From an uncultured Anaerolineae bacterium (GTDB taxonomy: Bacteria; Chloroflexota; Anaerolineae; Anaerolineales; Villigracilaceae), in assembly GCA_937120535.1 (NCBI GenBank), contig CAKZJX010000037.1, positions 1 to 47,269 on the forward strand: a stretch of DNA of 47,269 nucleotides, given 5' to 3'. Positions 1 through 47,269 of this stretch are shown here, piece after piece. Positions within the stretch are counted from its first letter, which is position 1; each line of letters starts with the position of its first letter. The notes under the pieces are model-generated. The model was not told the DNA's origin and did not search any database. It saw only the letters and a program-made list of their open reading frames with translations. The position numbers and the translations under genes were made by a program.

Positions 1-69
1 TATTTGCGCGCCATCCAATCTGCCTTCGCTGCTTTGCGGGAACTCCATCCCGCTCAACTTGCTGCGTAA
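1..69 (+). CDS. 3' end of an unidentified protein (partial)
   Basis: Frame 1 is open from the first base to a TAA at 67-69 and encodes a short helical-looking tail ending in HPAQLAA. The rest lies outside the window, so no function can be given. A strong intrinsic terminator about 40 bases further on fits the end of a rightward transcription unit and supports this frame as real. Confidence 0.5.
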   Translation, partial: YLRAIQSAFAALRELHPAQLAA

Positions 70-78
70 GGTGAGTTC

Positions 79-1020
79 TTAAGAAGAAAGCTTGCCATCG
101 CCCTCAAGGCCGAGCCCACTTAGGGAGCTCGGCTTTTTTGCTTCGCTTACGATGAGTTCTGCAATGCGTTCTACAATCCAATCGGGCACACCGTCTTCGG
201 CCTGCGATTGTAGTCGCAGGTCAATCGGATCGTTGACGTAGTCCACCACGACAAACGGACGCTCGTCTTGGGGCAAGGCGATCTCGGTGGAGAACACATG
301 CAGGCGACATAGACCAGCGATCTGTTGCATGAGCTGGCGCAAGGCGCTCAAGCCATACTTGGCTTCTGCCTGTGGTGAGACCGGCGTGTAGCGATGGCTC
401 GCCGGATGCCAGAAGCACAAGAAGATCTCCCCTAAGCAGTAGATGGCCCGAAACCAGGCCGGCTGACCGTCCAAGGTTCGAGGAGCGATCTGCTCCTGGA
501 TCAGGTACTGTTCCTGAGGAAATTGCTGACGAGCCGCTTGGACCTGTTCTGCAACAATAACGTTCAGCACCACCCCCTCGCCACCGCCGCCGATGGCCGG
601 CTTGACAGTATACGGTGGTCGGAATATCGGCGAGGGCAACGATGCCAGCTCGGGATGATCGCAATAGGGAGGCAGGATCAAGGTGTGTGGCGTGGGGATG
701 CCATTGGCCAGAAACAGGTGATGGAGGGCCGCTTTGTCGTAGATGCGATCGGCCTGTTCGCGCGGGTTAAGCCGGTGGGCGCCAAGCACTTGGGCCCAGG
801 TCGCCAGCGGCAGGTAGTCGGCATCGGCTTCAGAGGCGCGATCCAGAAATAGCCGAAAACCGATCCGATGCTGGGCCAGGTCTGCTAGGATGTCTGATAG
901 GTTATCCTCCGATACCTCTAAGCACGTCGCCCCATGCGCTGCACAGGCAGCCCGTAAGGTGCCGGCAAAGCCGGCATCGTACTCCCAGTTCCAGGTCAAG
1001 CACAGGTCGTAGAGGCGCAC
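79..1020 (-). CDS. ATP-grasp domain protein
   Basis: This protein of about 313 residues resembles the ATP-grasp superfamily (D-Ala-D-Ala ligase, RimK and YheC/D relatives), which joins a carboxylate to an amine or thiol using ATP. A variable N-terminal domain is followed by the segment YDKAALHHLFLANGIPTP, where ATP-grasp enzymes begin nucleotide binding. Then come a glycine-rich loop (KPAIGGGGEGVV) and a C-terminal acidic site (FVVVDYVNDP) that would hold magnesium. An ATG at 1113 is possible but would overlap the lipoprotein gene. The GTG at 1020-1018, 7 bases after that gene's stop, gives a better length and start (VRLYDLCLTW). No clear ribosome binding site is visible, so translation may be coupled. 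The substrate is unknown; lipoprotein neighbours hint at an envelope role. Confidence 0.7.
   Translation of the reverse strand: MRLYDLCLTWNWEYDAGFAGTLRAACAAHGATCLEVSEDNLSDILADLAQHRIGFRLFLDRASEADADYLPLATWAQVLGAHRLNPREQADRIYDKAALHHLFLANGIPTPHTLILPPYCDHPELASLPSPIFRPPYTVKPAIGGGGEGVVLNVIVAEQVQAARQQFPQEQYLIQEQIAPRTLDGQPAWFRAIYCLGEIFLCFWHPASHRYTPVSPQAEAKYGLSALRQLMQQIAGLCRLHVFSTEIALPQDERPFVVVDYVNDPIDLRLQSQAEDGVPDWIVERIAELIVSEAKKPSSLSGLGLEGDGKLSS
109..139 (+). terminator. Intrinsic terminator of the upstream rightward gene
   Basis: GCCGAGC (109-115) and GCTCGGC (127-133) form a perfect 7-bp stem with an 11-base loop, followed directly by six T (134-139). It lies inside the last codons of the leftward ATP-grasp gene, so that gene's C-terminus is encoded by the terminator of its convergent neighbour. 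Confidence 0.8.
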
Positions 1021-1027
1021 GTCAGGG

Positions 1028-1779
1028 TCAGGGAATGACAGTGGACAACGAATATCCCTCGCAGGTGGCGGTAGAAATCTGTTCACCCGAGGGCTCGGCA
1101 CAGCCGGCCTCATCGGCGATCGTCACCCGCAGCTCATTGGTCCCCAGCAAGGCATCGCTCACTTCACCGCCACGACACAGTCGAAGTTCTAGAAAATAGC
1201 GGCTCTCCGAATAGATCATTTTGGGATCGGGGATGGGCACCGCTTCCCAGAGGATCGTGACCTGATCGCCGTTTCGCTCGGCGCGGACGTTGGAGGGCGG
1301 CGGATATTCCGAGGTCCGAGGCAGCTCGACCGGAGCGATCGCCAAGCTCATCAGATCTCCTCGAAGGTCCAGGGTGATGAGGTTTGCCCAACAAGCGCTC
1401 TTGTCCCCGGCTTGCGCACCAAAAACCACTGGGCCTGCGCATCGTGCCCGATGGCTTCGAGGACTTTGCCGTTGCGCAACCTGATCGGAGCGACGTAGTC
1501 CGTGCCCGGCCCATAGCGACAATTGGCGATCACCACCTTGATGATCGCTGGCAAGGTCACGCTAGGGACGAAAGGCGTCGGAAAAGGCGGCACAGGCGTA
1601 GCCGTTGGCGGTGGAGTAGCTGTGGGAACGGCCAAAGCGGTTTGAGAGAAGGCGACATGGACGGTGGCAAAGGCCGCAGTCATCGCCAGGTTGGGGTCCA
1701 GGGCCGGCTCAGGAGTGGGCGCACGGCCACAGGCCGTAAGTAGGGAGAACCCAACAAAAAGTGAAACCAAGATGCGCAT
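1028..1779 (-). pseudogene. SH3-like lipoprotein, frameshifted paralog of the neighbouring gene
   Basis: The ATG at 1779 has a good ribosome binding site (GGAAAGG). It starts a lipoprotein signal peptide with its lipobox ending at Cys17 (LLTAC), then a Pro/Thr linker and a bacterial SH3-like domain (CRYGPGTDYVAP). That frame stops at 1351. The missing C-terminal half continues in the -1 frame (PPPSNVRAERNGDQVTILWE onward) to a stop at 1028-1030. It matches the end of the intact paralog at 1805-2617, including the GCAEPS motif. The frames join best at a run of four C on the plus strand (1405-1408), where one missing G in the mRNA sense explains the break. It could be a mutation, a sequencing indel or, less likely, programmed frameshifting. 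Confidence 0.75.
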
Positions 1780-1804
1780 TTGTAGCACCTTTCCGATGCG
1801 GGGA

Positions 1805-2617
1805 TCATGGCCAGGGGATCTCGGCCGGCCCGGCATACCCGTGTTTCTCCTGCACCCACACCCGCCCACGGGAGGGCTCTGCACACCCCGGCTCGTCCAC
1901 GAACGAAACCAGCTCATAGTTGGAAGGGATGGAGTCGAACAGGATCTGCCCCCCCTCACAACGCCAGACCTCGACGATGTAATTGAACATCCTCTCGTTT
2001 TCATAATCCCCCGGGCTGATCTTCACTGGCATCCACGAGACCGTGACCGTGTTCCCCTGACGGGTGGCGCTGAGCACCGCCGTCGGCGGATAGTAGGGCG
2101 TGATCGGCAGTTTGGCAATGTGCGGATAAACCACAGGCAGGGTGCGAAAATCGCCTTGGATCTCTAGAAACTTGGCGTTCACCCAACAGTTAAACGGAGA
2201 GTTGCGCACCCACACCCAAGAAGTGCTTCCAGTCCAGCCGATCAGAGTCAAGCGCGCCCCTCGGCGCAGGGCGACCAAGTACAGATAATGCGCTCCTGGT
2301 CCGTAGCGGCAACTGAGCAGATCGGCGGTCACGGTGGCTTTCAGGCTTTCGACTGTGGGGACAGGCGAAGGGGTGGCAGAGGGGGAGGCGGTGGGCGTGA
2401 AGGACGGTGTTGGGGAAACGGTGGGGGTTAGCGAAGGGGTCAGGGAAGGCAGAGGGGAGGGAGTCGGGCTATGGATTGGCGCAACCGCTGTTTCGGTCCC
2501 CCCACGAACCGAGGGAAACGGCGTGGTGAGTTGGGAAGACGCCCGGGGCGGTGCGCCCAGTGGCGCACAGGCAGCTAGCATCCATCCTAACAGAGGCAAC
2601 CAAACTCGCAATTGCAT
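1805..2617 (-). CDS. SH3-domain lipoprotein with Ser/Pro/Thr-rich linker
   Basis: This 270-residue secreted lipoprotein has a hydrophobic signal ending in a lipobox with Cys17 (WMLAAC). A long low-complexity Ser/Pro/Thr linker (about residues 45-90) spans outward from the membrane. An SH3-like domain follows (LLSCRYGPGAHYLYL to NCWVNAKFLEIQGD), a fold that in bacteria often binds cell-wall or surface ligands. The C-terminal part is beta-rich, possibly fibronectin-III-like (NTVTVSWMPV), with a closing Cys in DEPGCAEPS. The next gene is a diverged, frameshifted copy with the same architecture, so this is a tandem duplication. A TATAAT lies 6 bases before the ATG and no Shine-Dalgarno is seen, so the mRNA is probably leaderless. 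The ligand is unknown. Confidence 0.8.
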   Translation of the reverse strand: MQLRVWLPLLGWMLAACAPLGAPPRASSQLTTPFPSVRGGTETAVAPIHSPTPSPLPSLTPSLTPTVSPTPSFTPTASPSATPSPVPTVESLKATVTADLLSCRYGPGAHYLYLVALRRGARLTLIGWTGSTSWVWVRNSPFNCWVNAKFLEIQGDFRTLPVVYPHIAKLPITPYYPPTAVLSATRQGNTVTVSWMPVKISPGDYENERMFNYIVEVWRCEGGQILFDSIPSNYELVSFVDEPGCAEPSRGRVWVQEKHGYAGPAEIPWP

Positions 2618-2623
2618 ATAGCA

Positions 2624-2629
2624 ATTATA
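2624..2629 (-). promoter_or_regulatory. -10 box for leaderless expression of the SH3 lipoprotein gene
   Basis: On the minus strand a perfect TATAAT is followed by 6 bases and then the ATG at 2617. Transcription would begin at or next to the start codon. Confidence 0.55.
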
Positions 2630-2639
2630 GCCGTATTGA

Positions 2640-3080
2640 GGGCCAAGACGACCAGCGGGTATTCATGAATCGGCTCTTGAACGAAAAACCCCAACACGAG
2701 GATCATCACAAGGTCAAACCCAGCCGCCGTGAGAAACACGAATCGGATAGCCCATCGCATCCACCAACCAATCGCTGCGGATCGGCGCCAAAATGGTGGT
2801 CAGAGTTGAGATGGTGTTGGAGAGGCCGATGTGGAGTGGGCGTTCCCGTTCGTGACGAGCAAAGCGAACGGTCAACGCCAAAAGCACGGTCTAAACCGCT
2901 GTAACCGCTATCGAGGCCAAGATAAACACAGGGTAGAACCAGATCGGCGAATCGGCCAGCCAAACCAGCAAAGAGCTAATGGTAGCCCCCAGCCCGCCCA
3001 GCATCATCACCCCGCAATGGCTCCAGCGATCCCCCAGTCGTCCCATCAAGCGAGCAAAGGCCGCCTGGCCTATAACGGGC
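2640..3080 (-). pseudogene. Remnant of an MFS-type transporter
   Basis: The minus strand reads QAAFARLMGRLGDRWSH, which contains an MFS loop signature (GRLGDR). Hydrophobic helices follow (VMMLGGLGATISSLLVW and WFYPVFILASIAVTAV), then an in-frame TAG, then transporter-like sequence (LLALTVRFARHERERP, LVDAMGYPIRV). After a frame change comes another membrane segment (FDLVMILVLGFFV). There is no plausible start, and stops and frameshifts break it, so it cannot make a full transporter of about 400 residues. It is the first piece of a decayed transport region that runs to 3800. Confidence 0.55.
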
Positions 3081-3084
3081 AGTT

Positions 3085-3268
3085 GCCCTGGCCCAAGTAG
3101 AGATCGCCTACACCGCCCTAATCGGCGCTCACAACGCTCGGACCCTGGCCCAAGCCCAATACGATGCAGCGCGGAGAGCGACCTGGATAACGAAACCTTC
3201 CCGACCGCCGAAGCGCGCCTGGCTCAAGCCCGCTTGACGGTGATGGAGAACATCCGCTCGGTTCCATG
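3085..3268 (+). pseudogene. Remnant of a HlyD-like membrane-fusion protein
   Basis: Two short stretches in different frames, AQVEIAYTALIGAHNARTLA and then AEARLAQARLTVMENIRS, resemble the alpha-helical hairpin of periplasmic adaptor (HlyD/MacA-type) proteins. In those, alanine/glutamine-rich helices precede a conserved return strand. The frame changes and there is no start or full domain, so this is a fossil. An ABC ATPase remnant follows on the same strand, the usual gene order of a MacAB/ABC-2 exporter. Confidence 0.45.
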
Positions 3269-3400
3269 AAAAATGGGCGTTTGATTGCCGAAGACGCGCC
3301 CTCGGCCTGCAGCGCGTTTGAGCGGGCGCGCTCGAACTACGCAGGGAGCCTCTGGTTCCCTTGCGTCGCCTGGCCCACCAGGTGAAGACGTGGAACGGGC

Positions 3401-3799
3401 AACCACCATTGGGACCTGAATGAATTGGCCGAAGGCGGGGTGACGGTGTTGGTAACCACGCATTACATGGATAAGGCCGAGTATTGCCAACAGGTTGGGA
3501 TCATGCGAGACGGCAAGTCGCTGACCATGGACACGCCCAGCTAGTTGAAGCGCTCGGCGGGGTCCGGACAGGTTCAGGAGGTTTACGTGCAGCCGCTGCA
3601 GGCCGGCCTGGAAGCTCTGCGAGGCCTGGCTGAGGTACAGCGAGTGGGCCTAAGTGGGGATTATCTGCGGGTGATCGGGCGCGATCTGCAGCCGCAGGCC
3701 ATGCGCCAAGTTTGCGCTTCTGCCCAGGTCACGGTGCAGGCCATTAAGCCGGACGAACTTACGCTAGAAGACGCGTTCCTGGCCTTGGCCCAGAAATGA
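3401..3799 (+). pseudogene. C-terminal remnant of an ABC-2 type transporter ATPase
   Basis: The frame reads WDLNELAEGGVTVLVTTHYM, the region after the Walker B motif of drug-export ABC ATPases, including the switch histidine in TTHYM. It continues IMRDGKSLTMDTPS, an in-frame TAG (3542-3544), and LKRS. The usual family sequence here is TPSEL, so the stop fits one GAG-to-TAG change. After the stop the C-terminal accessory domain continues intact to LTLEDAFLALAQK and a TGA. Walker A, signature and Walker B are missing. The gene is dead through 5' loss plus a nonsense mutation. Confidence 0.75.
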
Positions 3800-4013
3800 A
3801 CAGGACAAGCGGAAGGCCCGCCCCCGTCGCCTTTTGCGCAGGGCGGGAGGGGAGGGCCGGCCGAGAGAAACGCAGGGGGGAGGCGCCGAGAGGTGGGTTT
3901 GGGGGAGGAAGCTGCCGATGGGGGAGCATCCGGCCCAGGTTCAGGATGGGAACCGCCCGCAGTGGGGCAAGGATCCGCCCGAACCGGGGAAAGCTCGGTC
4001 GAGGAGGTCGTTT
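3800..4013 (+). other. G-rich spacer with a G-quadruplex motif
   Basis: No gene is seen. The plus strand is strongly G-rich. At 3841-3856 four G-runs of three or four are separated by single bases (GGGCGGGAGGGGAGGG), which meets the usual G-quadruplex pattern, and looser G-runs continue to about 3930. CCCGCCC near 3818 can also pair with GGGCGGG at 3841. The stretch lies between the dead ABC ATPase and the 3' end of mgsA. Confidence 0.6.
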
Positions 4014-4547
4014 TCAAATGGTAGGATGGTCTTGGATTCGCTGACGATAGTCGTTGTAATCTGGCAGGAGGCGTTCGTAGGGTTGATTCATCAGGGATGA
4101 GGAGATGTTGTAATCTGGCAGGAGGCGTTCGTAGGGTTGATTCATCAGGGATGAGGAGATCATGAAGTCGGCTGAAGCACGATTGCAGGCCACCGGGATG
4201 TTCCAGACCACCGCCATGCGCAATAGGGCTTTGACGTCGGGGTCGTGGGGTAGGGGTTGGAGCGGGTCCCAGAAAAAGATCAGGAAGTCGATTTCGTGAT
4301 CCACGATCTTGGCGCCGATCTGTTGATCGCCGCCCAACGGACCGCTTTGTAGTTTGGTGATGGAGAGGTTTAGTTCACGCTCGAGGAGCACGCCGGTGGT
4401 GCCAGTGGCATAGAGATCGTGCTGCGCCAGCAGATCACGGTTGAAGCGAGCCCACTCAAGGAGTTCGCGTTTTTTGTTGTCGTGCGCCACTAGGGCGATT
4501 TTCTTTTTCGAGTGCATCTGGATAGTTTGATAGGGAAGCGATTGCAT
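4014..4547 (-). CDS. mgsA: Methylglyoxal synthase with duplicated C-terminal segment
   Basis: This cytoplasmic enzyme converts dihydroxyacetone phosphate to methylglyoxal and phosphate, a bypass of lower glycolysis. The family core is clear: [10 protein letters not shown], the phosphate-binding [39 protein letters not shown] with the catalytic Asp and His, and WNIPVACN. The start is the ATG at 4547, preceded by AAAGGA; an upstream in-frame ATG would add an unlike N-terminus. The protein is 177 residues, longer than the usual 150 or so, because residues [18 protein letters not shown] occur twice in tandem. The repeat is encoded by an exact 54-bp direct repeat. It falls in the C-terminal helix/tail, so activity may survive, but this is untested. 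Confidence 0.92.
4053..4160 (+). repeat. Perfect 54-bp tandem duplication inside mgsA
   Basis: Bases 4053-4106 and 4107-4160 are identical. At 54 bases the unit is 18 codons, so the duplication keeps the mgsA frame. No difference between the copies means it is recent or an assembly artefact. Confidence 0.95.
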
Positions 4548-4639
4548 ATGGGAATCCTTTCTAGGGCGCAGAGAAGGCTTTGGATGTTCGAGAGGATGAA
4601 ACTGATGATCGTCGTTTTCATAACTGTATGCGCTACAGG

Positions 4640-4855
4640 TCAATCGGGAACGTTACAGCGTCCCTGCCGCCAACCAAACGTTAGCGCTCGCAGAGCCAGG
4701 CGACGACCAACCAGGCCGAGGGGACGATCGTGCTCGTCCACCACCACTTGATCGACTACGGCAAGCCGTTGATGGACGCCGGCCCGTTCGAGTAAATTCT
4801 CATCAACCGCCAAGAGGGGGCGATCGGGAAGCGGCCTGTCGCCAACGTCAGGCAA
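4640..4855 (-). pseudogene. CBS-domain-like fragment
   Basis: A 71-codon minus-strand frame starts with TTG and contains ERAGVHQRLAVVDQVVVDEH followed by DRPLGLVGRRLALRAL. This resembles the end of a CBS domain, where a hydrophobic strand, a DxxG turn and a following helix are typical. It overlaps the end of a crcB remnant on the same strand, and in many genomes crcB lies next to DUF190/CBS proteins. Only one incomplete motif is present and no ribosome binding site is visible, so I regard it as part of the same decayed locus. Confidence 0.4.
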
Positions 4856-4964
4856 ATCCGAAGGCGAAGCTGCTGGTCATGTTGACGATCAATGTGCCGT
4901 AGGGAAAGGCCACTCCCAACCGTTCTGCAACCCAACCCGAAAGTCAGTAACGAGGATTGGCGCC
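4848..4964 (-). pseudogene. Remnant of fluoride exporter CrcB (FluC)
   Basis: Reading the minus strand from 4964 gives GANPRY, an in-frame TGA (4946-4944), LSGWVAERLGVAFPYGTLIV, then NMTSSFAFGFA and a stop. CrcB channels start with a glycine-rich helix, an Arg-Tyr/Trp pair and a strongly conserved GTLxVNxxGSF motif, so the match is specific although short. The TGA sits where a Trp is common, which fits TGG-to-TGA. The first codons and all later helices are missing. Confidence 0.65.
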
Positions 4965-5008
4965 CAGTTCGCGCCCATGATGGCGGGCCTGATCGCTGAG
5001 AGAATGTA

Positions 5009-5854
5009 TCATGTTCCAGAACGATCCTGGCGAACTTTCTGTTGGCGGCTCACCACCCACACAACCAGGATCGCCAACACCATGCTCGCCAGGCTATAGG
5101 CCATGTCCAATTCGCTGACGGTAAACAGGGAGATGGTATATTCTTCGTAGCCGGGGTATCCTACCAGGGCAAACGAGAACAAATTGTTAGCAGCATGAAT
5201 GCCAAGGGCCCATTCCAGGCCTTCATCTTTCAGGGTGATCCAAGCCAAGAAAGAGCCCAAGATCCACCAGTACAACACCGCCAACCACAGGTTGACCGTT
5301 GCTTCCGGATTGGCTAGATGCAGCAAGGTAAACAGCAAACCGTTCAGCAGGCTGAGCACGATTGGTTGACGGACGATCTGGCCCAGGCCCTGCAGCAGGT
5401 AACCGCGGAAGAACACTTCCTCGGTGGTCGTCTGCAAGGGGACGGTGAGCAGGGCCGCCAACACGTATATCCACCACTCGGGTCGAAACGAGAAGGTGTA
5501 ACGCCCTGGGAAGAGGGCCGCCTCTAGCCCAGAAGCTAAGGCTGCTAGCAGGAACCACAACCCTGCGCCGCGAAGGATGCGCTCCCAACGAAGGCGGCCG
5601 GTGGCGTTCCACAGGGTCGCAATCGGGCGGCGGTGAATGAAGCGCACGGCGATGCCGATTGCAATCAGAGCCGGCAAGAACGAGAGCATGAAGCTGACTA
5701 GAGAGAGCGTTGGCGAGGCCCGTTCTGCGAGTAGTAGAGGAATAGCGCTGATGAGTCCACCGAACACCATCCCGAACAAGATTAGTATCAAAGAGGCCAG
5801 ATAGCTCCAAAAAGAATTGATCCCCTGACGGGCAGCAGCAAGATAAGCATTCAT
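5009..5854 (-). CDS. CPBP-family intramembrane metalloprotease
   Basis: This membrane protein of about 281 residues belongs to the CPBP (Abi, CAAX-protease-like) family of intramembrane glutamate proteases. The diagnostic motifs are present in order: EEVFFRGYLL near residue 145, FTLLHL and HAANN, supplying the paired Glu, Arg and His residues of the active site. Several hydrophobic helices span the protein, including the N-terminal LILILFGMVFGGLISAIPLL. The ATG at 5854 is chosen because GAGGAG lies 6 bases upstream. Bacterial relatives include bacteriocin-immunity and protein-processing roles, but nothing nearby identifies a substrate. It stands alone, between a dead crcB and mobile repeats. 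Confidence 0.85.
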   Translation of the reverse strand: MNAYLAAARQGINSFWSYLASLILILFGMVFGGLISAIPLLLAERASPTLSLVSFMLSFLPALIAIGIAVRFIHRRPIATLWNATGRLRWERILRGAGLWFLLAALASGLEAALFPGRYTFSFRPEWWIYVLAALLTVPLQTTTEEVFFRGYLLQGLGQIVRQPIVLSLLNGLLFTLLHLANPEATVNLWLAVLYWWILGSFLAWITLKDEGLEWALGIHAANNLFSFALVGYPGYEEYTISLFTVSELDMAYSLASMVLAILVVWVVSRQQKVRQDRSGT

Positions 5855-5888
5855 CACAAGCTCCTCTATCAAATTTCTCTGTCGTAAA

Positions 5889-6052
5889 GGCCTTGTTCAA
5901 AAAGTCTCTTTGGATGGTACGAACTGTCTCTGGAAGAGCCAAAAGAAGGCGGTTTGACCCTTGAATCGGCGGCTGATTCCATCGCTGATCCCCTTCCATG
6001 CCTGCTCTACCGGGCTCTCCTTTTGCGTCAAGGGTGCTTATTGAACAAGCCC
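5889..6052 (+). mobile_element. MITE-like element, copy 1 (164 bp)
   Basis: The ends are GGCCTTGTTCAAAAAG and GCTTATTGAACAAGCCC, a slightly decayed inverted repeat. The flanks TGTCGTAAA (5880-5888) and TATCGTACA (6053-6061) match at 7 of 9 positions, an eroded 9-bp target duplication. The 164 bases align without gaps to the reverse complement of 17414-17577 with about a dozen substitutions. No gene is inside. This is the older of two copies. Confidence 0.85.
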
Positions 6053-6075
6053 TATCGTACATAAGTAAGTAAAAA

Positions 6076-6137
6076 GATCAGTCATAGGACATAAGCTTGG
6101 GTTGCTAACATCAAAGAGGAGAGCTAAATGACTGATC
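6076..6137. repeat. 10-bp perfect inverted repeat around a small open frame
   Basis: GATCAGTCAT (6076-6085) and ATGACTGATC (6128-6137) are exact inverted copies 42 bases apart. The right arm begins with an ATG that has GAGGAG about 8 bases upstream. The frame runs about 50 codons (MTDRYQIYAKVLEMSRHDCP) but passes straight into the palindromic repeat at 6192. It may be the start of a truncated mobile-element gene or an operator-like site; I cannot decide. Confidence 0.45.
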
Positions 6138-6191
6138 GCTATCAAATATATGCGAAAGTACTCGAAATGTCCAGGCATGATTGTCCTAAGG

Positions 6192-6295
6192 TTGGTAAAA
6201 GTTTGGTTAACATCGTTGTGAGGCAGTCCGAAAACCACCTCACAACCCATGAAGAAAGGGGCATACTGAGATGCGCCTGAACCTGATTTTAGCAA
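6192..6295 (-). repeat. Nested palindromic repeat, copy 1
   Basis: The element is bounded by TTGGTAAAA (6192-6200) and TTTTAGCAA (6287-6295), inverted with one mismatch. Inside is a perfect 9-bp hairpin, GTTGTGAGG (6215-6223) with CCTCACAAC (6238-6246). Read on the minus strand it aligns with 40427-40528, and similarity extends about 15 bases past one end (ACAATCAT). No gene is supported inside. Confidence 0.75.
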
Positions 6296-6389
6296 AAGTT
6301 GAGGCCGACCCAATACGAATTCCCAACACAATGCCCTCAAAGCTGAAATAGGAGGAAAGTGAGAGATTTAAACTCGCCCACCGTTTTAC

Positions 6390-6870
6390 AGCGTGCTGCT
6401 GCTCTTGGGATTTGTACTGGACTGTATTATAATAACGTCACCCCAGCTCGTCTCTTCTTGGGCGATTCAGGAGCGCAGACCCTGGGATTTTTGGCGGCGT
6501 CCATCGCGATGGTCTACGCCCCGTCGGGGTTGCATCCTGCCGTTTCTTGGTTTGTACCGATTCTGTCGACAGTGGTGCCTTTTTTGACACAACGCTAGTT
6601 GCGATCGCTCGTTTGCGGCGCGTTGTGCCAATATATCGTGCCAGTCGTGATCATCTGTATCATCGCCTGGTCCAACTTGGCATGTCGCCTGCACAGGCAG
6701 TGGTGACCATTCATGTGGTTGCAATCTTGATCGATAGGCTAGCTTTTGTAGCGCTGACCCTTTCTCCGCTGGCAGCTAACCTGGTGTTCGCCGGTGCGTC
6801 GGTGGTGGGAGAGGCAGCGCGGATCGGTTTGGAACGCGCTTTTTGTTTGGAGTTGATCGAGAACGTGTAA
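6390..6870 (+). pseudogene. Truncated WecA/TagO-like glycosyl-1-phosphate transferase
   Basis: The frame reads LYYNNVTPARLFLGDSGAQT, the conserved loop of polyprenyl-phosphate GlcNAc-1-phosphate transferases (MraY/WecA/TagO family). These start wall polysaccharide synthesis by loading a sugar phosphate on a lipid carrier. It continues LGFLAASIAMVYAP and stops at 6596. The next frame carries the natural continuation (FDTTLVAIARLRRVVPIYRA, then SRDHLYHRLVQLGMSPAQAV) to a stop at 6868. A single T lost from the T-run at 6580-6585 restores one frame. The N-terminal half is missing and the break lies just after the repeats, so it is a pseudogene even if the indel were a sequencing error. Confidence 0.8.
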
Positions 6871-6882
6871 AGGAGTGAACCC

Positions 6883-7635
6883 ATGTATAAGCTTGTCTTG
6901 CTTCGCCATGGTCAAAGCACTTGGAATTTGGAAAACCGCTTCACTGGCTGGACCGACGTTGGGCTTACCGAACAGGGGATTGCCGAAGCCCATCAGGCAG
7001 GGCGTCTGCTGCGTGAAGGTGGTTATACTTTTGACATTGCCTACACGTCGGTGTTGCGACGCTCGATTAAAACGCTCTGGATCGTGCTCGAAGAGCTGGG
7101 GTTGGAGTGGATTCCGGTGATCAAGGCCTGGCAGTTGAACGAGCGACACTATGGCGCCTTACAGGGCCTCAACAAGGCCGAGATGGCTGAAACGTTTGGA
7201 GAACCTCAGGTAAAGCTATGGCGACGAAGTTACGACGTTCCCCCGCCGGCCCTGGACTGGAACGATGAGCGACACCCTCGCTTTGACCCACGCTACGCTT
7301 CCTTACCCCCTGAGCAACTGCCCGCCGCCGAATCACTGAAGATGACCCTTGAGCGGGTACTGCCCTACTGGGACTCGACCATCGCTCCGACCATCCGGGC
7401 CGGCGAGCGCGTGCTGATCGTTGCCCATGGCAACAGCCTGCGCGCTTTGGTCAAGTACCTAGATAATATTAGCGATGCCGACATCACCGAATTGAACATC
7501 CCTACCGGCATCCCTCTGGTGTACGAATTGGATGCTGACCTGTGGCCGCTCACTCACTATTACTTGGGCGATCCGGAGGAGGTCGCTTGGGCGGCAGCCG
7601 CTGTGGCCAATCAGGCCAAACCACGCACTGCTTGA
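6883..7635 (+). CDS. gpmA: 2,3-bisphosphoglycerate-dependent phosphoglycerate mutase
   Basis: This cytoplasmic glycolytic enzyme interconverts 3- and 2-phosphoglycerate through a phosphohistidine. Residues [10 protein letters not shown] carry the phosphorylated His9, [10 protein letters not shown] holds the acid/base region, and [14 protein letters not shown] carries the second active-site histidine. Its 250 residues match the usual length of the cofactor-dependent family. The ATG at 6883 has AAAGGAG about 7 bases upstream. It begins 13 bases after the dead WecA-like gene ends and appears to be transcribed alone. Confidence 0.95.
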
Positions 7636-7727
7636 GCCATTGACAAACTCTTCCGCTCCGCCTTAAAATACATGTCGATGTCCGGATGCGCGCTTTCCTC
7701 GATGGTTATGATCTCCATGTCCGTCAT
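7611..7727 (-). CDS. Possible small protein of 38 residues
   Basis: An ATG at 7727, with GGAGAG 6 bases upstream, opens a 38-codon frame ([20 protein letters not shown] onward) that ends inside the last codons of gpmA. It is acidic, with no recognisable domain. The ribosome binding site and the otherwise empty gap support it. The short length and lack of a recognised family argue against it, so this is only a candidate. Confidence 0.3.
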
Positions 7728-7774
7728 GGCGACTCTCCCCAGGCGCGTCCGGCGGGTACGTTGATCGGGTCTTG

Positions 7775-7821
7775 TATACAACCAACGGGCTGTCCAGGAC
7801 GCGGACAGCCTGTTTGTTTGT
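7775..7821 (+). promoter_or_regulatory. metG promoter with a 5'-terminal stem-loop
   Basis: A -10-like TATACA (7775-7780) is followed 7 bases later by GGCTGTCC (7788-7795). This pairs perfectly with GGACAGCC (7803-7810), then TGTTTGTTTGT follows. If the -10 is right, the mRNA begins almost at the base of the hairpin. It could be an attenuator or a 5'-end stabiliser. No T-box or other known riboswitch core was recognised. Confidence 0.45.
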
Positions 7822-7854
7822 CGGCTGCCTCGAACTCGCTTTCTCGGAGGTCCT

Positions 7855-9657
7855 ATGTCTGAATACATTCTTGTAGCGATTGCCTGGCCCTACGCAAATG
7901 CCGATATTCACGTGGGCAACATCACCGGTTCGCACCTGCCGGGGGATATTATCGCTCGTTACCATCGCTTGAAAGGCAATCAAGTCTTGATGGTCAGCGG
8001 CACCGACTCACACGGTACGCCAGTGACCTTGAAGGCCGATCAACTGGGAAGGCCGGTAGAAGAAGTGTACAAATACTATCACGATCGTTTTTTACGGACC
8101 TTCCTGGGTTATGGCATCAGCTACGACTTGTTCACGACCACTCACACCGAAAATCACTTCAAGGTAACCCAAGCAATTTTCTTGGCGTTGAAAGAAAACA
8201 ACTACCTGTATACTGGCACATCGCTCCAGTGGTATTCGCCGAAGGCTGGGCGCTTCTTGCCCGATCGCTACGTAGAAGGCACTTGTTACCTATGCGGTTA
8301 TACTGCCGCCCGATCCGATCAGTGCGATGGATGTGGAAGCGTGCTCGAGCCAGAGAAACTGATTAACCCGCATTCACGGGACGGCAGCCCACTAGAGTTG
8401 CGTGAAACAGAACATTTTTATTTGGACTTGTCGAAACTGGAGCCGGAGGTGAAGGAATTCCTGCAACAACGCCAGAGTTACTGGCGCGATACGGTGATCG
8501 GCGAATCGCTGCGGAAAATCGAAAAAGAGGGGCTAAAACCGCGGCCGATCACTCGTGACTTGGATTGGGGGGTGCCGGTTCCGGTGGAAGGATGGACAGA
8601 GGCCGGGAAGTGCATCTACGTCTGGTTTGAAGCGGTGATCGGCTACCTCTCGGCGGCAATTGAGTGGAGTCGCTTGACCGGTCAACCCGAGGCTTGGCGC
8701 AATTGGTGGGTGAATCCACATGCGAAACAGTTCTACTTCATTGGCAAAGATAACATCTTTTTCCATGCTGCCTGGTGGCCGGCCCAACTGATGGGCGCCG
8801 GCACACAATTCATGCACATTTTCACCGGCGAGGATTCTCTGCTCACTCTTCCCTACGATGTCCCAGCCAATCAATTTATGAACCTGGAAGGGCAGAAGAT
8901 CAGCGGCTCGCGCAACTGGGCAGTGTGGGGGTTAGATGCTCTAACGCGCTACGACCCCGATGCTGTGCGCTACTATTTGACTGCCAATATGCCAGAATAC
9001 CGCGATAGCGATTGGGATTGGGAAGACTTTGTGGCGCGTAACAACAACGAACTGGTGGCCACGTGGGGCAATCTGGTCCATCGTGTGCTGCTCTTTGCGT
9101 ATAAGCATTGGGAAGGGCGGGTGCCCGACGTGGATATTGCCACATTGCGCCCCCAAGATCGGGAATTGTTGCGCGCTATCGAGAATGGATTTGATGTGGT
9201 CGGTTGGGAGTTAGAAGCCGTGCGCGTGCGCTCGGCGCTGAGCGAGATTATGAAACTGGCCGGCGACGTCAATGTCTATCTCGATGCCAACGCGCCCTGG
9301 TTTGCTGTAAAGAACGACAAAGAAAATGCCGCCAAGACCATCTACACCGCTCTGCGCGCCATTGATTCGCTCAAGGTATTGTTTGCGCCTTTCTTACCCT
9401 TCAGCAGTGAAAAATTGCATCGCTTCTTGGGGTATCAAGATGTTCCCATGTTCGGCGATCAGTATATCGAGGAAGTGAACGATGCCCTAGGGACTCATCG
9501 GGTCGTGCGCTACCGACCTCCCAGCGGTCAGGTGGTCTCTTGGAGACCGAGCGAACTACCACCCAATCAGCCGATGAACCCGCCGACACCGTTGTTCAAG
9601 AAGCTGGACGAGTCGATCGTTGCTGAGGAACGTAGCCGACTCGGCGGCGCATCGTAG
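7855..9657 (+). CDS. metG: Methionyl-tRNA synthetase
   Basis: This 600-residue class I synthetase charges tRNA-Met for initiation and elongation. The HIGH-type motif appears as HVGN within AWPYANADIHVGN. A zinc knuckle is formed by CYLCGY and CDGCGS. The second ATP motif is KISGSRNW rather than KMSKS. The anticodon-binding helical domain follows (MPEYRDSDWDWEDF onward). There is no C-terminal EMAP/Trbp tRNA-binding domain. The ATG at 7855 has GGAGG upstream. The gene lies behind a hairpin leader, which hints at transcript-level control. Confidence 0.96.
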   Translation: MSEYILVAIAWPYANADIHVGNITGSHLPGDIIARYHRLKGNQVLMVSGTDSHGTPVTLKADQLGRPVEEVYKYYHDRFLRTFLGYGISYDLFTTTHTENHFKVTQAIFLALKENNYLYTGTSLQWYSPKAGRFLPDRYVEGTCYLCGYTAARSDQCDGCGSVLEPEKLINPHSRDGSPLELRETEHFYLDLSKLEPEVKEFLQQRQSYWRDTVIGESLRKIEKEGLKPRPITRDLDWGVPVPVEGWTEAGKCIYVWFEAVIGYLSAAIEWSRLTGQPEAWRNWWVNPHAKQFYFIGKDNIFFHAAWWPAQLMGAGTQFMHIFTGEDSLLTLPYDVPANQFMNLEGQKISGSRNWAVWGLDALTRYDPDAVRYYLTANMPEYRDSDWDWEDFVARNNNELVATWGNLVHRVLLFAYKHWEGRVPDVDIATLRPQDRELLRAIENGFDVVGWELEAVRVRSALSEIMKLAGDVNVYLDANAPWFAVKNDKENAAKTIYTALRAIDSLKVLFAPFLPFSSEKLHRFLGYQDVPMFGDQYIEEVNDALGTHRVVRYRPPSGQVVSWRPSELPPNQPMNPPTPLFKKLDESIVAEERSRLGGAS

Positions 9658-9679
9658 TCCTGTAGCGCCAAACTGAGAA

Positions 9680-9720
9680 AACAAACCCTGAAGCAAGACC
9701 TCTCCCGATTCCTGGGCGGT
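9680..9720. terminator. Hairpin between convergent genes
   Basis: AAGCAAGA and TCTTGCTT are perfect 8-bp inverted copies about 22 bases apart, between the end of metG and the end of the leftward small gene at 9763. No clear T-run follows on either strand, so termination is only inferred from position. Confidence 0.35.
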
Positions 9721-9762
9721 CATCTTGCTTGGTTCAGTAGAGACCGTTGGCCCCTGTGGAGG

Positions 9763-10041
9763 TTATTCGCTTTTCGCACTTGCCGGCGAGATCAGGGCCC
9801 GATCGGTTTCCTCGATCTCTTCATAGATCTTCTTGACTTCCTGTTTGATCTCCTCGGGGACACCCACGGTTTGTGGCAGAAATTTGATCAGATCGCGTGC
9901 TTGCCGTAGGAGATCGCGCACCTGAGCAATGTACGAAAGATCATTGCGTCCCAATTCTGGTGGGAGGGGCAAACGGCGGGCCTGTTCGATCAAGCGGCGG
10001 GCTTGGGCGATGCGTTCAGCAGCAGAACGGGGTTTTGGCAT
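9763..10041 (-). CDS. Small helical protein of unknown function
   Basis: This 92-residue charged protein is predicted to be almost wholly helical. Repeated Arg/Ala/Leu patterns (AAERIAQARRLIEQARRL, VRDLLRQARDLIKFL) suggest a helical hairpin or short coiled coil. A basic N-terminus is followed by an acidic C-terminal part (KKIYEEIEETD). The ATG at 10041 is preceded by AGGAGAG at a good distance. No signal peptide or catalytic motif is seen. It is divergent from bfr, with about 100 bases between the start codons; that is position only and does not show a shared role. Confidence 0.6.
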   Translation of the reverse strand: MPKPRSAAERIAQARRLIEQARRLPLPPELGRNDLSYIAQVRDLLRQARDLIKFLPQTVGVPEEIKQEVKKIYEEIEETDRALISPASAKSE

Positions 10042-10095
10042 GCGCTCTCCTGATCGGAGGGATGAATGTCACTTTCATTGGATTAGCAGAGGCAT

Positions 10096-10101
10096 TATAA
10101 T
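10096..10101 (+). promoter_or_regulatory. -10 box of the bacterioferritin gene
   Basis: A perfect TATAAT sits about 40 bases before bfr, with a weak -35 (TTTCAT) 17 bases upstream. The leader then carries CAAGGAG before the ATG. No convincing Fur box was recognised. Confidence 0.55.
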
Positions 10102-10140
10102 CAAAGTAATCTCGCTTTTTCCCCATACAAGGAGAATCGT

Positions 10141-10617
10141 ATGAAAGGCAACGAACGAATTATTGCCCTGTTAAATGACCTGTTGGCCGACGAGTTGACC
10201 GCCATCAACCAGTACATCGTCCACTCGGAGATGTGTGCTAATTGGGGATACGACCGGTTGCACGAAAAGATTGAAGCACGGGCGATTCAGGAGATGAAGC
10301 ATGCAGAGCGATTGATCGCCCGAATTTTGTTCTTAGAGGGGATGCCGATCGTAGGCCGTCTCAACACGATCAAAATCGGCGCAACTGTGGAGGCTCAATT
10401 AGAAAACGACCGAGCGGCCGAGGCCGAGGCGATTCAGGCCTACAACGAAGGAATTCGCCTCTGCCTGGAGCTCGGCGACAACGGCTCTCGTGAGCTGATC
10501 GAAGACAACCTCGAAGATGAAGAAGCCCATCTCGACTGGTTGGAAACACAACTCGATCAGATCAAGCAGATGGGTCTTCAGAACTACTTACTTGGCCAGA
10601 TCGAAGAGAAAGAATAG
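10141..10617 (+). CDS. bfr: Bacterioferritin
   Basis: This 158-residue subunit of the 24-mer iron-storage shell oxidises ferrous iron at a di-iron site and stores it as a mineral core. All six di-iron ligands are at the canonical positions: Glu18, Glu51, His54, Glu94, Glu127 and His130. Tyr25 and the haem ligand Met52 (QEMKHAE) are also present, so it should bind haem between subunits. The C-terminus LDQIKQMGLQNYLLGQI matches the family closely. The ATG at 10141 follows AAGGAG. Whether a bacterioferritin-associated ferredoxin exists elsewhere cannot be seen. Confidence 0.96.
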   Translation: MKGNERIIALLNDLLADELTAINQYIVHSEMCANWGYDRLHEKIEARAIQEMKHAERLIARILFLEGMPIVGRLNTIKIGATVEAQLENDRAAEAEAIQAYNEGIRLCLELGDNGSRELIEDNLEDEEAHLDWLETQLDQIKQMGLQNYLLGQIEEKE

Positions 10618-10641
10618 GCAAAACACGGCTAAGACAAACGC

Positions 10642-10676
10642 AGAGCGGGCGAGAGAGGATCGCCCGCTCTTAATTT
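10642..10676. terminator. Bidirectional terminator between bfr and nrdJ
   Basis: AGAGCGGGCG (10642-10651) pairs with CGCCCGCTCT (10661-10670) in a 10-bp stem with a 9-base loop, followed by TAATTT. It lies between the convergent ends of bfr and nrdJ. Confidence 0.7.
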
Positions 10677-10703
10677 GCAGGATAGATTCAGCGGAGGGGC
10701 CGA

Positions 10704-13244
10704 TTAGCATTCCGAATATCCACAGGCATAGCATTTGCGACAGCCCTCTTCGCTGACCACAGCCGCTTCGCCACACTCTGGACACAGGTCGCCAATACGT
10801 AGGGGATTGCTGACTTCATGCTCGAGCGCATGGCCGCCATTGTGACCGTGTTGACCGGGATCGGTCACAGAGAGGCCTTCTTTCTCGCGTAGATAATCAT
10901 TGAGCACTTGGCCAATTCCATCGGGCAACGATCGAACCCGATTCGGGCCGAAGCCGAGCGGGCGCCCGCCGCCGATGCCGGTCAATTGCCGGACGACTTC
11001 TTTGAGCCGCTCCATAGGAGCGATGGGGCTGGTCATGCGCAGGATGTAGGAGATGAGGCGGCCAATTGCTTCGGAAACGGCTGCGGTCTCGGAGCCGGCC
11101 TTGGCGGTGTTGATGAACACCTCGAAAGGTTGTTGGCCGCCGTTTTCGTTGATGGTGATAAAGGCTTTGCCGACCGGAGTCTCGATCCGATAGGTGCGGC
11201 CCGGCAACACACTCGGACGGGGCTTCTTGGTGTCGTGCCACATGGTGAGTTGTTCGCTCGGCTCTTTCTTGGAGGCTGTGGCCTTGGTTTCGAGGACCAC
11301 CTTGTTGCGCGAGCCGGTGACGTATACTGTGATCCCCTTGCAACCCAGCTCCCAGGCCAAAAGGTAGGCTTGGGCTACATCTTCTACGGTGGCCGTTTCG
11401 GGAAAGTTGATGGTTTTCGAGATCGAGTTGTCTACAAAGGCTTGCAAGGCAGCTTGCATGTAAACGTGCTCTTCGGCGCTGATGTCCATCGAGACGACAA
11501 ATACCTCTCGAACCGATTTGGGCAGCTCGTCAATATGCTGACAGGTGCCCTGGAGCATCACCTGTTCGATGATCTCCTGCTGTTTTTCGGGACTAAAGCC
11601 AAGTGATTTGAGTGCTTGTTCAAAGCGCGGACTGGCATAGGTGAGCTGCAAATCTTTGCCGTTGTCGTTGACATGCCGGATGTAGGTCAGGGCAAAGACC
11701 GGTTCGCAGCCATATCCTTCACAGCCGGCTACCGTGGCGATGGTGCCAGTGGGCGCGATGGTGGTCTGGGCGGCGTTGCGAATGCCGTGCTGGCGGATGC
11801 CCTCCACGATGGATGACCAATCGATGGGGGGACGTCCCCAATTGCGTCGGTAGGGGGTGAGCGGAGTGGGAGGCGTCCAGGTGAGATGGTCCGGATCGTA
11901 GATGCTGCCTTCGATGGCCGGGAAGGGGCCGCGCTCTTGGGCGAGTGCAATGCTGGTCTTCATCGCATGGTAGCGCACAAATTCCATCATCTGAGACGCA
12001 AATTCTTGCCCTTCCTCGGAACCGTAACGTACGCCGACATGGTACATGAGATCGGCAAGCCCCATAATCCCTAGTCCGATGCGTCGTGAGCGGTGAGCCG
12101 CTTCTTGGAGTTGGGGTACAGCCGGCACGTAGGCGTTGGCTTCTACTACATCGTCCAGGAATCGCGTGGCGGTCACAACGCTCTGGCGCAAGGTCTCCCA
12201 GTCCACGGTTCCGTTGGGGCCGCAGTGCTCGTTTAGGTTGATAGAACCCAAGCAACAGTTTTCGTAGGGCCCTAGCCACTGCTCTCCACACGGGTTGGTG
12301 GCTTCGAGCGTATACAGGTGGGGCACCGGATTGGAGCGATTGGCGGTATCCAGAAACAAGACGCCCGGCTCGCCGTTGTGATGTGCTTGCTGAACAATTT
12401 TATTGAACAGGTCGCGGGCTCGGACTTTTTTGTATACCTTTATCGGAATGCCGTTCTTCTCAGCCTCTTCCAAGGAGCCGCTCCAGCCGCTGTATTCGGG
12501 AGCGGTGACATCTGGAAAGCGCAGTTCCCATTCTTCGTCGTTCTTCACGGCGCGCATAAACGCATCGGTGATCCCTACCGAAATGTTGAAATTGGTGATC
12601 TGATTTTCGTCGGTTTTACAGGTAATAAACTCTTCCACATCGGGATGGTCAACGCGCAAGACCGCCATATTGGCGCCTCGACGCGTCCCCCCCTGAGCGA
12701 TCTCGCCAAACGCGTGATCGTACACCCGCAAGAATCCCACCGGGCCCGTGGCTTGCCCGGCCGACGACTTGACCAATGCTCCCTTCGGGCGTAGCCGCGA
12801 GAACGAGAAGCCGTTTCCCCCACCGGTTTGTTGGATCAACGCAGCATCGCGCAAGGTCTGGAAGATACCGGCTCGATCGCGACCCATGTCATCTGTAATC
12901 GGAAGAACAAAGCAGGCAGCCAGTTGCCCTAGCGGGGTGCCAGCGCCGGTAAACGTAGGCGAGTTGGGAAAGAATTTCTTCGAGGTGAGCAGGCGATAGA
13001 ACTCGACAGCACGCTGTTCTGGGTGGCCGTTCCATTTCTCCTCGACCTTTGCGACGTGCCATGCCACGCGCCAGAACATCTCTTCGATGGTTTCTATCGG
13101 CTGCCCATCTTCGCCGCGGCGCAAGTAGCGCTTGGTGAGCACTTTACGGCTGTTTTCGCTCAGGGCGACTTTGGGCAAGCCCGTCGGTAGAGGTGGTGTG
13201 GGCAATAAACCGGTTTTGGCTGGCGGGACGGCTTTTGAGATCAT
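10704..13244 (-). CDS. nrdJ: Adenosylcobalamin-dependent ribonucleoside-diphosphate reductase (class II)
   Basis: This 846-residue cytoplasmic enzyme makes deoxyribonucleotides with a radical generated from adenosylcobalamin, so it needs neither oxygen nor a NrdB subunit. The ten-stranded barrel carries FFPNSPTF, the first cysteine (LAACFVLP), the finger-loop cysteine with its Asn and Glu (NPCGEQ) and the phosphate loop ([11 protein letters not shown]). A TSCPD domain follows near residues 660-760 ([13 protein letters not shown]). A C-terminal zinc-ribbon-like end with CPEC and CYAC may replenish electrons. The ATG at 13244 has GAGAGGAG upstream. It lies 87 bases behind nrdR on the same strand, probably in one transcription unit. 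A PduO adenosyltransferase at 37285 could supply the cofactor. Confidence 0.96.
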
Positions 13245-13331
13245 GGCAGCTCCTCTCTAAAGGGGTGTTCGGTGGATAGAGACAATAACGCCGACAAGGA
13301 CGCCTCCTCCTGGCGTGCCGAGCCGGCGGGA

Positions 13332-13781
13332 TTAACCTTCGAGCAAGCGATTGATTTCGTCGCGCAGGGCGTAGAGGTCGTCTAGGCGCAGGTAGACGAT
13401 GGCGTAGCGGATGTAGGCAATCTGATCCAGTTCCTTCAAGCCCTTGATAACCAGGTCGCCCACCACGCGCGAGGAGACCTCGGCTTTTCCCATCTTCTGC
13501 AGTTCGCTTTCCACCTGGCCAACCAGGCGTTCGATATCGGATGCAGAGACCGGGCGCTTGGCGCAGGCGATGCGAATGCCACGCGCCAGTTTCTCGCGAT
13601 CGAATTCTTCGCGGGTGCCATCCTGCTTGATGATCAGCGGGGTCGCCAGCAGCGGACGCTCATAGCTGCTGAAACGTTGATTGCATTTCAGGCATTGGCG
13701 GCGGCGGCGGATTCCGCCGTGACTATCGTGGAATGTGTCAAGCACTTTGGAGTCGTTGTGTTGGCAATAGGGACAGCGCAT
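13332..13781 (-). CDS. nrdR: Transcriptional repressor NrdR
   Basis: NrdR is the nucleotide-sensing repressor of ribonucleotide reductase genes. The 149 residues show the family layout: an N-terminal zinc ribbon with Cys3, Cys6, Cys30 and Cys33 (CPYC and CLKC), a basic stretch GGIRRRRQC, and an ATP-cone domain from about residue 46 (PLIIKQDGTREEFDREKL). The cone senses ATP and dATP. The ATG at 13781 is chosen because MRCPYC is the invariant family start; longer in-frame upstream sequence is not homologous. No Shine-Dalgarno is visible. It precedes nrdJ, and candidate NrdR boxes lie in its own promoter region. Confidence 0.95.
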   Translation of the reverse strand: MRCPYCQHNDSKVLDTFHDSHGGIRRRRQCLKCNQRFSSYERPLLATPLIIKQDGTREEFDREKLARGIRIACAKRPVSASDIERLVGQVESELQKMGKAEVSSRVVGDLVIKGLKELDQIAYIRYAIVYLRLDDLYALRDEINRLLEG

Positions 13782-13810
13782 AGAAACACCATTTTTAGAA
13801 CAAATATAGC

Positions 13811-13860
13811 CGCCATATATGGGTGTTTCAGCTCTGCATCCCCGTACATATGGCGATGTA
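13811..13860 (-). promoter_or_regulatory. Candidate pair of NrdR boxes upstream of nrdR
   Basis: Two AT-cored imperfect palindromes, 13811-13826 (core CATATATGGG) and 13845-13860 (core ACATATGGCG), lie about 34 bases apart centre to centre. NrdR sites usually come as two boxes about three helical turns apart with a TATATA-like core and ACA/TGT arms. These match only partly, so autoregulation of nrdR-nrdJ is an inference. Confidence 0.4.
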
Positions 13861-14006
13861 GGCGGCATTCTAGCATAGGTGTGAGAGGACGACAAGGGTA
13901 GTATGAGCGAAACGACCTTAAAATATGGGTCAGGGGACTCTAACGAAAAAAGGTGGGGAGGAGAAAGTATGGCGAAAGGACAGAAGCTGAGGAAGGATCG
14001 TTGTGT

Positions 14007-14012
14007 TACAAT
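14007..14012 (+). promoter_or_regulatory. -10 box for near-leaderless smpB transcription
   Basis: TACAAT ends 6 bases before the smpB ATG at 14019, placing the expected transcript start at the start codon. Confidence 0.5.
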
Positions 14013-14018
14013 GGAGTT

Positions 14019-14474
14019 ATGGCAAATGAGATCAAGGTTGTTGCAACCAATCGTAAGGCATCGTTTGAGTATTTCTTGCTCGAGATATTTGAGGCCGGCC
14101 TGGCTTTGCAAGGCTCGGAGATCAAGTCCATCCGGGCCGGCAAGATGAGCTTGGCCGAGGCCTATGTGGATATTCAGAACGGCGAGGCCTGGCTGCGTGG
14201 GGCGCACATCGCGCCGTACGATCAGGCCGGCCGCTTTAACCACGACCCGCTGCGACCGCGCCGACTTTTGCTGACTAAACGAGAGATCCGTTATTTGGCC
14301 AATGCTGTTCGACAGAAGGGGATGACCATCGTCCCGACGCGTGTGTACTTGAAGAAAGGGCGCGCCAAGATTGAGATCGCCCTGGCGCGCGGCAAGAAGC
14401 TTTACGACAAACGCGCAGCCATTGCTCAGCGCGATGCTGAACGCCATCTGGAGCGAGAGATGCGGATACGGTAG
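14019..14474 (+). CDS. smpB: SsrA-binding protein SmpB
   Basis: SmpB binds tmRNA and takes it to stalled ribosomes for trans-translation, which rescues the ribosome and tags the broken protein. The OB-fold core is clear: NRKASFEYFLLEIFEAGLAL, QGSEIKSIRAGKMSLAEAYV and LRGAHIAPY. The basic C-terminal tail that enters the mRNA channel follows (KKGRAKIEIALARGKKLYDK). It is 151 residues, the usual size. The ATG at 14019 gives the family start ANEIKVVATNRKA. Only a close GGAG is present, and a -10 box 6 bases upstream suggests leaderless mRNA. No tmRNA gene was recognised in the window. Confidence 0.96.
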   Translation: MANEIKVVATNRKASFEYFLLEIFEAGLALQGSEIKSIRAGKMSLAEAYVDIQNGEAWLRGAHIAPYDQAGRFNHDPLRPRRLLLTKREIRYLANAVRQKGMTIVPTRVYLKKGRAKIEIALARGKKLYDKRAAIAQRDAERHLEREMRIR

Positions 14475-14482
14475 AACAAGCT

Positions 14483-15259
14483 ATGGCTCCCTCGACGATC
14501 GGTAGCATCAATGCTCTTCCAGAAGACGAGAAGCGCGCGATTTATCTGCGTATCCTCCCGCCGGCGTTGTTTGAGCGCTTCAAGCTGCCGGCCCCAGATT
14601 CGCAGCGCATCAAGAAGTTCACCCGCTTTCGTTTTGACCCCGGCAGCAGCGATGTGGAGTTGTATCTCTTCCACCAGGAGCGTTTTCCCGATCCGATCCT
14701 CTATGGCCATCTGACCGATACCTTGAACGGGCAAATCCATGTGTTGCTGTATATCATGAACGATCCCTATTCGCCGCGCTTTGATGTGGATGTCATGCCC
14801 GACGGCCGGCCAACACGCTTTGGCATTCTTTGTCGCAACATCGAGGCCGAGTTGGCCGCCATGCAGGCCGGCTTGGCGCCAGGCCAGACGCGGCGCGGCT
14901 TGGGGATGTTGGCCGAAGCCATGCAAGCCTTCGAGCGATTTGTACGTAGTTTGGGCCATGATCTGTATTTTGCCGAACCGCTCTATTATCACAATGCGGT
15001 GATCTTTGAACGCTATGGTTTCGGCTATCAGGAAGGTCGGCGTCTTATGGAACGGATTCAGGCCGGGTTTTCAGAAGGGGGAGATTTGTTGAAGCGTTTG
15101 GATGCACCGTTCCGTCGGCCCGAGGCGGCAAGCAGCATCCGTCTGCGCTCGTGGGCCATTCATGACGGCATTTTGGGGGAACCGTTTACGAATGTGACGA
15201 TGTATAAGCAGGTGGGAAGATCGGCCGGGGTAAATACCTGCCCAGAGGTGCGCTGGTGA
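14483..15259 (+). CDS. Conserved-looking protein, possibly GNAT-like
   Basis: This 258-residue soluble protein has no certain family. The middle part (LYGHLTDTLNGQIHVLLYIM) is beta-rich. The later segment LYYHNAVIFERYGFGYQEGR resembles the last part of GNAT acetyltransferases, where an Asn/Ala helix is followed by a Tyr and GF. The acetyl-CoA pyrophosphate loop is not clear, so activity is doubtful. The start lies 8 bases after smpB, so the two are probably co-transcribed. It ends only 3 bases before the convergent nitrilase gene. Confidence 0.65.
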   Translation: MAPSTIGSINALPEDEKRAIYLRILPPALFERFKLPAPDSQRIKKFTRFRFDPGSSDVELYLFHQERFPDPILYGHLTDTLNGQIHVLLYIMNDPYSPRFDVDVMPDGRPTRFGILCRNIEAELAAMQAGLAPGQTRRGLGMLAEAMQAFERFVRSLGHDLYFAEPLYYHNAVIFERYGFGYQEGRRLMERIQAGFSEGGDLLKRLDAPFRRPEAASSIRLRSWAIHDGILGEPFTNVTMYKQVGRSAGVNTCPEVRW

Positions 15260-15262
15260 CGT

Positions 15263-16051
15263 TCAGAGGGAGTAGATCTCCGGCCGCCGATCGTTTAAGA
15301 TGGGAATTTTTTGCCTGACCTGGTGCACTTTCGATAGATCCACAGTAACGGTGAGCAGGTCTTCGTCCTCACCGCCTTCGATCAGGACCTCGCCCCAGGG
15401 GTCTACCGCCAAGGAGTGACCGAAGAAGCGGTTGGACGGGTCGCTGCCCACACGGTTGCAGGCGAAGATGAACATCTGGTTTTCGATGGCTCGGGCGCGA
15501 ACCAGGGTTTGCCAGTGGGTCAGGCGTGGATGGGGCCACTCGGCAGGGAGGAAGACCATTTGGGCGCCGGCCAGAGCATAGCTGCGAAACAGTTCGGGGA
15601 AGCGCAAGTCGTAGCAGATGGCCAGGCCGGCCCGGCCGAACGGCAGGTTTACGGTCGCCGCTTGGTTGCCGGGGGTGAGATATTGCTCTTCGTTCATCAA
15701 GCGGAAGAGGTGGGTTTTGGAGTAGTGAGCCAGGAGCGATCCGTCGGGAGCGAAGACGGTCAGGGTGTTGCCGTATTGGTCAGGGCCGAGCAGGGACAGG
15801 GTGGAGCCGAGCAGGTAAATGCCCGTACGGCGCGCTAAGGCCGATAGATCGGCAAACAGGCCAGAGGTTAGGGGGGAAGCGTAGCGCGAGGCGTTGGGGA
15901 GGTCGTAGGCGGTGGACCAGAGTTCGGGGAGCAGGAGCAGGTCCGAGCCGCGGCGTTTGGCTTCTTCGGTCAATTGGGTGGCTTTCTCGAGGTTGGCCGA
16001 TGGATCGCCAAAGCGAACGTCCATTTGTCCGAGGGAAACGGTGAGCAGCAT
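15263..16051 (-). CDS. Carbon-nitrogen hydrolase, omega-amidase/Nit2-like
   Basis: This 262-residue enzyme belongs to the nitrilase superfamily, which hydrolyses amides or nitriles through a Glu-Lys-Cys triad. Here these are Glu43 (LLLLPELW), Lys112 (HYSKTHLF) and Cys146 (AICYDLRFPELFR). The overall sequence resembles omega-amidases, which hydrolyse alpha-ketoglutaramate and alpha-ketosuccinamate in the methionine-salvage/transamination repair route. That substrate is an inference from resemblance. The ATG at 16051 follows a TATAAT by 6 bases, so the mRNA is probably leaderless. It is divergent from the dehydrogenase gene at 16092 and shares its palindromic -10 region. Confidence 0.88.
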   Translation of the reverse strand: MLLTVSLGQMDVRFGDPSANLEKATQLTEEAKRRGSDLLLLPELWSTAYDLPNASRYASPLTSGLFADLSALARRTGIYLLGSTLSLLGPDQYGNTLTVFAPDGSLLAHYSKTHLFRLMNEEQYLTPGNQAATVNLPFGRAGLAICYDLRFPELFRSYALAGAQMVFLPAEWPHPRLTHWQTLVRARAIENQMFIFACNRVGSDPSNRFFGHSLAVDPWGEVLIEGGEDEDLLTVTVDLSKVHQVRQKIPILNDRRPEIYSL

Positions 16052-16057
16052 GGTTCA

Positions 16058-16065
16058 ATTATAAT
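16058..16065. promoter_or_regulatory. Palindromic -10 element serving two divergent genes
   Basis: ATTATAAT is its own reverse complement, so TATAAT reads on both strands. Leftward it ends 6 bases before the nitrilase ATG, giving leaderless mRNA. Rightward it ends 26 bases before the dehydrogenase ATG, leaving a leader of about 20 bases with GGAG. The two transcripts may compete for polymerase. Confidence 0.55.
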
Positions 16066-16091
16066 CGGAGAAAACGTTCAGGAGCAGCATC

Positions 16092-16991
16092 ATGGAACGA
16101 GTGGGTTTCATTGGACTGGGAATCATGGGAGGCGGGATGACCCGCAATTTGTTGAAGGCCGGGCATGCTGTGACCGTGTGGAATCGCACCGCGGCGCGCA
16201 TGGAGGAGTTTGTCGCCTTAGGGGCGCAACGGGCTGCTTCGCCGGCCGATTTGGCAGTACGCTGTGATGTGATCTTGATCTGCGTGAGCAATACGCCGGA
16301 TGTGGAGCAGGTGTTGTTTGGGCCGCAGGGCGTGGCCGAAGGGGCTCGGCCGGGGACGCTGGTGGTGGATCACAGCACGATCAGCCCGCGCCGAACGGCG
16401 GAGATGGCCCGGCGCTTGGCCGAGCAAAGGGTGGCGTTTTTGGACGCGCCGGTGAGCGGGGGGAGCGAAGGGGCGGCGCGCGGCACGCTGTCAATCATGA
16501 TCGGTGGGGAGGCTAAGGATGTGGAGCGGGCCTTGCCGATCTTACGGGCGTATGGGAAGACGATCACCCATGTGGGTCCGCATGGGGCCGGCCAGATGAC
16601 GAAGTTGGTCAATCAGATTCTGGTGGTGGTCAATCAGTTGGCGGCCAGCGAAGCCTTGCTCTTCGCGCAGGCCGGCGGCTTGGATTTGACCAAGACGATC
16701 GAGGCGGTGAAAGACGGCGCCGGCGGATCGTGGATGTTGGCCCATCGCGGACCTCAGATGATCGTGCGCGATTTTCGCCCAGGGTTTACCATTGATCTCC
16801 AACAGAAGGATTTACGTTTGGTGTTGGAGGCGGCCGACGAGATGGGAGTGCCGCTGCTGGGCACCAGCTTGGTGTTTCAGTTATATCGCACCTTGCAGGC
16901 GCAAGGTTTGGGCGGCGAGGGCAACCATGCCCTGGTTAAGGCGCTGGAACGGTTGATGGGGGTGGAGTTGGGCGGCGAGAAGGATCGGTAG
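16092..16991 (+). CDS. NAD(P)-dependent beta-hydroxyacid dehydrogenase
   Basis: This 299-residue enzyme belongs to the 3-hydroxyisobutyrate dehydrogenase / tartronate semialdehyde reductase / glyoxylate reductase family. An N-terminal Rossmann domain opens with FIGLGIMGGGM. The substrate-binding motif DAPVSGGSEGA follows, and the catalytic lysine is Lys171 in GAGQMTKLVNQ. A long helix and an all-helical C-terminal domain complete the fold (DLQQKDLRLVLEAADEMGVP). Asn31-Arg32-Thr33 after the second strand fits a preference for NADPH, though this rule is not absolute. The ATG has GGAG 9 bases upstream. The exact substrate cannot be settled from sequence alone. Confidence 0.9.
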   Translation: MERVGFIGLGIMGGGMTRNLLKAGHAVTVWNRTAARMEEFVALGAQRAASPADLAVRCDVILICVSNTPDVEQVLFGPQGVAEGARPGTLVVDHSTISPRRTAEMARRLAEQRVAFLDAPVSGGSEGAARGTLSIMIGGEAKDVERALPILRAYGKTITHVGPHGAGQMTKLVNQILVVVNQLAASEALLFAQAGGLDLTKTIEAVKDGAGGSWMLAHRGPQMIVRDFRPGFTIDLQQKDLRLVLEAADEMGVPLLGTSLVFQLYRTLQAQGLGGEGNHALVKALERLMGVELGGEKDR

Positions 16992-17032
16992 GAGAGGGGC
17001 AAGACGGTGTGATCGGGAATTGAGAAGCATAG

Positions 17033-17066
17033 AGTGGCCGGCTCAAGAGGTTGAGTCGACCACTCA
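17033..17066. terminator. Hairpin between the dehydrogenase gene and rpmF
   Basis: GAGTGG (17033-17038) pairs with CCACTC (17061-17066), and CTCAA with TTGAG stacks inside it. There is no T-run, so its role as a terminator between two convergent genes is inferred from position. Confidence 0.35.
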
Positions 17067-17095
17067 TTCGCCATAAGGAGAGAAGCTTCAATGGA

Positions 17096-17293
17096 TTATT
17101 TGGACTTCTTTTCTTTCTTAATCTCGATGATCTCACGTCCCTGGTAATGACCGCAGTTCGGGCAAACCGCGTGCGGCAGGCGCATCGAGCCGCAGTTAGA
17201 ACAGAGCACGAGGTTTTTGACAGAAAGGGCATCGTGAGCGCGGCGACGATCGCGGCGACCCTTGGAGAGTTTTCGTTTTGGGTGTGGGGGCAT
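17096..17293 (-). CDS. rpmF: Ribosomal protein bL32
   Basis: A small basic large-subunit ribosomal protein. The start MPPHPKRKLSKGRRDRRRAH matches the family, and the ATG at 17293 has AAGGAG a few bases upstream; the longer in-frame start MSKKEKE is less likely. A zinc ribbon is formed by CSNCG and CPNCG, so this is the zinc-containing (C+) form. The C-terminus ends in a lysine-rich tail (IEIKKEKKSK). Many genomes place yceD upstream and plsX downstream; here the gene stands alone, with a transposon cluster upstream. Confidence 0.95.
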   Translation of the reverse strand: MPPHPKRKLSKGRRDRRRAHDALSVKNLVLCSNCGSMRLPHAVCPNCGHYQGREIIEIKKEKKSK

Positions 17294-17404
17294 CTCTTTC
17301 TCCTTCTTTGACAAACCATCGCCGGGATAGGGGGTGCCCGGTCATTTCCCGGCGTTGTGTTCAGATAGCGGGCGGGATTATATATGCAGAAATCAGTGAC
17401 GTCA

Positions 17405-17586
17405 AGTCCGAACGGCCTTGTTCAATAAGCACCCTTGACGCGAAAGGATAGCCCGGTAGAGCAGGCATGGAAGGGGATCAGCGATGGAATCAGTCGCCGA
17501 TTCAAGGGTCAAACGGCCTTCTTATGGCTCTTCTAGAGACAGTTCATACCGTCCAAAGAGGCTTATTGAACAAGGCCAGTCCGAAC
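17405..17586 (+). mobile_element. MITE-like element, copy 2, with perfect TIRs and target duplication
   Basis: The element is 17414-17577 (164 bp). Its ends GGCCTTGTTCAATAAGC and GCTTATTGAACAAGGCC are exact 17-bp inverted repeats. AGTCCGAAC occurs immediately outside both ends (17405-17413 and 17578-17586), a perfect 9-bp target duplication. It carries no gene. Directly beyond the right duplication begins an IS end, GGGCTTGTTCAATAA, sharing the core CTTGTTCAATAA. The same element occurs inverted at 5889-6052. Confidence 0.92.
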
Positions 17587-17860
17587 GGGCTTGTTCAATA
17601 AATCGTTCTCTGGGCAAGTTTTCCATGGTAGAAGAGCAGTCGGAGAAGGAGCGCAAAAAGAGTGAGGGAAATGCGCAGGTTGTAACACAGGGCTTCCAAA
17701 ATTGCCTTCTTCATAGCCATCTTGTCAATCCGTTCGCGGAACGGCCCATTTCGCCCAGTCTTCGTCCCCCAAAAGACCCCTTCGGCCACGGCCCGCAGGC
17801 GGTAGACCTGCCGGTCGAAGCGCTCTTGGGCCTGCCGTCGGCGGGGATGCCTTCAAGTTC
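17587..17860 (-). mobile_element. Truncated insertion sequence: transposase C-terminus and one end
   Basis: The minus strand reads RRRQAQERFDRQVYRLRAVA, EGVFWGTKTGRNGPFRERID, then MAMKKAILEALCYNLRISL and a hydrophobic tail ending AQRTIY. The frame looks like the C-terminal part of a DDE transposase; I cannot assign the IS family. The TGA stop lies inside the terminal repeat (TTATTGAACAAGCCC on the minus strand). Upstream the frame meets a stop near 17860 and no more transposase is seen, so the copy is 5'-truncated. Bases 17587-17662 recur at 47193-47268 with only two differences, showing that the element is dispersed. Confidence 0.8.
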
Positions 17861-18289
17861 CTACCGGATGGGCAAGGCCTAATGGCTCGACTCAGGAACC
17901 ATAGGCCATTGGGAACACGCGCTAGGAGGGGGATTTTTTCACACAGAGACACAAAGACACGGGGAGGCTCTGTGGTCTACGCGTTGTGTTCCCATACGAC
18001 TTGCGTTGCACGGCAGGGTGGAGGCAGGTCCCAAGCACAGGCCGACCCCGAAGGGAAGAACGCCGAGTGAGGCCAGGATCTCGCTCGCCTGGCGCGACGC
18101 TCGCGCTGTTTTTCGCGTGGTCCAGAAGCCTGGAAGGCAGCCTGGAAGATTTTTCTGTACTGCTTCCACTGCCGTCCATGGCGCAAGCAGCGTTTTCCGA
18201 ACTATCCCGCTCATGTGTTTCAGCTTACCAACCCATAATTTAGCCGCTCCCAGGAGAAGGACTGTGCAACCGTTAGAGATGACCTCAGG
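17861..18289 (+). other. Gene-free stretch left of the PfkB kinase gene
   Basis: About 430 bases carry no supportable gene. The part near 17935-17980 (ACACAGAGACACAAAGACAC) looks like simple dispersed repeat sequence. A 39-bp repeat shared with 34334-34372 lies at 18213-18251. The rest is unrecognised, possibly decayed insertion sequence. Confidence 0.6.
18213..18251 (+). repeat. 39-bp dispersed repeat, copy A
   Basis: Runs from ATGTGTTTCAG to AGCCGCTCCC and matches 34334-34372 with two C/T differences. No target duplication is seen here. Confidence 0.8.
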
Positions 18290-18295
18290 TATAAT
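18290..18295 (+). promoter_or_regulatory. -10 box for leaderless PfkB-kinase mRNA
   Basis: A perfect TATAAT ends 7 bases before the ATG at 18303. No Shine-Dalgarno is present between them. Confidence 0.6.
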
Positions 18296-18302
18296 TTGAC
18301 TT

Positions 18303-19151
18303 ATGTTGGAATTGATCGCTCTCGAACCAGTGGATTATCTCGTGATCGGTCACCTAGCGCGCGATCTGACCCCAAGCGGCCCACGGCTCGGCGGAACGGC
18401 AGCCTACGCGGCATTGACGGCGCGAGCCCTAGGATTGCGGGTGGGGATTGTGACCAGTGTGGGGAACGATGTGGCTCTGGACGCTCTGAACGGCATTCCG
18501 ATGGTGACTATTCCGAGCCAGCATAGCACGACGTTTGAGAACATTTATCATGCTTCTGGGCGCACGCAGTTGCTGCATCAGCGCGCTACCCCGATCGATC
18601 TGAATGTAACGCCGGAGGTGTGGCGCCGGGCGGCTATCCTTCATCTCGGGCCAATCGCCGATGAGATGAGTCCAACGTTGCCTGGCGGCTTTTCGGCGTC
18701 GCTGATCGGCTTGACGGCCCAGGGATGGATGCGCGCTTGGGACGAGAGCGGGCGCGTTTCGCCCAAGAGGTGGGACGATCGCCAATCGTTACAGACAGCC
18801 GGCGCTGTGGTGATCAGCATCGAAGACGTGGGCGGAGATATGGAGTATGTGGAGCACTTGGCCCAATATGCGCGGCTGCTGGTGGTGACCGAGGGTGCAG
18901 CCGGCTGTGTGCTGTACTGGCATGGCGATCGTCGCCGTTTGCGCGCCCCCCAGACAGCGGAGGTGGATGCCACTGGCGCCGGCGATATCTTCGCCGCAGC
19001 GTTTTTCATCCGCCTGTATACGACGCGCGACCCGTGGGAGGCGGCACGCTTTGCTACCCTGCTGGCCGCGTATTCGGTGGGCCGGCCGGGGCTGGAGGGC
19101 ATTCCCACCCAGAAGGAAATTCAAGCCTGCTTGGTAGAAGTGCTCCCCTAA
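18303..19151 (+). CDS. PfkB-family sugar/nucleoside kinase
   Basis: This 282-residue protein is of the ribokinase/PfkB family, which phosphorylates sugars, nucleosides or related alcohols. The N-terminal glycine motif is PSGPRLGGTAAYAALTARAL. The ATP-site signature EVDATGAGDIFAAAFF carries the catalytic Asp and the anion hole. TEGAAGCVLYW matches the nucleotide-binding loop. Compared with ribokinase (about 300 residues) it is slightly short, with no obvious lid insertion. The family does not give the substrate. It is followed by parA after 45 bases on the same strand, so co-transcription is possible but a functional link is not implied. Confidence 0.9.
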   Translation: MLELIALEPVDYLVIGHLARDLTPSGPRLGGTAAYAALTARALGLRVGIVTSVGNDVALDALNGIPMVTIPSQHSTTFENIYHASGRTQLLHQRATPIDLNVTPEVWRRAAILHLGPIADEMSPTLPGGFSASLIGLTAQGWMRAWDESGRVSPKRWDDRQSLQTAGAVVISIEDVGGDMEYVEHLAQYARLLVVTEGAAGCVLYWHGDRRRLRAPQTAEVDATGAGDIFAAAFFIRLYTTRDPWEAARFATLLAAYSVGRPGLEGIPTQKEIQACLVEVLP

Positions 19152-19196
19152 TTCTGAGAAGCGCTCAACCTGCTTATAAATGTTGCAAGTAAGACA

Positions 19197-19976
19197 ATGA
19201 CACGCATATATACTTTCGTCAATCAGAAGGGTGGGGTGGGGAAAACCACCACGGCCATCAACTTAGGAGCCTACCTAGCCCAGTTTGGTCAACGCGTGCT
19301 GGTGGTGGATCTCGACCCCCAAGCCAACGCTACGTCTTCCTTGGGAGCGGACAAGAACGCTGTTCGTGGCGGCACCTACGACGCGTTGCTGGGCTTGCTC
19401 CCGCCGGAGGCCTTGGTGTTGCACAACGAGCGGCTAAAGTTATCTTTGTTGCCCTCTTCGCCAGCCCTGGCTGGAGCCGAGGTGGAACTGGTGAACGAGT
19501 TGGCGCGCGAAAGCCGCTTGAAGCAGGCACTCGCTGAGCTGGATGGACGCTACGACTATATCTTGATTGACTGTCCGCCGTCCTTAGGCCTGCTGACGAT
19601 CAACGGCATGGTAGCTGCTCGCGATGGTGTCATTATCCCTGTCCAGTGTGAATATCTGGCCTTGGAAGGATTGGGCCTGCTCACTCAGACCATTCAACGC
19701 ATTCGCTCGGTTCTCTTTCCGGACCTCAGGGTGCGCGGCCTAGTCCTGACGATGTTCGATCCCCGGACCAACCTTGCCGCCGATGTGGTGCGTGAGGTGA
19801 AAAAGCATTTCCCCGAGCAGACCTTTCAGACCATCATCCCGCGCAGCACGCGGCTGGCTGAGGCACCCTCGTATGGCCTGCCGATCTCGGTCTATGCGCC
19901 TTCTTCGGCCGGCGCAAAAGCCTACGAGTTGTTGGCGCGCGAGGTGCTGCAAGGAGACGGAATCCAAGTTGTGTAA
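19197..19976 (+). CDS. parA: Chromosome-partitioning ATPase ParA (Soj)
   Basis: This 259-residue Walker-type ATPase binds DNA non-specifically as an ATP dimer and moves ParB-parS complexes during chromosome segregation. The deviant Walker A motif KGGVGKT is at residues 11-17. DLDPQANATSSLG and DYILIDCPPSLGLLTINGM supply the A' and B motifs. A C-terminal helix carries basic residues. Length and the absence of an N-terminal DNA-binding extension fit the chromosomal type. parB follows 113 bases later. No canonical parS palindrome was seen in the window. Confidence 0.95.
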   Translation: MTRIYTFVNQKGGVGKTTTAINLGAYLAQFGQRVLVVDLDPQANATSSLGADKNAVRGGTYDALLGLLPPEALVLHNERLKLSLLPSSPALAGAEVELVNELARESRLKQALAELDGRYDYILIDCPPSLGLLTINGMVAARDGVIIPVQCEYLALEGLGLLTQTIQRIRSVLFPDLRVRGLVLTMFDPRTNLAADVVREVKKHFPEQTFQTIIPRSTRLAEAPSYGLPISVYAPSSAGAKAYELLAREVLQGDGIQVV

Positions 19977-20089
19977 TGTTCTCGTCATCGTTGCTGCGGC
20001 GATGTTAATGTAAAATAAAGACGGCGCCTTGCCTTCCCACCTTGGGTTGGTTACGGTGCTGTTTCAATCTCTGCTCCACAGGAGAACCT

Positions 20090-20935
20090 ATGCCTCAGCG
20101 TAGTGGCCTTGGCAAAGGTTTGGATGCTCTGATCCCGGTTCAGGAGGCATCAGCGACGGCCGGCGGTGTGCTCCACGTATCGGTGGAGAGCATCGTCCGC
20201 AACCCGCGCCAGCCTCGGGTGCAGATGGACCCCCAGGAGTTGGAAGAGCTGACGGCCTCGATTCGCGAGCACGGCATTCTGCAGCCCCTGATTGTCTCGC
20301 CTGGTGAGGAGGGGAAATATGTGTTGATCGCCGGCGAACGACGTTGGCAAGCAGCCGGGAAGGCCGGCCTCAAGATGGTGCCGGTGATCGTGCGCCAAGC
20401 CGATGATCGCCAACATCTAGAACTAGCCCTGATCGAAAACCTGCAACGCGCCGACTTGAACCCGCTCGAGGCGGCTCAAGCCTATCGTCATTTGATCGAT
20501 GAGTTTGGCCTCTCGCAAGAACAGGTGGCCGAGCGGGTTGGAAAAAGCCGGGTGGCCGTGACCAATACGTTGCGGCTGCTGGCTTTGGCGCCGGCAGTCA
20601 AGCAGGCGTTGCTCCAGAGTCAGATCAGTGAAGGGCATGCTCGAGCGCTCTTAGGTCTGCCCTCGGAGAAAGCCCAAGAAGCTGCTTTGCAGACCGTGCT
20701 GCGGTTGGAGCTCTCGGTGCGGCAGACCGAGGCGCTAGTGCGCAAGTGGAGTGAACACAAACCGATCGTCCGAGCTAAGAAATCGTCTCCTCCTGAGGTG
20801 GCCGATCTAGAGCGACGCTTGCAAACCAGCTTGGGCACGAAGGTATCTTTGCGGCACAGCAAAAAGGGCGGCGCCATCACAATTTACTATTATTCTGACG
20901 AAGAGTTAAACGCCCTGTTGGAGCGTTTATTATGA
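20090..20935 (+). CDS. parB: Chromosome-partitioning protein ParB (Spo0J)
   Basis: This 281-residue protein binds parS, spreads along DNA as a CTP-dependent clamp and stimulates ParA. It starts SGLGKGLDALIP, the ParA-activating N-terminal motif. The CTP-binding domain contains IRNPRQPR-like VRNPRQPRV, GILQPLIV and GERRWQAA. The ENLQRADLNPLEAAQAY segment and the helix-turn-helix (LSQEQVAERVGKSRVAVTNT) follow, then a C-terminal dimerisation domain. The ATG at 20090 is preceded by AGGAGAA. Together with parA it forms the usual chromosomal segregation pair, often near the origin; no origin signature is visible here. Confidence 0.95.
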   Translation: MPQRSGLGKGLDALIPVQEASATAGGVLHVSVESIVRNPRQPRVQMDPQELEELTASIREHGILQPLIVSPGEEGKYVLIAGERRWQAAGKAGLKMVPVIVRQADDRQHLELALIENLQRADLNPLEAAQAYRHLIDEFGLSQEQVAERVGKSRVAVTNTLRLLALAPAVKQALLQSQISEGHARALLGLPSEKAQEAALQTVLRLELSVRQTEALVRKWSEHKPIVRAKKSSPPEVADLERRLQTSLGTKVSLRHSKKGGAITIYYYSDEELNALLERLL

Positions 20936-20995
20936 TGAAACGATCCGAGAGGTTCGGGACGTTCATCCCTTGAATTTCTGATCGGCGGTTTAACC

Positions 20996-22579
20996 GTGAA
21001 ACTACTGTACAACGCCCGTATCTACACCTTTGATCCACGCCGAGAAGTCGCTTCAGCGCTGCTCGTTCAGCATGGACGGATCCAGGCCGTTGGCGGAGAG
21101 GAATTGCTAGAGGTGCCCGCTGAACGGATGGACCTTCAAGGCAAAGTGGTTCTTCCTGGTTTGACCGATGCTCATATTCACCTCCAACAATACGCTCTGG
21201 CCCTGCAAAAAGTGGATTGCCAGACGGCAACCTTGGAGGAATGCCTGCAACGCGTGGCCCAGCGCGCTGCCGAGGCAAGAGCGGGGGAATGGATTTTGGG
21301 CCACGGTTGGGATCAGAATGTGTGGGATCTCCTCCAGGGGGGCTGGCCCCATGCTGCTCATCTCGACGCCGTAGCCCAGGATCGTCCGGTCTATCTAACG
21401 GCCAAATCGCTTCATGCGGCTTGGGCAAACAGCGCTGCGCTGGCGCGGGCCGGCATCACCGCAGCCACACCGAATCCGCCAAACGGCGAGATCCAGCGCG
21501 ATTCCCAGGGCCGGCCAACCGGCATCCTGTTTGAGGCTGCCATGAACCTGGTAGCCGCCCACATCCCACAACCAACGGTGGCAAGTGTGGCTGAGGCCAT
21601 TCAGGCTGCCCAGGCCGTCCTGTGGAAAATGGGGGTGACTGGCGTACACGACTTTGATCGTCGTTCATGTTTCCTGGCGCTTCAAGAACTGCATCAGCAC
21701 GGCGAGCTACGCCTACGGGTGGTGAAGAGCGTGCCGGTGGAAGACCTGGAGCATGCCTGGGCGATTGGGCTGCGGAGCGGTTTCGGGGATGACCTGCTGC
21801 GAATCGGGCCGGTCAAGGCTTTTATGGATGGGGCATTGGGCCCCCGCACCGCTGCCATGTTCCACCCATACGAAGGGGAACCCGATAATCGCGGCATATT
21901 GAATATGGATGGCGAAACCTTGTTCGAGATCGCCCGGCGCGCTGTCGAGGTGGGGCTGGCCATGGCCGTGCACGCAATTGGCGATCGCGCCAATCATGAG
22001 GTGTTGAACGTCTATGCCCAACTCCGTCGCTACGAACAAGAACACGGCCTCCCCCCTCTTCGCCATCGCATCGAACACGTTCAGCTTCTTCACCCGGCCG
22101 ATACAGCACGGCTGGCGCAACTGCACGTGATCGCTTCGATGCAACCCATTCATGCCACTTCGGATATGCTTATGGCCGATCGCTACTGGGGGGAGCGCGT
22201 ACGATGGGCCTACGCCTGGCGCACCCAATGGGAACACGGAGCGCGCTTGGCATTTGGCTCGGATGCGCCGGTGGAGTCGCCCAATCCTTTCCTAGGGTTG
22301 TTCGCGGCGATCACCCGTCGCCGCCCCGATGGGACAGGAGGGCCCCAAGGATGGGTACCGCAGGAGAAGTTGACCTTGCGCCAAGCTCTGGAGGCCTACA
22401 CAGTTGGCGCCGCCTATGCGGCCGGCCTAGAAGGCCGCCTGGGACGCCTGTCTCCAGGCTACCTGGCCGATCTGATCGTCCTGGACAACGATCCGTTCGA
22501 TGTTCCTCCTGAAGAATTGCTTTCCACGCAACCTCGAGCAACCATGGTTGGGGGAGAATGGGTATGGAGGTCCCTATGA
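20996..22579 (+). CDS. Amidohydrolase of the YtcJ-like type
   Basis: This 527-residue metal-dependent hydrolase is of the amidohydrolase_3 (YtcJ-like) group. The metal site starts with DAHIHL (His60 and His62), followed by GPVKAFMDGALGPRTAAM with the bridging lysine region, AVHAIGDRAN, RIEHVQ and the catalytic aspartate in AFGSDAPVES. A beta-sandwich is built from both ends (IYTFDPRREVASAL and LADLIVLDNDPF). Substrates in the group are amides such as N-substituted formamides; none can be assigned. The start is a GTG with no clear ribosome binding site. Its stop overlaps the start of the histidine kinase (ATGA), so the two genes are translationally coupled. Confidence 0.85.
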   Translation: MKLLYNARIYTFDPRREVASALLVQHGRIQAVGGEELLEVPAERMDLQGKVVLPGLTDAHIHLQQYALALQKVDCQTATLEECLQRVAQRAAEARAGEWILGHGWDQNVWDLLQGGWPHAAHLDAVAQDRPVYLTAKSLHAAWANSAALARAGITAATPNPPNGEIQRDSQGRPTGILFEAAMNLVAAHIPQPTVASVAEAIQAAQAVLWKMGVTGVHDFDRRSCFLALQELHQHGELRLRVVKSVPVEDLEHAWAIGLRSGFGDDLLRIGPVKAFMDGALGPRTAAMFHPYEGEPDNRGILNMDGETLFEIARRAVEVGLAMAVHAIGDRANHEVLNVYAQLRRYEQEHGLPPLRHRIEHVQLLHPADTARLAQLHVIASMQPIHATSDMLMADRYWGERVRWAYAWRTQWEHGARLAFGSDAPVESPNPFLGLFAAITRRRPDGTGGPQGWVPQEKLTLRQALEAYTVGAAYAAGLEGRLGRLSPGYLADLIVLDNDPFDVPPEELLSTQPRATMVGGEWVWRSL

Positions 22580-23601
22580 CAACCCAGCCGCTTCGTCTCA
22601 GTCCAGAAATGCTCGTGCCACGTCTTGGGGAATCTCTAGTCAAAAAGGGATTGATCACTGAGGCCGATCTGCAAAAGGCGCTAGCCTACCAGCAGGAGCA
22701 GTTGGCTCAAGGATGCCCCTGTCTTTTAGGGCAAGCCCTAGTGGAATTGAATTTGATTAGCCAGAACACGCTCGATCAGGTTGTGACCGAGCAAATCATC
22801 CAGCTGCGCAATGCGTTGCAAGCGGCTAATCGCAGCCTAGAACAACGCGTGCAACAACGCACAGCAGAACTGCAACGCGCCTTGGAGCGGCTTTCGGAAT
22901 TGAGCCAGATGAAGGCCAATTTCGTCGCCAACATTTCTCATGAGTTGCGCACCCCTCTCACTCACATCAAGGGCTATATCGAATTGATGCTAAGCGAGTC
23001 CCTAGGCCCAGTTACTCCTGAACAAAAACACGCTCTCCAGGTGAGCCAACAAGCGACTACGCGTCTAGAGGGGTTGATCAATGATTTGATCATGTTCTCT
23101 CTCGCCTCGCGCGGCGAGCTGAGCCTGAAGCTCGAAGCAGTGGATATTGCCCGTCTAGCCAATTTGAGCGTGCGGACAGCCGAGCCCAAAGCCAAGAGCC
23201 GCGGGGTCAGTGTCCATGCCGTGTTGGATAAAGACCTGCCTCTGGTCCAAGCGGACTCGCAGAAGATCGCCTGGGTGTTGGGACAGTTGTTGGATAACGC
23301 CATCAAGTTTACGGCAGCTGGAGGGCGGGTGGTCCTGAACGTTTCTTGCGAAACGGCCCACTTGGTAATGATTTCCGTCACCGATACAGGTACCGGCATC
23401 CCTCCCCATCGCATCGAGGAGATTTTTGAGCCGTTCCACCAATTGGATAGTTCGTCTACCCGAAAGCACAGCGGCGCTGGCATTGGCCTGTCCTTGGTCC
23501 GGCAGATTGTCGAGGCGCACGGGTCGGTTTTGGAAGTCATCTCCGCTGAGGGAAAGGGTTCTACCTTTCGCTTCCCTCTGCTCACGGCCGAGGAGGAGTA
23601 A
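22576..23601 (+). CDS. Soluble histidine kinase with N-terminal MshEN-like domain
   Basis: This 341-residue protein lacks membrane helices. Residues about 15-73 (RLGESLVKKGLITEADLQKA, then LGQALVELNLISQNTLDQV) form two repeats like the MshEN/GSPII_E_N domain of type II secretion and pilus ATPases, which binds c-di-GMP in MshE. A coiled coil (about 74-110) leads to HisKA with phospho-acceptor His122 (NISHELRTP). The ATPase domain has the N box (LDNAIKFT), DTGTGIPP and GAGIGLSLV. The ATG at 22576 has GGAGG 6 bases upstream and overlaps the preceding stop. It heads a run of signalling genes, so its likely partner is the regulator at 24831. Ligand binding is an inference. Confidence 0.88.
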   Translation: MTTQPLRLSPEMLVPRLGESLVKKGLITEADLQKALAYQQEQLAQGCPCLLGQALVELNLISQNTLDQVVTEQIIQLRNALQAANRSLEQRVQQRTAELQRALERLSELSQMKANFVANISHELRTPLTHIKGYIELMLSESLGPVTPEQKHALQVSQQATTRLEGLINDLIMFSLASRGELSLKLEAVDIARLANLSVRTAEPKAKSRGVSVHAVLDKDLPLVQADSQKIAWVLGQLLDNAIKFTAAGGRVVLNVSCETAHLVMISVTDTGTGIPPHRIEEIFEPFHQLDSSSTRKHSGAGIGLSLVRQIVEAHGSVLEVISAEGKGSTFRFPLLTAEEE

Positions 23602-24849
23602 ATGAGCCATGGGGTAGACCTTACGACACTTAATGCTCTTCTGTCCCTTTTTCGCAAAGCGTCCACCCAGGCCAGCTGGCGATCGGCTCTAGAAGTCCTG
23701 ATGGTGGAACTGCGATCTTTTTTTATCTTTGACAACATTGCCATTTACTCGTCGAGCGAAGCGGAAAGCGGTGCGCTCGAAGTTATCTATGCGCGTGCGC
23801 TAGGTCGTGGCAAGAGCGCCGAAGCGGACGCGGCTTGGGGCGAGCGCGTGGCCGGCGAAGTGATCGCCAATGCTCAAATTCTTTTGCAAATCCCCCCTCG
23901 TTCTAATCTACCCAATACTGGCCGCTTGGAACTACCCTACACGTTAGGTTTGCCATTGTTGAGTGGCGCACGGGTTCTTGGAGCGATGATCTTCATCCGC
24001 TTTGGAGGTCCACCCTTTGAAGCCGATCAGATTCATCTCGCGGCTCTGATCTCAGCATGGGCCTCTTGTCTGTTAGAGCGTCGTAGTTGGGAGGAGACGT
24101 ATCGTCAGCTCAATGAAGTTCAGTATCGTATTCGGTTGCAAGACGACTTCTTGGCCACCGTTTCACATGAACTCCGCACACCGTTAGGCTTTATCAAGGG
24201 ATATTCCACCACCCTATTGCGCCAAGATACGAAATGGGACGAAGCCACCCAGCGAGAGTTTCTGACCGTGATCGATGAAGAGACCGATCGCCTGGCGCAG
24301 CTGATCGACGACCTACTCGAGTCGGCGCGCTTGCAAAGCAAAACGCTGAATTTCAAGTTTCAACCGATGCGCGTGGACGCCTTGATTCGCGATGCCGTTA
24401 TCCGCTTTCATCAACGTCATCCCGAAGTGGTTGTCCGATTAGATATTTCACCGCTCCCTCCCATTCTCGGCGATACCATCCATCTGATGCGCGTGCTGGA
24501 GAATTTGTTCAGCAATGCCGTCAAGTACGCTCCAGGATCGGATATTGAGATTTCTGTGGAACAACGAGGAAACATGGTCCATGTTCGCTTTAGCGATCAT
24601 GGGCCGGGCATTCCCCCGGAGCATCAGGCGATGATTTTTGAGCGCTTCTATCGGGTGCCCGGTTCTCATGCTTCCAGCACAGGCACAGGTCTTGGCCTGT
24701 ATATCTGCAAACAAATTGTGACCGCCCACCGTGGTAAGATGTGGGTAGAATCAGAACCAGGACACGGTGCCACTTTCCACATTCAACTTCCGCTCCAACC
24801 CGATGAACCCAGAGAGAAAGGAGATGCCTTATGTCCAAGCGTGTGCTGA
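23602..24849 (+). CDS. GAF-domain sensor histidine kinase
   Basis: This 415-residue cytoplasmic kinase begins directly after the previous gene's stop. The N-terminal 160 residues look like a GAF domain (FFIFDNIAIYSSS, GLPLLSGARVLGAMIFIRFG), a fold that binds small ligands or senses redox state or light. A short coiled coil follows. The HisKA domain has phospho-acceptor His189 (TVSHELRTPL). The catalytic domain has ENLFSNAVKYAPG, DHGPGIPPE and GTGLGLYICK, so it should be active. Its end overlaps the response regulator by 19 bases, strong evidence of coupled expression. Two kinases beside one regulator suggests signal integration. Confidence 0.9.
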   Translation: MSHGVDLTTLNALLSLFRKASTQASWRSALEVLMVELRSFFIFDNIAIYSSSEAESGALEVIYARALGRGKSAEADAAWGERVAGEVIANAQILLQIPPRSNLPNTGRLELPYTLGLPLLSGARVLGAMIFIRFGGPPFEADQIHLAALISAWASCLLERRSWEETYRQLNEVQYRIRLQDDFLATVSHELRTPLGFIKGYSTTLLRQDTKWDEATQREFLTVIDEETDRLAQLIDDLLESARLQSKTLNFKFQPMRVDALIRDAVIRFHQRHPEVVVRLDISPLPPILGDTIHLMRVLENLFSNAVKYAPGSDIEISVEQRGNMVHVRFSDHGPGIPPEHQAMIFERFYRVPGSHASSTGTGLGLYICKQIVTAHRGKMWVESEPGHGATFHIQLPLQPDEPREKGDALCPSVC

Positions 24850-25526
24850 TCGTAGATGACGAACCTCGCTACCTGCGTTTGTTGGAAGCCAACTTGCGCA
24901 CCGAGGGATACGATGTGGTGACAGCTCAAGATGGCGAGCAGGCTTTGGAAGTGTTTTCTCTCCAACCGGTAGATCTGATCTTGCTAGACATCATGATGCC
25001 GCGCTTGGATGGATTCGGTGTGACTCAACGCATTCGCCAGTTCTCAAACGTCCCGATCATCATCTTAACCGCCAAAGGAGAAGAACGGGATCGTGTGCGT
25101 GGGCTCGATCTGGGCGCCGACGATTATCTGGTAAAGCCCTTCTCGGCCACTGAGCTCCTAGCACGGGTGCGCGCTGTGCTACGCCGTGTACAACCCTCTC
25201 CGCCAGTTGGACAGAACCGTTTTTTTACCCATGGCGACCTAAGAATCGATTTTGCTCGAGCCGAAGTTTGGCGCGGCGATCAGGAGCTCTCGCTCTCGGC
25301 GACCGAATATCGCCTCTTGCTTCAATTTGTCCACAATGTCGGTCGTATTCTCACCTCTGAGGAACTTCTTTCAAATGTATGGGGTGCCGAATACAAGGAT
25401 GAAAAAGAGATCTTATGGGTAAGCATTGCTCGGCTGCGGCAAAAGCTCGAGGAAGATCCTCACAACCCGAAGCACATCGTCACTCGCTCTGGACTAGGAT
25501 ATCTGATGCCTCCGGTAGAAAGCTGA
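24831..25526 (+). CDS. OmpR/PhoB-type response regulator
   Basis: This 231-residue DNA-binding regulator has a receiver domain with acidic pocket Asp9/Asp10 (LIVDDEPR), phospho-acceptor Asp53 (LLDIMMPRLDG), a switch Thr (ILTAKG) and Lys in DDYLVKPF. The C-terminal winged helix is of the OmpR type (ELSLSATEYRLLLQFVHNVG, then WVSIARLRQKLEED and RSGLGYLM). The ATG at 24831 is preceded by AAAGGAG inside the kinase gene. It is the probable output of one or both kinases upstream. Target genes are unknown. Confidence 0.93.
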   Translation: MSKRVLIVDDEPRYLRLLEANLRTEGYDVVTAQDGEQALEVFSLQPVDLILLDIMMPRLDGFGVTQRIRQFSNVPIIILTAKGEERDRVRGLDLGADDYLVKPFSATELLARVRAVLRRVQPSPPVGQNRFFTHGDLRIDFARAEVWRGDQELSLSATEYRLLLQFVHNVGRILTSEELLSNVWGAEYKDEKEILWVSIARLRQKLEEDPHNPKHIVTRSGLGYLMPPVES

Positions 25527-25532
25527 TGTCTC

Positions 25533-26702
25533 ATGGTCAAAGGTCAGATTCTGGTGGTCGATAGCAACACAGCAAGCCGTACATTTCTAATGCGCTTGTT
25601 GGAGCAGAAGGGCTATCGCACCTTGGCGAGTTCGTTGGGCAAGGAAGGGTTGATCTACGCGTGGCGCGATCGTCCGGATTTGATCTTGTTCGATTCTGGC
25701 TTGGCGGATTTGGGAGGAGAGGCCTTCCTCTATAAGTTGCGCAGTGATCGACGCACGGCTAGAACACCGATCATCGTCCTAGGGAATTCCCCCCAAGAGG
25801 AGGCTCGCTATCGAGAGGCCGGCGCAAACATCTACTTGGTCAAATCGGCCGAAGCAGTGCCCCTTCTGCTGAACGCAATTGAGAAACTTCTCCATCCTGA
25901 TGCAGAATTTGAGGCCCCGAAGCCAGTGAAAGGAGGCTATTTGATCCCATTCCTGAGCGCCAAAGGCGGCACAGGCACATCCTCGCTTTGTGTCAATCTA
26001 GCTATGGCCATCAGCTTGCAGATGCCAGAGGCGCAAACGGTGGTTCTGGATAGCGTCCTGCCCATCGGTTCGGTAGCTGCCATTGTGGGATATGATGGCG
26101 CCACCAACCTGGTTTCGATCTCCACCATGCCCATGGAACAGATCACGGCGGCCTTTCTGCGTGAAGCTCTGCCCAAATGGGCTGCATGGCAATTCCATCT
26201 CCTGGCCGGCTCTCCTGATCCACAACAGGCGCAACAATTACGCGCTGAGCAAGTAGAGCATATCTCAAAGATGCTCTGTTTGGCGTATGACTATATCTTC
26301 GTGGACGTGGGACGTTCGCTGTCGAATCTAGTCTTGCCGATTATCCAGCAGGCAGATTTGATCGCCTTGGTAATCAGCGCCGATCTTGAAGCAGTACGTC
26401 TGACGCGCCTAATCTTGAAGTACCTCCAGATCAAGGGGGTTTCAGATCATCGTCTGTTTCCGATCCTAAATCGTGTGGTGGGGTTTGAAGGTGTGACCAA
26501 AGCGGATATTGAGGGAATGTTGAATCTCTCGATTCGCATGACCATGCCGTATCTTGGGGGCGACTTTTCCCTAGCCAACAATCAACATGTGCCGTTGTTG
26601 CGCAAGTTCCCTCGCGAGACAGCGGCCATGATTATCAAGGAGGCTGCTTCCCAGATGGTTAGCATGGCTCATCGTGCTCGCGAGTTGGCGGAGTCGGCCT
26701 AA
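25533..26702 (+). CDS. CpaE/TadZ-like receiver-ATPase protein
   Basis: This 389-residue protein joins a receiver-like domain (about 1-120, Asp54 in LILFDSG, Lys104 in YLVKS) to a MinD/ParA-type ATPase. One pocket acidic residue is replaced (VVDSN), so phosphorylation is uncertain. The P-loop reads SAKGGTGTSSL: the deviant Walker lysine Lys144 is present, but the usual second lysine is Thr149. That atypical loop is a feature of CpaE/TadZ proteins, which place tight-adherence pilus machines at a cell pole. DYIFVDVGRSLSNLVLPIIQ is the Walker B region. No other tad/cpa genes are in the window. It follows the response regulator by 6 bases, so a localisation role tied to that signalling pathway is plausible. 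Confidence 0.87.
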   Translation: MVKGQILVVDSNTASRTFLMRLLEQKGYRTLASSLGKEGLIYAWRDRPDLILFDSGLADLGGEAFLYKLRSDRRTARTPIIVLGNSPQEEARYREAGANIYLVKSAEAVPLLLNAIEKLLHPDAEFEAPKPVKGGYLIPFLSAKGGTGTSSLCVNLAMAISLQMPEAQTVVLDSVLPIGSVAAIVGYDGATNLVSISTMPMEQITAAFLREALPKWAAWQFHLLAGSPDPQQAQQLRAEQVEHISKMLCLAYDYIFVDVGRSLSNLVLPIIQQADLIALVISADLEAVRLTRLILKYLQIKGVSDHRLFPILNRVVGFEGVTKADIEGMLNLSIRMTMPYLGGDFSLANNQHVPLLRKFPRETAAMIIKEAASQMVSMAHRARELAESA

Positions 26703-26743
26703 CCCAACGCGCTGCTGATTAATCGCCTCTCATAGCTGCGTGA

Positions 26744-26749
26744 TACACT
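26744..26749 (+). promoter_or_regulatory. -10 box for leaderless expression of the C39/TPR gene
   Basis: TACACT ends 6 bases before the ATG at 26756, with no ribosome binding site between. It marks a new transcription unit after the signalling operon. Confidence 0.45.
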
Positions 26750-26755
26750 GATCTC

Positions 26756-27979
26756 ATGGATAGACGTGCCAAGATAAGCCTTCTCCTTTTCATGGCATTT
26801 ACGACGATCTTGCTGGTTTGGCAAGTGCCTGGGTTGAGAGAACGATTGTTGTGGCGCTATGAGGTGTGGGCCACCCGGTTGACGAATGCGCTCCATCCGG
26901 TGAGTGTTCCTACGCCCGTGCCTTCCACCCCTTTGCCTACGTTCACGCCTCTTCCTCCGACTTCGACGCCGACAGCGACGCCCTCGCTTTTGCCCACCCC
27001 TTCGCCGTTCCCAACGCAAGTGATCCTCCCTTCTCCGCCTTATGAACGGCAGGATATGAACAATTGTGGGCCGGCCACGTTGTCAATGCTGTTGCATATG
27101 TATGGTTGGAAAGGCAACCAACACGACATTGCGCGGATTGTCAAGCCCGTTCGGCAGGATCGAAATGTCAATCCGGAAGAGCTGCGCTACTATGTGCTGA
27201 ATTATGCTGGCTGGCTACGAGCCGAGTATCGGGTGGCCGGCGATGTGGAGTTGCTGAAGCGGTTGCTCGCTGCCTACTATCCTGTGCTGATTGAGGCCGC
27301 TACACCCCTGCGGCCAGAAGATGCCGCCGGCCCCAATGACGACCTCTGGTCAGCTCATTATCTGGTCATCACCGGTTACGATGACCTCGAAGGCGTGGTG
27401 ATCGCTCAAGATCCTCTGCGCGGTCCCGATAAACGCATTCCCTATGCTCAACTCATGAGCGATTGGAAGCCCTTTAATTACTTGTATCTGGTCGTATACT
27501 TTCCCCAATACGAGGAAGAAATTCGATCCCTGTTGGGCCCAGACTGGGACGTGAGCGCCAATCGTCAGCGTGCCTTGGACATGGCCTCGGCCGATGTCGC
27601 TACCGATCCCAACGATGCGTTTGCCTGGTTCAACTTAGGGGCCGGTTTGACATATTTTGAACGCTATTCGGAGGCCGCCCAAGCCTTTGATCGCGCGTTT
27701 ACCATCGGCTTGCCGCAGCGAATGACCCGCTATCAGTTCTGGCCATTTTTCGCCTACTTCCATGCCGACCGAATTGATTACTTGCTCGAACTGACCGAGA
27801 GCACTTATCGGGCCATCAACGGTTGGTATTCCGAAGAAGCGTTGCTCTGGAACGGCTGGGGATTATGGCGTAAGGGCGATCTTTCGGGAGCGATTGCTCG
27901 CTGGCGTAAAGCGCTCGAAGTACGCCCTGGCTATGCCGATGCCTTGTATGCTTTGCGATTCGTCGGTGCGCAACCATAA
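26756..27979 (+). CDS. Membrane-anchored C39-like peptidase with TPR repeats
   Basis: This 407-residue protein has an N-terminal membrane anchor (about 8-24, LLLFMAFTTILLVW), then a Pro/Thr/Ser linker (49-90), placing the rest outside the membrane. The papain-fold C39-like domain carries Cys104 (MNNCGPATLSMLLH), His201 (WSAHYLVITGY) and Asp219 (IAQDP), a complete triad. The usual C39 role is cleaving double-glycine leaders, but stand-alone C39-like proteins are mostly uncharacterised. The C-terminal third holds tetratricopeptide repeats (AFAWFNLGAGLTYFERYSEA, LSGAIARWRKALEVRPGYAD) for protein binding. There is no ABC exporter next to it, so a bacteriocin-export role is not supported. Confidence 0.85.
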   Translation: MDRRAKISLLLFMAFTTILLVWQVPGLRERLLWRYEVWATRLTNALHPVSVPTPVPSTPLPTFTPLPPTSTPTATPSLLPTPSPFPTQVILPSPPYERQDMNNCGPATLSMLLHMYGWKGNQHDIARIVKPVRQDRNVNPEELRYYVLNYAGWLRAEYRVAGDVELLKRLLAAYYPVLIEAATPLRPEDAAGPNDDLWSAHYLVITGYDDLEGVVIAQDPLRGPDKRIPYAQLMSDWKPFNYLYLVVYFPQYEEEIRSLLGPDWDVSANRQRALDMASADVATDPNDAFAWFNLGAGLTYFERYSEAAQAFDRAFTIGLPQRMTRYQFWPFFAYFHADRIDYLLELTESTYRAINGWYSEEALLWNGWGLWRKGDLSGAIARWRKALEVRPGYADALYALRFVGAQP

Positions 27980-28049
27980 ATTGTTCCAGTCGGCGTCCCA
28001 ACCGTTCCCATTTTTGTTATACTGGGCCTAAATTCTCTTGGAGCCAGCC

Positions 28050-29180
28050 ATGGTCGTCATTCAACAAGTAGATACCAGCAACAAAAAGCAGGTCAGGCAA
28101 TTTGTAGAATTCCCCTATCGCCTGTATCAAACGTGTCCCCAATGGGTGCCCCCGCTTTATATTGACGCTTATTTGCCGCTAAATCGTGCAAAGCATCCTT
28201 TTTTTGAACATTCCGAAGCAGATTTTTTCATTGCGCTGCGCAACGGAGAAGTCGTCGGCCGAATCTGCGTGGGGATCAACAAACCATTCAATGCTTATCA
28301 CAGAACAAAGAAGGCCCAATTTTCTTACTTTGAAAGCATAGACGATCAAGAAGTAGCCAGGGCCCTATTTGAAGCAGCCTGGGATTGGGCACGTAAGCGC
28401 GGGATGGACGCCTTGATCGGTCCTAAGGGGCTTTCCGCCTTTGAAGGATATGGCATTCTTGAGAAAGGCTTCGAGCATCGTCAAATGATGACGATGACCA
28501 ACTACAATTATGCCTATTATCCCAAATTGCTTGAAAGCCTGGGATTTGAAAAAGAAGTGGACTTCGTATCCTGCTATCTTCCTTCCACGGCATTTCATAT
28601 TCCGGAACGGGTGGAGCGAATCGCCAAGCGTGTGCTCCAGCGCGGCAAGCTATGGGTCAAGAATTTTTCTAGCAAGCGAGAGCTGTTGCATTGGGCGCCG
28701 CGCATTGGTAAAACCTACAACAGGGCGTTTGTCAATAACTGGGAGTATTATCCCTTCTCACTGCGCGAGATCCAATATGCGGTGGATAACGTTTTTCTGG
28801 TGGCCAATCCGCGTCTGATCAAGCTGATCATGCACGAAGAGGAGATTGTGGGCTTCCTCTTCGCTTTTCCGGATGTATCGGCGGCCATGCAACGTGCCCG
28901 TGGACAGCTCTTCCCCTTTGGATTGGTCGATATTCTGCTCGAGATGAGACGCACCAAATCGGTCAGCGCCAATGGGATGGGCATCTTGCCAGAGTATCAG
29001 GGCATGGGCGGCAACGCTGTGTTGTATTATGAGACGGGGAAAACGCTGATGAGATTCCGCCGCTTTGAGCACGTGGAGATGACCCAGGTTGCCGAGACGG
29101 CTACTCAAATGCGCGCTGACTTGAAAAACTTAAACGGCGTGGAGTATAAAAACCATCGCGTCTATCGGATCGGGTTATAA
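28050..29180 (+). CDS. GNAT-like N-acetyltransferase family protein
   Basis: This 376-residue soluble protein resembles a widespread but uncharacterised family (YghO-like) with GNAT fold elements. The first half contains ADFFIALRNGEVVGRICVGI and WARKRGMDALIGPKGLSAFE. The later part has EEIVGFLFAFPDVS and the acetyl-CoA-loop-like NGMGILPEYQGMGGNAVLYY, which supports a real GNAT active site. The ATG at 28050 is preceded by GGAG, with a TATACT -10 about 30 bases upstream, so it has its own promoter. The substrate is unknown. Confidence 0.75.
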   Translation: MVVIQQVDTSNKKQVRQFVEFPYRLYQTCPQWVPPLYIDAYLPLNRAKHPFFEHSEADFFIALRNGEVVGRICVGINKPFNAYHRTKKAQFSYFESIDDQEVARALFEAAWDWARKRGMDALIGPKGLSAFEGYGILEKGFEHRQMMTMTNYNYAYYPKLLESLGFEKEVDFVSCYLPSTAFHIPERVERIAKRVLQRGKLWVKNFSSKRELLHWAPRIGKTYNRAFVNNWEYYPFSLREIQYAVDNVFLVANPRLIKLIMHEEEIVGFLFAFPDVSAAMQRARGQLFPFGLVDILLEMRRTKSVSANGMGILPEYQGMGGNAVLYYETGKTLMRFRRFEHVEMTQVAETATQMRADLKNLNGVEYKNHRVYRIGL

Positions 29181-29413
29181 AAGCTCCTCCTGAGCTAGGA
29201 GGTGGCAAGTTGAGTAATGAGGATCGATCGGTTTTCCGCTGCCGGGAAAACAGAGCTCGGTTATTGGATATTTGCAGCAGAAAGCTCTTCCAAGCTGAGG
29301 GTAGGGTGAAGCAGATAGATTGGGAACTATCGAGGTGAGGAAGCAGATGGCAATAGGAATCCCCCACCCATTGCCGCTACCATTCATCCTTTCCTTACCT
29401 AAAACAAAAAAAA
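29181..29413 (+). other. Gap between convergent genes
   Basis: No gene is seen in this stretch. A small hairpin (CTCCT with AGGAG near 29185-29205) just after the GNAT-like gene may aid termination. Confidence 0.45.
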
Positions 29414-29434
29414 GCAGGAGAGGGGATCTCCTGC
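29404..29434 (-). terminator. Intrinsic terminator of rpsT
   Basis: GCAGGAGA (29414-29421) pairs with TCTCCTGC (29427-29434) in an 8-bp stem with a 5-base loop. On the minus strand the stem is followed by a run of T, the A-rich stretch before 29414. Confidence 0.85.
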
Positions 29435-29469
29435 TGGATACGGAGCGACAACAGAGTGTAGCAAGCAGG

Positions 29470-29736
29470 CTAGCGGTTGGAAGCGGCCGAGGCGCTGCGG
29501 GCTTTGGCAATCGCTTTCATGAGCCGTGATTTACGACGTGCAGCATTGCGCCAGTGAATCACGCCTTTTTCAGCCGCTTTGTCCAAGGCGCTAATCGCCT
29601 TGCGCAGCGCTTCTTCGGTCATTTCCTGGCGGGCTTTTTTCACGGCCGTGCGCGCCGCACCGCGAATCATGCGATTGCGAAGTCTTCGCTTCTCGTTTTG
29701 TTTGATGCGCTTGATTTGTGATTTGATGTTTGCCAC
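29470..29736 (-). CDS. rpsT: Ribosomal protein bS20
   Basis: An 88-residue, strongly basic, all-helical protein of the small ribosomal subunit. ANIKSQIKRIKQNEKRRLRN is the family start, and the sequence continues with KGVIHWRNAARRKSRLMK. The start is taken as the GTG at 29736-29734, with GGAGAAGG a few bases upstream. A longer in-frame start (MDCLSGEGPV) is not family-like. A clear terminator follows the gene. It is a single-gene unit, as in many bacteria. Confidence 0.95.
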   Translation of the reverse strand: MANIKSQIKRIKQNEKRRLRNRMIRGAARTAVKKARQEMTEEALRKAISALDKAAEKGVIHWRNAARRKSRLMKAIAKARSASAASNR

Positions 29737-29889
29737 AGGTCCTTCTCCAGAAAGACAATCCAACGTTTTGTGTCGTTTACGCTTTGTCGATGAGCGACAT
29801 TGGCCATTTCTTCAATGCGGGGCAAGATTTTACGTGAGAAGTGCGAATTTGTCCAGCGTTTTTGATATCCTTTTTGCCATCCGACAGTT

Positions 29890-31083
29890 TTAGGGGGCAG
29901 CAAAGACAACCACATAGTAACCGAAGTTGTTGAAGAAAGCATACGCCACGCCGATCTCTTTGTAGGTCGTACTGAGCAAGTTCTGGTTGTGTTGTGGGTT
30001 GGCCTGATCGGTCCTCCACCAGTACACAACGACCTGGGGGGTTAGGGGCGGCCAACTGCCATAGGCGTTTTCCGAGACTCGGCTAGCGCGATAGCCAGTG
30101 TCGGCCACGCGCGAGGTCGGCGTAGAGCCATCGGAGCCGGTATGGCCAAAGAGTTGATTGCAGGCCATATCGGCGGCGTGGCGTTCTGCAGCTTGCTTGA
30201 GGAGCGAGTTTACGGTGTAGGCCGGCAAGTTGTTCTGGGCTCGATAGGCATTGATGGCGCTGATCACTCCTTGCACGCGGGCCGGCTCGGTCGTGAAGGC
30301 GCAAGGGGCTGTCCCGCCACCTGAAGACGAGGTAGCGGTGGGCGTTATTGTCGGGTTGAGGGGAGCCGGAAAGGTGGGCGTAAAGGTGATCGGCGTGCTG
30401 GTCGGTGGGCGGGTGGCAGTAGGGGTCAGTAAATTGACGGGGATGACCAGCTCTTGGTAAGCTTGGAGCAGGTTGGGATTCTCGATCTTGTTCTCGGCAA
30501 GGATGGCTTCGACAGTGCTGTTGAACTTGGCGGCGATGCCGGCCAGGGTATCTCCAGGCAGGACGATGTACGTGATCTTGGTGCCACGCCTGAGCGTAGG
30601 CGGGATCGGGGTAGCAGTGGGCATGCGCATATCAGGATTGGGGATCCAGATCACCTGGCCGGGGAAGATGATCCCTCGGTTTCGAACGATCTCAGGGTTG
30701 AGGGACAGGATGAGCGCAATGCCGTCTTCAGCCAATTGAAACTTTTGGGCGATCAGGATCAGGTTGTCGCCTTCCTGAATCGTGTATTGAAAGGGTGCCG
30801 AAGGAGTGGGGGTGCCGGTGATAGTGGGTGTGACGGTTTGAGTAGCGGAGGCTGTAGCCGTAGCCGTCGGGGTGGAAGTTGAAGTCATCGTCGGTGTGGG
30901 AGTGTCGGTGGCGAAGAGGGCGTTCAGCGGCCGGCCAGGTGCCATCAATGAGGAAACGATCAGCGCCACGCCAGCCACAATTGCTGTCGCCGCCAAAATT
31001 ATTAATACTCTCGGGCCAATCGAACGGCGGCGTTTTCGCGAAGTAATGGGGCGAAACGAGGGAGGAGTTGCAGAAGGGTTCAT
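29890..31083 (-). CDS. Secreted/anchored LysM-CAP domain protein
   Basis: This 397-residue envelope protein has an N-terminal membrane anchor (about 24-46, VLIILAATAIVAGVALIV) after a basic stretch SRKRRRS. A Thr/Pro linker leads to two LysM domains, the first YTIQEGDNLILIAQKFQ and the second YIVLPGDTLAGIAAKF, which bind peptidoglycan or chitin-like glycans. After a second Thr/Pro linker comes a CAP (SCP/PR-1) domain: INAYRAQNNLPAY, AERHAADMACNQLFGHTGSD with the CAP histidine, and SENAYGSW. The ATG at 31083 has AAAGGA upstream. Bacterial CAP proteins are mostly of unknown activity; the layout suggests a cell-wall-bound protein. Confidence 0.88.
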   Translation of the reverse strand: MNPSATPPSFRPITSRKRRRSIGPRVLIILAATAIVAGVALIVSSLMAPGRPLNALFATDTPTPTMTSTSTPTATATASATQTVTPTITGTPTPSAPFQYTIQEGDNLILIAQKFQLAEDGIALILSLNPEIVRNRGIIFPGQVIWIPNPDMRMPTATPIPPTLRRGTKITYIVLPGDTLAGIAAKFNSTVEAILAENKIENPNLLQAYQELVIPVNLLTPTATRPPTSTPITFTPTFPAPLNPTITPTATSSSGGGTAPCAFTTEPARVQGVISAINAYRAQNNLPAYTVNSLLKQAAERHAADMACNQLFGHTGSDGSTPTSRVADTGYRASRVSENAYGSWPPLTPQVVVYWWRTDQANPQHNQNLLSTTYKEIGVAYAFFNNFGYYVVVFAAP

Positions 31084-31175
31084 GAGCTGTTCCTTTCGCA
31101 AGGGGAACGATCGTCCCAGACAATTTTACCCTGAAAGTTGTGGATAGAGTCGGCCGCCGCTGCAAGCGTTGAGCA

Positions 31176-34103
31176 TCAGACGGGGAAGAGATAGCGCCTC
31201 AGGAACTGGCCGGTGTAGGAGTGTGCCACTTGGGCTATCTGCTCGGGGGTTCCTTCGGCTACAATCTCACCGCCGCCATCGCCGCCTTCGGGCCCCAAGT
31301 CAATGATCCAGTCGGCCACCTTGATGATGTCGAGGTTGTGCTCGATGATCAGGACAGAGTTGCCGGCCTCTACAAGACGCTGAAGCACCTCGATCAGCTT
31401 ATGCACATCTGCCGCGTGCAATCCCACCGAAGGTTCGTCAAGCACGTAGAGGGTCCGGCCGGTGGCCCGTCGTGAGAGTTCGCGGGCCAATTTCACACGT
31501 TGCGCTTCACCGCCGGAGAGGGTCGTTGCCGGTTGGCCAATGCGGATGTATCCCAGACCGACTTCTTGCAAAAGTTTGAGCTTGTTCACCATCTGCGGGA
31601 AGGCTGCAAATACGGCGAGGGCGTGATCCACGGTCATATTCAGCACATCGGCAATGTTATAACCCTTGAAGCGCACCTGGAGCGTCTCGCGATTGAAGCG
31701 CTTGCCGTGACATACTTCGCAGGGCACGTATACATCGGGCAGGAATTGCATCTCTATGCGAAATTCGCCTTGTCCTTGGCAGGCCTCGCAGCGTCCACCG
31801 TGAACGTTGAACGAGAAACGCCCTGGTTTATAGCCACGGACCTTGCTTTCGGGCAGTTGGGCGAACAGCTTGCGCACTTCGTCCCACAGGCCAGTGTAGG
31901 TGGCTGGGTTGGAGCGCGGCGTGCGTCCAATCGGGGATTGATCGATGTTGATGATCTTGTCGAGATATTGAATTCCTTCGATGTGTTTGTATTCCCCAGG
32001 CTGGGTGTGGGCACCCATCAGTTTCTCGGCTAACGCTCGGTAGAGCACGTCGATCATCAACGTGGATTTTCCTGAACCGCTGACGCCGGTGATGCAGACC
32101 AGCTTTCCCAACGGGATGGTGACGTCTATTCCTTTGAGGTTGTTGGCGCGTGCTCCGATGATGCGCAGGAACTTGCCGTTGCCGGTCCGTCTTTGCTTGG
32201 GTAGCGGGACCTGTTTGCGCCCGGCCAAGTAGGCGCCGGTCAGCGAGGTAGGATGTTCGAGAATCTGGGCCGGCGTACCCTCGGCCACCACACGCCCACC
32301 GTGTTCGCCCGCGCCGGGCCCCAAGTCGATCACCCAATCGGCGGTCAGGATCGTCTCGGTATCGTGTTCGACCACAAGCACCGTGTTCCCTAGATCGCGC
32401 AGGCCCTTAAGCGTGTTGAGCAAACGTGCGTTGTCTCGCGGGTGCAGACCGATTGACGGCTCATCGAGCACATAGAGCACACCCACCAGCCGAGAACCTA
32501 CTTGCGTGGCCAAGCGGATGCGTTGAGCCTCTCCGCCCGAGAGTGTGGAGGCCGATCGACTTAGGGTAAGATAATCCAAACCGACGTTGACCAGGAAGGT
32601 CAGGCGTTCCACGATTTCCTTCAAAATGCGCTCGGCAATCGCCCGCTGGCGGGCGTTCAGTTTTCGGTTCAGATTCTGGGCCCATTCCAGGGTGCGCAGC
32701 ACCGGCCAGGAAGTAACGTCAATAATGTTGACGCCATCCACAGTGACGGCCAGCGCTTCGGGACGCAGACGCTTGCCGTTGCAGGTTGGGCAGGGTTTGT
32801 TGGACATGAATTCACTGATGCGGGCGCGAATCCATTCCGATTGGGTTTCGTAATAGCGGCGCTCGAGGTTGGGGATCACGCCCTCAAAGGGAAGGATTAT
32901 CTTGAACTGACCAACGCCGATGCCCCGATAGACCGTCGCCACTTGCTGGCTATTCGTGCCGTATAAAATTAGGTTCAACTGCTCTTCGGGCAAGTCTTTG
33001 ACCGGTTTGTTCAGGTCAATGTGATATGCCCGCGCCGCCGCCTCTAAGCTTTTCCAGTAATAGCCTCCTTCTTCGCGCCCCCCGTTCCACTCCAAGGCAA
33101 CAATCGCTCCCTCGTTCAGAGAGCGCTCCTTGTCCGGAATTACCCGATCGGGATCGATCTCTAGCCGTGTGCCCAATCCCTGGCAATCTGGACAAGCACC
33201 ATGAGGCGTATTGAAGGAGAAGATGCGTGGTTCGATCTCGGGGATAGATACACCATGCTTTGGGCAGGCCAGATGTTCGGAGAAGAACAGGTCGCGGGCC
33301 GGCAAGGCCGCTTTCTCGCCGGGGAAGGAAGCGCCGGTCTTTTGCGACTCGGAGGCGCTGTTCACCAAGGCAACGGTGACGTATCCATCGCCGAATTTCA
33401 AAGCGGTTTCCACCGAGTCGGTCAGGCGGGTGCGATTGGCTTTTCGCTCCTCCTCCTCTTCAGGATGGGTGATCACGAGTCGGTCCACAACTGCTTCGAT
33501 GGTGTGCGTCTTGTAGCGGTCAAGCTCGATCTCTTCATCTAGGGAGCGAACCACGCCATCCACTCGCACGCGCGCAAAGCCGGTCTTGCGGATCTCCTCG
33601 AAGACCGCCTGATAGGTGCCTTTACGACCGCGCACCACTGGCGCCAGGATCAAGATGCGACTGCCCTCCGGCAGGGCTTCGAGCGCTTCTACAATTTCTT
33701 GAGCCGATTGTTTGATCACCTCTCGTCCGCAAACCGGGCAGTGGGGAACGCCGATGCGAGCAAACAGCAAGCGCAGGTAATCGTAGATTTCAGTGACTGT
33801 GCCGACCGTCGAGCGCGGATTATGGCTGGTGGATTTTTGGTCAATCGACACGGCCGGCGATAACCCTTCAATATAGTCCACATCGGGTTTTTCCATCTGA
33901 TCGATAAACTGCCGCGCATAGGCCGAGAGCGACTCAACATAACGGCGCTGTCCTTCAGCAAAAATGGTATCAAAGGCCAGCGACGACTTGCCCGATCCTG
34001 ATAAACCCGTGATCACTACCAATTTGTTGCGCGGGATTTCTACCGTGATGTTCTTGAGGTTGTGCACGCGCGCACCGACTACCCGAATGACATTCGAAGA
34101 CAT
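31176..34103 (-). CDS. uvrA: Excinuclease ABC subunit A
   Basis: UvrA is the damage-recognising ATPase of nucleotide excision repair, acting with UvrB and UvrC. The 975 residues include two ABC modules with Walker [10 protein letters not shown] and GVSGSGKST and two signatures of the type [12 protein letters not shown] and [12 protein letters not shown]. One zinc site starts with CPVCG. In the next site the first half reads CPKH instead of the usual CPxC, with CPDC later. The C-terminal site has CEAC and CEVC. The ATG at 34103 has AGAAAGAG upstream. A likely promoter lies about 170 bases upstream. No LexA site was recognised. Confidence 0.97.
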
Positions 34104-34276
34104 AGCTCTTTCTAGCTCACATTTTCCACATCATGCGTTTCGATTGCGATGCGCCTCCAGGCCGGCCCTTGCCGGCCCATGACCAATCGCCTCAAAGGGT
34201 GGCTCTGTAGAGCCAAATGACGCCGTTCCTTCCCCATCGCCGATGTTTCGAGACAACGGGAAAAGCGTGAGGGAAA

Positions 34277-34285
34277 ATTATAGCA
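34277..34285 (-). promoter_or_regulatory. Extended -10 promoter upstream of uvrA
   Basis: On the minus strand TGCTATAAT is a perfect extended -10 (TGnTATAAT). It would give a 5' leader of about 165 bases before uvrA. No strong -35 is visible, which such promoters do not need. GGCTCT and AGAGCC at about 34201-34214 form a small hairpin within the leader. Confidence 0.5.
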
Positions 34286-34311
34286 TATCGCTTTGGCGCT
34301 TCTGATAAGCA

Positions 34312-34382
34312 CCGCCGTCCTGAGAGTGGATAAATGTGTTTCAGTTTATCAACCCATAATTTAGCCGCTCCCCGCCGTCCTG
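34312..34382 (+). repeat. 39-bp dispersed repeat, copy B, flanked by an 11-bp direct repeat
   Basis: The repeat at 34334-34372 matches 18213-18251 with two differences. It lies between two copies of CCGCCGTCCTG (34312-34322 and 34372-34382), so the 49 bases between them look like an insertion with target duplication, or what remains after an element was lost. Confidence 0.7.
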
Positions 34383-34661
34383 CCCAGAGCGGAGCACAAC
34401 AAAAGAACACAGAGATCACAGCGCCTCCCGAGCCCCATACCTCCGGATGAAAACATCCCTTTTTACCCGCTCTTCTAACGCCTGTGGCCATTTCTCCGAG
34501 GTTGCTTGTTTCCTTGCACCTCAGCAGCAGATTTTCTCGCTCTTTATGGTATGCTTAACCTGTCCCGGCCGGCCCAGGGCCCTCAGATGGGACGGCTTGT
34601 CCCAGCGCCGGCCTGCATTCCCATACCCTCGCTGTTTAGGAAGGAGTGTCCTAGGAAGCCC
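34383..34661 (+). promoter_or_regulatory. Structured upstream region of the deoxynucleoside kinase gene
   Basis: No gene is supported before the kinase ATG. A possible -10 (TATGCT) is near 34549. The following 110 bases can fold: GGCCGGC near 34570 with GCCGGCC near 34608, enclosing TGGGAC/GTCCCA. No known riboswitch core was recognised. Confidence 0.4.
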
Positions 34662-35318
34662 ATGTACATCGCCATCGAAGGAGTGATCGGCGTCGGGAAG
34701 ACCACGTTGGCCCGTTTGCTGCAGCCGGCCTTTCAGGCCGAGCTTGTGCTCGAGATCTTCGAGGAGAACCCTTTTCTCTCCGACTTCTATGCCGATCGCG
34801 CTCGCTACGCCTTTCAGACGCAGATCTTCTTTCTTCTCTCGCGCTATCGCCAGCAGCGGCAGAATGTGGCCATGGCCCTGGCGACCGGTAAAAACCTGAT
34901 CACCGATTACACCTTTGCCAAGGACTCGATTTTTGCTCGCATCAATCTCTGTGGCGATGAGCTGGAGATGTACCACCGCGTACACGAAGCGCTGGCCGAA
35001 AAGATCCCTCAACCCGACCTGGTTGTATACCTGCGTGCCGATACCGACGTCCTCATGCAACGCATTGCCCTGCGCGATCGCCCCTACGAGCGTCACATGG
35101 AACGGACCTACATCGAGGAACTCCACCGTGCCTACGAAGAATTCTTCTCCAAACCATACGATCATACCCCCGTGTTGGCGATTGACACCAATCATCTGAA
35201 TGTTGTCCAGAACCCTGAGCATCTTCGGCATATCGAAAACCGAATTCGTCAGGTGTTGGGAATTCCCCCTTACCAGCCCACTTTGCCGATCGAAACCGAT
35301 AGACCACCTCGATCCTAA
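34662..35318 (+). CDS. Deoxynucleoside kinase (dGK/dAK type)
   Basis: This 218-residue cytoplasmic salvage kinase phosphorylates deoxynucleosides. The P-loop is EGVIGVGKTTL (about residues 6-16). The substrate segment EIFEENPFLSDFYAD supplies the catalytic Glu. The DYTFAKDSIFA stretch corresponds to the DRS/DYxxxKDxIFA motif of bacterial deoxyguanosine/deoxyadenosine kinases. The lid region is RIALRDRPYERHM. The ATG at 34662 is chosen because AGGA precedes it and MYIAIEG is the family start; upstream in-frame sequence is unrelated. It probably shares a transcript with the nucleotidyltransferase 21 bases downstream. Confidence 0.92.
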   Translation: MYIAIEGVIGVGKTTLARLLQPAFQAELVLEIFEENPFLSDFYADRARYAFQTQIFFLLSRYRQQRQNVAMALATGKNLITDYTFAKDSIFARINLCGDELEMYHRVHEALAEKIPQPDLVVYLRADTDVLMQRIALRDRPYERHMERTYIEELHRAYEEFFSKPYDHTPVLAIDTNHLNVVQNPEHLRHIENRIRQVLGIPPYQPTLPIETDRPPRS

Positions 35319-35339
35319 CTTTCTCAGGATGGGATACCC

Positions 35340-36353
35340 ATGCGTGTAACTCGCGAAACCTTGATCCGCATCGCACAAGAAACGACCAAGGTGCGCACCT
35401 CAGAGCAGAAAGACATTCTAGCTGCCTACCTGATCGGTTCCTTGCTTAGCGAAGAGCCGTTCTTGGGCGGCTTGACCGATATAGACCTGGTGTTCATCAC
35501 AGAAGGCACGCCTCCCCGCACGCGCGAAATCGTCCGATTGACCGGCGATTTTCATTTGGATATCACCTATCACGCTCGGGTTGAGTTTGACTCGCCGCGC
35601 CAGGTGCGGGTGAATCCCTGGCTAGGCCCAGAAATCTATGCGCCAATGCTCTTGTATGATCGCGATAAGTTCTTTGATTTTGTGCAAGCAGCCGTGCGGG
35701 CCGGCTCCGAGTTCTCCAGCCCGGCATCCGTCTTACGACGTTGTCATACCTTGCTCGCCCATGGACGTGGCATCTGGACCGATTTGGTGGATCTGCAGAG
35801 TCCGATCGGCCCACATGAAGTAGCTCATTACTTGAAAGCGGTCTATCATGCTGCTTGTGCAATCGCCGAGCTGAACGGCAACCCCCTGGCCGAGCGACGC
35901 TTACTACTCGAATTTCCCAAGCGTGCTGAACAGGCCGGCCGACCTCAGCTGGCGGGAAGTCTGGCCGAATTGGTGGGTGGGCTTACCCTGGAAACCGGCT
36001 TGCCGGCCGAATGGCTCCCCCTCTGGCAACAAGACTTCATAGCCGCCGCTGAAAGCGGGCGCGCCGAACCTCGCATTCATCCGGCCCGTCTGAACTACTA
36101 TCGCCGCGCTTATGAAACCCTCGAAGGCATCGCCGGCCTCTGGCCGTTGCTGCACACCTGGACCTTCGCTGCCATGGTTCTCCCGCCCGACCAGCGCCAC
36201 CATTGGCAAACCGCAATTTCCCAACTCGGCTTGGTCGGAGAAGCATTCCATGAGAAGGTCGCTGCTCTGGACCATTTCCTAGACGAAGTGGAGATCCTGC
36301 TGGATGAGATCGCGCTGGCCAACGGGCTGGAGCCTTCGTCCAGCTTAGTGTAA
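35340..36353 (+). CDS. Nucleotidyltransferase-fold protein
   Basis: This 337-residue protein has the polymerase-beta-like nucleotidyltransferase signature. Gly33-Ser34 (LIGSLLSEE) is followed by Asp47 and Asp49 (LTDIDLVF), and a third carboxylate, Asp74, lies in FHLDITYH. These residues would hold magnesium and a nucleoside triphosphate. The C-terminal two-thirds are helical, with a hydrophobic region (HEVAHYLKAVYHAACAIAEL) like the helical domains of aminoglycoside or MNT-type transferases. The product could be a small-molecule or protein nucleotidylation. Being paired with a deoxynucleoside kinase is suggestive, but the substrate is unknown. The ATG at 35340 lacks a strong ribosome binding site. 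Confidence 0.75.
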   Translation: MRVTRETLIRIAQETTKVRTSEQKDILAAYLIGSLLSEEPFLGGLTDIDLVFITEGTPPRTREIVRLTGDFHLDITYHARVEFDSPRQVRVNPWLGPEIYAPMLLYDRDKFFDFVQAAVRAGSEFSSPASVLRRCHTLLAHGRGIWTDLVDLQSPIGPHEVAHYLKAVYHAACAIAELNGNPLAERRLLLEFPKRAEQAGRPQLAGSLAELVGGLTLETGLPAEWLPLWQQDFIAAAESGRAEPRIHPARLNYYRRAYETLEGIAGLWPLLHTWTFAAMVLPPDQRHHWQTAISQLGLVGEAFHEKVAALDHFLDEVEILLDEIALANGLEPSSSLV

Positions 36354-36373
36354 ATGATGCGGATCCTCCCCGA

Positions 36374-37123
36374 CTAGCGGGCGATCAGGGAGAGCAGCCA
36401 GACGATGAGCGGGGCCGCGAACAGGGCCGGCAGAAAATTTCCCACCCGGATCGGCTTGATCTCCAGCAAGCTGCTGATGGCTAGACCCATCAGCAACACG
36501 CCTCCAACGGCGGTCATCTCTAACACGTGCGGATCTGATCGGATGGCCGCCTGGGTGGCCTCGCTCAGTGCCGAGCCGAACAAGGCAACGCCGAACTGGG
36601 CTGCAACCAGGCTGATGCCCCCTTGCACGACCAGCACAGTTAACGCCGAGAACAAGACCCCTATGCCCAGCGTGGAAGCAAAAGCCAAGGCGGCGAATCC
36701 ATCCAAGATGGACTTAACCGCCAAGAGTTGGTAGTTGCCCGTCAACCCATCTTGAATCGAGCCGAGGATGGTCATCGGCCCCACACAGAACAGCAACGAG
36801 GCCGTCAGAAAGCCGCGGATGAAGCGCGCCGAACCCTCGGCCGAGTTGTTTTGGGCAAAGCGCCTTTCTAGAACGGTTCCCACGTTGCGCAAACCGTCCT
36901 CGATTCGCCACCACTCGCCCAATAGGACGCCGATCAACAAAGCTCCTAGAACGATCAGGGGGTTTTGGGTTTGGAGGAACATCTGCACCCCCATGCCGAA
37001 GGTGAATAACCCCATGCCGGCGATCACCGTCCCCTTGAATCGTTCTGGGATGCGTGCTCCAAAGAGCAGACCCAACATCCCGCCGATCAATACTGTGCTT
37101 ATGTTGAGAAAGGTGCCAGTCAT
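36374..37123 (-). CDS. DUF554-family membrane protein
   Basis: This 249-residue integral membrane protein has about seven hydrophobic segments. It opens GTFLNISTVLIGGMLGLLFG and contains LLFCVGPMTILGSIQDGLTG and VKSILDGFAALAFASTLGIG, the conserved repeats of the DUF554 (YdfK/YqgA-like) family. Some relatives are described as putative transport proteins, but no substrate is firmly known. The ATG at 37123 gives the family start MTGTFLN; a longer start MQSNVKTTSEAF is possible but less typical. It is convergent with the nucleotidyltransferase gene. Confidence 0.88.
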   Translation of the reverse strand: MTGTFLNISTVLIGGMLGLLFGARIPERFKGTVIAGMGLFTFGMGVQMFLQTQNPLIVLGALLIGVLLGEWWRIEDGLRNVGTVLERRFAQNNSAEGSARFIRGFLTASLLFCVGPMTILGSIQDGLTGNYQLLAVKSILDGFAALAFASTLGIGVLFSALTVLVVQGGISLVAAQFGVALFGSALSEATQAAIRSDPHVLEMTAVGGVLLMGLAISSLLEIKPIRVGNFLPALFAAPLIVWLLSLIAR

Positions 37124-37284
37124 TGCGAACGCCTCACTCGTCGTCTTGACGTTGCTTTGCAATAAACATCATTCCATGGCCAGAGGGTGTCCGTCTGCCA
37201 AACAGTGGTGTGTCGACTCTTCTGGTAATCGGTTCCCTTGGACAATCGATCAGGATGCGGAGAGGCCATCCTGGCGATGAGAGA

Positions 37285-37836
37285 TTACCCATTCGCTTCC
37301 TTTGCCAGCGTCGTCTTCTTTCCTGCAGCGGTGTTTTCGACCAGTTCTAACACAAAGCACAGCGAGGAGAGGCGATTCAAGTAGCGAATCAGCTCAGGAT
37401 TGCTCACCTCATCGGTATCGAGCAATTCCACCATGCGTCGCTCAGCACGACGGATCACGGCGCGGGCCATCGAGAGGGCTGCGCCGGCCGCGCTATCACC
37501 AGGCAGGATGAAGCCAGATGGCATAGGGATCGTGGCCGCCAGGTTGTTGATTTGATCTTCCACCCAAACAACGCGGTTCGAGTCGATCGAGCGAAAGCGG
37601 GGAGCGTTTTCAGGCGTTGCGGCAACCTCGGCCATCAACCGGTAGAGATCGCGTTGAGCTTCGAGCAGGATGTGCATCGTTCGAGGGTCTTGTGCTTGGG
37701 CACGTGCCCAGCCCAGGGTGGCGGTGGATTCGTCGAGCGCACCTAGGGCCTCGATCCGCGGATGCGTCTTGCGGACGCGTCCTTCCCCCAGAAGACCAGT
37801 GTTGCCGTCGTCACCAGTGCCAGTGTAAAATTCCAT
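37285..37836 (-). CDS. Cob(I)alamin adenosyltransferase, PduO type
   Basis: This 183-residue enzyme transfers the adenosyl group of ATP to cob(I)alamin, making adenosylcobalamin. The N-terminal motif YTGTGDDGNTGLLGEGR is the ATP-binding loop of PduO-type enzymes. RIEALGALDESTATLGWARA and ARAVIRRAERRMVELL with the key Arg/Glu pair complete the trimeric helical-bundle site. LIRYLNRLSSLCFVLELVEN forms the last helices. The ATG at 37836 sits 7 bases after a TATAAT with no ribosome binding site, so the mRNA is probably leaderless. Its product is the cofactor of the NrdJ encoded at 10704. Confidence 0.93.
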   Translation of the reverse strand: MEFYTGTGDDGNTGLLGEGRVRKTHPRIEALGALDESTATLGWARAQAQDPRTMHILLEAQRDLYRLMAEVAATPENAPRFRSIDSNRVVWVEDQINNLAATIPMPSGFILPGDSAAGAALSMARAVIRRAERRMVELLDTDEVSNPELIRYLNRLSSLCFVLELVENTAAGKKTTLAKEANG

Positions 37837-37843
37837 ATGGGCA

Positions 37844-37849
37844 ATTATA
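37844..37849 (-). promoter_or_regulatory. -10 box for leaderless PduO mRNA
   Basis: A perfect TATAAT on the minus strand is followed by 7 bases (TGCCCAT) and then the ATG at 37836. Confidence 0.6.
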
Positions 37850-38224
37850 AACGCTGTTCTCAACAGAACACGACTCTGGTCACTGTAACAAATTTGGTAG
37901 GCAAAAATACGACTGACCAGGTGATGACGCACAATTTCTTCAACCGTTCGCTTTGCTGACTTTGCCCGACCCCGTCGGGGGAATGCCGAAAGGTCTTCCC
38001 GCAGTCATAACAACGATACCGCTATACGGTTACTTGCCCGAGACGAGGGTCTTTCACCACCTTGTTTACCTCTGTGGGCAAGGGATGGTGGGCCTGGGTC
38101 CTACAGCCAAGAGCGATGCGCCTTCGTGTATTCGTTGTCCCACGTCGTTGACGGCTTTGCTCGCCATCGAACGGCCTAGCATTTGATCCCTCCCCAAACC
38201 CACCAAAAATGCAGTGTCCTGTTG
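37850..38224 (+). other. Gene-free stretch between divergent units
   Basis: About 375 bases carry no supportable gene; open frames here have unnatural composition and no ribosome binding site. CCCGAC (37965-37970) pairs with GTCGGG (37974-37979) in a tight hairpin. The stretch should hold the -35 regions of the two divergent promoters. Confidence 0.5.
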
Positions 38225-38230
38225 TAAAAT
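38225..38230 (+). promoter_or_regulatory. -10 box of the SpoIIE-RCK-P-loop operon
   Basis: TAAAAT ends 9 bases before the ATG at 38240, with AGGA in between, so the mRNA leader is at most a few bases. Confidence 0.45.
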
Positions 38231-38239
38231 TTAGGAAGT

Positions 38240-38944
38240 ATGGAAGTGCAGATTGCAGTAGCGAAGATCAATAAATATGCGGTATCGGAAAGCGGCGACA
38301 CGCTTGAAGTGGTGGAGCGCCCAAACGGCGGATTGTCGGTGGTGCTGGCCGATGGTCAGTCCAGTGGCCGCGGTGCTAAGGCGGTCTCGATGATGGTGGT
38401 GCGGAAGGTGATCGGGCTGCTGGCCGAAGGGGTGCGAGACGGAGCCGCAGCGCGCGCAGCGTCGGACGCGTTGTACACCGATAAAGGAGGCAAGGTTTCC
38501 TGTACGCTCAACATCGCTTCGGTGGATTTGGCAACCAACACCATCGTTTTGACCTGCAACAATCCTGTGCCGATCGCGATCTGTCGCAATGGCTTGGTGG
38601 ATTGTGTGGCCTCCGAAAGCGTTCCTTTGGGCACGGCCCGGGATATTCGTCCGGTGATCACCGAGATCAACATCGAGCCTGGCATCCTGATCGTGGTATA
38701 CACCGATGGTTTGGCTTATGCCGGCTCACGACGTGGCCGGCCCATGGAAGTCTGCACTGTACTTCAGGCCATGCTAGATGATCAGGACCCCAGCCCGCAG
38801 GAGATCGTCGATGAGTTGCTGGCCCATGCCATTCGCCTGGACGAAGGGCGGCCGGCCGACGACATGAGCGTTGTGGTGCTCAAGGTCTCGCCTCGCATCG
38901 GCGACTCAGTGCGACGAATGACTGTGCGCTTGCCGATCGAATGA
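38240..38944 (+). CDS. SpoIIE/PP2C-like protein phosphatase
   Basis: This 234-residue stand-alone PPM-family phosphatase domain has the metal motifs VVLADGQSSGRGAKA near residue 35, VVYTDGLAYAG in the middle, and GRPADDMSVVVLKV near the end. These are the aspartates that hold two manganese ions in SpoIIE/RsbU phosphatases. It has no sensor or membrane domain. Such enzymes usually dephosphorylate anti-sigma antagonists, but no STAS or anti-sigma gene lies nearby. Its stop overlaps the start of the RCK protein (ATGA), so the two are translationally coupled. Regulation of that channel-like protein by phosphorylation is a possible but unproven link. Confidence 0.87.
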   Translation: MEVQIAVAKINKYAVSESGDTLEVVERPNGGLSVVLADGQSSGRGAKAVSMMVVRKVIGLLAEGVRDGAAARAASDALYTDKGGKVSCTLNIASVDLATNTIVLTCNNPVPIAICRNGLVDCVASESVPLGTARDIRPVITEINIEPGILIVVYTDGLAYAGSRRGRPMEVCTVLQAMLDDQDPSPQEIVDELLAHAIRLDEGRPADDMSVVVLKVSPRIGDSVRRMTVRLPIE

Positions 38945-39984
38945 ATCAGGTGCTGCGTCGCACCCTACGCTATTGGCGTGCTTCTTGGCGAGATACTAGC
39001 CTACTATTAGGCGAATTTCGCCTGCCCTTGATCCTCTTTTTGCTGGCCATTCTGGGGGGAGGTGGATTGTATTTTGTAATCGCCCGAGCGGTGGGAGAAG
39101 CGGTGAGTTCGTTGTCGGAAGCCGTCTATCTGGTGCTGACCATGGTGTTTTTGCAGCCCAACAGCGCCTTTCCACGCAGCCCGTTGTTGCAGGTGTTTTA
39201 TTTTGTCATGCCGATCGTTGGACTTGGGCTGTTGGCGCAGGGGTTGGCCGATTTTGGCATTTTGTTGTTCAACCGCCGCGCTCGCAGCCGCGAATGGGAG
39301 GTGGCCGTGGCCTCAACGTTGGAGAACCATCATGTCTTGGTTGGCTTAGGGCATCTGGGTTTTCGGGTCGTTCGTTTCCTTCATGAGATGGGCGAGCCGA
39401 TAGTGGTGATCGAACGTGAACCACAGACCAATCTGGTCACTTCGGTGCGGAAGATGGACATTCCGGTCATCATTGGAGATGCCAGTCTTGAGGAAGTGTT
39501 GCGAGATGCCCATATTAGCCGAGCTCGCTCAATCATTTTATGCGTGCAGAACGATGCGCTTAACTTGAAGATAGCGCTAAAAGCCCGTTCCATTCGTCCT
39601 GACATTCGAGTGGTGATCCGAATTTTTGACGACGATTTTGCCGATGAGCTGCATACCCAGTTTGGCTTTCATGCCTTGAGTGCTACGGCGATTGCCGCGC
39701 CGGCCTTTGCCGCTTCGGCGGCCGGGGCCGATATCAGCCATCCCATCCATGTGGAGGGTGAAGCCCTCAGTCTGGCACGCTTGAAGGTGTTGCCACGCTC
39801 GGAATTGGACGGAAAGACGGTGGGAGAGGTGGAAGATCGGTATAGTGTTAGCATCGTTCTCGTCCGGGATGATCGCCAATCGCAGATCCATCCTACCGAC
39901 AGGTTGCAACTGAAGGGAGGGGATAGTGTGGTGGTGTTGGGACGCCCAGACAAGTTGAACGCCCTCGTCCATGCCAGCCAGTAG
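38941..39984 (+). CDS. RCK (TrkA-N/TrkA-C) channel-like protein without a clear selectivity filter
   Basis: This 347-residue protein has two N-terminal membrane helices (LPLILFLLAILGGGGLYFVI and LQVFYFVMPIVGLGLLAQGL) around a re-entrant-like segment (AVYLVLTMVFLQPNS). A cytosolic RCK domain follows: HHVLVGLGHLGFRVVRFL with GxGxxG and Glu at the end of strand two, then VIIGDASLEEVLRDAHI. A TrkA-C domain ends the protein (LKVLPRSELDGKTVGEVEDR). Prokaryotic potassium channels of this layout carry TVGYGD between the two helices; here that stretch has no GYG. It may conduct another ion or be a non-conducting regulator. It overlaps both neighbours. Confidence 0.85.
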   Translation: MNQVLRRTLRYWRASWRDTSLLLGEFRLPLILFLLAILGGGGLYFVIARAVGEAVSSLSEAVYLVLTMVFLQPNSAFPRSPLLQVFYFVMPIVGLGLLAQGLADFGILLFNRRARSREWEVAVASTLENHHVLVGLGHLGFRVVRFLHEMGEPIVVIEREPQTNLVTSVRKMDIPVIIGDASLEEVLRDAHISRARSIILCVQNDALNLKIALKARSIRPDIRVVIRIFDDDFADELHTQFGFHALSATAIAAPAFAASAAGADISHPIHVEGEALSLARLKVLPRSELDGKTVGEVEDRYSVSIVLVRDDRQSQIHPTDRLQLKGGDSVVVLGRPDKLNALVHASQ

Positions 39985-40327
39985 TCCGTTGATCGGCGTG
40001 GTTGGGCCTTGTGGCTCGGGCAAGTCCACCTTGATCGCTCGCTTGGAGCAGCGGGGATTCACCTGTCGTCACATCGCCCAGGAACATTCCTATGTAAAGG
40101 ACATGTGGAAGCGCATCACCAATCCAGACGTGCTGATCTTTTTACAGGCTTCGTATCCTGTATGCTCAGCACGGCGGGCTTTAAATTGGACGGAGGAAGA
40201 ATATTTGGAACAGCAGCGCCGCTTGGAGCACGCATGCGCTCATGCCGATTTGGTGATCGATACCGACTCGCTCACCCCAGACGAAGTCTTTGAACGGGTG
40301 ATGGCTTTTCTCAACTCAAAAGTGTGA
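39971..40327 (+). CDS. Small P-loop NTPase
   Basis: This 118-residue protein is one compact nucleotide-binding domain. The Walker A motif is VVGPCGSGKSTL near residues 9-20. The next part (CRHIAQEHSYVKDMWKRI) and a lid-like basic segment (ARRALNWTEEEYLEQQRRLE) resemble small nucleoside or nucleotide kinases. HADLVIDTDSLTPDEVFERV closes the fold. It is shorter than known kinases (about 180 or more residues), so the substrate is unclear. It overlaps the RCK gene by 14 bases and so is translated with it. Confidence 0.75.
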   Translation: MPASSPLIGVVGPCGSGKSTLIARLEQRGFTCRHIAQEHSYVKDMWKRITNPDVLIFLQASYPVCSARRALNWTEEEYLEQQRRLEHACAHADLVIDTDSLTPDEVFERVMAFLNSKV

Positions 40328-40581
40328 AGGAGATGGATCACCCAAGGATATGCAGATCGCAGGCCTCCCCCATGTCGTCAGGTCTCGAGGTGAAAAACTT
40401 CCCAAACAATCTCGACCGCTCCATTTTTGGTAAAATCAAATTCAGTGCATCTCAATGCGCCCCTTTCTTCGTGGGTTGTGGGGTGGTTTTCGGCCTGCTT
40501 CACAACCGTTTAATCACACTTTTACCAACTTTAGAACAATCATCGGATCACTTTTCTCCTGACGAATTCGCCATCCCGTAG
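40328..40581 (+). other. Gene-free stretch before secD holding a dispersed repeat
   Basis: No gene is supported; an 85-codon open frame here is created by the repeat at 40427-40528. The secD promoter lies at its right end. Confidence 0.6.
40427..40528 (+). repeat. Nested palindromic repeat, copy 2
   Basis: TTGGTAAAA (40427-40435) and TTTTACCAA (40520-40528) are perfect inverted ends. Inside, GTTGTGGGG (40475-40483) faces CTTCACAAC (40498-40506). Two positions differ from the 6192-6295 copy, but RNA would still pair there by G-U wobble. Homology to the minus strand of copy 1 is clear over the whole unit and a few bases beyond. Confidence 0.75.
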
Positions 40582-40618
40582 TATAATCTTCTTCTGCCTG
40601 CCCTGCGCAGGCATTTTT
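40582..40618 (+). promoter_or_regulatory. secD promoter with a 5'-terminal terminator-like hairpin
   Basis: A perfect TATAAT (40582-40587) puts the transcript start near 40594. TGCCTGC (40595-40601) pairs with GCAGGCA (40607-40613), followed by five T (40614-40618). The mRNA thus begins with a hairpin and U-run 20 bases before the secD ATG. It resembles an attenuator or a 5'-protective stem. Confidence 0.6.
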
Positions 40619-40638
40619 GTGAGTGGAGAATCGCGTCC

Positions 40639-41994
40639 ATGCGAAATCTGACAACCCGACTGATTTTCATCGCTCTCATCCTCGCCTTGGCGTTGTGGAT
40701 TGATCTCAGCCAGGAAATCCGCATCGCGAATCCCTTTAACGATGAAGTCCTCTGGCGTCGCGAGGTCAGCCCAAAGTTGGGCTTGGATTTGCGCGGCGGA
40801 TTGCAAGTGGTGCTAGAAGCCGACCTGCCCGAGAGTACGCCGATCAGCCGTGAACAAATGGAAACGGCGCGGTTGATTTTGGAAAACCGCACCAACGCTC
40901 TGGGAGTCAATGAGAGCATCTTGCAAGTGGCCGGCAGCCGCCGCATTGTCGGCGAATTCCCCGGCGTTGCCGATCCAGACCAAGTACGGGCCACCCTGGG
41001 ACAAACCGGTCGTCTGGAGTTCGTGGACTTTGGCCCTACGCCGCTTCTGGAAGGGACGCGCATCGTGACCGACGTGGATGGTCCGGTGGAGACCGATCCC
41101 AACGACCCGAACGCCCCTACGGTATATCACACGGTTATGACCGGCGATAAGATCGAATCGGCCCTCGCTACCCGCGACGAATTTGGCCGCTATGTGGTGG
41201 ACTTTACTCTCACCGCAGAAGGAGCCCAGATCTTTGCTGATCACACCACCACCCACACCGGCCAATATTTGGGCATTGTCCTGGACAAAGTGGTCATCTC
41301 TTCACCTCGGATCAACGAACCGATCACTGAAGGGCAGGGGCAGATCACCGGCAACTTCACCTACGAAACAGCCAACGCCCTGGCCATCCAACTACGCTAC
41401 GGTTCGTTGCCCATTCCCTTCGAGATCGTGGAGAGCCGCGTCGTCGGTCCCACCCTAGGGCAGGATTCATTGCAAAAATCGCTGGTGGCCGGCCTGATCG
41501 GCATCACCATCGTATTCCTCTTCATGGCCATCTACTATCGCCTGCCGGGCATCCTAGCCGATGTGGCTATTGTGATATATGCCCTGATTGCTTTTGCCGT
41601 ATTCAAATACATTCCGGTCACCCTCACCCTGGCCGGCATCGCTGGCTTCCTGCTCTCCACTGGCGCCGCCCTCGATGCCAACATCCTGATCTTCGAGCGC
41701 ATGAAAGAAGAACTGCGGGCAGGGCGCAACCTGCGAACCGCAGTGGACTTAGGATGGTCTCGGGCCTGGTCCTCGATCCGCGATTCCAACCTGGCGACCC
41801 TGATCACGTCGGTCATTCTCTTCTGGTTTGGGTCTACGTTTGGCGCCACCATCGTCAAGGGATTTGCGCTCACCTTGGCGTTGGGTGTAGGCATCTCTTT
41901 GTTTACGGCCCTGGTCATCACTCGCACCCTGCTCGGCCTGGTGATCCACTCCATCAAGCCCGGCACCGAACGCCTCTCCTGGTTCGGCCTATGA
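40639..41994 (+). CDS. secD: Protein translocase subunit SecD
   Basis: This inner-membrane partner of SecYEG uses the proton gradient to pull exported proteins across the membrane. The 451 residues start with one membrane helix ([16 protein letters not shown]). The periplasmic P1 region opens with [17 protein letters not shown] and contains [11 protein letters not shown]. After the P1 head domain come five helices with the conserved segments [38 protein letters not shown] and [19 protein letters not shown]. The length fits the shorter SecD type. secF begins 13 bases after its stop. Leader control by a hairpin is possible. Confidence 0.95.
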
Positions 41995-42007
41995 TTGAGG
42001 AGAACCT

Positions 42008-42916
42008 ATGAACATCCTCGGGAAACGCTACTGGTATTTTGCCTTTTCCCTGCTCATCATCCTGCCCGGGTTGGCCCTGATCGCCCTCGAAGGCCTGCCC
42101 TTGGCGATCGATTTCACCGGCGGGTCCATCTTAGAAGTGCGTTTTGCCGGCCCTATGCCCGCTCCAGCCGCTGTCCTGGCCGCCTATGCTGAACTCGGCA
42201 TCAAAGACGCCCAGGTGCAAACCACAGGCAGTGGAACGCTACAGATTCGCTCCTCGTTCCTAGAGGAAGAGGCGAGCGTGGCCGTTCAAAATGCCCTCAA
42301 AGAGCGCTTTGGCGAGTTGACCGTCGAGCGCTTCGATAGCGTAGGTCCTTCCATTGGCGCTCAAGTCACTCAGCGCGCTGCGCTCACCGTAGCGATTGCG
42401 GCTCTAGCGGTGATCCTCTACATCACCTTCGCCTTCCGCGGTTTGGAACATGCCCTGCGCTACGGCATCATTGCGATTATCGCCATGATTCACGACGTGG
42501 CCATCGTCCTCTCGATGACGGCCATTGGGGGACGCTTCTGGGGTTGGCAAGTGGATGCTCTCTTCCTCACGGCCTTGCTGACGGTGATCGGCTTCTCGGT
42601 GCAAGACAAGATCGTGGTCTTCGATCGCATTCGCGAAAACTCGAACATTTATCGTCGTCTACCGTTTGAAACGCTGACCAATCACTCGATCGTTCAGACC
42701 CTACAGCGTTCCATCAACACCCAACTGATGACAGTGCAATTCATGCTGCTGGCGCTGGCCTTGTTTGGCGGCATCACCCTGCGTGAGTTCGCCGTCATCA
42801 TGTTGATCGGCTTGTTCAGCGGCACCTACTCTTCGATTTTCATTGCTGCGCCGCTGCTGGTGGTTTGGCAAAACCAGGAGTGGAAGACCTGGTTCCGCCG
42901 GCCGGCTGCTGCCTAG
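42008..42916 (+). CDS. secF: Protein translocase subunit SecF
   Basis: SecF forms the SecDF complex with the preceding gene product and aids late steps of protein export. The 302-residue protein has one N-terminal helix (WYFAFSLLIILPGLALIAL), the conserved LAIDFTGGSILEVRF, a short periplasmic domain and five helices. The signature IIAIIAMIHDVAIVLSMTAI is followed by GFSVQDKIVVFDRIREN. The ATG at 42008 has GAGGAG upstream. The threonine aldolase gene begins 7 bases after its stop, so the three genes are probably co-transcribed. Confidence 0.96.
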   Translation: MNILGKRYWYFAFSLLIILPGLALIALEGLPLAIDFTGGSILEVRFAGPMPAPAAVLAAYAELGIKDAQVQTTGSGTLQIRSSFLEEEASVAVQNALKERFGELTVERFDSVGPSIGAQVTQRAALTVAIAALAVILYITFAFRGLEHALRYGIIAIIAMIHDVAIVLSMTAIGGRFWGWQVDALFLTALLTVIGFSVQDKIVVFDRIRENSNIYRRLPFETLTNHSIVQTLQRSINTQLMTVQFMLLALALFGGITLREFAVIMLIGLFSGTYSSIFIAAPLLVVWQNQEWKTWFRRPAAA

Positions 42917-42923
42917 GTAAGAG

Positions 42924-43970
42924 ATGCCGATGATCGACCTTCGTTCAGACACCGTCACTCGACCTACCCCTGCCATGCGCGAAGCCATGGCGCGAGCCGA
43001 GGTGGGAGACGATGTCTATGGCGAAGACCCAACGGTCAATCGCCTGCAGGAGATAGCTGCGGCCCGCATGGGCAAAGAAGCGGCCCTGTTTGTTCCTAGC
43101 GGCACCATGGGCAACTTGGTGGCCATCCTAGCTCATTGTCAGCGCGGCGATGAAGTCATGTTGGGGGACAAATCGCATACCTTCTTGTACGAGGTCGGCG
43201 GGATCTCGGCCCTGGGCGGCATCCACTCTCGCCAAATCCCGAACCAACCCGACGGTTCGCTACACCTCCAGGACCTCGAAGCCGGGTTGCGCGGCCCCGA
43301 CGTGCACTTTCCCCCCTCGCGTTTGATCTGCTTGGAGAACACCCACAACCGCTGCGGCGGAACCTACCAGACGCCGGAGTACACGCGTCAGGTAGCCGAA
43401 TTTGCCCATGCGCATGGCGTCGCGGTGCATCTAGACGGCGCACGGCTATTCAACGCTGCCATCGCCCAAGGCGTAGATGTGAAAGAGTTTACCCAACACG
43501 TCGACTCGGTGACCTTTTGCCTGAGCAAGGGCTTGGCTGCACCGGTGGGCTCTGTGATGTGTGGCACTCGCGAGTTTATTCGCAAAGCGCATCGGGTGCG
43601 CAAGATGTTGGGCGGGGGCATGCGTCAGGCTGGGGTGTTGGCTGCGGCCGGAATCGTGGCGCTAGAGACCATGGTCGATCGTCTGGCGGAGGATCACACC
43701 CGAGCGCGGCGCTTGGCCGAAGGGTTGGCTTCCCTCCCCGGCGTGACGCTAGATTATGGCCTGCCGGCCACCAACATGGTCTTCCTTTCCCTGAGCGACG
43801 ATGTCCCGCTCTCGGCCAAACAGATGGCGGAGCGGATCAAGGCCTGCGGCGTCCTGGTGGGGGTGATCGGCCAGCGTCAGTTCCGCTTGGTGACCCACTA
43901 TGAGGTGGACGATTCGGGCGTGGAACAAGCGATAGAGGCGTTTCGCAGCGTCTTAACTTCGCTTGGTTGA
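42924..43970 (+). CDS. ltaE: Low-specificity L-threonine aldolase
   Basis: This 348-residue pyridoxal-phosphate enzyme cleaves L-threonine or L-allo-threonine to glycine and acetaldehyde. It starts [20 protein letters not shown], the family signature, and contains [12 protein letters not shown] and the cofactor-ring motif [22 protein letters not shown] carries the Asp that pairs with the pyridine nitrogen. The Schiff-base lysine is Lys202 in [13 protein letters not shown]. Being in the secDF unit is positional and does not imply an export role. Its end overlaps the convergent HD-GYP gene by 18 bases. Confidence 0.94.
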
Positions 43971-46900
43971 TTCTTGCTCGGTCAGGTAAGGATCGAGCGC
44001 TCCTTCTTCGAACAACTGGAGCAGGGTTTCAACCACTTGGGGGTCAAACAGGATGCCGGCCTGCTCGCGTAGGTAGTCGAGCGCTTCCTCGACCCTGATG
44101 CGTGTCCGATAGGGACGATCGCTGATCAGGGCGTCAAAGGCATCGGCCACAGCAAAGATGCGCGCCAGGTAAGGGATATCTTTGCCGCTCAATCCCATCG
44201 GATAACCGCTTCCATCCCATCGCTCCTGATGATAGCGGATCACCGCAAGAGCATCCTGTAGGAAAGGAATGCGCTCCACGATCCGTGCGCCGATCTCCGG
44301 GTGTAAGCGCATGATTTTCCATTCTTCAGCGCTCAGGAGAGCTGGTTTGTGCAGGATGGTGTCGCTTATGCCGATCTTGCCCAGGTCATGGAGCAGGGAG
44401 CCGCGTTCGAGGGCTTTCAGTTGGGCCGGCGAGAGGCCGAGGCGTCGGCCGAGCAGGCAGGCGATCTGAGCGACGCGTGAGCTGTGGCCTTCGGTTTCAC
44501 GATCGCGGGCGTCGAGCGCGGCCATCAGAGCGGCCAGGGTTTGATCGTAGGTGTTCTCGAGTTCGCGGTAGGCGGTTTCGATTTGGCGGGCTTGCTGGCG
44601 CAATTCGACCAGCAGGATGGTGCGCTCCAGGGCAATGGCTGCTTGGTTGGCCAAGGTTTGCAAATTGGTCGAAAAACGCGACACATCTTGCTCGGGGAGT
44701 TCCAGCCACAGGCTGCCATACGTTCGCCTGGGTGTTTTGAGGGGAAAGCAAATTAAGATGGTGTCGTTTGCCGAGGAGAGGAAGATGCTTTGTCCGCTTT
44801 CCATCGAGCGGTGGATCAGGTCCATCGGATGGGCAGGGACAACATGGCTACCATTCGCGTTGAGCTGGGCTTCGGCTTCGATCTCTCCTTGCGGCGTAAA
44901 TAGGACGATTCCACTTGCTTTGGCGGAACAGACTTTTTGGGCGGCTTCGGCTACTTGGCGCACCGCATCGTTCAACTCCTGGGCCTGGATGATCTGGAAG
45001 CTCAGCTGATGCAACTGGATCGTGCTGAGTAGGTTGGTACGCAGTTCGTGGGAAAGCCATGCGCTTTCAATCGCAGCGGCGGCCTGATAGGAAAGCAAGC
45101 CGGCCAAGGATTCATCGTTTTCGGTGAAGAAAATCTCGCCGTGTTTGCCAAAGGCCAACATGGCGCCTACGCTCAGACGATGCAGACGGATCGGTACGGC
45201 GATCATGCTGCGCAGGATCGGAAAGTCAATCTCCAGGTGGGAGGCGCGCTTGTAGCGGCGCAGGTCGCGAATGCGGAAGGGGTGCCTGGCACGCAGGGCG
45301 GCTTGAATCAGCGGTTCGTTCTCCAGGCTTTGTTGGAGAGATCTCAGCAAACGTGGGGCATGGCCGGCCCAGGCGGTGCGCGGGAGGTTGCCATCCTGAT
45401 CCAGCAAGGCAACGAAGGTGAAGCGCGCCCGAAGCGTTTGCCGAGCCAATCGGGCCACCTCCTGCAGCGTCGTTTGCGGGTCCGACTGTGCTGTGAGGGA
45501 GATGCCGGCTTGAATGAGTTCGGTGAGCCGTTGGCGGTATTCGGATCGTTCCCAGGCACGCAACAGTTCGGCAGCGATCGCTTCCGCAGCCTGGATGTCG
45601 AGGCTGTTAAAGGCGTTCACCCGACGATCGCTGATCTCAAGGATAGCCTTGAGATGGCCGTGGTCGATCATCGGGACCACGATAACCGAGCGAGTCTCAT
45701 CTTCGTCGCTGAGGCGGATGAAATCTCGATCCTGGAGGGCATTGTTCACGATCTGGGTTTTTCGCAATCGAGCGGCACGTCCAAGGACGCCCAGATTGAC
45801 ATTTTGTCGGTAGGAGGGGGACAGCAGGTTGATGCGCGGGCCGGCTGCGGCGAGGGCCGCCAGTTCGCGCCGCTCCGATTCATGCAGGTAAAGCACCACC
45901 CGATCGCAGTTAAGGGCGCGTTGCAGATGGTTGACGGCCAATTGAGAGGCAACCGGAATATCCAGGGGGTGTTCAAGTTGCTGGCTAAGTTCGGCCAACA
46001 GCAGCAGTTGCGTCGAGCGGCGTCGTTCATTGGCCAGCTGCTCCTCGAGGAGCATAATGCGCTGGAGAAACGCTTGGCCGTGCGAGAGAGCGGTGGATTT
46101 TGGCCGTAGCCAGGAGAACCACTTCTGGAAGAGCCAAGCAGGGACGGGTTTCTGGGCCGGCACCGAAACGCTCGATAATGGAGAGGGGGAGGCCAGAGTC
46201 TGTTTCTGCTTGTTGAGCACCAACAGCATAGAGGTCAGGCTATAGGCGAGCATGGCCTCGGTGCTCAGTAGGAGCATAAAGACTGCCTTGCGCAGGTCAA
46301 ATGTCCAGATTCCCCAGCCGCTCAGGCTGGAGACTTGGGTGGGGTTGGTGTTCTCCAGTAGGAAGGCGATGACCAGAAGAAGGGCGCTCTGAACACTGAC
46401 GACTAGGGCGATCGTCCATTTGGCGAAGCGATCGTCGGCGGGGAGTTTGAGCTGCTCCCAGGGCAAGGCTGGCAGGACGATCAGGCTCAGCGCCAGGCTT
46501 AAGGCCGGAATCAACGCCAGTAGGTCATGCTGTAGGGCGGCGAGCATCCCCCCGCCTAGCCAGGGCAAGGCCAGGATGTAGCCCATCAGCCGCTTGTCGG
46601 CCCAGGCGGCGCGCAGAGAGACCAGGCCGCCCAACCAGGCAGAGACCACGAAGAAGGCACCGAAATATGGGCGAAGAAAAACAATCGGGCGGTAATTTTC
46701 GGCCATTGGCATGGATGTCCATGCCAGGAGAGCCAGCCCGATCGCCAGGTTGAGCCAACCGATAAAGGCCACCGGAAGCGAGATGGCGTTCGTTGTATTG
46801 CGTTCGGTGATGATCAGGGTGACCGGGATCAGAAAGGCCAGTGCTACCAACAAGGACGTTCCTATCAGACGCTCTTCGCTCAGGTAAAGCCAGGCCAGTA

Positions 46901-47147
46901 GAAGGAGACAGATGGTCAAAACCGCGTACAGCGTGCTGAAGCTCCGGCGTTGGAAAGGAATGGCAATCGAAACCAGCGAGAGCGCAGCGGTCAGGCGAAA
47001 GAGTATCCCTAAGAGCAGAGTGGTCACTCGGGGGAGTTGGACATTGAGACTGCCTAGGTGGTGGGGGAGGATAAGAAACGCTAACCCGAAGAGAAGCAGC
47101 AAAACGCCGATGAGCGCTGTAAGATGCTCAAGGGAATGATTTTTCAT
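43953..47147 (-). CDS. Membrane protein with GAF domains and C-terminal HD-GYP domain
   Basis: A very large signalling protein (about 1064 residues). The N-terminal third has about ten membrane helices ([13 protein letters not shown] and others). A cytosolic region follows, with a basic/coiled segment and probably three GAF domains ([32 protein letters not shown] and [18 protein letters not shown]). The C-terminal HD-GYP domain has [48 protein letters not shown] and VADAFDAL. All the metal ligands and the GYP motif are present, so c-di-GMP phosphodiesterase activity is likely. The start may be GTG at 47165 or ATG at 47147; the ATG lies 8 bases after a -10-like TATCCT. An IS end lies directly upstream. 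Confidence 0.9.
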
Positions 47148-47155
47148 TGGGGGTA

Positions 47156-47161
47156 AGGATA
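47156..47161 (-). promoter_or_regulatory. -10-like box next to the HD-GYP start
   Basis: TATCCT on the minus strand ends 8 bases before the ATG at 47147, without a ribosome binding site. Any -35 region would be at the edge of the IS copy that starts at 47193. Confidence 0.35.
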
Positions 47162-47192
47162 GCACAAATATCGCTTGTTGACCACTCTGATT

Positions 47193-47269
47193 GGGCTAGT
47201 TCAATAAATCGTTCTCTGGGCAAGTTTTCCATGGTAGAAGAGCAGTCGGAGAAGGAGCACAAAAAGAGT
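47193..47269 (-). mobile_element. End of an insertion sequence, cut by the window edge
   Basis: GGGCTAGTTCAATAA starts a stretch that matches 17587-17662 with two differences. It therefore encodes the same transposase C-terminus (ending AQRTIY) on the minus strand. One difference lies in the terminal repeat itself. Whether the rest of the IS is intact cannot be seen. Confidence 0.85.

Follow-up and report, generated by a model that had tools for sequence, protein, structure and literature searches.

A gene-less 164-bp repeat family with the ends of an ISTth7-like IS5-family insertion sequence in an Anaerolineae genome

In a 47,269-nucleotide stretch of DNA from an uncultured Anaerolineae bacterium (contig C37, analyzed at its full length and called the window here), a short element without genes and the end of an insertion sequence (IS) lie on either side of the same nine bases. 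This arrangement raises the question of what moves, or once moved, the short element. The original prediction named the transposase of the adjoining IS. Judging from sequence comparison, we consider it probable (roughly 85%) that the element is a miniature inverted-repeat transposable element (MITE), a non-autonomous DNA transposon whose terminal inverted repeats are those of an IS5-family IS akin to ISTth7, and that the transposase of this IS moves it, or once moved it, in trans.

The element, its family, and its landing site

The order of features in the window is GTCA-AGTCCGAAC-[164 bp]-AGTCCGAAC-GGGCTTGTTCAATAAATCG (Table 1). Exact 17-bp inverted ends close the 164-bp element (GGCCTTGTTCAATAAGC...GCTTATTGAACAAGGCC), the same nine bases, AGTCCGAAC, stand on either side of it, as had been predicted, and the right end of the IS begins with GGGCTTGTTCAATAAATCG directly after the second AGTCCGAAC. 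With up to one mismatch, CTTGTTCAATAA was found at seven sites in the window, against 0.12 expected. A second MITE copy is flanked by TGTCGTAAA and TATCGTACA, alike at seven of nine bases, and a second IS end is cut by the end of the contig. On the minus strand at ca. 17100-17295, a putative ribosomal protein L32-like reading frame was recognized by eye, its start facing the MITE at a distance of ca. 110 bp. Elsewhere in the window, a perfect 54-bp tandem duplication (family D2, 4053-4160) lies inside a minus-strand reading frame (4014-4643).

Table 1. Positions of the features discussed. Coordinates refer to the window unless a locus is named.
Feature	Position	Strand	Remark
GTCA half of the preferred landing site	17401-17404	+	Read from the sequence; consensus GTCA/A at family ends
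9-bp target duplication, copy 1 (AGTCCGAAC)	17405-17413	.	
MITE copy, 164 bp, exact 17-bp inverted ends	17414-17577	-	CTCTTTG-type end at 17577, ACCCTTG-type end at 17414
9-bp target duplication, copy 2	17578-17586	.	Common to the MITE and the neighboring IS end
Right-end remnant of an IS5-family insertion sequence	17587-17848	-	
Transposase C-terminus (82 codons, last residues AQRTIY)	17598-17843	-	47% identity over 58 aa to the ISTth7 transposase
Element B, partial copy behind the IS remnant	17929-18251	.	
Second MITE copy	5889-6052	+	Decayed duplication TGTCGTAAA/TATCGTACA
39-bp stretch like the GGGAGCGG end of element B (family D3)	34334-34372	.	
Second IS right end	47193-47269	-	Reaches the contig end
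Composites	L043:1482-1994, L042:1085-1597, L046:1026-1541		
290-bp deletion form of the composite	L036:2042-2331		

The claim of a genome-wide family was confirmed. In the assembly of this genome (3.11 Mb, 140 contigs), BLAST with positions 17405-17870 of the window gave at least 44 matches, the query itself and some partial matches included; this count may be a lower bound, since 40 of 92 first-look candidates were scored. The pattern CTTGTTCAATAA occurred at 80 exact and 40 one-mismatch sites, 120 together, compared with 8 for a reversed control pattern; 100 of these sites were listed, and the other 20 were looked at where they fell inside fetched stretches. From 58 fetched stretches we picked by hand 39 copies with both ends, of which 26 measured 164-165 bp and nine others 153-167 bp; the remaining four are composites, three of them 513-516 bp long and the fourth 290 bp. 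The 35 of these 39 copies that were aligned differ by ca. 13% on average. Short, gene-less, bounded by terminal inverted repeats, and present in many copies of one length, the family has the hallmarks of a MITE. Among 152 genomes of the same taxonomic family, it matched in its own genome only and in none of the 151 others, and an exact 26-base pattern of its end had no occurrence in either genome_contigs or viral_contigs, from which records of the own genome may have been left out. In the portions of the literature available for the terms MITE, Chloroflexi, insertion sequence, and IS5, no earlier description was found, and those for Chloroflexota held work on Microcystis only.

Flanking repeats of 9 bp, counted at zero offset only, were exact in 10 of the 39 two-ended copies and within two mismatches in 14, while 25 had none. 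When left and right flanks were re-paired (1,000 trials), such matches within two mismatches averaged 0.56 and never exceeded 4. The search for family ends yielded 135 candidates, of which 34 were left unclassified and 101 kept. For the landing site, four false internal ends and one duplicate were removed from the latter, and 12 ends at stack junctions (see below) were set aside from the resulting 96, leaving 84 primary ends. TCA occupies positions -12 to -10 in 31 of these 84, with no more than eight at any other offset (the eight being one base nearer), and all 31 continue as TCAA; G stands at -13 in 44 ends and A at -9 in 60. Taken from both ends, the preferred site is GTCA/A-N7-T/TGAC (slashes at the edges of the nine bases), a palindrome centered on the 9-bp stagger. 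Among the 14 copies with a duplication, TCA was present at one end in seven and at both ends in none. The consensus GTCAA-N7-TTGAC can help to distinguish genuine insertion edges from those that were rearranged.

The adjoining insertion sequence

The original description of the IS beside the MITE held, with its shared terminal bases and common 9-bp flank. One point is to be added: the IS is not intact, and only about the last 82 codons of its transposase are readable. On the reverse strand these codons end in ...LAQRTIY, their stop codon falls within the terminal repeat, and behind the remnant a different repeat, element B, takes over. An open N-terminal stretch of 141 codons lies behind the same type of end where contig C105 breaks off, and further IS pieces are found on C123, C18, C65, and C120. 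Neither a full-length, intact IS copy nor a complete transposase reading frame was found in the assembly, and nothing in this genome spoke against the original prediction through a full-length IS with ends unlike those of the MITE or an IS copy with a duplication of other than 9 bp. Contigs C37, C78, and C105 break off within an IS, which would be expected had full copies been collapsed or omitted in assembly. On C120, a 123-bp element (L026:1891-2013) consists solely of a right and a left end of the IS type, has similar, not identical flanks, and is possibly an internal-deletion form of the IS.

The N-terminal piece (141 aa) matched the NCBIfam IS5 transposase model NF033579 (E = 4e-8; 33 bits, cut-off 140) and, weakly and below cut-off, Pfam PF13737 (E = 0.002). 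Among plasmids it found 28 records, 27 from Thermus and one from Aquifex, corresponding to ISTth7-type DNA (40% identity) and to ISAae1 (31% over 89% of the query), and the Thermus place that it matched is 99.4% identical to an ISTth7 copy. Since the C-terminal piece in the window also aligns to the ISTth7 transposase (Table 1), the two pieces are opposite ends of one transposase type. Judged by transposase homology, the IS beside the MITE belongs to the IS5 family and is ISTth7-like. In 400 genomes of the phylum, the N-terminal piece matched nine, counting the own genome, at E up to 0.01; only G509 (1e-13) and G513 (1e-10) were clear matches, and the best matches in these two contain stops. 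In the 152 genomes of the taxonomic family, both IS pieces were found in the own genome only; a scan of genome_contigs with the N-terminal piece gave no confirmed match, and solved structures gave none at E up to 1.

The IS and the MITE have the terminal 15 bp in common together with a similar subterminal stretch at one end; homology between the two was seen at the ends, and none was noticed in the MITE interior. These shared ends, the 9-bp duplications, a landing preference that recurs beside ISTth7, and the homology of the IS pieces to ISTth7 are all directly visible in the DNA. They and the ISTth7 parallel support well the proposal that the transposase of the neighboring IS moves the MITE, and we infer both this mobilization and an intact source that existed or still exists. 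The transposase would bind ends of the form GG[G/C]CTTGTTCAATAA, pick targets near GTCAA-N7-TTGAC, and make a 9-bp staggered cut that would leave the 9-bp duplication.

A different transposase with similar ends might move the MITE instead and make the neighboring IS a bystander. Consistent with this, every IS copy found is either decayed or truncated at a contig end, the genome holds other IS transposases (eight matches to PF01609, of which the one on C64 also matches PF13612), and TCA occurs at two of the seven IS ends outside stacks (C18 and C105, as opposed to C27, C37:47193, C78, and both ends of C120). Against it stand the 15 terminal bases and the subterminal likeness, and the fact that a MITE-type element meets an IS end at two of the seven stacked junctions. 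The ends without a partner point the same way: after removal of the ends of two-ended copies and of the four false ones, 28 of the 101 classified ends were single, several of them with too little sequence behind for a reading-frame scan, and the longest reading frames behind ten of the 28 matched no transposase family in Pfam. Seven of the ten belong to host-gene families (amidase, UvrB, NusA, DUF4097, aminotransferase, acetyl-CoA synthetase, and solute-binding protein) and three had no match. We regard a foreign transposase as quite improbable. Far less credible still is the reading as no transposon but a short repeat with a structural role, of the REP/BOX or RNA-gene type; shortness, lack of genes, copy number, and inverted ends would all suit it, but we rejected it on the exact 9-bp duplications in 10 of 39 copies and on a landing consensus that lies outside the repeat, and a comparison of 17300-17950 with Rfam, at E up to 1, gave no match.

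Stacks, unmatched flanks, and composites

The junction in the window is one of seven at which two element ends lie exactly nine bases apart (C11, C26, C35, C37, C38, C54, and C65). All seven are head-to-tail, the one in the window being so counted because the left end of the IS resembles the CTCTTTG end, which makes its right end the counterpart of ACCCTTG. If orientation were random, seven of seven one way would have a probability of 1/128. The same 9-mer occurs three times in C11 and C65 (with one base differing once in C65) and twice in C26, C35, and the window; C54 has a different outer flank. The pair in the window probably arose when one element inserted head-to-tail against the other, into the same 9-bp site, and either could have come first.

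Slippage or unequal exchange of one element could also produce a stack of MITE, duplication, and IS, with no second insertion. It would give head-to-tail order, as in all seven stacks, and in C65 the partners are each other's nearest copies (97% identity, 99th percentile in a comparison that took in 35 of the 39 two-ended copies), so this stack may be a slippage duplication. The partners in C11 (88%, 38th percentile) and C26 (87%, 26th percentile) are, in contrast, no more alike than average, and the junctions of C35 and C37 set a MITE-type element against an IS end. Because the partners are unlike, these four stacks call for a further insertion into the same nine bases, which rules out slippage as the general cause, and we consider it unlikely for the MITE-IS stack. 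As to the constant orientation, head-to-head stacks of similar elements would be long palindromes, unstable and prone to assemble badly. The head-to-tail excess is possibly a survival bias, although MITE-IS stacks, in which the partners have only a short part in common, should be less affected. More tentatively, and with some doubt on our side, the transposase might re-target the junction of a resident element and place a second element in the same 9-bp duplication, always head-to-tail, so that stacks would grow directionally; the GTCA half-site together with the resident terminal repeat may then be a preferred second target.

In the 25 copies without a duplication, TCA was present at both ends in five, at one end in 11, and at neither in nine. 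A copy with an apparent landing edge on either side but different 9-mers points to the joining of two insertion sites. We searched for flank mates in a set of 107 ends (the 101 classified ends minus the four false ones, plus ten added by hand) and found four far pairs with exact mates, compared with a mean of 0.07 and a maximum of 1 in 200 column shuffles. One such pair on C54, CAGAGAGTT/AACTCTCTG, belongs to two inverted MITE copies 23.6 kb apart (L056:1036-1199 and L057:1039-1203) and fits a 23.6-kb inversion between them; as the two are only 90% identical (71st percentile), a recent replicative inversion is not favored. For the 25 copies as a whole, homologous recombination between copies, an adjacent deletion or inversion made by the transposase, and assembly mis-joins all fit, and many of these copies have the look of scars left by rearrangement or of joins made in assembly. 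For IS903, the available part of PMC11708052 describes adjacent deletions as common. The mean divergence of the aligned copies makes blind mis-assembly less likely.

Element B is a second MITE-like repeat family, ca. 339 bp long when complete, with ends GGGAGCGG/GGGAGTGG of the GGGAGYGG type. It touches 34 of the 49 matches of the repeat search, fragments included (loci including L095-L119), and an exact flanking repeat of 7-9 bp was seen in seven of 22 rows, each taken as the best of several lengths and offsets and some being false pairs. One copy lies inside a MITE end with an 8-bp repeat, TATTGAAC. In three places (C73, C118, and C127), element B inside one MITE terminal repeat forms the 513- to 516-bp composite. 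Exact 9-bp duplications accompany two of the four composite forms: the MITE-type AGTGTCAGT at the C127 composite, and AGGGGAAAA on both sides of the 290-bp deletion form on C35. The recurrence of the same MITE-B junction at several sites suggests that the composites moved as units, with one end reduced to its last 13-14 bases; element B might alternatively have inserted repeatedly into the same point of resident MITEs.

Relation to known insertion sequences and MITEs

The nearest well-preserved relative of the IS is ISTth7 (IS5 family, Thermus). Its transposase is homologous to both IS pieces and has its stop codon close to the terminal repeat, and its ends begin GGGCTTG; it differs in protein sequence (40-47% identity over the pieces) and in the terminal repeat, which diverges after the first 7 bases (GGGCTTGCCTTGCAA). 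As an outside test we took nine copies in Thermus plasmids, which represent seven distinct sites. An exact 9-bp duplication was found at six of the seven, and GTCA or TGAC stands in the right place at four; two ISTth7-type copies (L144 and L146) have no duplication, which gives exact 9 bp at six of nine sites overall. In the available part of PMC6352166, ISTth7 is tabulated with 8-bp repeats in subgroup ISH1, duplications are described as highly variable, and no landing consensus is given for it. Closer to home, the relative in G513 (L131) has a 10-bp flanking repeat with one mismatch and those in G509 have no clear ends; in a scan of six relative loci, no 16-bp inverted ends bordered by a 9-bp flank were found.

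IS903, also of the IS5 family, makes a 9-bp duplication. Its terminal repeat is identical to the IS right end at 15 of 18 positions, whereas the signs of an IS903-type transposase are weak, namely the PF13737 match above and 30% identity to IS903 over 53 aa (one comparison, E = 5e-5), and the only copy fetched (L147) has no duplication. ISAae1 (IS5 family, Aquifex), the more distant of the plasmid matches above, carries 9-bp AACCAAGGT on both sides, but its ends are RAGCCYGTTKAAAAAAT. Among bacterial MITEs, Nezha of cyanobacteria, with a duplication near 9 bp, is likewise gene-less and short with terminal repeats. The same description fits QMITE2 of Coxiella, with 7-9 bp repeats in the available part of PMC10969869; in both cases the likeness is one of description, not of aligned sequences.

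Set beside these systems, the elements described here are a new example of an ordinary IS5-family MITE-IS pair, and the link between the two is well supported. Through its terminal repeats and duplication length, with support from the landing consensus, an orphan MITE family is tied to a transposase group shared with Thermus. The general knowledge of MITEs is unchanged by this; the landing consensus, the somewhat unusual head-to-tail stacks, and the composites may interest specialists. The stacks and composites suggest that on one side the last 13-14 bases of an end can suffice, and in what way such elements accumulate next to one another.
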